From an uncultured Rhodospirillales bacterium (lineage in GTDB: Bacteria > Pseudomonadota > Alphaproteobacteria > CACIAM-22H2): a stretch of DNA of 33,800 bases. The DNA lies in the NCBI GenBank assembly GCA_903860935.1, contig CAIOSQ010000365.1, forward strand, positions 1 through 33,800. The letters run 5' to 3'. Shown here in pieces: positions 1 through 33,800 of the stretch. Positions within the stretch are counted from its first letter, which is position 1. Each line of letters starts with the position of its first letter. The notes below the pieces were generated by a model that saw nothing but the letters and a program-made list of their open reading frames with translations, ran no database searches and was not told where the DNA came from. Both the position numbers and the translations under genes were made by a program.

Positions 1-165
1 CACGCGGCCATAGGTCGGCGTCTCGAAGATGATCAGGTCCTGATGCTCGGTCTGCTCGCGGAAGAGGACCTTCGTGATCTCGAAGGTCTGCCGAACATGC
101 GGAAAGAGCTTTTCCTGGAACCAGTCACCGGAACCGAGGCCGGCGGGCGCCGGCCCCGCGCTCAC
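1..165 (-). CDS. speE: Spermidine synthase, N-terminal part (runs off the left edge)
   Basis: Only the first 55 codons are in the window. Spermidine synthase transfers an aminopropyl group from decarboxylated AdoMet to putrescine in the cytosol. The visible part contains the family's N-terminal signature (WFQEKLFPHVRQ, then LFREQTEHQDL and ETPTYGRV), which builds the beta-hairpin ahead of the Rossmann domain. The start is a GTG at 165-163 that overlaps the speD stop as GTGA, so the gene is probably translationally coupled to speD, which makes its co-substrate. The catalytic domain lies outside the window and cannot be judged. Confidence 0.9.
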   Translation of the reverse strand, partial: MSAGPAPAGLGSGDWFQEKLFPHVRQTFEITKVLFREQTEHQDLIIFETPTYGRV

Positions 166-704
166 GCCAGGACCCCGCGCTTCTGCTCGGACACCTGGAT
201 GGTGCCGGGCTGGAAGGCCTGGCGCAGGACTGGGATCGATTTATACGGATCCGCAGCGCCGCACATGAACAGGTCAAGTGCGGCATAACCGCGCTCGGGC
301 CATGTGTGGATCGAGATGTGGCTCTCGGCCAGGACCGCGACGCCAGAGAGGCCGGCGCCGGGACCGAAATGATGGAGATGGATGTGCAGAAGCGTGGCGC
401 CGGAGACCTCGACGCATTCGCGTAGGGCACGATCCGTCAGGTCGAGATCGCCGAGATTGGTCGCGTTCCAGAGTTCGACCAGGAGATGAACGCCGGCAAA
501 CTTGATGCCGTTGCGTTCGATGAAATGGTCTTTTTGAACGACGTCGCCGGCCATCTGGTCACCGGAGATATGATGCGCGGCCGCCTGCGTGGACGCGGAG
601 ACAGGCTGTATCGGCAGAGCCTCCGCCGTTCCGGCGGATTGCGCCGTCGGGGACTCGCCGCGACGACCACCAGGGAGCACTCCCAGCTTCGTGACATTGC
701 CCAT
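162..704 (-). CDS. speD: S-adenosylmethionine decarboxylase proenzyme
   Basis: The enzyme decarboxylates AdoMet to supply the aminopropyl donor for spermidine. It is a pyruvoyl enzyme that cleaves itself between Glu and Ser. The motif ESHISIHTWPE places the cleavage at E127-S128. H133 and C148 follow at +5 and +20, the same spacing as S63/H68/C83 of the Thermotoga (class 1b) enzyme. From the ATG at 704 the protein has 180 residues. The conserved core begins only near residue 58, after an Ala/Gln/Ser-rich stretch. An internal ATG at 554 would give a core-sized protein of about 130 residues but has no obvious ribosome site. Upstream in-frame ATGs (to 776) are less likely. It is in an operon with speE. 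Confidence 0.9.
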   Translation of the reverse strand: MGNVTKLGVLPGGRRGESPTAQSAGTAEALPIQPVSASTQAAAHHISGDQMAGDVVQKDHFIERNGIKFAGVHLLVELWNATNLGDLDLTDRALRECVEVSGATLLHIHLHHFGPGAGLSGVAVLAESHISIHTWPERGYAALDLFMCGAADPYKSIPVLRQAFQPGTIQVSEQKRGVLA

Positions 705-754
705 CTCTAGTCCATCATCCTCCAAGAGTCGCCGGTGACGGCAACGCTGTTTTC

Positions 755-782
755 GGGAGGGGTCTTTTGGGACCAACCCCCC
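755..782 (-). terminator. Possible hairpin terminator between the acyl-CoA dehydrogenase and speD
   Basis: A stem of GGTC (761-764) and GACC (771-774) is extended by the G-rich run at 755-760 facing the C-rich run at 777-782, with a 2-nt bulge. It lies about 50 nt past the acyl-CoA dehydrogenase stop, in the direction of transcription. There is no clear U tract, so termination is only a suggestion. Confidence 0.3.
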
Positions 783-832
783 TGGGATGCAAGCGAAAAC
801 TGCCCCCAGATCAGGCGCGCGCCGGGTCGTGT

Positions 833-2617
833 TCAGAGATCTTCATCATCGAGACCGTCAAGCGACGCGCCGCCTGCCGTCGCGGCATGGAGAAGTCCAG
901 GCGCCTGGCTCAGCCAATGATCGGCATAGAAACGCGCGGTCTTCAGCTTCCGTGCCGCGAAAGCATCGTCCGCCGATGCGGTGATGCGATCGAGTGCCGC
1001 AGCTGCGCCGATCGCGAGGACATGCCCGCCGGCCACGAGGCCGAACAAACGCAGATAGATCGATGCACCCGCCGCGGCCTCGCGCGGTGCCGCCATCTGC
1101 TGGGCGACCATCGCGGCCGTCGCGGTGCGCAGGGCCGCTGCTCCCTGGGACAGGCGCAGGGCTATCGCATGCGCTTGACCTTCCGGCCGCGCGGCAAGCG
1201 CCGCCGCGGTCGCGTCGATCTCGTCGAGCAGCGCGATCGCCGCCGCGCCGCGGTCGCGGCCGAGCTTGCGGAACACGAGATCGTTGGCCTGGATGCCGTT
1301 CGTCCCCTCGTAGATCGGCAGGATGCGCGCGTCCCGGTAGTGCTGGGCTGCGCCCGTTTCCTCGATGAACCCCATCCCGCCATGGACCTGCACGCCCAGC
1401 GAGGCGATCTCGACACCGAGATCGGTGGCCCAGGATTTGACGACGGGGATCAGCAGATCGACGCGCGCCTGATGCAGGGCCCGCGCGGCGGGATCGGGAT
1501 GTTGCCGCGCGAGGTCAAGTTCGACTGCGGCGCTGTAGGTCAGGCCGCGCGCGGCTTCCGTTCCGCTGCGCATCGTCAGCAACATCCGGCGTATGTCGGG
1601 ATGCCGGGCGATCGGCACGGGTGCGGAACTTTGGGCGCCGATTTCGCGACCCTGGACGCGGTTCAGCGCATAGGAGCGCGCCTGCTGGTAGGCGCGCTCG
1701 CAGATTGCGACGCCCTGGAGCCCGACGGCGAGACGCGCGTTGTTCATCATCGTGAACATGTATTCGAGGCCGCGATTTTCCTCGCCGACCAGTTCGCCGA
1801 TCGCACCGCCATCGTCGCCATAGGCCATGACACAGGTCGGAGAGGCGTGGATGCCGAGTTTGTTCTCGAGGCTCACGACCCGCACGTCGTTGCGCGCTCC
1901 AGGCTGTCCATCCGGTCCGACGAGGAATTTCGGCACGATGAACAGCGAGATCCCGCGCGATCCCGATGGTGCATCGGGGGTGCGCGCAAGCACCATGTGG
2001 ATCACGTTCTCGGTCAGGTCGTGATCGCCGTAGGTGATGTAGATCTTCTGCCCGGTGATCCTGTAGCGCTGGCCGTCGCGCACCGCACGCGTGCGCAGCG
2101 CGCCGACATCCGAACCTGCGTGAGGTTCGGTCAGGTTCATCGTGCCGGTCCAGGTGCCGGCGATCATGTGGGGCAGGTAGGTCGCCTTTTGCGCCGCGCT
2201 GCCGTGCGCCTGCAGCAGGTCGGTGGCGCCCGCGGTCAGGAGCGGACACAGCGCGAAGGAGAGGTTCGCCGATTCCCACATTTCATGGACCGCGGTCGCC
2301 AGGGACCATGGAAGCCCCTGGCCGCCATGTTCCGGATCGAAGGGCAGGGCGTTCCAGCCGCCCGCCACGAAGGCGTCATAGGCAGCCCGCCAACCCGGCG
2401 GCGTGCGAACAATGCCATTATCCAGCCTGGATCCGGTTCGGTCGCCGACATGGTTGAGCGGCGCGATGCGGTCACGCGCGAGCTTGCCGGCCTCCGACAG
2501 GATCTGCTCGATTGTCTCCGCGTCGATCGCTTCGGTGCCGATGGCGCGGAGCCGGTCGATCCCGGCCACGGATTCCAGGGCGAAGCGCATCTCCTCGAGG
2601 GGCGGCACATAGCTCAT
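833..2617 (-). CDS. Acyl-CoA dehydrogenase, long (DmdC-like) subfamily
   Basis: A flavoprotein of 594 residues predicted to oxidise an acyl-CoA to the 2-enoyl-CoA and pass electrons to ETF. It has the acyl-CoA dehydrogenase core (MNLTEPHAGSD near residue 165, ITGQKIYIT, GGMGFIEETG) and the catalytic base E437 in YEGTNGIQ. The C-terminal extension, reaching about 594 residues, is typical of the group containing DmdC (3-methylmercaptopropionyl-CoA dehydrogenase). The true substrate cannot be told from sequence, and DMSP degradation genes are not seen here. The ATG (2617-2615) overlaps the stop of the upstream FAD oxidoreductase as TGATG, so the two are co-translated. Confidence 0.9.
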   Translation of the reverse strand: MSYVPPLEEMRFALESVAGIDRLRAIGTEAIDAETIEQILSEAGKLARDRIAPLNHVGDRTGSRLDNGIVRTPPGWRAAYDAFVAGGWNALPFDPEHGGQGLPWSLATAVHEMWESANLSFALCPLLTAGATDLLQAHGSAAQKATYLPHMIAGTWTGTMNLTEPHAGSDVGALRTRAVRDGQRYRITGQKIYITYGDHDLTENVIHMVLARTPDAPSGSRGISLFIVPKFLVGPDGQPGARNDVRVVSLENKLGIHASPTCVMAYGDDGGAIGELVGEENRGLEYMFTMMNNARLAVGLQGVAICERAYQQARSYALNRVQGREIGAQSSAPVPIARHPDIRRMLLTMRSGTEAARGLTYSAAVELDLARQHPDPAARALHQARVDLLIPVVKSWATDLGVEIASLGVQVHGGMGFIEETGAAQHYRDARILPIYEGTNGIQANDLVFRKLGRDRGAAAIALLDEIDATAAALAARPEGQAHAIALRLSQGAAALRTATAAMVAQQMAAPREAAAGASIYLRLFGLVAGGHVLAIGAAAALDRITASADDAFAARKLKTARFYADHWLSQAPGLLHAATAGGASLDGLDDEDL

Positions 2618-4032
2618 CAGAGGACCTTCCCGGGATTGAGGAGGTTGCGCGGATCCAGCGTACGCTTGAGAAGTCGCATCGTCTCGAGGGCGAGCGATGG
2701 TTTGTAATGCGCGAGTTCGTCCCGCCGCAGCAGGCCGATGCCATGCTCGGCAGAGATCGAGCCACCCATGTCCACGACGATGTCGTGCACGACCCGATTG
2801 ATGCGCGCCATCTCCGTGTGGAAGCCGCTCGGGTCGCCGCCGCGCGGCGGAAGAAGGTTGAAATGAATGTTGCCGTCGCCGGCATGTCCGAACGCGACGA
2901 TGCGGGCGTCGGGCAGCGCCGCGCGGCAGGCGGGGATTGCGCGCTCGAGGAATTCGGGCACGCGGCTGACGGTCACGGCGATGTCGTGGCGGATCGGCAC
3001 GCCCTCGTGCTTCTGGGCCTCGGCCATGTCCTCGCGGATCTTCCAGAAGGCCTGACGCTGGGCGTGGCTTTCGGCGAGAGCCGCGTCGATGACCAGGCCG
3101 TCCTCCATGGCCTGACCGAGAACGCGCTCGACCGCGTCACGCAGTCCGGTGCTGCCCTCCGCACCAAAGGATTCCGTCAGGACATACCAGTCGTGGCGCT
3201 GCGCAAGCGGGTCGCTGTTGCCGGCAACGTTGGCGTAGACGAGATCCAGTATGGCGCGATCGATGAGTTCGAAGGCAGTCACGGCATCGCCGGTGCCCGC
3301 GCGCATCCGGGACAGGAGTTCGATCGCCGCCGACGGATCGCGCACGGCGATGAACGCGGTCTCGATCGCGCGTGGCCGTGGGAAAAGTTTGAGGACGGCC
3401 GCCGTGATGATGCCAAGCGTACCCTCGGCGCCGATGAACAGATGCTTGAGGTCGTAGCCGGTGTTGTCCTTGCGCAGTCCAGTGAGGCCGCTCCAGATCT
3501 CGCCATTCGGGAGCACGACCTCGAGCCCGAGCACGAGATCGCGCGCCATGCCGTAGCGCAGCACCTGGATCCCGCCGGCGTTGGTAGAAAGATTGCCGCC
3601 GATCTGGCAGCTCCCCTCCGCCGCGAGGCTCAGCGGGAAGAACCGGTCGGCGTCCTCCGCCGCCTTCTGGATGGACTTCAGGACGCAGCCTGCCTCCACC
3701 GTGATCGTGAAGTCGAGCGCGTCGAGGCGGCGCACCGCGTTCATCCGCTCGAGCGACAGGAGGATGCAGCGCGTGTCTCCCGGCCGCGGGACCGATCCGC
3801 CGACGAGGCCAGTATTGCCGCCCTGCGGAATGACCGCGATCCCCGCCAGGGCGCAGACCCGCATGCAGCCCGCGACCTCCGCCGTCGTAGCCGGTCGCGC
3901 CACGAGCAGGGCCGGGCCGCGATAGGCGCCGCGCCAGTCGACCAGATAGCGCGCCATCGCGCCGGTATCCTCGAGATAGCCTTTCGGCCCGAGGATCTCC
4001 TTGAGTTGGACGATGGCTTCGAGGTCGGTCAT
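2617..4032 (-). CDS. FAD-linked oxidoreductase, D-2-hydroxyglutarate/D-lactate dehydrogenase type
   Basis: 471 residues. The N-terminal PCMH-type FAD domain carries PQGGNTGLVGGS (about 69-80), the signature of the D2HGDH/GlcD family. The C-terminal FAD-oxidase domain ends with SAEHGIGLLRRDEL and DPRNLLNPGKVL. Family members oxidise D-2-hydroxy acids and usually reduce ETF or quinone. The start ATG at 4032 was chosen because the domain begins there (MTDLEAIVQLKEILG); upstream codons look non-coding. It follows tsaC by 47 nt and overlaps the acyl-CoA dehydrogenase start, so the three form an operon. D-2-hydroxyglutarate is the best-guess substrate, but D-lactate or another hydroxy acid is possible. 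Confidence 0.88.
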   Translation of the reverse strand: MTDLEAIVQLKEILGPKGYLEDTGAMARYLVDWRGAYRGPALLVARPATTAEVAGCMRVCALAGIAVIPQGGNTGLVGGSVPRPGDTRCILLSLERMNAVRRLDALDFTITVEAGCVLKSIQKAAEDADRFFPLSLAAEGSCQIGGNLSTNAGGIQVLRYGMARDLVLGLEVVLPNGEIWSGLTGLRKDNTGYDLKHLFIGAEGTLGIITAAVLKLFPRPRAIETAFIAVRDPSAAIELLSRMRAGTGDAVTAFELIDRAILDLVYANVAGNSDPLAQRHDWYVLTESFGAEGSTGLRDAVERVLGQAMEDGLVIDAALAESHAQRQAFWKIREDMAEAQKHEGVPIRHDIAVTVSRVPEFLERAIPACRAALPDARIVAFGHAGDGNIHFNLLPPRGGDPSGFHTEMARINRVVHDIVVDMGGSISAEHGIGLLRRDELAHYKPSLALETMRLLKRTLDPRNLLNPGKVL

Positions 4033-4079
4033 GCGACGCGGTCCCTTGCGGACGGTGTTGGGGTGGACGAGTGGCGATG

Positions 4080-5048
4080 TTACCGGGGCGCGGCGGCCCT
4101 TTCGAGCCGATCGTTGATCGCGAGACCGAGGCCGCGGTGCGGGATCGGCGCCACCGCGATCGCCGTCACGCCGGCGCGATCGAGCGACCTGAGCATTGCG
4201 AAAAGATTGGCCGCCGCCTCGGCGAGGTTGCGCTGCGGACTGAGATCGAGGGCTGGCGTTTCGATCCCGGCCGGAACGCCGCCAAAGGCAAGAAACGCCT
4301 CGCCCGGGCCCGGGTGGCGGACACCGAGCCTGACGCGGGCGCGCGGCGCGTAATGGCTCGCGAGCTGGCCCGGCGAGAGCCGCGCGCCATCGCCGTTCTC
4401 CGGACGGATGCGCCGCAGCGTCTGGCCGAGCACCCGCTCGATCGCCGATTTCGCGATGCCACCTGGGCGGAGGAGCGCAGGCTTCGGCGATGTCAGATCC
4501 ACCACCGTGGACTCGACGCCGACCCGGCATGAACCGCCATCGAGGACAAGCGCGACACGGCGCCCGAGATCGCGTCTGACATGGGCTGCGCTCGTCGGGC
4601 TTACACGGCCCGAGCGGTTGGCGCTCGGCGCGACGACTGGCGTGCCGCAGGCGCGCAGCAGGGCGAGCGCGACTGGGTGGTCGGGCACGCGCATCGCAAG
4701 CGACGGCAGGCCGGCCGAGGCGAGCCAGGACACCGGACAGCCGCGGCGGCGCGGCAGAACGATCGTCAGCGGACCCGGCCAGAAGGCCTTGGCAAGCGCA
4801 AGGGCGCGATCGTCGAAGCGCACCAGTCTTCGCGCGTCCCGCGTGGTCGGGACATGCACGATCAGCGGGTTGAAGCGCGGCCGCCCCTTGGCAGCGTAGA
4901 TCGCCGCCACCGCCGCGTCGCTGGTCGCGTCGGCCCCGAGGCCGTAGACCGTCTCGGTCGGAAAGGCGACCAGATCCCCTTGCCGCAGCAGGGTTGCGGC
5001 GCGGTCGATCGCGTCTTTTTCGACGGGAAGATCCTGCGGTCGGCTCAT
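4080..5048 (-). CDS. tsaC: L-threonylcarbamoyladenylate synthase, long Sua5 form
   Basis: Makes threonylcarbamoyl-AMP from threonine, bicarbonate and ATP, the first step of the t6A37 modification of ANN-decoding tRNAs. At 322 residues it is the long Sua5 type: a YrdC domain (about 10-205) plus a C-terminal Sua5 domain (SPGQLASHYAPRARVRL onward). The YrdC signature is intact: K54-x-R56 in KGRPRFNPL and S142-x-N144 in PSANRSG, plus PTETVYGLG at 30-38. It is the first gene of the minus-strand operon and is divergent from the ParA-type gene across about 120 nt. Confidence 0.95.
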   Translation of the reverse strand: MSRPQDLPVEKDAIDRAATLLRQGDLVAFPTETVYGLGADATSDAAVAAIYAAKGRPRFNPLIVHVPTTRDARRLVRFDDRALALAKAFWPGPLTIVLPRRRGCPVSWLASAGLPSLAMRVPDHPVALALLRACGTPVVAPSANRSGRVSPTSAAHVRRDLGRRVALVLDGGSCRVGVESTVVDLTSPKPALLRPGGIAKSAIERVLGQTLRRIRPENGDGARLSPGQLASHYAPRARVRLGVRHPGPGEAFLAFGGVPAGIETPALDLSPQRNLAEAAANLFAMLRSLDRAGVTAIAVAPIPHRGLGLAINDRLERAAAPR

Positions 5049-5170
5049 GCCAAGCCGCTTACCATGGAGCGGCGCTGCGCCAAACCCTCATCAGATGTGG
5101 GCGAGGAGCGGGACGCGGTTGTCGCGGGGATGGTAGGTTCGTCCTCAAGGCGCAAGAAACCGGAGTCGGC

Positions 5171-5818
5171 ATGGCCGCGATACTCACGCTGGCGCAGCGC
5201 AAAGGCGGCGCCGGCAAGACCACGCTGGCGATCCATCTTGCCGTCGGTTGGCGGCGGGCCGGTCGTCGCGTCGCGATGATCGATGTCGATCCCCAAGGCT
5301 CGCTGGCGCAGTGGGCGGAACTCCGCCGGGCCGCGCTGGAAAAGCCCGAGGAGGGATTCTCCGTCACCGCGGTTTCCGGCTGGCGGCTTGTGCGTGAACT
5401 GGATCGCGCGAAGCGGGAGGCCGATTTCGTGATCGTCGATTCACCGCCCCATGCGGAGCTGGATTCGCGCGCCGCGATCCGCGCGGCGGATCTCGTCGTG
5501 GTGCCGGTGCAGCCATCGCCCCTCGATGCCTGGGCGACGCGCGCGACGCTCGAGGCGGCGCGCGCCGAGAAGCGCCCCGCGCTCCTGGTTCTGAACCGCG
5601 TCGTTCCGCGCGCGCGCCTCACGCAGGAGATCGCTGCGGAGCTTGCGGCTGGCGCGGCGCGGCTGGCGACGTCGAGCCTCGGCAGCCGCACGGCCTTCGC
5701 CGCCAGCATCGCCGCTGGCACGGGGGTGGAGGATTACGAGCCGGGCAGCGCGGCGGCAGGAGAGATCATCCATCTGCGCGCCGAGATCGAGGCGATCCTG
5801 GCCGAGCGACGCGACTGA
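5171..5818 (+). CDS. Orphan ParA-family ATPase
   Basis: 215 residues. It has the deviant Walker A motif KGGAGKTT at 11-18, Walker A' D38/D40 (MIDVDPQG) and a Walker B-like stretch (DFVIVDSPPH). ParA-family ATPases form ATP-dependent dimers that position plasmids, chromosome origins or protein cargo. No ParB, MinD partner or cargo gene is adjacent, and the protein is shorter than chromosomal ParA. The ATG at 5171 is preceded by GGAG; the open frame upstream is not conserved-looking. The stop is 6 nt before the MFS gene, so the two are probably co-transcribed, although no functional link is evident. Confidence 0.85.
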   Translation: MAAILTLAQRKGGAGKTTLAIHLAVGWRRAGRRVAMIDVDPQGSLAQWAELRRAALEKPEEGFSVTAVSGWRLVRELDRAKREADFVIVDSPPHAELDSRAAIRAADLVVVPVQPSPLDAWATRATLEAARAEKRPALLVLNRVVPRARLTQEIAAELAAGAARLATSSLGSRTAFAASIAAGTGVEDYEPGSAAAGEIIHLRAEIEAILAERRD

Positions 5819-5824
5819 CCCGCG

Positions 5825-7012
5825 ATGACCGCACCCGCACCCGGCGTGAGCACACGCTCGATCATCGCACTCGGCGCTGCCAGCTTCATGTCGTCGGCGA
5901 CGATCCGCGTCGGCGACCCCTTGATTCCGCAGATCGCAGATGATTTCGGGGTCGGAATCGCGGCCGCCGCGATCGTCTCGACAGCTTTCGCGCTCGCCTA
6001 TGGCGTGTGCCAGCTGATCCACGGCCCCCTAGGCGATCGCTTCGGCAAGTTGCGGATGATCGTGCTGGCCACGGCCCTGTCTGGCTTCGGCACCGCGAGT
6101 GTCGCCTGGGCCGACTCCCTGACCGCGGTCGGCGTGCTGCGCTTCCTCAGCGGCGTCACCGCCTCGGCGATCATTCCGCTTTCCATGGCGCATATCGGCG
6201 ACGTGGTTCCCTATGAGCAGCGCCAGGAGACGCTCGCGCGCTTTCTGTTCGGGCAGATCCTCGGCTCGGTGTTTGGCCAGGTGGTCGGCGGCGTTCTTGG
6301 AGAGTTCCTCCATTGGCGCGCGATTTTCCTCGTTCTGTCGGCGCTGTTCTTCGTGGCGGCGCTGGTGATCCTCGTCGAGTACCGCTCTGGCCGAACCCCC
6401 GACCGGCGCAGCGCCGTCGACCTCTCGCCTGGCGCGCTGCTCCGCCGCTATGCGGGTCTGCTTGCGCGTCCGCATGTCCGCCTCGTGCTCGCGACAGTGT
6501 TTCTCGAGGCGGTGCTGTTCTACGGGGCTTTCAGCTTCTTCGCAGCCTATCTGATCGACGCCTTCGCGCTGGACTATGCACGCAGCGGGCTCGTGATCGC
6601 CGTCTTCGGCGCTGGCGGTCTGGCCTATGCGGTGTCGGCGCGCCGTCTGCTGCCCGTGCTGGGAGAGCGCGGCTTCGCGCTCTGCGGCGGCGGGCTTCTT
6701 TGCCTGTCCTTCCTTCTGGCGCCGGTCGCTGCGCCCTATGCCGGTTTCATGGGGGTCGTGTTCCTTTCCGGACTTGGGTTCTACGTGCTTCATACGACGC
6801 TGCAGACGAACGCGACCCAGATGGCCCCCGAGGCCCGGGGGTCAGCCGTCGCGATCTTCGCGTCGAGCCTGTTCCTCGGAACATCGCTCGGCGTCGCCGC
6901 GGGCGGCATGCTGATCGAGGCGGTCGGCTACGCGCCGGTGTTCGTGGGGTGTGGCGTCGGATTGCTCGCGCTCGGAATCGGTTTCAACCTCAAACTTGCG
7001 CGGCGTCGCTGA
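5825..7012 (+). CDS. MFS transporter, drug:H+ antiporter-1-like
   Basis: 395 residues with about twelve hydrophobic segments, the size and layout of a 12-TM major facilitator. Motif A appears in loop 2-3 as GPLGDRFGKLR (near residues 67-77). TM4 contains LRFLSGVTASAIIPLSMAHIGD, typical of DHA1 efflux proteins. It acts in the inner membrane; the substrate is unknown. The stop codon lies inside the left arm of a hairpin shared with the convergent cysQ gene. Confidence 0.85.
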   Translation: MTAPAPGVSTRSIIALGAASFMSSATIRVGDPLIPQIADDFGVGIAAAAIVSTAFALAYGVCQLIHGPLGDRFGKLRMIVLATALSGFGTASVAWADSLTAVGVLRFLSGVTASAIIPLSMAHIGDVVPYEQRQETLARFLFGQILGSVFGQVVGGVLGEFLHWRAIFLVLSALFFVAALVILVEYRSGRTPDRRSAVDLSPGALLRRYAGLLARPHVRLVLATVFLEAVLFYGAFSFFAAYLIDAFALDYARSGLVIAVFGAGGLAYAVSARRLLPVLGERGFALCGGGLLCLSFLLAPVAAPYAGFMGVVFLSGLGFYVLHTTLQTNATQMAPEARGSAVAIFASSLFLGTSLGVAAGGMLIEAVGYAPVFVGCGVGLLALGIGFNLKLARRR

Positions 7013-7032
7013 CGGCGTCGGGGGTCAGCGAC
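7005..7032. terminator. Bidirectional hairpin between convergent MFS and cysQ genes
   Basis: A perfect 9-bp inverted repeat, GTCGCTGAC (7005-7013) and GTCAGCGAC (7024-7032), with a 10-nt loop. The left arm contains the MFS stop TGA (7010-7012). The right arm contains, on the other strand, the cysQ stop (7027-7025). With only 12 nt between the genes this is the only candidate terminator for both. No U tract is present. Confidence 0.6.
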
Positions 7033-7810
7033 CGCGGGCGATGAAGTCAGGGTTTCGGAACCCTGGCTTGCCGTAGGCGAGGCGTTTTCCGGAGAGGGTT
7101 ACGACGCTGCCGCCGGCCTGTTCGAGGATGGCCTGGCCAGCGCAGCTGTCCCATTCGCTGGTTGGTCCGAAGCGCGGATAGAGATCTGCCTCGCCGGCGG
7201 CGAGCACGGCGAATTTGAGAGCGCTGCCGAGGATGCGACGTTGCGCGACGGCGTGATCCTCGAGGAACGCATCGACGGCCGGCATGTTGCCGTGGCTCCT
7301 GCTCGCGACGACGATCACGCCTGACGGCGGCACGGCGCGCGCGATGAGTGGCGCGCGTGGACCGTCGCCGCGGGTCCGGAAGGCGGCGCCCCGGCCGTCG
7401 CTGCACCAGACCTCGTCCAGGACCGGACCGTGCAGCAGGCCGAAGACAGGATGGAAATCCTCGACGAGGCCGATATTCACCGCGAATTCGCCATTTCGTG
7501 CGACGAATTCCTTCGTTCCATCCAGCGGATCCACCAGCCAGAAGCGCCGAGGCACCTCACCGGGAGGGAATGGGGTGTGACCGGCTGCGATCTGCTCTTC
7601 GGAGACCACGGGAATGCCCGGTGTCAGTCGCGCCAGTCCAGCGAGGATCACCGCCTCCGAGGCCTCGTCGGCATCGGTGACCGGAGACCCGTCGCGTTTC
7701 GCGCGCGCCGCAGCGCCCGGGCCATAATGAACGAGGGCCGCCTTGCCGGCGGCCCTCGCGAGGTCGATCAGCGGCGCGACGAGCGCGCCGAGGTCGGGCG
7801 ATGAGGTCAT
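7025..7810 (-). CDS. cysQ: 3'(2'),5'-bisphosphate nucleotidase
   Basis: A cytosolic phosphatase that removes the 3'-phosphate of PAP (3'-phosphoadenosine 5'-phosphate), the by-product of sulfate assimilation and of phosphopantetheine transfer. It belongs to the inositol-monophosphatase fold: metal-binding E71-E72 (SEEQ), D94-P-L-D97-G-T (DPLDGTKEF), and D in [11 protein letters not shown] near the C-terminus. The length of 260 residues is normal. The start ATG at 7810 overlaps the stop of the molybdenum hydroxylase gene as ATGA, so translation is coupled to that gene. Confidence 0.92.
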
Positions 7811-10149
7811 TCGGCCGCTTGCTTGCGCGTCCCGCCGGCGATCACCCGCCATACCTTCTCGGGGGTGGCCGGCATGTCGATATGCGTGATGCCAAAGGAC
7901 TCGAGCGCGTCGACGACCGCGTTGATGACGGCTGGCGGAGCGCCGATCGCGCCGGCCTCGCCGCAGCCTTTCACGCCCAGCGGGTTCGCCTTGGTCGGGC
8001 AGGCCTCCGTGTAGGAGAACGCGATCGACGGGACGCTGCCTGCGCGGGGCATGCAGTAATCCATGAACGAACCCGTCAGGAGTTGGCCGGTCTCGGGATC
8101 GTAGGTTGCACCCTCGAACAGTGCCTGTCCGATACCCTGTGCGGTTCCGCCATGCACCTGTCCTGCGAGGAGGAGGGGGTTGATCACCTTTCCGAAATCA
8201 TCGGTGATCGTGTAGCGCACGACTTCGGCGACACCCGTCGCCTGGTCGATCTCGACCTCGCAGACATGCGCGCCGTTCGGATAGGTCGCGGCCGCCGGGT
8301 TCATGTTCGAGGTTTCATCGAGCCCCGGCGAAAGCCCCGGCGGGATCTTCGACATGTCGAACGCGGCCTGCGCCACTTCGTGGAAGGTCTTCGACTTGTC
8401 GGTCCCGACGACGGTGAACTTGCCGTCGGCAAAGTCGATATCGGCTTCCGCAGCCTCGAGCATCTGCGCCGCGAATTTCTTGCCCTTCGCGACGATGCGG
8501 TCGCACGCCCACCAGATGGCGCTGCCGCCCACGGATGTCGCACGGCTGCCGCCGGTACCACCAGGATACACGGCGAGATCGGTGTCGCCCTGCACGACGC
8601 GGACATTCTCGAAGGCAACCCCGAGCTTTTCGGCGACGATCTGCGCATAGGCGGTCTCGTGGCCCTGGCCGTTCGACTGGTTGCCGATCAGCACCGTCGC
8701 GCCCCCGGCGGAGTCGATGCGCACCTGGGCGGATTCGTCCGGCGCACCGCCGCAGACCTCGATGTAGTAGGACAGGCCCATGCCGCGGAGCTTGCCGCGA
8801 CGCGCAGATTCGGCCTTGCGGGCGGGGAATCCGCCCCAGTCGGCGGCCTTCATTCCGGTGGCCATGGTGGTCGCGAAATCGCCGGAATCGTAGGTCTGGC
8901 CCATCGGGGTCTTGTAGGGCATCTGCTCCGGACGCACGAAGTTGCGGCGCCGCAATTCGTCCGGCGCGACACCGAGTTCGCGCGCGGCCTTGTCCACGAG
9001 GCGCTCGATGAGATACGCGGCCTCGGGACGGCCCGCACCGCGATAGGCGTCGACGGGCGACGTGTTCGTATAGACGCCCTTCACGTTGCACCACGCAGCC
9101 GGGAAGGCGTAGCAGCCCGGCACCATCCACGCGAACAGGTCGGTCGGGATGAAGGGGCCGTAATGGGACAGGTAGGATCCAAGGTTGGCGAGGCTGAAGA
9201 CGCGAATCCCGAGGAAGCGGTTGTCCTTGTCGACCGCCAGTTCGGCGCGCGTCTTGTGGTCGCGCCCATGGGTGTCGGCGAGGAAGGCCTCACCGCGCTC
9301 TCCGGTCCACTTGACGGCGCGTCCGAGCATGCGGGCGGCGAAGAGAACCGGAACGTATTCACAGAAGAGGAAGATTTTCATCCCGAAGCCGCCGCCGACA
9401 TCGGGCGTCACGACGCGGATGCGGTTCTCCGGGATCTTGAAGATGTAGCTGGCGAGCGCCTTGCGCAGGCCGGATCCGCCCTGGCTCGACACCGTCAATT
9501 GCAGTCTTCCGTCAGGGGTCACCTCGCCGATGGCGTTGCGCGGTTCCATCGAATTGGGGATCAGACGGTTGTTCACGAAGTCCATGGTCACGACGCGATG
9601 GGCCTTGGCGAAGGCGTCGGCCGTCGCGGCCTCGTCACCGAGGCCCCAGTCGAAGACCTGGTTGTCCTTCGCGAAGTCCCAGACTTGCGGCGCGTCCGGC
9701 CGCGCGGAGGCCTCGATGTCCGTGGTCGCGGGCAGGGGCGTCCAGTCGATGTCGATCAGTTCGGCGGCATCCTTTGCCTCGGCGAGCGTTTCGGCGACGA
9801 CCATCGCGACCGCATCGCCGACGAAGCGCGCGCGGCCGACGGCAAGCGCCGGACGCGGCGGCATCTTCATGCTTGATCCGTCGCGGTTCTTCAGCGGAAC
9901 CATGCACGGAACATTGCCGATGCCTGCTGCCTGGAGATCGGCACCGGTGACGACCGCGAGGACGCCCGGTGCCTCCTTGGCCTTCGCGGTGTCGATCCGC
10001 GTGAAGCTTGCGTGGGCGTGGGGCGAACGCACGAAATAGGCCTGGGCCTGGCGCTTCACCTGGATGTCGTCGGTGTAGCGACCATTGCCTGTCAGCAGGC
10101 GCGGATCCTCGACCCGTTTCACCGACTGTCCGACGCCGAACTTCACCAT
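7807..10149 (-). CDS. Molybdenum hydroxylase large subunit (CoxL/xanthine dehydrogenase family), standalone
   Basis: 780 residues. The N-terminal a/b-hammerhead domain starts [20 protein letters not shown]; two molybdopterin-binding domains follow. The active-site loop reads AYRGAGR (near residue 367), the form II-type motif, not the CoxL form I motif AYRCSFR, so it should not be called a CO dehydrogenase. The catalytic Glu is in [10 protein letters not shown] near residue 728. Likely role: hydroxylation of an aldehyde or N-heterocycle. The FAD (CoxM) and 2Fe-2S (CoxS) subunits normally needed are not adjacent. The start at 10149 has GGAAG upstream; an ATG at 10158 is an alternative. It overlaps cysQ by 4 nt. 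Confidence 0.88.
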
Positions 10150-10274
10150 GGCTTCCATCCCTGCATGTCTCGATGAGAAGGCCTGATTAGAGCGAGGCTT
10201 GGGCGCGCTTGGCAAGAGCGCCAGCGCGGTGAGTGCTTGATCCCCTTCCGGCGACGCGGGTATTGGGGGATCCC

Positions 10275-11003
10275 ATGTGCGGACGCTATCTGCTCGTGTC
10301 TCCGATCGAAGCTCTTCGCCGGCTCTTCGCGGTCGATTCCGCCGGGATCAACCTGGCGCCGCGATGGAACATCGCGCCGACGACGGCCTGCCTCGTCCTC
10401 CGGCGTTCCGCAAATGGCAGCAGGCGGTTCGACATGCTGCGGTGGGGGCTGGTTCCGTCCTGGGCGCGCGATACCGGCGGCGCGTCGCGCATGATCAATG
10501 CGCGTGGCGAGACGGTCGCGGACAAGCCGGCCTATCGCGAGGCGCTCCGGCGCCGGCGCTGTCTCGTGCCGGCCGATGGGTTCTATGAATGGCCCGAGAC
10601 CGGCGACGACCGGCGACCGGTTCTGTTTCGGCGCGCGGATCGCGAAGCTTTCGTCTTCGCCGGGCTCTGGGAGACGTGGAGCCCTCCGGACGGCAGTGAT
10701 CCGCTGTCGAGTTTCACGATCGTGAACACGGCGGCGCAGGGGGCCATGCGGGCCTACCATCACCGGGTCCCGATCGTCCTCGACGCCGCGGCGCAGGCGA
10801 TATGGCTGGACCCCGATGCGGATCCGATGCCCATCGTGCGCGCTGTGCCATTCGAGGATTTCGCGGCGACACGCGTGGGATCCCGGGTGAACAACGTCCG
10901 TAACGACGATGCGGAGTGCGCCGCTCCCGCGGGGGCAGCGGAGCCTGTGCGCGAGCGTCCGGCGCGACGGGGCGGCGATCCTCGCCAGGAAAGCCTGTTC
11001 TGA
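10275..11003 (+). CDS. yedK: SOS response-associated peptidase / abasic-site DNA-protein crosslinker (YedK/HMCES)
   Basis: 242 residues of the SRAP family. The protein forms a thiazolidine crosslink between its N-terminal Cys and abasic sites in single-stranded DNA, shielding them. The start ATG at 10275 is fixed by the invariant MCGRY, because Cys2 must become the N-terminus. Other signatures are NARGETVADKPAYREAL, CLVPADGFYEW (active-site Glu) and HHRVPIVL (active-site His). It is divergent from the molybdenum hydroxylase. I saw no alphaproteobacterial LexA box upstream, so SOS control is not supported by the sequence. Confidence 0.93.
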   Translation: MCGRYLLVSPIEALRRLFAVDSAGINLAPRWNIAPTTACLVLRRSANGSRRFDMLRWGLVPSWARDTGGASRMINARGETVADKPAYREALRRRRCLVPADGFYEWPETGDDRRPVLFRRADREAFVFAGLWETWSPPDGSDPLSSFTIVNTAAQGAMRAYHHRVPIVLDAAAQAIWLDPDADPMPIVRAVPFEDFAATRVGSRVNNVRNDDAECAAPAGAAEPVRERPARRGGDPRQESLF

Positions 11004-11033
11004 AACCTGAATGCCGCGCAGGCCATGCGAGGG

Positions 11034-11062
11034 TTGACCTTTGGCGCGCCGACGCCAAATTT
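11034..11062 (+). promoter_or_regulatory. Possible promoter with internal dyad ahead of the TPP riboswitch
   Basis: A -35-like TTGACC (11034-11039) is followed after 17 nt by a weak -10-like AAATTT (11057-11062). Transcription would then start a few bases before riboswitch helix P1. The spacer holds the inverted repeat TTTGGCG-N6-CGCCAAA (11040-11059). This may be an operator, or a terminator hairpin for yedK (it is followed by TTT). The -10 match is poor. Confidence 0.35.
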
Positions 11063-11070
11063 GCGCGGCT

Positions 11071-11182
11071 TTCCGAGGGGAGCCCCAGGTGGGGCTGAGA
11101 CGTTCGCACGGGGCTGCTTTTGGGTAGCCCGCCGCGCCGACCCTTCGAACCTGATCCGGATCATGCCGGCGAAGGGACGGGA
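11071..11182 (+). ncRNA. TPP (THI-box) riboswitch
   Basis: All conserved aptamer blocks are present in order. P1 is TTCCG (11071-11075) paired with CGGGA (11178-11182). GAGGGGAGCCCC (11075-11086) faces GGGGCTGAGA (11091-11100), including the invariant CTGAGA that binds the pyrimidine. P3a is an extra stem, GGGCT/AGCCC (11111-11130). CCCTTCGAACCTGATCCGG (11141-11159) leads into the CCGGCGAAGGGA block ending near 11177, the pyrophosphate-sensing arm. It lies 73 nt upstream of a periplasmic binding protein gene. When thiamine pyrophosphate is plentiful it should lower that gene's expression. Confidence 0.95.
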
Positions 11183-11220
11183 GGGCGCGCGGAGACCGCG
11201 ACGGTCCTTTGCGCGCCAGA

Positions 11221-11251
11221 GCCTCGCGTCCTGGCCGGAAACGCGAGAGGC
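11221..11251 (+). promoter_or_regulatory. Riboswitch expression platform: helix sequestering the Shine-Dalgarno sequence
   Basis: GCCTC (11221-11225) pairs with GAGGC (11247-11251), and GCGT (11226-11229) pairs with ACGC (11241-11244), with a 2-nt bulge. The GAGAGG ribosome-binding site (11245-11250), 5 nt before the ATG at 11256, is buried in this stem. This suggests translational control by the TPP aptamer. No run of U follows, which argues against an intrinsic-terminator platform. Confidence 0.65.
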
Positions 11252-11255
11252 AAAC

Positions 11256-12275
11256 ATGCGCGCAGTCGCTCTCATCATCGCAATCCTGATGGCCAGCCTG
11301 ACGGGTTTCGCATCGGCGGACGCTCAGACGCGCCTTGTCGTCTACACCACGCTCGAGCAGGAGTTCCTGGATGGCTTCCGCAAGGCGTTCGAGGCCGACA
11401 ACCCCGATATCGGGCTCGATTTCCTGCGCGATTCGACGGGCGTCATCACGGCGCGACTGCAGGCCGAAAAGGCGACCCCGCGCGCCGATGCGATCTGGGG
11501 CCTCGCGGTGACGTCGACGATGGTGCTGGACGCCGAAGGCATCCTGGAGCCCTACCGGCCCGCCGACTTCGCATCTCTGCGCGCGGAGTTCCGCGATCCG
11601 CGTTCGAACCCGACCTGGTTCGGGATGGAGGCATGGTCTGCTGCCGTGTGCTTCAACACGATCGAAGCCACGAAGCTCGGATTGCAGCCGCCGCGACGCT
11701 GGGAGGATTTGACGCGGCCGGAGTTCAAAGGGCGTGTGCTGATGCCGAACCCCGCGTCGTCAGGGACCGGGTTCTTTCATGTCGCCGGCTGGATCCAGAT
11801 GATGGGCGAGGAAAAGGCCTGGGCGTTCATGGACAGGCTCCACGAGAATATCGCCGCTTATGTGCATTCCGGGTCCAAGCCATGCCGTGATGCGGCGACC
11901 GGGGAGTTCCCGGTTGGGATCGCCTACGAACTGCTCGGCGCACAGTTGCGCACGCGTGGCGCGCCGATCGACACGCTGATCATGACCGATGGCGGCGGAT
12001 GGGACATGGATGCCTTCGCGATTATCCGCGGTTCCCGCAACCTCGCCGCCGCGCGACGGCTGGCCGACTGGGCTGCGAGCCGCAAGGCGAACGAGATGTA
12101 TGCCGCCTTCGCGACCCAGGTCGCCTGGCCGGGGATCGAGAACCGTATGCCGAACTATCCCGCTGGTGTCGCCGAATCGCTCATCCGGAATGATTTCGCA
12201 TGGGCGGCCGCCAATCGCGCGCGGATTCTCGGGGAATGGGCCAGGCGCTACGACGTCAAGAGCGCGCCGCGCTGA
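11256..12275 (+). CDS. Periplasmic solute-binding protein under TPP riboswitch control (AfuA/2-AEP-binding-like)
   Basis: 339 residues. The N-terminal signal peptide (MRAVALIIAILMASLTGFASADA, cut probably after ADA) is followed by an extracellular solute-binding domain of the type that includes AfuA/FutA and putative 2-aminoethylphosphonate binders: LVVYTTLEQEF, RADAIWGLAVT, RPEFKGRVLMPNP, GIAYELLGAQL. Such proteins deliver ligand to an ABC permease, but no permease or ATPase gene is next to it. Because a TPP riboswitch precedes it, thiamine, a phosphorylated form or a thiamine precursor is a more likely ligand than phosphonate; this is inference. A 7-bp hairpin after the stop may end the transcript. 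The start is supported by GAGAGG 5 nt upstream. Confidence 0.88.
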   Translation: MRAVALIIAILMASLTGFASADAQTRLVVYTTLEQEFLDGFRKAFEADNPDIGLDFLRDSTGVITARLQAEKATPRADAIWGLAVTSTMVLDAEGILEPYRPADFASLRAEFRDPRSNPTWFGMEAWSAAVCFNTIEATKLGLQPPRRWEDLTRPEFKGRVLMPNPASSGTGFFHVAGWIQMMGEEKAWAFMDRLHENIAAYVHSGSKPCRDAATGEFPVGIAYELLGAQLRTRGAPIDTLIMTDGGGWDMDAFAIIRGSRNLAAARRLADWAASRKANEMYAAFATQVAWPGIENRMPNYPAGVAESLIRNDFAWAAANRARILGEWARRYDVKSAPR

Positions 12276-12282
12276 GAACCAT

Positions 12283-12302
12283 CCGTCGGGCGTGGCCGAC
12301 GG
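12283..12302 (+). terminator. Hairpin after the solute-binding protein gene
   Basis: A perfect stem of CCGTCGG (12283-12289) and CCGACGG (12296-12302) with a 6-nt loop, starting 8 nt after the stop codon. There is no U tract. It may be a terminator or an mRNA-end stabiliser separating this gene from the CoA-transferase-like pair. Confidence 0.4.
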
Positions 12303-12328
12303 GCGATGGCTGCGCTAGGTTTCGGCGC

Positions 12329-13147
12329 ATGAGGTTCGTTTCCACGCAAGAACTCGTCGCTGGCCTCGCGCCCGGCGATTTGATCGCCATCCCGCCGGAT
12401 TACTCCGGCGTTTCGATGGCCGCGACCCGCGCGCTGCTGCGCGCGGGCTCCGACGAATTGCGCCTGATCGCCGTGCCGACATCTGGGCTGCAGGCCGAAC
12501 TCCTGATCGGGGTCGGCCGTGTCGCCGAACTCGAGGCGGCTGCGGTATCGCTGGGCGAGGCGGGACCCGCGCCGCGCTTCGCGGATGCGGTACGCAACCG
12601 TCGCATCCGGATGCGCGACACGACCTGTCCGGCCGTGCATGCGGCATTGCAGGCAGCGGAGAAGGGGATCCCGTTCATGCCCCTGCGCGGTCTTCTTGGA
12701 ACCGACATCCTGGCGCATCGTGACGACTGGCGGGTCGTTCCGAACCCCTTCACGAAGGCGGATGATCCGATCGTCCTTCTGCCTGCCATCGCGCCGGACG
12801 TCGCCCTGTTCCATGCCCCCAGGGCCGATCGGGACGGCAATGTCTGGATCGGGCGGCGCCGCGAGCTTGCGACAATGGCGCATGCATCGCGCCGCAGCCT
12901 CGTGACGGTGGAAGAGGTGGTGGAGGGATCGCTGCTGGCGCATGAAGAGAGCGCGGCCGGTGTTCTGCCCGCAATGTATGTCGAGGCGATCGCCGTCGCG
13001 CCGCGCGGCGCCTGGCCGTTGGGATGCCAGGATCTCTACGATGCCGACGATGTCGAACTCGCTCGCTACGCCGCGGCGGCGCGTAGCGCCGACGGGTTCG
13101 CGGCATGGCTCGAGATGTTTCTCGGCCGAACCGAGGTGCTGGCATGA
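12329..13147 (+). CDS. Class I CoA-transferase-fold protein, alpha subunit (IpdA/GctA-like)
   Basis: 272 residues of the family containing glutaconate CoA-transferase A and the mycobacterial ring-opening hydrolase subunit IpdA. Signs are the N-terminal GDLIAIPPDYSGVSMAATRALL, the block LQAAEKGIPFMPLRGLLGTDI, and PDVALFHAPRADRDGNVWIG (typical HxxxxDxxGN). In the stretch that I align with the proposed catalytic Glu region of IpdA, this protein reads DTTCPAV, with C100 near that site. It overlaps the beta subunit gene as ATGA and follows the solute-binding gene by 53 nt. The ATG at 12329 is chosen because the domain starts there. The substrate is unknown. Confidence 0.82.
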   Translation: MRFVSTQELVAGLAPGDLIAIPPDYSGVSMAATRALLRAGSDELRLIAVPTSGLQAELLIGVGRVAELEAAAVSLGEAGPAPRFADAVRNRRIRMRDTTCPAVHAALQAAEKGIPFMPLRGLLGTDILAHRDDWRVVPNPFTKADDPIVLLPAIAPDVALFHAPRADRDGNVWIGRRRELATMAHASRRSLVTVEEVVEGSLLAHEESAAGVLPAMYVEAIAVAPRGAWPLGCQDLYDADDVELARYAAAARSADGFAAWLEMFLGRTEVLA

Positions 13148-13881
13148 GCCGCGACGCGCAGGCGGCGCGGCGGCGCGAGGCCATGCTGGCGGCTATCCTT
13201 CGCCGCCTTGAGGGATGCCGGACGATCGCTGTCGGTGCGTCGTCGCCGTTGCCCGGAACGGCCGCGTTGCTGGCGCGCGCCAAATGGGGCGCGCGCGTTC
13301 TGATGCTCGGAAGCCGCCGCCATAACAGCTTCACCGATGGCGGTCGCGAATTGTTCGATATCGCGGCTCAGGGACGTCTTGACGCGTTTTTTCTGTCGGG
13401 CGGGCAGATCGATGGAAGCGCGAACATCAACCTGCTTGGCATCGGCAGCTACCCTGACGGTTTGATACAGCGCTTTCCCGGATCCTTCGGGTCCGCCTAT
13501 CTGTATTTCGTGGTGCCAAAGGTGATCCTGTTCCGCGAGGAGCATGAGCGCCGGACCCTACCCGAGCGGGTCGACGTGGTGAGTGCGCCGGGGACGTCGC
13601 CTGCGCATGTGCACCGGCCCGGTGGACCGGTGGCCCTGGTCACGGGGCGCTGCGTGTTCGGGTTCGACCGGAGCGCCGGACGCTTCTCCCTCGAGAGCCT
13701 GCATCCTGGAGAAGACGCCGGGAGCCTGCGCGCGGCGACCGGTTTCGACTACGATGCGCGGGACGACGCGCCGGTCACCGAGGGCCTGAGCGAAGCCGAC
13801 CATGCGCTGATCCGTGACCGCGTGGCCGACGAGATCGCGGAAACCTATCCCCGTTTCGCCGCAACCCTGCGGCCGACGTGA
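13144..13881 (+). CDS. Class I CoA-transferase-fold protein, beta subunit (IpdB/GctB-like)
   Basis: 245 residues and the obligate partner of the preceding gene (ATGA overlap). Recognisable blocks are GGQIDGSANINLLGIG, the FPGSFGSAYLY loop, VDVVSAPGTSP, RCVFGFDRSAGRFSLESLHPGED and the C-terminal DARDDAPVTEGLSEAD. In true class I transferases the active-site Glu of this subunit lies in an E-S/N-G motif after the first strand-helix unit. Here that position (around residues 55-57) reads LMLGSRRH with no Glu. The pair may therefore act as a hydrolase or lyase, as IpdAB does, and not as a transferase. Confidence 0.82.
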   Translation: MSRDAQAARRREAMLAAILRRLEGCRTIAVGASSPLPGTAALLARAKWGARVLMLGSRRHNSFTDGGRELFDIAAQGRLDAFFLSGGQIDGSANINLLGIGSYPDGLIQRFPGSFGSAYLYFVVPKVILFREEHERRTLPERVDVVSAPGTSPAHVHRPGGPVALVTGRCVFGFDRSAGRFSLESLHPGEDAGSLRAATGFDYDARDDAPVTEGLSEADHALIRDRVADEIAETYPRFAATLRPT

Positions 13882-13919
13882 CCTTAGCCGCAGCAACGAT
13901 GCCGAGAGAGAGCGATCGC

Positions 13920-15143
13920 ATGGAAGCCTCCCAGTCCACGTCCACGGGTGCCCTCGCAGGGCTGCGCGTCATCGACCTGACGCGCGTGCTTGGCGGACCC
14001 TACGGCACCCAGATCCTCGCCGATCACGGTGCGGATGTGATCAAGATCGAGCCTCCGCAAGGCGACGAGGTCCGCGACTGGGGCCCGCCGTTCCGCGACG
14101 GAACGGCGTCGTATTTCGTCGGCGTGAACCGCAACAAGCGGATGGCCGCCCTCGACCTCGCGCGGCCAGAGGCGCGCGAGGTGCTGATGCGGTTGCTCGC
14201 GACGGCGGACGTGCTGATCCACAATTTCAAGACCGGCACGCTGGAAAAATGGGGGATCGGCTACGAAGAGGTCCTCAAGCAACGCTTTCCGAAGCTGATC
14301 TACTGCCACATCACCGGTTTCGGTGCCGATGGACCCTATGGCGGGCTTCCCGGCTACGATGCGGCCGTGCAGGCCATGGCCGGCCTCATGAGCATCAACG
14401 GCTCGCCGCAGACCGGGCCGATGCGCATGGGGACGCCCCTCGTCGATCTCGGGATGGGCATGAACGCTGTCATCGGCATTCTCCTGGCGCTGCATCACCG
14501 GCACAATACGGGCCTCGGGCAGTCCCTGGACATCACACTCTACGATTCGGCGGTGAGCCTCCTGCATCCGCAGGGTGCCAATTATCTGATGTCCGGAAAG
14601 GTGCCGCAGCTGATCGGCAACGCGCATCCGAACATCAGCCCCTATGACAGCTTCCGCTGCGGCGAGCGCTGGATCTTCCTCGCGGTCGGCAACGATCGCC
14701 AGTTCCGCCGGATGTGCGAGATGATGGGCGCGCCGCATTTGGCCGACGATCCGCGCTTTACCGACAACGCGAAGCGCGTCGCCAACCGCGACACGCTGCG
14801 CGCCGAGCTTGAACATCTCTTCGCGGACAAGGATGCCGTCGCGCTGGCCGACGAACTGGCCCGCGGCGGCGTTCCCGCCGGGGCGGTCATGAATGTCGGG
14901 GAGGTGATGCACCACCCTCACACGAAGCAGCGCGACATGCTGCTCGAGGATGGCGAGTACCGCGGCACCGGAATCCCGGTGAAGATGTCGGACAGCAAGC
15001 CTGGGTTGCGTTGGCCGCCACGTGGGTTCAATGCAGATGGAGCCGAGATCCTGCGTGAAGCGGGCTATTCGGACGGCGAGATCGCGGCGCTGCAGGACAG
15101 CGGTGTATCCCCGGTGCGGCGGCGCAAGGGCGGCGGCGAATGA
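13920..15143 (+). CDS. Class III CoA-transferase (CaiB/BaiF family)
   Basis: 407 residues. Class III enzymes move CoA between carboxylic acids through an aspartyl-CoA thioester. Signatures are LRVIDLTRVLGGPYGTQILADHGADVIKIEPP near the N-terminus, YCHITGFGADGPY, and the probable catalytic Asp at D176 in GTPLVDLGMGM. The C-terminal GVPAGAVMNVGEVMHHPHTKQRDM is typical. The ATG at 13920 has a purine-rich GAGAGAGAG upstream; an ATG at 13899 and a GTG at 13878 overlapping the previous stop are alternatives. Substrate acids are unknown. Its place beside the IpdAB-like pair suggests a shared acyl-CoA pathway. Confidence 0.9.
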   Translation: MEASQSTSTGALAGLRVIDLTRVLGGPYGTQILADHGADVIKIEPPQGDEVRDWGPPFRDGTASYFVGVNRNKRMAALDLARPEAREVLMRLLATADVLIHNFKTGTLEKWGIGYEEVLKQRFPKLIYCHITGFGADGPYGGLPGYDAAVQAMAGLMSINGSPQTGPMRMGTPLVDLGMGMNAVIGILLALHHRHNTGLGQSLDITLYDSAVSLLHPQGANYLMSGKVPQLIGNAHPNISPYDSFRCGERWIFLAVGNDRQFRRMCEMMGAPHLADDPRFTDNAKRVANRDTLRAELEHLFADKDAVALADELARGGVPAGAVMNVGEVMHHPHTKQRDMLLEDGEYRGTGIPVKMSDSKPGLRWPPRGFNADGAEILREAGYSDGEIAALQDSGVSPVRRRKGGGE

Positions 15144-15337
15144 CCGCCGAACTGGTCAATCTGCGGCGCGTACGGAAGGCCATGGCCCGCGACGCGGACG
15201 CCCGTGTGGCCGCGGCCAATCGCGCGCGGTTCGGCCAGCCGAAGACCGAGCGCGACGCGGCTCGCCTCGAGGCTGGCCGCGCGGCGCGTGCGCTTGACGG
15301 CAACCGGATCTCCGAAGACGGCGACGGGAAAGGTTAG
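15140..15337 (+). CDS. DUF4169 family small protein
   Basis: 65 residues, strongly basic and alpha-helical, matching DUF4169: LVNLRRVRKAMARDADARVAAANRARFG followed by TERDAARLEAGRAARALDG. The family is small, alphaproteobacterial and of unknown function. The ATG overlaps the CoA-transferase stop as ATGA. It precedes the creatinase-like gene by 4 nt and is probably in the same transcript. The charge and helicity could suit nucleic-acid or ribosome binding, but nothing here proves that. Confidence 0.8.
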   Translation: MTAELVNLRRVRKAMARDADARVAAANRARFGQPKTERDAARLEAGRAARALDGNRISEDGDGKG

Positions 15338-15341
15338 AGCC

Positions 15342-16496
15342 ATGGCACGGAAACTTCATTTCTCGGAAGACGAACTCGCCGATCGCCGGGCGCGGGCCTG
15401 CCGCGCCATGCAGGCGGCCGGGCTTGATGGCGTGCTGTGCTTCCGCCAGGAAAGCATGTTCTGGCTGACGGGCTACGACACGTTCGGATTCGTCTTTTTC
15501 CAATGCCTTTATCTCGGTGCCGATGGTCGGATGACATTGCTGACCCGGGCGCCGGACAGGCTCCAGGCGGCACAGACCTCGGTCATCGACGATGTGCGCA
15601 TCTGGGTGGATGGACCGGATGCCGCGCCGGCGACGGAACTCCGTGCGATCCTGGAGGCGCAGGGCTGCCGTGGACGGCGCCTCGGCGTCGAATGGGAGGC
15701 GTATGGGTTGACGGCCCGCAACGGCCAACGCTTGGCAGCCGCGCTCGACGGCGTCTGCGTCCTCTCGGATGCCTCGGATCTCGTGTCCCGTCTTCGGGTG
15801 GTGAAAAGTCCGGCGGAACTCGCCTATGTCCGCCGCGCCGCGGAGTTGGCGGACGCCGCGCTGGCGGCTGGACGCGCCGTGGCGGGGCCTGGCGCCGACG
15901 AGGGTGCGATCCTCGCGGCGATGCAGGCGGAGGTGTTGCGCGGCGGCGGCGACGAGCCTGCCAACGAGCAGATCATCGGCTCCGGCCCGCACGCGCTGCT
16001 GTGCCGGACGCATACAGGCCGGCGGGTGCTGGACGCTCGGGACATGCTTACGATCGAGTTCGCTGGCGCCTATCGGCACTACCACGCGGCGTTCATGCGG
16101 ACGCTTGCCATCGGCACGCCCGATCCGCGGCTTGTCGACATGCACAAGGCCAGCGTCGACGCGCTGCATGCCTGCGAGGACGCGCTGCGCCCGGGACGTC
16201 CGATCAGCGAGGTCTTCGACGCCCATTCCCGTGTGCTCGACGCCGCGGGGTACCGGGATATGCGGATGAATGCCTGCGGCTATTCGCTCGGCACCACCTT
16301 CGCGCCGAACTGGATGGACTGGCCGATGTTCTACAGCGGACAGCCTTACGTCGCCGAGGCGGGCAACGTCTTCTTCATTCACATCATCGTCTTCGACGCC
16401 GCTGCCGGTCTCGCCATGACACTCGGCCGTACAAGCGAAGTGACACCGCAAGGTGCGCACCCGCTGTCGACGGCGTCCCTCGAATTCAGGATCTGA
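15342..16496 (+). CDS. Creatinase-like 'M24 family' protein without metal ligands
   Basis: 384 residues: an N-terminal creatinase/prolidase domain (about 1-150) and a C-terminal pita-bread domain. The five metal ligands of aminopeptidase P are all replaced at the aligned positions: the first Asp by E239, the second (11 residues on) by A250 in HAAFMRT, the His by Y314 (GYSLGT), and the Glu residues by H347 (FFIHII) and about T360. H217 in GPHALL matches the catalytic-His region of creatinase, a metal-free relative, as does the general layout of AGAYRHYHAAFMRT. It is thus more likely a C-N hydrolase of the creatinase/ectoine-hydrolase (DoeA) kind than a peptidase. The substrate is unknown. It is last in the CoA-transferase cluster. 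Confidence 0.85.
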   Translation: MARKLHFSEDELADRRARACRAMQAAGLDGVLCFRQESMFWLTGYDTFGFVFFQCLYLGADGRMTLLTRAPDRLQAAQTSVIDDVRIWVDGPDAAPATELRAILEAQGCRGRRLGVEWEAYGLTARNGQRLAAALDGVCVLSDASDLVSRLRVVKSPAELAYVRRAAELADAALAAGRAVAGPGADEGAILAAMQAEVLRGGGDEPANEQIIGSGPHALLCRTHTGRRVLDARDMLTIEFAGAYRHYHAAFMRTLAIGTPDPRLVDMHKASVDALHACEDALRPGRPISEVFDAHSRVLDAAGYRDMRMNACGYSLGTTFAPNWMDWPMFYSGQPYVAEAGNVFFIHIIVFDAAAGLAMTLGRTSEVTPQGAHPLSTASLEFRI

Positions 16497-16516
16497 CTGC
16501 TTCGGGATCTGACTGC
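16489..16516 (+). repeat. 16-bp-period tandem duplication over a stop codon
   Basis: GGATCTGACTGC occurs at 16489-16500 and again at 16505-16516. The first copy contains the creatinase-like gene's stop (TGA 16494-16496), and the second copy repeats that TGA. It looks like a small slippage duplication. Confidence 0.7.
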
Positions 16517-16542
16517 GTCGTCATTTGCGGCAGGGAAGGCGA

Positions 16543-16617
16543 TGGTGGGCGCTACTGGGATTGAACCAGTGACCCCCGCCGTGTGAAAGCGGTGCTCTGC
16601 CGCTGAGCTAAGCGCCC
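16543..16617 (-). tRNA. tRNA-Val (anticodon CAC)
   Basis: A full cloverleaf can be folded on the minus strand: acceptor GGGCGCT/AGCGCCC, D-arm GCTC/GAGC, anticodon stem CCGCT/GGCGG with loop TTCACAC (anticodon CAC at positions 34-36), and T-arm ACTGG/CCAGT with loop TTCAATC. Discriminator A is followed by an encoded CCA (16545-16543). It reads GUG codons, which are abundant in this GC-rich genome. Confidence 0.95.
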
Positions 16618-16640
16618 ATCGCCAACGTACTCGGCCGGCG

Positions 16641-16670
16641 GATATAAGGTCGGGGATCGACGAGTGTCAA
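16641..16670 (-). promoter_or_regulatory. Promoter of tRNA-Val
   Basis: On the minus strand a perfect -35 TTGACA (16670-16665) is followed after 18 nt by TATATC (16646-16641). Transcription would start about 15 nt before the tRNA 5' end at 16617. It is the best sigma-70-type promoter seen in the window. Confidence 0.7.
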
Positions 16671-16738
16671 GAAACGCCGTGCGGTCATGCGGCGCGACGG
16701 TGCCGACGATCAGGTCGGCTTCTAGAGGAGGCCCCGCC

Positions 16739-17530
16739 ATGCGCCTTTCCCCTGCCGCTATCGCCGCGCCGATCTGGCTCGCGCTATCCTTCGGTGCGCT
16801 GGCTCAGGAGCGAAGCCTCACGGCGGCGTACGACATCTACACCGGGGGGCTCCAGATCGTCGAACTCGACGTCGCTCTCGGGATCGATGCGTCGGCCTAC
16901 GGCATCGAGGCGAGACTGCGGACACGCGGCTTCTACGCGACGTTGTTCTCGTGGGAGCAGATCAACCGTGTGGAGGGTCGAATCGCCGCAACTGGCGTCG
17001 CGCCGCAGCGTTTCGAGCAACGCGGTCGGTTTCGTGGCCAGCAGCGGAGCGTCGACATCGCCTATCGCGGCGGGATGCTGGAGGATGTCCGCGTACACCC
17101 GACGGGCGACGACGACTACGATCGCGAGGTCCTTCCGGTCGAGACCGTCCGCGCAGACCTCGATCCATTGAGCGGGATCGTGCTGCTTACGCTGCGGCTC
17201 GAAAAAGGCGGGGATTGCTCCGGCGGATACGACGGGTTTGACGGCCGGCGGCGCTTTCGAATCGATTTGACGGATGCCGGAAGCGAGGCGGTGGAGGTCG
17301 GCGGGCGCCCGCCGCGCACAGCGCGGATATGCGATTTCGTCTACCGTCAGATCGGCGGATACGCGCGGCGCGTCTCCTGGGGACCGGACAGGCAGCGCGA
17401 ACCCCGCCTGGGGCGATTCTGGCTGGCCGAGGCGCTGCCGGGTGCTCCGGTAATCCCCGTTCGCATGGAGATGGACAATTCATGGGGGCGCATGATCGCG
17501 CATCTGCGCAGCGCCGCCATAGGGCGTTGA
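16739..17530 (+). CDS. DUF3108 domain protein, secreted
   Basis: 263 residues with an N-terminal signal peptide (MRLSPAAIAAPIWLALSFGALA, cleavage before QERSL). The rest matches DUF3108: an opening YDIYTGGLQIVELDVALG, repeated beta-rich segments, the mid-protein DPLSGIVLLTL, and a C-terminal PVIPVRMEMDNSWGRM. The family is periplasmic or envelope-linked and of unknown function. The start ATG at 16739 has a strong AGAGGAGG ribosome site (16724-16731). It stands alone between the tRNA (opposite strand) and convergent gph, with 13 nt to the gph stop. Confidence 0.82.
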   Translation: MRLSPAAIAAPIWLALSFGALAQERSLTAAYDIYTGGLQIVELDVALGIDASAYGIEARLRTRGFYATLFSWEQINRVEGRIAATGVAPQRFEQRGRFRGQQRSVDIAYRGGMLEDVRVHPTGDDDYDREVLPVETVRADLDPLSGIVLLTLRLEKGGDCSGGYDGFDGRRRFRIDLTDAGSEAVEVGGRPPRTARICDFVYRQIGGYARRVSWGPDRQREPRLGRFWLAEALPGAPVIPVRMEMDNSWGRMIAHLRSAAIGR

Positions 17531-17543
17531 CGGGCAGGCGGGT

Positions 17544-18209
17544 TCAGGCGCGGTCGATCAGGTCGAGCAGGTCGGTCATCCGGTCGATCACATGGTCGGC
17601 GCCGATGTCGCGCGCCGGGATCGCGGTATAACCGAAACTGACCAGGGCCACGGGCAGACCTGCCGCGCGCGCCGCCGCATGGTCCACAGGGGAATCCCCG
17701 ACGAAGAGCGCGGCGCCGGGATGGCCGCCAAGTCCTGCAAGGCAGCGCAGCACAGGGTCTGGCGCCGGCTTGCGCACGCCATCGCCGCCGACGACGGACG
17801 TGAAATACCGCGCGAGATCGAGCGCCTCGAGGATCCGGGCGGTGGCCCGGTCGGGCTTGTTGGTGCACACCCCGAGGGCGAGGCCACGCTGCGCGAGCGC
17901 CCCGAGGGTTTCGATGACGCCGGGAAAGGGGCGCGTTTGGCGTGTGAGCCGGTCTTCGTACCGAGCGACAAAATCCGGAACGAGATCGTCCAGCGCCAAG
18001 GGCAGGCCGCCACGTGCCGCGAAGCCGCGTTCGACCAACCGTGCCGCCCCTTCGCCAATCATCGTCCGTCCCTCGGCGAGGCCGACAGGGGCGCGGCCAT
18101 GCATCTCGAGCAGTGCGTCGAGGGCGCCGACCAGGTCGGGCGCGCTGTCGACGAGCGTGCCGTCGAGGTCGAAGAGGATGAAGTGGGCGGATTGGAAAGC
18201 GGGCGACAT
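17544..18209 (-). CDS. gph: Phosphoglycolate phosphatase (HAD family)
   Basis: 221 residues of the HAD superfamily, subfamily IA with a helical cap. Motif I is LFDLDGTLVDSAPDL (nucleophile and acid-base Asp), motif II lies around GVCTNKPDR, motif III Lys is in RKPAPDP, and motif IV is FVGDSPVDHAAARAAG. It likely removes 2-phosphoglycolate made in DNA repair or by oxygenase side reactions. The length and the DLVGALDALLEMHGR cap start fit Gph. The start at 18209 places motif I near residue 13, as usual; ATG at 18224 is possible. It is divergent from glmU across 86 nt. Confidence 0.88.
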   Translation of the reverse strand: MSPAFQSAHFILFDLDGTLVDSAPDLVGALDALLEMHGRAPVGLAEGRTMIGEGAARLVERGFAARGGLPLALDDLVPDFVARYEDRLTRQTRPFPGVIETLGALAQRGLALGVCTNKPDRATARILEALDLARYFTSVVGGDGVRKPAPDPVLRCLAGLGGHPGAALFVGDSPVDHAAARAAGLPVALVSFGYTAIPARDIGADHVIDRMTDLLDLIDRA

Positions 18210-18295
18210 AAGCCGTAAGATCATGTGACTTGGACTTGCGCCGACGCTTATGGCATTGCGCCGCTCAGGAAGATACCGCAAGCGAGACCCGACCT

Positions 18296-19693
18296 ATGCC
18301 AAGAGCGACCTCCGACCTTGCCGTGATCGTCCTGGCCGCCGGTCTCGGGACACGGATGAAATCGAAGTTGCCGAAGGTCCTGCACCGGATCGCCGGCGCG
18401 CCCATGATCGCCCATGTGATCGCGGCCGCTGCGCCGCTCAAGCCCTCGCGGGTCGTGCTGGTCGTCGGCCCGGAACCGGAGATGGCCGCCGTGGAAACGG
18501 CCGCGCGGGCCGCGGCGCCAAAGCTGTCGATCGTATCGGCGATCCAGAGCGAGCGACTCGGCACGGGGCACGCGGTCCGGCAGGCCGCGGCGGCCCTGAA
18601 GGGGCATCGCGGCGACGTGGTTGTCCTGTTCGGCGACACCCCGATGGTCAGCACGCAGACGCTGCAAAGCCTGGTCCGCACGCGTCGCCGCAGCCGGCAT
18701 GCGGCGGTCGCCGCGTCGTTCCGGCCGCTCGATCGCAAACTCTTCGCGCGGCTGGTGATCGATCCGCGCGGTCGCCTCGAGCGGATCGTCGAGGCGCGGG
18801 ACGCGACCGAGGCAGAGGCCCGGATAGAACTGTGCAACGCCGGGGTCATCGCCTTCGATGGGGCGGTGCTGTTCGACCTTCTCGGCCGTCTGCGCAACGA
18901 GAACGCCAAGCGCGAGTATTATCTCTTCGATACGATCGCACTGGCCTGGGCGAATGGGCACAGCTGCGGCCACGTCGAGATCCCGGTCGACGATGCGTTC
19001 GGGATCGATTCGCGGCTCGCCCTGGCTGAGGCCGAAGCCATGTTCCAGCAGCGTCTGCGGCGGCGCGCGCTCGAGGACGGGGCGACCATGGTGGCGCCTG
19101 AAACGGTATTCCTCGCGGCCGACACACGGTTGGGCCGTGATGTCGTCATCGGTCCGCATGTGGTCTTCGGGGGTGGTGTCGTTATCGGCGACGATGTCGA
19201 GATCAAGCCGTTCAGCCATCTCGAATCCTGCACCGTTTCCAGCGGCGCAACGATCGGTCCCTATGCGCGTCTGCGCCCTGGGGCGGAGATCGGCGTTGGC
19301 GTGCATATCGGCAATTTCGTCGAGATCAAGGCGGCGCGCGTCGAGGCTGGCGCGAAGATCAACCATCTTTCCTATGTCGGCGATGCGCGCATCGGCGCCA
19401 AGGCAAACATTGGCGCCGGTACGATCACCTGCAACTATGATGGCTTCGAGAAATTCCGCACCGAAATCGGCGCGGGCGCGTTCGTCGGATCCAACAGCGC
19501 GCTGGTTGCTCCGGTGAGCATCGGCGAGGACGCGACGATCGGCGCGGGTAGCGTCATCACACGCGACGTGCCTGCCGGCGCCCTCGCGGTGGCGCGGGGC
19601 GAGCAGCGGATGATCGAGGGCTGGTCGCGCAAGTTTCGCGGCCGGCGCACTGCGGAGCGTGCGGCGTCCAGGCCGCAGCGCGGAAAGGGCTGA
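18296..19693 (+). CDS. glmU: Bifunctional GlmU: glucosamine-1-P N-acetyltransferase / UDP-GlcNAc pyrophosphorylase
   Basis: 465 residues. The N-terminal uridylyltransferase domain has LAAGLGTRMKSKLPKVLH (13-30) and GTGHAVRQA. The C-terminal left-handed beta-helix starts near residue 250 with hexapeptide repeats, and has the acetyltransferase His at H357 in NHLSYVGDARIG, followed by GAGTITCNYDG. It makes UDP-GlcNAc for peptidoglycan and lipopolysaccharide. It sits 5 nt before glmS, which supplies glucosamine-6-P two steps upstream in the same pathway, so the two form an operon. Confidence 0.97.
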   Translation: MPRATSDLAVIVLAAGLGTRMKSKLPKVLHRIAGAPMIAHVIAAAAPLKPSRVVLVVGPEPEMAAVETAARAAAPKLSIVSAIQSERLGTGHAVRQAAAALKGHRGDVVVLFGDTPMVSTQTLQSLVRTRRRSRHAAVAASFRPLDRKLFARLVIDPRGRLERIVEARDATEAEARIELCNAGVIAFDGAVLFDLLGRLRNENAKREYYLFDTIALAWANGHSCGHVEIPVDDAFGIDSRLALAEAEAMFQQRLRRRALEDGATMVAPETVFLAADTRLGRDVVIGPHVVFGGGVVIGDDVEIKPFSHLESCTVSSGATIGPYARLRPGAEIGVGVHIGNFVEIKAARVEAGAKINHLSYVGDARIGAKANIGAGTITCNYDGFEKFRTEIGAGAFVGSNSALVAPVSIGEDATIGAGSVITRDVPAGALAVARGEQRMIEGWSRKFRGRRTAERAASRPQRGKG

Positions 19694-19698
19694 ACCTC

Positions 19699-21522
19699 AT
19701 GTGCGGCATCATCGGGATCATCGGTAAGAGCGAGGCGGCACCGCTGTTGCTCGACGGCTTGAAGCGCCTGGAATACCGGGGCTACGATTCGGCCGGCATC
19801 GCGACCTTGCTAGACGGTACGATCGGGCGCCGCCGCGCCGAGGGGAAACTTTCGCGCCTCGAGGCGGTTCTGCGCGAGGCGCCGCTACCCGGCCGAACCG
19901 GCATCGGCCATACGCGCTGGGCGACGCACGGTAAGCCGAACGAGACGAACGCGCATCCCCATGCGACCCATCGCGTCGCGGTCGTGCATAACGGGATCAT
20001 CGAGAACTTCGCCGAACTCAAGGCCGAACTGGTGGCGGCCGGATGCCGGTTCGTGACGGAGACCGATACAGAGGTCTTTGCGCATCTGATCACCTCCCTC
20101 CTGGATGCAGGGCATCCACCGCGCGAGGCGATGCGGCTTGCGTTGAAGCGCATTCGCGGTGCCTTCGCGCTTGCGGTGCTGGTGGCGGGCGAGGACCGGA
20201 TGCTTCTGGCAGCCCGCCAGGGATCGCCGCTCGCGATCGGCTATGGCGATGGCGAGATGTTCCTGGGCTCCGACGCGTTCGCGCTCGCGCCCCTGACGCG
20301 AAAGATCGCCTATCTCGAGGACGGGGACTGGGCGGTCCTTGGTCCCGGGGGCGTCGAGATCTTCGATCGCAACGACGCGCCGGCGACGCGTCCGACGCGG
20401 GAGACGGCGTTGTCGGGGGCGCTCGTGGGCAAGGGCAACCACCGGCATTTCATGCACAAGGAGATTCACGAGCAGCCGGCGGTGGTGGGCGACACGCTGC
20501 GCGCATACATGAACCCTGCCACCCATGCCGTCGGTCTTCCCGAACTGCCCTTCGATTTCGCGACGCTGCCGCGGCTGGCGATCGTCGCCTGCGGAACCTC
20601 TTTCTACGCTGGCCAGATCGCGCGCTACTGGTTCGAACATATCGCGCGCCTCGCGGTCGACACCGACATCGCGTCGGAGTTCCGCTATCGCCGTCCGGTA
20701 CTCACCCCGGGAGGCGCGGCGCTGTTCGTCTCGCAATCCGGCGAAACGATCGACACGCTGGCCGCGCTGCGCCATGCCCGAGATGAGGGGCAGAAGATCG
20801 CGGCGATCGTCAACATGCCGGAAAGCTCGATTGCCCGTGAGGCGGATGTCGTCTTCCCAACGCATGCCGGTCCGGAAATCGGGGTGGCGTCGACCAAGGC
20901 GATGGCGACGCAACTCACCGTACTCGCTTGCATCGCTCTCGCGGCGGCGAAGGCGCGCGGCACGCTCGATGCGGCTACGCACGCTCGGCTTTCGGTGGCG
21001 CTGACCGAGACGCCGGCGCGGATCGCCGAGGTGCTGGCCCATGACGACGCGATCCGCAAACTCGCCGCCGGCGTGGCGGAGGCGCGCGACGTCCTTTATC
21101 TCGGGCGCGGTGCGTCCTATCCGGTCGCGATGGAGGGTGCGCTCAAGCTCAAGGAGATCTCGTATATCCATGCCGAGGGCTATGCCGCCGGCGAGATGAA
21201 GCACGGTCCGATCGCGCTCATCGACGAGGACGTCCCGGTGATCGTTGTCGCCCCGAGCGACGAACTCTTCGAGAAGACCGCCTCGAACATGAAGGAGGTC
21301 GCGGCGCGAGGCGGACGTGTGATCCTGCTGTCGGATCGGCAGGGGATCGAACGCGCGGGCAAGCTGGCTTGGGCGTCGGTGGAACTTCCGACCGTCGATC
21401 CCTTCGTGGCGCCGATCCTCCACATCGTGCCGGTGCAGTTGCTCGCCTACCATGTCGCGGTGATAAAGGGGACGGATGTCGACCAACCGCGCAACCTCGC
21501 CAAGAGCGTGACGGTCGAATGA
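19699..21522 (+). CDS. glmS: Glutamine--fructose-6-phosphate aminotransferase (isomerizing)
   Basis: 607 residues. It converts fructose-6-P and glutamine to glucosamine-6-P. The N-terminal class II glutaminase starts MCGIIGIIG with the nucleophile Cys exposed after Met removal, followed by YRGYDSAGIA, GHTRWATHGKP and HNGIIENF. Two SIS domains follow (CGTSFYAGQIARYWFE; SQSGETIDT; LGRGASYPVAMEGALKLKE). The terminal LAKSVTVE is the conserved GlmS tail. No glmS ribozyme-like leader can fit in the 5-nt gap after glmU, so control must act on the shared transcript. Confidence 0.97.
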   Translation: MCGIIGIIGKSEAAPLLLDGLKRLEYRGYDSAGIATLLDGTIGRRRAEGKLSRLEAVLREAPLPGRTGIGHTRWATHGKPNETNAHPHATHRVAVVHNGIIENFAELKAELVAAGCRFVTETDTEVFAHLITSLLDAGHPPREAMRLALKRIRGAFALAVLVAGEDRMLLAARQGSPLAIGYGDGEMFLGSDAFALAPLTRKIAYLEDGDWAVLGPGGVEIFDRNDAPATRPTRETALSGALVGKGNHRHFMHKEIHEQPAVVGDTLRAYMNPATHAVGLPELPFDFATLPRLAIVACGTSFYAGQIARYWFEHIARLAVDTDIASEFRYRRPVLTPGGAALFVSQSGETIDTLAALRHARDEGQKIAAIVNMPESSIAREADVVFPTHAGPEIGVASTKAMATQLTVLACIALAAAKARGTLDAATHARLSVALTETPARIAEVLAHDDAIRKLAAGVAEARDVLYLGRGASYPVAMEGALKLKEISYIHAEGYAAGEMKHGPIALIDEDVPVIVVAPSDELFEKTASNMKEVAARGGRVILLSDRQGIERAGKLAWASVELPTVDPFVAPILHIVPVQLLAYHVAVIKGTDVDQPRNLAKSVTVE

Positions 21523-21579
21523 CGGCGTCGCCAAACGCGGCTTGACGCGCCCGGGTCGCGGCATGCCAAAAATCCGGGA

Positions 21580-22263
21580 ATGATGGCCGGCCTTCCCCTC
21601 GCCGATCTCGGTGCCTTCGCAACCCTGGCGGTGGCGTGGATCGGCTATACGCTGCTCGCCGATCATCGTTTCTCGGGGCATGGTTTGATGGGCGTCACGG
21701 CGCGACACAGGCGCCGATGGATGGAGCAGATGCTGCTCCGGGACAACCGGGTCTACGATTCCACCCTCGCGTCGCATATCGCGCGGTCGCCGAATTTCTT
21801 CGCGCAGACCTCCCTGATCATCCTCGGCGGTCTGCTCGCCGTCGTCGGCAGCGGCGACCAGGTCCTGGGGCTCGTCGCCGAGGTGCCGTTCGCGCGCCGC
21901 AACGACAGCCTTACCTGGAATGCGAAGCTCGGGGTGGAGATCCTCGTGTTCATCTACGCGTTCTTCAAGTTCACCTGGTCGATGCGGCAGTTCAACTATC
22001 TGATGATCCTGATGGGAGCCGCGCCGCCGCCGGGATCCGAAGCGATCCATGCCGCGGGACCCACGATCGTCGCGCGCGCGGCCCGCATCAGCGATATCGC
22101 GACGCGACACTTCAATTCCGGCATACGCGCGTATTATTTCGGACTGGCTGCGCTGGCGGGGTTCGTGCATCCCTGGCTGCTCGTTGGCGCGACGGTGCTG
22201 GTGATCGCGGTGCTGTGGCGCCGCGAATTCTATTCGGCGACGCTCGCCGCGCTGAAGGAGTGA
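21580..22263 (+). CDS. DUF599 integral membrane protein
   Basis: 227 residues with about four membrane segments: near 8-26 (FATLAVAWIGYTLLA), 75-92 (TSLIILGGLLAVVGSG), 125-142 (EILVFIYAFFKFTW) and the C-terminal 190-220 (ALAGFVHPWLLVGATVLVIAVLW). The soluble loop RRRWMEQMLLRDNRVYDSTLASHIARSPNFFAQT and the motif FNYLMILMGAAP are typical of DUF599, a family of unknown function. Two adjacent ATGs (21580 and 21583) are possible starts. It ends 3 nt before gor and is probably co-transcribed with it. Confidence 0.85.
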   Translation: MMAGLPLADLGAFATLAVAWIGYTLLADHRFSGHGLMGVTARHRRRWMEQMLLRDNRVYDSTLASHIARSPNFFAQTSLIILGGLLAVVGSGDQVLGLVAEVPFARRNDSLTWNAKLGVEILVFIYAFFKFTWSMRQFNYLMILMGAAPPPGSEAIHAAGPTIVARAARISDIATRHFNSGIRAYYFGLAALAGFVHPWLLVGATVLVIAVLWRREFYSATLAALKE

Positions 22264-22266
22264 AGG

Positions 22267-23634
22267 ATGGAGTTCGACTACGACCTGTTCACCATCGGCG
22301 CCGGTTCCGGCGGCGTAGCGGCATCGCGTCGGGCCGCCGCCCATGGTGCCCGCGTCGCGATCTGCGAGGATCGGCGCGTCGGCGGGACCTGTGTGTTGCG
22401 CGGATGTGTTCCCAAGAAACTGCTCGTCTACGGCGCCCATTTCGCCGAGGAGATCGAGGATGCGCGCGGCTATGGATGGACCATCGAGGGCGCGCGCCTC
22501 GACTGGGGGCGGCTTATCGCGGCCAAGGACAGGGAACTGGACCGCCTGCACGGTATCTATGTGCGGCTCCTGGAGGGATCGAAAGTCGCGATCCACGAGG
22601 GCAGGGGGCGGATCGTCGCACCGCACACCATCGAGGTGGCGGGGCGCCGCCATACCGCGCGCCATATTCTCGTTGCGACCGGTGGTCGTCCTGTGCGGGT
22701 GGCGATACCTGGCGCGGAACTCGCGATCGATTCCGATCAGGCCCTCGACCTTCCCGCGTTGCCACGGCGGGTGGCGATCATCGGAGGTGGCTATATCGCG
22801 GTCGAGTTTGCTGGGATCTTCCGTGCGGCCGGCGCGGAGGTGACCCAGGTGATCCGTGGCGACAAGGTCTTGCGCGGCTTCGACGGGGAGTGCCGGACCC
22901 ACCTGCAGGGCGAACTGGTCAAGAAGGGCATACGCATCGTGTCGGGCGCCGAACCCGCGCGCATCGACCGGGTCGATGGCGGACTGCGCCTGACCTTGAT
23001 GGATGGCCAGTTCGTCGACGTCGACCAGGTGATGATGGCGACCGGCCGCAAGCCGAATACCGACGGTCTCGGCCTGGAGAGCGCGGGCGTCACGCTCAAC
23101 AAGGCCGGCGCAATCGCAGTGGACCCGTTTCAGGCGACGACGGCGCCGGGAATCCACGCGATCGGCGATGTCACCGATCGTATCAATCTCACGCCCGTTG
23201 CGATCGCGGAGGGTCGGGCCTTGGCGGCGACATTGTTCGACGGCAAGCCCACGCGCATGGACCATGGCAGCGTCGCGAGCGCCGTATTCAGCCAACCGCC
23301 GCTCGCGACGGTCGGATTGGGAGAGGAGGACGCGGCGGTCCAATGCGGACCGATCGACGTCTACACTGCGCTTTTCCGGCCCATGCGGCACACCCTGACG
23401 GGGCGCGACGAAAAGACGCTCATGAAACTCGTCGTCGAGCGTGGAAGCCAGATCGTCGTCGGAGCTCACATGGTCGGCGCGGACGCACCCGAGATCATGC
23501 AAGCCCTGGCCATCGCCGTGAAGGCGCGCCTGACCAAGCAGGATTTCGATCGCACCGTCGCCGTGCATCCGACGGCGGCCGAGGAGTTCGTGCTGATGCG
23601 AGAGCCCACGCGGCGCGTGCCGGCACCGTCGTGA
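22267..23634 (+). CDS. gor: Glutathione-disulfide reductase
   Basis: 455 residues of the class I pyridine nucleotide-disulfide oxidoreductases. The FAD site is GAGSGGVAAS (11-20). The redox disulfide is C42-C47 in TCVLRGCVPKK. The NADPH site is IIGGGYIAVEFAGIF with downstream Arg residues (VIRGDKVLRGFD), as in NADPH-using glutathione reductases. The C-terminal HPTAAEE (H434, E439) is the partner-subunit catalytic pair. It keeps glutathione reduced in the cytosol. It is the second gene of a likely DUF599-gor-PhyH run. Confidence 0.94.
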   Translation: MEFDYDLFTIGAGSGGVAASRRAAAHGARVAICEDRRVGGTCVLRGCVPKKLLVYGAHFAEEIEDARGYGWTIEGARLDWGRLIAAKDRELDRLHGIYVRLLEGSKVAIHEGRGRIVAPHTIEVAGRRHTARHILVATGGRPVRVAIPGAELAIDSDQALDLPALPRRVAIIGGGYIAVEFAGIFRAAGAEVTQVIRGDKVLRGFDGECRTHLQGELVKKGIRIVSGAEPARIDRVDGGLRLTLMDGQFVDVDQVMMATGRKPNTDGLGLESAGVTLNKAGAIAVDPFQATTAPGIHAIGDVTDRINLTPVAIAEGRALAATLFDGKPTRMDHGSVASAVFSQPPLATVGLGEEDAAVQCGPIDVYTALFRPMRHTLTGRDEKTLMKLVVERGSQIVVGAHMVGADAPEIMQALAIAVKARLTKQDFDRTVAVHPTAAEEFVLMREPTRRVPAPS

Positions 23635-23660
23635 CGCAGAGATCGAAGGAGAAAATGTCG

Positions 23661-24485
23661 ATGTCGTTTCATTTGAGTGCGAGCGAGACCGAGCGCTATG
23701 CCCGGGACGGTTATCTTTTTCCGTACCCGGTCATGCCTGCGGCTGAGGTCGCCGCAGCGCGCGCGCGGATCGAGGCGTTCGAACGGTCGATCGGCGGTAG
23801 CCTGCCGAAGGATCTGCGGCACAAGCCGCACCTCTATTCGCGAACCGTCGACGACATCGTGCGTCGGCCGGAGATCCTCGATCGTGTCGAGAGCATCCTC
23901 GGTCCGGATATCCTGTGCTGGGAAACGGTCCTGTTCATCAAGGAGCCCCGGGATCCGGCGTTCATATCCTGGCACCAGGATGTCGCCTATTGGGGTCTCG
24001 AGCCCTACGACATCGTCACCGCCTGGGTCGCCCTGAGCCCCAGCACGCGGGCGAGCGGCTGCATGCGCGTTGTGCCCGGTTCGCATGCCGGCGAGATCGC
24101 GCCGCACAAGGACACCTTCGCCGCCAACAACATGCTGTCGCGCGGCCAGGAGATGCAGGTCGAGGTCGACGAGGCGAAGGTCGTGGATATCGTGCTTCAA
24201 CCCGGCGAGATGTCGCTGCATCACGTGAAGATCGCGCATGGATCGGACCCGAACACCGCCGATGACCGGCGTATCGGCCTCGCGATCCGCTACATCCCCG
24301 CCTCTGTCCGCCAGACCATCGGCGCCAACGACACCGCGAGCCTCGTGCGCGGCGTCGATCGCTTCGGCCACTTCGAGCCGGAACCGCGCGCGACGGCGGA
24401 TTTCTCCGCCGAGGGTCTCGCGGTCCAGGCGCGTCTGCGCGAGCGGCGGATGGGGATCCTGCTGCGTCCCACGGCAGCGGCGTGA
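23661..24485 (+). CDS. Phytanoyl-CoA dioxygenase (PhyH) family protein
   Basis: 274 residues with the Fe(II)/2-oxoglutarate dioxygenase signature: H105-x-D107 in SWHQDVAYW, the likely distal His at H193 in HGSDPN, and the 2-oxoglutarate-binding Arg in DDRRIGLAIRY. Family members hydroxylate varied small molecules, and the substrate cannot be read from sequence. The ribosome site AGGAG (23647-23651) is 9 nt from the ATG at 23661 and only 3 nt from another at 23655, so 23661 is preferred. It follows gor by 26 nt. A hairpin lies after the stop. Confidence 0.87.
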   Translation: MSFHLSASETERYARDGYLFPYPVMPAAEVAAARARIEAFERSIGGSLPKDLRHKPHLYSRTVDDIVRRPEILDRVESILGPDILCWETVLFIKEPRDPAFISWHQDVAYWGLEPYDIVTAWVALSPSTRASGCMRVVPGSHAGEIAPHKDTFAANNMLSRGQEMQVEVDEAKVVDIVLQPGEMSLHHVKIAHGSDPNTADDRRIGLAIRYIPASVRQTIGANDTASLVRGVDRFGHFEPEPRATADFSAEGLAVQARLRERRMGILLRPTAAA

Positions 24486-24532
24486 TGGACGCACAGAGAG
24501 GGCCGGCGTCCCCGGCGTTGCGCCGCGACTCG

Positions 24533-24553
24533 GGACGGAGTTAATCTCCGTCC
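24533..24553 (+). terminator. Hairpin between the PhyH gene and aroG
   Basis: A perfect 8-bp stem, GGACGGAG (24533-24540) and CTCCGTCC (24546-24553), with loop TTAAT, located 28 nt before the aroG start. There is no U tract. It is probably a terminator for the gor-PhyH transcript, though a role in the aroG leader is possible. Confidence 0.5.
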
Positions 24554-24580
24554 TCCACGTCACACGCCGAAGAGTTGGAC

Positions 24581-25969
24581 ATGCCCGCGAAATGGACGCC
24601 TGAATCCTGGCGTAGCCACCCGATCCGCCAGGTTCCCGCCTATCGCGACGCCGCCGCCTTGGCGGCGGTCGAGCAGAAGCTTGGCAGCTTCCCGCCGCTG
24701 GTCTTCGCGGGCGAGGCGCGGGCTCTCAAGTCGCGTCTTGCCGATGTCGCCAACGGACGTGGTTTTCTGCTGCAGGGCGGTGATTGCGCGGAGAGCTTCG
24801 CCGAATTCTCGGCGAACAACATTCGCGACACCTTCAAGGTGTTCCTTCAGATGACCGTCGTACTGATGTACGCCGGCGGGCTGCCCGTGGTGAAGGTCGG
24901 CCGCATGGCAGGGCAGTTCGCCAAGCCGCGGTCGGCGGATACCGAGACGATCGATGGCGTCACCCTGCCGGCCTATCGCGGCGACATCATCAACGGCATC
25001 GAGTTCGAGCCGGGTGCGCGCGAACCCGACCCGCAGCGGATGATGCAGGTCTACTCGCAATCGGCATCGACGCTGAACCTGTTGCGCGCCTTCGCGCGTG
25101 GCGGTTATGCGGACCTGCACCGGGTCCATGGTTGGACGCAGGGGTTCGTGGCGAATTCGCCCGCTGCGGAGCGCTTCAGCGACATCGCGAACCGCATCAC
25201 CGAGGCGCTTACCTTCATGGAGGCCTGCGGCATCCGGTCCGACCAGACCCCTCAGGTGTCCGAGGCTGAGTTCTTCACGAGCCACGAGGCGCTGCTGCTG
25301 CCCTACGAACAGGCCCTGACGCGCGTCGATAGCACGTCCGGGGATTGGTACGACTGTTCGGCGCACATGATCTGGATCGGCGAACGGACCCGTCAGCCGG
25401 ACGGTGCGCATATCGAGTTCTGCCGGGGCGTGCGCAATCCGATCGGCATGAAGGTCGGACCGACGCTCGAGGGCGACGAGCTCATCCGTCTCATCGATCT
25501 GCTCAATCCCGAGAACGAACCCGGCCGTCTGACCCTCATCAGCCGGATGGGGCACGACAAGATCGGCGAGCGCCTTCCAGCCCTCGTCCGGCGTGTCGCA
25601 CGTGAGGGACGTAAGGTCGTATGGTCGTGCGATCCGATGCACGGCAACACGGTCAAGTCAAACACGGGCTACAAGACCCGACCGTTCGACCGGATCCTGG
25701 CCGAGGTGCGCGGGTTCATGGCGGTACATCGCGCCGAGGGCACGCATGCCGGTGGCGTCCATTTCGAGATGACCGGTCAGAACGTGACCGAGTGCATCGG
25801 CGGTGCCCAGGAAGTCACCGAGAGCGCGCTCGCCGATCGCTATCACACCCATTGCGACCCGCGGCTCAATGCGACGCAGTCGCTTGAACTGGCCTTCCTG
25901 ATCGCCGAGGAACTCAAGGCGGCACGCACCGCGACGGAGGGACGTGGAGACGCCGCGGCCGCCGATTGA
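24581..25969 (+). CDS. aroG: 3-deoxy-7-phosphoheptulonate synthase, class II
   Basis: 462 residues of the plant-like type II DAHP synthase family, which condenses PEP and erythrose-4-P to start the shikimate pathway. Signatures: [17 protein letters not shown] at the N-terminus, [32 protein letters not shown] and [13 protein letters not shown], the last holding metal- and substrate-binding residues. The ATG at 24581 is preferred over a TTG at 24575 in the same frame. No aromatic-rich leader peptide was found, so attenuation is not indicated. The stop is followed after 9 nt by the nitronate monooxygenase gene. Confidence 0.95.
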
Positions 25970-25978
25970 GATCGCGGG

Positions 25979-27037
25979 ATGACCGCCTCCGCGGCCGGTT
26001 TTGCGGCGCGGTTCGGTCTGCGCTGGCCGATCGTTCAGGCCCCAATGGCCGGGGGTCCGACGACGCCTGAGTTGATCATCGCGGTGGGCGCAGCAGGAGG
26101 TCTCGGTAGCCTTGGCGCGGCGCTGATGCCGCCTTCAGAGATCCGCGCCGCTGCCGCCGCGATCCGGTCCCGAGCCAACACGCCTTTCGCGATCAACCTC
26201 TTCGTACTGCCACCGGCAAACCCGGAGCCGGGCGTGGTCGCTCGGGCGAATGAACGTCTGGTGCGGTTGCACACCGAAGTCGGACTGCCGCCGCCCTCGG
26301 TGCCGGCCAACTGGGGCGCATCGCTGGAACATCAGATCGACGCTGTTCTGGATGTCGCGCCGCCGGTCGTGAGCACGCATTTCGGACCGCCGCCGCCGCG
26401 TCTCGTCGCCGGATGCCGGGCGCGCGGGATTTCGATCTTCGCCACGGCGACGACCGCGGACGAAGCTGCCCATCTCGAAGACTGCGGCATCGATGCCGTG
26501 GTGGCGCAGGGGGCCGAGGCAGGGGGGCATCGCGGCAGTTTCCTCGCCTCTGCCGAGGCGCCCGCGATCGGTACGATCGCTCTTGTGCCCTCGATCGTCG
26601 ACCGCGTGCGCATTCCCGTGATCGCCGCGGGTGGGATAATGGACGGCCGCGGGATCCGGGCAGCGCTGGCGCTGGGTGCCTCCGCGGTCCAAATGGGTAC
26701 CGCGTTCCTGGCTTGCCCTGAGGCGGGCACGCATCCGTTGCACAAGGCCGCGTTGGCGACGGCCGACGGGACCATGGTTACGCGGGGCGTGACCGGGCGC
26801 CATGCGCGGGGACTGCGCAACAGGCTGCTCGAAACGCTTGATGCGGATGCGGAGGCGGCGCCGGATTATCCGATCCAGAACGTACTCTCGGCGGTGCTGC
26901 GCACCGCCGCGGCGCGCGGCGGCAGGGATGATCTGATGGCGATGTGGGCGGGGCAGGGGCACCGTCTCACCCGCTCGGAGCCGGCGCGCGATCTCGTCGC
27001 GCGTTGGGTCGCCGAGGCTGGACTCCGCGGCGCGTGA
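25979..27037 (+). CDS. Nitronate monooxygenase (class I, FMN)
   Basis: 352 residues, a TIM-barrel FMN enzyme that oxidatively denitrifies alkyl nitronates such as propionate 3-nitronate. Class I motifs are present: an N-terminal PIVQAPMAGG, VVSTHFG in mid-barrel, AQGAEAGGHRGSF with the conserved His, IAAGGIMDGRG, and ALGASAVQMGTAFL for the phosphate of FMN. It shares a short 9-nt gap with aroG and is probably co-transcribed. A 2-nitropropane dioxygenase name is common in databases, but the class I motif set points to nitronate oxidation. Confidence 0.88.
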   Translation: MTASAAGFAARFGLRWPIVQAPMAGGPTTPELIIAVGAAGGLGSLGAALMPPSEIRAAAAAIRSRANTPFAINLFVLPPANPEPGVVARANERLVRLHTEVGLPPPSVPANWGASLEHQIDAVLDVAPPVVSTHFGPPPPRLVAGCRARGISIFATATTADEAAHLEDCGIDAVVAQGAEAGGHRGSFLASAEAPAIGTIALVPSIVDRVRIPVIAAGGIMDGRGIRAALALGASAVQMGTAFLACPEAGTHPLHKAALATADGTMVTRGVTGRHARGLRNRLLETLDADAEAAPDYPIQNVLSAVLRTAAARGGRDDLMAMWAGQGHRLTRSEPARDLVARWVAEAGLRGA

Positions 27038-27087
27038 CCGCGCGAACTGGCGGCAACGGCCCGTAATCTGCTATCTCCCGCCCCACC

Positions 27088-27498
27088 ATGACTTCCGAAC
27101 CGCAAGCCGGCGCAGCCGAGCGTCTTGTCGAGCATGTCATCCTGTCGAGCCGCTGGCTCCGGGCGCCGCTCTATGTCGGGCTCTTCCTCGTCCTGGGCCT
27201 CGTGGTGGTGAAGTTCTTCCAGGAATTCTTCCAGCTTGGCGCCACCGTCTTCTCGGCGGACGAGAGCCGAATGGTGCTCTATGTCCTCTCCCTGGTCGAT
27301 CTCGTGATCGTCGCGATCTCGTCGATCCACCTCTTCAAGGCGTTCCTTGATGCCGCGTCTATTCCGAACGACAAACTCGTGTTGCTGGTCGTCAGCCATG
27401 TAACTTTCGCGGTGTCGGCTATACTGCTCGCCCATCTCGATCGCATCGCCTTCGGTGCTTCCGGACATGAATCGGCCAAGGCGGGGAAAGACGCATGA
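27088..27498 (+). CDS. UPF0114 (YqhA/TIGR00645) membrane protein with internal deletion
   Basis: 136 residues. The N-terminal half (SRWLRAPLYVGLFLVL, VKFFQEFFQL, LYVLSLVDL) and the C-terminal half (IVAISSIHLFKAFLDA, LVSHVTFAVSAILLAHLDR as a whole) match UPF0114. The family is usually 160-200 residues, with about 45 residues between these blocks (end of TM2, the GGYE-FVS loop and the start of TM3). Here SLVD is followed directly by LVIVAISSIHL (junction near residues 71-74, nucleotides 27298-27310), so TM2 and TM3 merge into one segment and the topology should change. The reading frame is kept. The function of the family is unknown. It overlaps nadE as ATGA. Confidence 0.8.
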   Translation: MTSEPQAGAAERLVEHVILSSRWLRAPLYVGLFLVLGLVVVKFFQEFFQLGATVFSADESRMVLYVLSLVDLVIVAISSIHLFKAFLDAASIPNDKLVLLVVSHVTFAVSAILLAHLDRIAFGASGHESAKAGKDA

Positions 27499-29168
27499 GC
27501 CAGTCGATCGCGATCGCCATAGCCCAGATCAACCCGACCGTCGGCGACCTCAAGGGAAACGTGGCGCGGATCCGCGCTGCGCGCGCCGAGGCGGCGGCCC
27601 AGGGTGCCGATCTCGTCGTGTTTCCTGAGTTATGCGTGGCTGGGTACCAGCCCGAGGATCTCGTCCTCAAGCCCGCTTTCCTCGATGCGTGCCGCGGCGC
27701 CGTGGATGAACTGGCGCGTGACACTGCCGATGGCGGTCCCGCCATGCTTGTGGGTGCGCCCTGGGTGGACGGGGAGCGTCCATTCAATGCGGCGCTTCTT
27801 CTGGACGGTGGACGCGTCGCCGCGCCGCGCCACAAGCAGGACCTTCCGAATTACGGCGTGTTCGACGACAAGCGTGTCTTCGCGGCCGGCAAGCCCCAGG
27901 GGCCGATCGTCTTTCGCGGTGCGCGGCTTGGCGTGATGATCTGCGAGGACATGTGGACTCCGGACGTAACCGAGACCCTCACCGAGTCCGGGGCAGAACT
28001 CCTCATCGTGCCGAATGGAAGCCCGTTCGAGATCGACAAGCTCGATCAGCGGATCCAACTCGCCGTTGCGCGTGTCGTCGAGAGTGGCCTGCCGCTGATC
28101 TATGTCAATCAAGTCGGTGGCCAGGACGAGATCGTCTACGACGGCGGTTCCTTCGTCATCGGCGCGGATCGCGCCTTGCTTCACCAATGCGCCTCTTTCC
28201 GCGACGAGGTCGCGACCTTGCGCTTCGTCCGCGGCGGCGAGGATGGATCCTTCGCGGTGCAGGCCGAGAACCGGATCGCGACACCGCTCGAACCGCGGGC
28301 GGCGATCTATGCAGCGCTCGTCCTTGGCCTTGGCGACTATGTGCGCAAGAATCGGTTCCCCGGGGTGATCCTCGGACTGTCCGGTGGGATCGATTCCGCC
28401 CTGACTGCCGCGATCGCGGTGGATGCGCTGGGTGCCGACCGGGTGCGGGCGGTCATGATGCCGTCGCCCTATACGAGCCGCGAGAGCCTCGAGGATGCGG
28501 CGGAGGTCGCGCGTCTGCTCGGGATAAGGTGCGACACCATCTCCATCGAACCCGCCATGCGCGCCTTCTCCGCGATGCTCGCGCCCGCATTCGCCGGCGC
28601 CCAGCCCGACATCACCGAAGAAAACATCCAGTCGCGGGCGCGCGGGCTTACCTTGATGGCTATCTCGAACAAATTCGGGCACATGGTGGTGTCGACCGGC
28701 AACAAGTCGGAGATGTCCGTCGGCTATGCCACGCTCTACGGCGACATGTGCGGCGGCTATGCGGTCCTCAAGGACGTCTACAAGACGACTGTCTTTGCGC
28801 TCTGCCGCTGGCGTAATGCCGTCCGCGCAGACGGATGGCTCGGGCCGGCCGGACCGGTGATGCCGGAACGCGTGATCACCAAGCCGCCGACGGCCGAGCT
28901 GAAGCCCGACCAGACCGACGAGGCGTCGCTCGGGCCTTATGCCCAACTGGACGACATTCTCGACTGCCTCGTCGAGAAGGAGATGGGAACCGCGGCGATC
29001 GTCGCCCGCGGGCACGACGAGGCCTATGTGCGCCGCGTGTGGCGCATGCTGGACCTTGCCGAATACAAGCGGCGGCAGGCCGCACCAGGCGTAAAGATCT
29101 CGCGCCGAGCCTTCGGGCGCGATCGTCGCTATCCGATCACCAACGGGTTTCGCGCCGGCGGCGCGTGA
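27495..29168 (+). CDS. nadE: Glutamine-dependent NAD+ synthetase
   Basis: 557 residues in two domains. The N-terminal nitrilase-type amidase (about 1-265) carries the triad E45 (FPELCVAGY), K114 (RHKQDLPNYG) and C150 (MICEDMW) and releases ammonia from glutamine. The C-terminal synthetase (about 275-557) has the P-loop LGLSGGIDSALTA near 294-306, and STGNKSEMSVGY and KPPTAELKPDQTDE. It amidates nicotinic acid adenine dinucleotide, the last step of NAD synthesis. The start ATG overlaps the UPF0114 stop. gltX follows after 19 nt. Confidence 0.96.
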   Translation: MSQSIAIAIAQINPTVGDLKGNVARIRAARAEAAAQGADLVVFPELCVAGYQPEDLVLKPAFLDACRGAVDELARDTADGGPAMLVGAPWVDGERPFNAALLLDGGRVAAPRHKQDLPNYGVFDDKRVFAAGKPQGPIVFRGARLGVMICEDMWTPDVTETLTESGAELLIVPNGSPFEIDKLDQRIQLAVARVVESGLPLIYVNQVGGQDEIVYDGGSFVIGADRALLHQCASFRDEVATLRFVRGGEDGSFAVQAENRIATPLEPRAAIYAALVLGLGDYVRKNRFPGVILGLSGGIDSALTAAIAVDALGADRVRAVMMPSPYTSRESLEDAAEVARLLGIRCDTISIEPAMRAFSAMLAPAFAGAQPDITEENIQSRARGLTLMAISNKFGHMVVSTGNKSEMSVGYATLYGDMCGGYAVLKDVYKTTVFALCRWRNAVRADGWLGPAGPVMPERVITKPPTAELKPDQTDEASLGPYAQLDDILDCLVEKEMGTAAIVARGHDEAYVRRVWRMLDLAEYKRRQAAPGVKISRRAFGRDRRYPITNGFRAGGA

Positions 29169-29187
29169 CCAACGACAGGGCTGACGC

Positions 29188-30534
29188 ATGGGCATGGTCA
29201 AGGTTCGGTTCGCCCCAAGCCCGACGGGGCGTATCCATCTCGGAAACGCGCGCGGCGCGCTGATCAACTGGTTGCATGCCCGTCGGCATCAGGGGCAACT
29301 CCTCCTGCGACTCGATGACACCGATCGCGAGCGGTCCACCGAGGCGTTCGCCCTCGGTATCCAGGACGATCTGCGCTGGCTTGGCCTTGGCTGGGACGAC
29401 TGCGTGCGGCAATCGGACCGGCTTGCGCGCTACGAGGCGGCGGCCGACGCGCTGCGCGGCGCGGGCCGTCTCTATCCATGCTACGAAAGCGAGGAGGAAC
29501 TGCAACTCAAGCGGTTCCAGATGGTCGCCGGAGGCGGCGTCCAGGTCTATGACCGCGCCGCGCTGCGCCTGTCGGACCGACAGATCCGCGCCTTCGAGGC
29601 CGAGGGGCGCAGGCCGCATTGGCGCTTTCTGATCGCCTACGAAGAGACCGCATGGAACGATACGATCCGCGGCCCGCAGATGTTCCAGGGCAGCAAGCTC
29701 AGCGATCCTGTCCTGGTGCGCGCCGATGGTTCGCCGACCTATACGCTGGCCTCGGTCGTCGACGACACGGAACTCGGGATCACGCATGTGATCCGCGGCG
29801 AGGATCACGTCGCGAATACGGCGGTTCAACTCCAGATCTTCAAGGCTCTGGGCGCCGCGACGGACATCGCGTTCGCGCATTTCACCCTGCTCACGGATGC
29901 TGGCGGCCATAACCTGTCGAAACGGCTCGGCAGCCTGTCGATCGAGAGCCTGCGCGCCGAAGGTCTCGAGGCGATGGCGATCAACTCTTTGCTCGCACGC
30001 CTCGGGACCTCGGACCCCGTTGAGCCGGTCGCGGATCTCGAGCGGCTCATCGCCGGTTTCGATCTCGAGCGCTTCGGGCGCGCCGCCCCCAAACTCGATC
30101 TGGAGGAGATTCGCCGGCTCAATGGCCCGGTTCTGCACGCGATGCCCTTCGCAGCCGTGCGAGAGCGTCTGGTGGCCCTGGGTCTCGATGCCATGGACGA
30201 CGGGTTCTGGACGGCGATCCGCGCCAATCTGTCGCGCCTCGACGACGCGTGTGCGTGGTGGGCGATCTGCCGGTCGGCGCTCGTGCCGCTCATCGAAGAC
30301 GCGGACTATCTGGTCCAGGCCGCGTCGTTGCTGCCATCCAGTCCTTGGGACGAGACGACCTGGGGGACCTGGACGCGCGCGATCGGGGCGGCCACCGGTC
30401 GCAAGGGGCGAGCCCTCTTCATGCCGTTGCGCCTCGCGCTGACGGCGCGCGAACATGGACCCGAACTCAAAACCCTGCTACCGATCCTGGGCCGCGATCG
30501 CGCCGAGGCCCGTCTGCGTGGTGAAACGGCCTGA
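29188..30534 (+). CDS. gltX: Glutamate--tRNA ligase
   Basis: 448 residues, a class I aminoacyl-tRNA synthetase. The HIGH box is IHLGN at 16-20 after RFAPSPTGR. The KMSKS box is LSKRLGS at 243-249. LRLDDTDRERS is the Glu-binding region. It is shorter than E. coli GluRS (about 471), as in many alphaproteobacterial copies, which often carry two gltX genes. Whether it charges tRNA-Gln as well cannot be told here. CAGGG (29176-29180) lies 7 nt before the ATG. cysS follows after a 160-nt leader. Confidence 0.93.
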   Translation: MGMVKVRFAPSPTGRIHLGNARGALINWLHARRHQGQLLLRLDDTDRERSTEAFALGIQDDLRWLGLGWDDCVRQSDRLARYEAAADALRGAGRLYPCYESEEELQLKRFQMVAGGGVQVYDRAALRLSDRQIRAFEAEGRRPHWRFLIAYEETAWNDTIRGPQMFQGSKLSDPVLVRADGSPTYTLASVVDDTELGITHVIRGEDHVANTAVQLQIFKALGAATDIAFAHFTLLTDAGGHNLSKRLGSLSIESLRAEGLEAMAINSLLARLGTSDPVEPVADLERLIAGFDLERFGRAAPKLDLEEIRRLNGPVLHAMPFAAVRERLVALGLDAMDDGFWTAIRANLSRLDDACAWWAICRSALVPLIEDADYLVQAASLLPSSPWDETTWGTWTRAIGAATGRKGRALFMPLRLALTAREHGPELKTLLPILGRDRAEARLRGETA

Positions 30535-30553
30535 ACGGCCGCGGAGCCCGAAA

Positions 30554-30582
30554 CCCGCCGGACAGGTCGCCCGCCGGACAGG
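30554..30582 (+). repeat. 13-bp direct repeat (16-bp period) in the cysS leader
   Basis: CCCGCCGGACAGG occurs at 30554-30566 and 30570-30582, separated by TCG. The second copy ends next to an ATG (30583), and its ACAGG is also 9 nt from the ATG at 30592, so the repeat may have duplicated a ribosome-binding site. Confidence 0.75.
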
Positions 30583-30642
30583 ATGAACGCCATGGCCCGT
30601 GTGCTCTGCCGGATGGATGGACGAATTAGCCCGGGCTGTTGA
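30583..30642 (+). CDS. Possible Cys-containing leader peptide upstream of cysS
   Basis: A 19-codon open frame, [19 protein letters not shown], ends with a Cys codon directly before its TGA. A second Cys codon lies 10 codons earlier. The likelier start is the internal ATG at 30592, which has ACAGG 9 nt upstream. The stop (30640-30642) lies in the loop of a small hairpin CGGGC/GCCCG (30632-30648), which competes with the palindrome AGCCCGGGCT just before it. Such a layout could let Cys-tRNA shortage influence cysS, 50 nt downstream. It is short and may be chance. Confidence 0.3.
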
Positions 30643-30694
30643 TGCCCGTGCCCCCGAACCATTTCGCCGCCGTGCCACGAGATCCGGTGTTCAC

Positions 30695-32131
30695 ATGTCC
30701 TCTCCTTCGAAACCTGCCGTTCCGTCCCCCCAATTCCACAACACGTTGACCCGCGCGAAGGGTGCCTTCGTGCCGATCGATCCGACGCGCGTGCGCATGT
30801 ACGTGTGCGGTCCGACGGTCTACGACTACGCCCATATCGGCAATGCGCGCCCGGTCGTGGTGTTCGACGTGGTTTTCCGGTTGCTGCGACGCGTCTACGG
30901 CGACGCGCATGTGACCTATGTCCGCAACATCACCGACATCGATGACAAGATCATCCAGAGGCATCTGGAAAGCGGCGAGGCGATCGAAGAGATCACGCGC
31001 CGGACAGCCGACGCCTACGTAGCCGACATGCGTGCCCTGGGGGCGCTTGACCCGAGCGTGCAACCGCGTGCGACGGCCCATATCCCAGAGATGATCGCGG
31101 TGATCGAGCGCCTGCTTGCCGCGGGCAACGCTTATGTCGCGGAGGGCCATGTGCTCTTCCACGTTCCGAGCGACGCGGATTACGGCAGGTTGTCGGGCCG
31201 CTCGCGCGACGAGCAGATCGCCGGCGCGCGTGTGGACGTGGCGCCGTATAAGCGAGACCCTGCGGATTTCGTCCTGTGGAAGCCCAGCGCGCCGCACCAA
31301 CCCGGCTGGGCCTCGCCCTGGGGGCGTGGCCGCCCGGGCTGGCATATCGAGTGCTCCGCCATGAGCGCCGCGCATCTGGGCGCCAATTTCGACATCCATG
31401 GCGGCGGTCACGACCTGATCTTTCCGCATCACGAGAACGAAATCGCGCAATCCGAATGCGCGCATGGCGGCGCGATGGCGCATACCTGGATGCATAATGG
31501 CTTCCTGGTCGTGAACGGCGAGAAGATGTCGAAGAGCCTCGGCAATTTCTTCACCGTGCGAGACCTGCTCGGGAAATGGCCTGGCGAGGCTATCCGCCTG
31601 CTTCTGCTCAAGACGCATTACCGCGCGCCGCTCGACTTCACGGAGGATGGCCTGCGTCAGGCGCGCGACAATCTCGACCGCTGGCAGCGCGCGATCCAGC
31701 GCGGCAGCGCGGGCATGGACAAGGCGGATTTCGAGGCTGCGGTCGTTGTCGCGCCGACCGGGGATCTGCTGGCGAATCTCGCCGACGATCTCAATACGCC
31801 CGGCGCGGTCGCCCATCTCAACGTCCTCGCCACGACGATCTTCGACGAACTCGCGCGCGGTGAAGACGCGCGTGCGCGCGCCTTTGCCGCCGAACTCTGC
31901 GCCGCAGGTCGGTTCCTTGGCTTTTTGTCCCGCTCTGCGTCGGAGTGGTTCGCGGGTGAGGATGGCGGCGGAGGCCCGGACGCGGCGGAGATCGAAGGCC
32001 TCGTCGCCTCCCGTCTGGCCGCCAGAAAGGCCAAGGATTTCGCGGGTGCCGATCGCATCCGTGACGAACTGAAGGCGCGCGGCGTGATCCTCGAGGATGG
32101 TCCCAAGGGAACGACCTGGAGGCGCGGCTGA
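30695..32131 (+). CDS. cysS: Cysteine--tRNA ligase
   Basis: 478 residues, a class I synthetase. The zinc-binding C38 is in [18 protein letters not shown], with the HIGH box at 47-50. A second zinc region is [14 protein letters not shown], and [20 protein letters not shown] follows. The KMSKS box is [12 protein letters not shown]. The ATG at 30695 begins the expected N-terminal region ([17 protein letters not shown]), and the upstream frame is not CysRS-like. It lies between gltX and cimA in a long plus-strand run. A possible leader peptide is described upstream. Confidence 0.96.
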
Positions 32132-32133
32132 AC

Positions 32134-33735
32134 ATGGCCGACCGGGTCCATCTCTACGACACGACGCTTCGCGACGGCGCACAGACGCAGGGCGTGGATT
32201 TCGGCGTCGCGGACAAGCGGGCGATCGCCGAGGCCCTGGACGAACTTGGTGTCGACTATGTCGAGGGTGGCTGGCCTGGCGCCAACCCGACGGACGATGC
32301 GTTCTTCGCCGCTCCGCCGCGGTTCCGCGCCGCGCGCCTCGCCGCATTTGGCATGACGCGCCGCGCCGGCCGGTCGGCCGCCAATGATCCGGGGCTCAGT
32401 GCGGTGATCGGCGCAGGCTCGCCGGTCGTCACGCTGTTCGGCAAGACCTGGGATTTCCATCTGCGCGAGGCGCTCGGCGTCGATCTGGTCGAAGGCGTCG
32501 ACATGATCGGCGGCTCGATCGCGGAGGCCGTTTCGCGCGGCCGTGAGGCGATCTTCGACGCGGAGCATTTCTTCGATGGCTACAAGGCGAACCCGAGCTT
32601 TGCGCGTGACTGCCTTGCCGCGGCGCACGATGCGGGGGCCCGCTGGATCGTTCTGTGCGACACGAATGGCGGAACCCTGCCGCACGAGATCGAGCGGATC
32701 GTCGGCGAACTGACGGCGCTCGTTCCTGGCGACCGACTGGGCATCCACTGCCACAACGACACGGAGAACGCGGTCGCCAATTCCCTGGCTGCCGTGCGCG
32801 CCGGCGCGCGTCATGTCCAGGGCACGCTCAACGGACTTGGGGAGCGCTGCGGCAACGCGAACCTGACCTCGATCATCCCGAACCTTGTGCTCAAGATGGG
32901 CTATGCGACGGGGATCGACGTGCAGCGACTGTCGCGGCTCACTCACGTGTCGCGGCTACTGGACGACCGGTTGAACCGGGCACCGTCCCGGGGCGCCGCC
33001 TATGTCGGCGAGAGTGCCTTCGCACACAAGGGGGGCGTCCATGTCTCGGCGGTCGAGAAGGACCCGCGCACCTACGAGCATGTGACGCCGGAGTCTGTCG
33101 GCAACCGCCGTAACATCGTCGTGTCGGATCAGGCCGGGCGAGCCAATGTCCTGGCACGGTTCCGCGAACTTGGTCTCGACATCGCGGCCACCGATACGCG
33201 TGTCCAGACGCTCGTCGACGAGGTCAAGCGGCGCGAGCACGACGGCTTCGCTTATGACGGGGCGGAAGCAAGCTTCGAGCTTCTCGCGCGCCGGGCGCTC
33301 GGGCGCGTGCCGGAGTTCTTCTCGCTCGTGTCTTTCCGGGTGATCACCGAGCGGCGCTTCGACGCGCGGGGCGAATTGGTGACGTTGTCCGAGGCGACGG
33401 TGAAACTTGACGCGCGGGGTCAGCGATTCCTGACGGTCGGCGAGGGCAACGGTCCCGTCAACGCGCTCGACGGGGCGCTGCGGGCGGCGCTCGGCCCGAT
33501 GTATCCGGCGCTCCACGACATGCGCCTCGTGGACTACAAGGTCAGGATCCTGACACCTGAGGATGGAACGCGCGCGGTGACGCGCGTGATGATCGAAAGC
33601 GCGGATCGCGGCGGAGAGGCAGGGGCGGCACGGCACTGGTCGACAGTCGGCGTCTCCGCGAACGTGATCGACGCCTCGTACAACGCGCTGCTCGATGCGA
33701 TCACCTGGAAGCTCTTCAAGGACGGCGCTGGCTGA
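32134..33735 (+). CDS. cimA: (R)-citramalate synthase
   Basis: 533 residues of the LeuA/HOA/CimA family. It condenses pyruvate and acetyl-CoA to (R)-citramalate, giving a threonine-independent route to 2-oxobutyrate and isoleucine. The HMGL-like barrel has LYDTTLRDGAQTQGVDF at the N-terminus, the metal ligands H205-x-H207 in HCHNDTENAVANS, and NGLGERCGNANLTS. The C-terminal LeuA dimer/regulatory domain (about 400-533) is present, so feedback control by isoleucine is plausible. The sequence type (GAQTQGVDF, TLFGKTWDFH) is that of CimA rather than LeuA. It starts 2 nt after cysS. Confidence 0.93.
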   Translation: MADRVHLYDTTLRDGAQTQGVDFGVADKRAIAEALDELGVDYVEGGWPGANPTDDAFFAAPPRFRAARLAAFGMTRRAGRSAANDPGLSAVIGAGSPVVTLFGKTWDFHLREALGVDLVEGVDMIGGSIAEAVSRGREAIFDAEHFFDGYKANPSFARDCLAAAHDAGARWIVLCDTNGGTLPHEIERIVGELTALVPGDRLGIHCHNDTENAVANSLAAVRAGARHVQGTLNGLGERCGNANLTSIIPNLVLKMGYATGIDVQRLSRLTHVSRLLDDRLNRAPSRGAAYVGESAFAHKGGVHVSAVEKDPRTYEHVTPESVGNRRNIVVSDQAGRANVLARFRELGLDIAATDTRVQTLVDEVKRREHDGFAYDGAEASFELLARRALGRVPEFFSLVSFRVITERRFDARGELVTLSEATVKLDARGQRFLTVGEGNGPVNALDGALRAALGPMYPALHDMRLVDYKVRILTPEDGTRAVTRVMIESADRGGEAGAARHWSTVGVSANVIDASYNALLDAITWKLFKDGAG

Positions 33736-33800
33736 TGGACAGCGCGCCGGCTCCGGTCGTCGTCCTGGTGCGGCCGCAACTTGCCGAGAACATCGGCATG
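33735..33800 (+). CDS. trmJ: tRNA (cytidine/uridine-2'-O-)-methyltransferase TrmJ, N-terminus (runs off the right edge)
   Basis: Twenty-two codons are visible: a short lead followed by VVVLVRPQLAENIGM, the motif 1 of SPOUT-class TrmJ enzymes, which 2'-O-methylate position 32 of tRNAs. The ATG overlaps the cimA stop as TGATG. The knotted SAM-binding part is outside the window, so a related TrmH-family enzyme cannot be excluded. Confidence 0.75.
   Translation, partial: MDSAPAPVVVLVRPQLAENIGM

Follow-up and report, generated by a model that had tools for sequence, protein, structure and literature searches.

A TPP riboswitch precedes an orphan PhnS2/AfuA-like binding protein that very probably belongs to the thiamine regulon in uncultured Alphaproteobacteria

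Several described binding proteins bear comparison with the one considered here. ThiB/TbpA, the thiamine-compound capture protein of ThiBPQ, is encoded together with its permease, and transporters regulated by TPP often carry HMP or thiamine. PhnS2 is known from PhnS2-T2-U2 operons and is represented by the NCBIfam model phnS2 (TIGR03261, putative 2-aminoethylphosphonate binding protein). AfuA binds hexose-6-phosphates and P5PA binds pyridoxal phosphate; the residues holding the phosphate are S37, G38, S148-T150 and G185 in AfuA, and T37, S147-T149 and S183 in P5PA (PMC4546632, PMC8427247). There is also precedent for binding proteins encoded apart from their permease: Pseudomonas aeruginosa has several binding proteins for DppBCDF, one of them encoded away from the operon (PMC4206461). 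The Dpp case resembles ours in this separation, but it concerns peptides and involves no riboswitch, and the remote DppA5 gave no complementation under the tested conditions (PMC4206461). In the literature that we found, no TPP-controlled PhnS2-type protein is described; the main text of an RNA-regulon survey of 255 genomes contains neither "afuA" nor "phn" (PMC3766115).

The window, which is an entire contig of 33,800 nucleotides from an uncultured Rhodospirillales bacterium, holds a single complete TPP aptamer (Rfam search, E 4.6e-10), whose score exceeds the Rfam gathering score of 54.3 bits across the full model; its conserved core, CTGAGA ... GAACCTGATCCGGATCATGCCGGCGAAGGGA, is intact. 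This bears out the complete aptamer claimed in an earlier note on this DNA; the location given there was real as well, although its start at 11071 falls 5 nt inside the 11066 boundary. We infer that this copy senses TPP. The ATG at 11256 follows sixty-one bases after the aptamer end, and between the two a hairpin (11221-11251) is predicted to pair the Shine-Dalgarno sequence GAGAGG (mean P(unpaired) of the region 0.31), in keeping with the sequestering helix noted earlier, even though for this single sequence the fold is no better than that of shuffles (z -0.95). The predicted hairpin gains credibility because pairing of the Shine-Dalgarno sequence recurs in relatives: G002, G199 and G294, which have long linkers, carry such a hairpin in the same place but with differing letters, and the Shine-Dalgarno sequence of G001 is mostly paired too. 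Short linkers are found in G004, G066, G109 and G021, where the start lies 4 to 20 nt past the conserved 3' core of the aptamer. As judged from these leaders, both layouts would fit translational control.

Table 1. Features of the riboswitch locus (window coordinates)
Feature	Position	Strand	Evidence
TPP riboswitch aptamer (THI element), complete	11066..11194	+	RF00059 62.1 bits, model positions 1-105 of 105
Predicted expression-platform hairpin pairing the Shine-Dalgarno sequence	11221..11251	+	MFE fold and pairing probabilities
Shine-Dalgarno sequence GAGAGG, 5 nt 5' of ATG	11245..11250	+	sequence; within hairpin 3' arm
Orphan substrate-binding protein, PhnS2/AfuA-like, 339 aa	11256..12275	+	TIGR03261 418.8 bits; AF2 pLDDT 95.2
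Putative signal peptide, residues 1-23, MRAVALIIAILMASLTGFASADA	11256..11324	+	by sequence: AxA-type cleavage motif following a hydrophobic core and an N-terminal Arg
Predicted phosphate site 1: T61-G62	11436..11441	+	aligned to AfuA S37-G38 / P5PA T37 (PMC4546632, PMC8427247)
Predicted phosphate site 2: S169-G170-T171	11760..11768	+	aligned to AfuA S148-G149-T150
Predicted phosphate site 3: S205-G206	11868..11873	+	aligned to AfuA S184-G185
Putative remodelled organic end of pocket: L226-L227	11931..11936	+	aligned to AfuA H205-D206
CoA-transferase subunit A; possibly co-transcribed neighbour, not thought part of the system	12329..13147	+	PF01144 28.1 bits

The reading frame from this ATG to the stop at 12275 encodes, as had been claimed, a single signal-peptide-bearing binding protein; the AxA-type motif that ends the signal peptide is ASADA-Q, and the protein matches SBP_bac_6 of Pfam (63.3 bits). 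It also scores above the curated cut-off of the phnS2 model (392.75 bits), and databases label it a phosphonate binder. Its identity to PhnS2 is about 50%, with identical phosphate-binding positions; unlike PhnS2, however, it has no adjacent permease, ATPase or phosphonate genes, is preceded by a TPP riboswitch and falls in a separate clade. A confident AlphaFold2 model has as its nearest solved structures (TM 0.90-0.91) VcA0625 and AfuA, which bind sugar phosphates, and P5PA, which binds pyridoxal phosphate, and shares its phosphate site with AfuA and P5PA, but identity to these two is only 27-29% and the orphan has no adjoining permease genes. Since the folds closest to it belong to binders of phosphate esters and its phosphate site is preserved, we set aside a role as an iron binder. 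ThiB/TbpA belongs to the same fold class (TM 0.80 to the thiamine-binding protein 2qry), yet identity is 19% and the score against TIGR01254 is 42.6 bits, below the curated cut-off of 93.4.

The neighbouring genes encode an SRAP protein, two CoA-transferase subunits, a CaiB-type CoA transferase and an M24 peptidase. No permease on the contig matches the PhnU2 model, which agrees with the absence of an adjacent permease or ATPase reported earlier. A perfect 7-bp hairpin without a T run lies right past the binding-protein stop (12282-12302) and may separate this gene from the CoA-transferase genes.

Orthologues were sought in the window's own order (one family, 23 genomes) and in 385 alphaproteobacterial genomes. 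In a maximum-likelihood tree of 71 proteins, 16 orphans, including the window protein and its close relatives (56-85% identity), form one clade inside the PhnS2 family (bootstrap 100, SH-aLRT 100). A TPP aptamer was found by Rfam search directly upstream of the orthologues in G001, G002, G004, G021 and G022 of the own family, and in G066 (a locus also seen as L004), G199, G294 and G109; with the window protein, 10 of the 16 members from four alphaproteobacterial families are thus preceded by a riboswitch. Because it stands directly upstream of so many members of a fully supported clade, we consider the riboswitch not to be accidental; conservation over four families with different neighbours leads us to reject a chance occurrence. 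The remaining six genes (in G005, G300, G377, G389 and G221, and the second copy in G199) have no TPP aptamer upstream in a search down to E = 1, which also speaks against degenerate copies. The flanks of all 16 are free of ABC ATPases and permeases of the PhnTU type. Outside the clade, nearly every PhnS2 protein has an ABC partner adjacent, the exceptions being those of Phreatobacter and one paralogue in G022, and no TPP aptamer occurs at the loci scanned outside the clade. The Phreatobacter proteins (L024-L027) are a further PhnS2-like group without ABC partners; the two of these loci that were scanned (L024, L026) carry no riboswitch. Riboswitch-free orthologues in phosphonate operons, the case that the earlier note had named against its own reading, did not materialise: the operon-borne proteins are separate paralogues, one of them in the window's own genome. 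As a side observation, a guanidine-II riboswitch (42.2 bits; L074 10529-10578, G022) precedes a gene of the small multidrug-resistance type at a distance of 7 kb from the orphan.

In 3 of 3 genomes of family f88 the gene that follows nusB-thiL is the orphan, although G389 has a gap of ~0.9 kb between them. The riboswitch of G109 is placed between thiL and the orphan gene, and the identity of thiL (TMP kinase) as its neighbour was confirmed in one f88 genome (G221, 284 bits). This adjacency counts for less because it comes from a single family and because the nusB-thiL cluster is common in alphaproteobacteria.

The thiamine genes of the host point in the same direction. No own-family genome has an intact thiC, with one fragment present in G005. 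The window's genome, an assembly of 468 contigs estimated to be 100% complete, has neither thiE nor thiD above cut-off (84 and 63 bits), where most relatives score 164-196 bits for thiE and about 300 for thiD; thiL is present (287 bits). A host that has thiL but lacks thiC, thiE and thiD must therefore import thiamine, TMP or TPP, as it could not use free precursors. Taken together, the conservation of the riboswitch in four families, the thiL adjacency in one of them and the missing thiC, thiE and thiD make us highly confident that the orphan belongs to the thiamine regulon, as a new member of which it had been proposed.

The earlier note had also suggested looking for further TPP riboswitches in this genome, and there is a second one, upstream of a YkoF-YkoE-YkoD-YkoC importer (L082 5154-9646, G000:C68); a kinase of the APH/thiamine-kinase type is encoded just upstream of that locus. 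Other loci in relatives also carry a TPP riboswitch. At L236 (G009:C45), L238 (G004:C239) and L105-L107 it precedes a LivK-like binding protein, scoring only 69 bits to the LivK model, and a Liv-type permease and ATPase; these genes may form a branched-chain-type importer that belongs to the thiamine regulon in genera g2 and g5. At L111 (G002:C339), L103 (G003:C334) and L113/L237 (G001:C81) it precedes a UgpB-like (glycerol-3-phosphate-type) binding protein; thiM comes next in G002, thiE is close by, as is thiD in G002 and G003, and no permease was seen within the short flanks. The ThiXYZ-like, YkoFEDC and UgpB-like/thiM loci of the own family share their regulation, and presumably a salvage role, with the orphan; they differ in that their binding proteins are unrelated and that the checked ones sit with permease or thi genes.

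The ligand pocket combines a conserved and a changed part. In the alignment the three predicted phosphate sites are invariant in all 16 orphans and all 33 PhnS2 proteins. At the position of AfuA D206, by contrast, 29 of the 33 PhnS2 proteins have Arg while every orphan has Ala, Leu or Ser, and the position of H205 is mostly Leu in orphans as against Tyr, Met or Phe in PhnS2; the ring-binding His205 and Asp206 of AfuA thus correspond to Leu226 and Leu227 in the window protein. Near the pocket, the substitutions P to M, L to F and E to D relative to PhnS2 have become fixed among the orphans. On this comparison the ligand would be phosphate-bearing with a different, probably bulkier, organic part. 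That the orphan binds a thiamine compound we regard as likely, and because the phosphate site is retained we lean, by a smaller measure, towards a phosphorylated one.

As to the permease, a PhnU2-type protein is present in 15 of 15 orphan-bearing genomes (13 over the cut-off, two split across contig ends) and in 3 of the 8 orphan-free genomes of the own family that were tested, counts which ignore phylogeny. This lends circumstantial backing to the earlier suggestion of a permease encoded elsewhere. In the window's genome, contig C392 carries a true PhnS2 with ATPase, permease (810 bits to the PhnU2 model), phosphonoacetate hydrolase (565 bits) and phosphonoacetaldehyde dehydrogenase (818 bits), and no TPP riboswitch at this locus. 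A search for permease and ATPase genes lacking a binding protein, another step proposed earlier, turned up one candidate: an AfuB/AfuC-type ATPase with a two-domain permease on contig C343 (L184 86-2829), the sole AfuB-type two-domain permease in this genome without a binding protein on its contig. We give PhnTU an even chance of being the permease of the orphan.

Other ligands have to be weighed. The orphan might bind unphosphorylated thiamine or a precursor (HMP, HMP-P or thiazole phosphate) within the same regulon; such cargo is frequent among TPP-regulated transporters, and thiD and thiE are present in other genomes of the family, which would be able to use precursors. The ligand of the close fold neighbour P5PA, moreover, is a phosphorylated hydroxymethyl-pyridine that closely resembles HMP-P (PMC8427247). 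The invariant phosphate shell argues against unphosphorylated thiamine, and a pyrimidine or thiazole precursor would be useless in this genome because thiD and thiE are missing, so that we find such ligands rather unlikely. It is more doubtful still that the protein has remained a binder of 2-AEP or another phosphonate or phosphate ester, having recruited its riboswitch through a link to TPP-dependent chemistry. The phnS2 score, the intact phosphate site and the phosphonate permease in all orphan-bearing genomes would agree with this, but a PhnS2 without a riboswitch already stands beside phosphonate enzymes on C392, all orphans have lost the Arg that PhnS2 carries in its pocket, and thiL adjoins the gene in f88. 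The enzymes next to PhnS2 are, moreover, not known to be TPP enzymes.

A thiamine-compound binder could also work with a different permease, such as the AfuB-type one on C343, or act as the partner of a sensor rather than as a transport subunit; a related fold, 6lkg, has been described as belonging to a two-component signalling system. Against the former, a mere 86 nt separate the start of the C343 operon from the contig end, so that its binding-protein gene may simply be cut off, and its permease scores 186 bits to PhnU2 compared with 810 for that of C392; against the latter, we recognised no sensor kinase next to the orphan. We consider this rather unlikely, to the same degree as an unphosphorylated or precursor ligand. 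Even less do we believe that the riboswitch mainly serves the downstream CoA-transferase genes with the binding protein as a passenger. The CoA-transferase pair does follow the orphan in five own-family genomes (that of the window, G002, G004, G021 and G022), but it is not conserved beyond the family and we reject it as the true target: riboswitch-bearing orthologues in f45, f57 and f88 have no CoA transferase beside them, the next gene being convergent or unrelated, and since it is convergent in f45 and f57 the riboswitch there serves the binding protein alone. Two observations weigh against the model that we favor below, namely the six riboswitch-free clade members and the second TPP-controlled importer (YkoFEDC) in the same genome.

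We thus favor a TPP-repressed capture protein, probably for TMP, that borrows a PhnT2/PhnU2-type permease, and put the probability of this model as a whole at roughly 0.55. At high cellular TPP the aptamer would fold round TPP and the Shine-Dalgarno sequence would stay paired, so that little binding protein is made; at low TPP the protein would be produced and exported to the periplasm. Its ligand there would be a thiamine compound, in all likelihood a phosphorylated one such as thiamine monophosphate, bound by the phosphate site inherited from AfuA/PhnS2 ancestors and by the remodelled organic end; the protein would hand this ligand to a permease encoded elsewhere, most likely the phosphonate permease of C392; in the cytoplasm, ThiL would convert TMP to TPP. 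More tentatively, we speculate that low TPP induces an alternative binder which docks on PhnTU and switches the cargo of the phosphonate importer to intact thiamine phosphate, with no need for separate permease genes.

A subfamily that the NCBI equivalog model names a phosphonate binder is thereby assigned to vitamin B1 salvage. The misnaming is likely to be systematic, because each of the 16 clade members hits the model with an E value no worse than 1e-100 and the one in the window exceeds its cut-off; a likely consequence is that phosphonate uptake is over-counted in environmental data. If the permease step holds true, one transporter would serve two nutrients through a riboswitch-controlled swap of its capture protein, in uncultured bacteria that rely on others for their vitamin B1.
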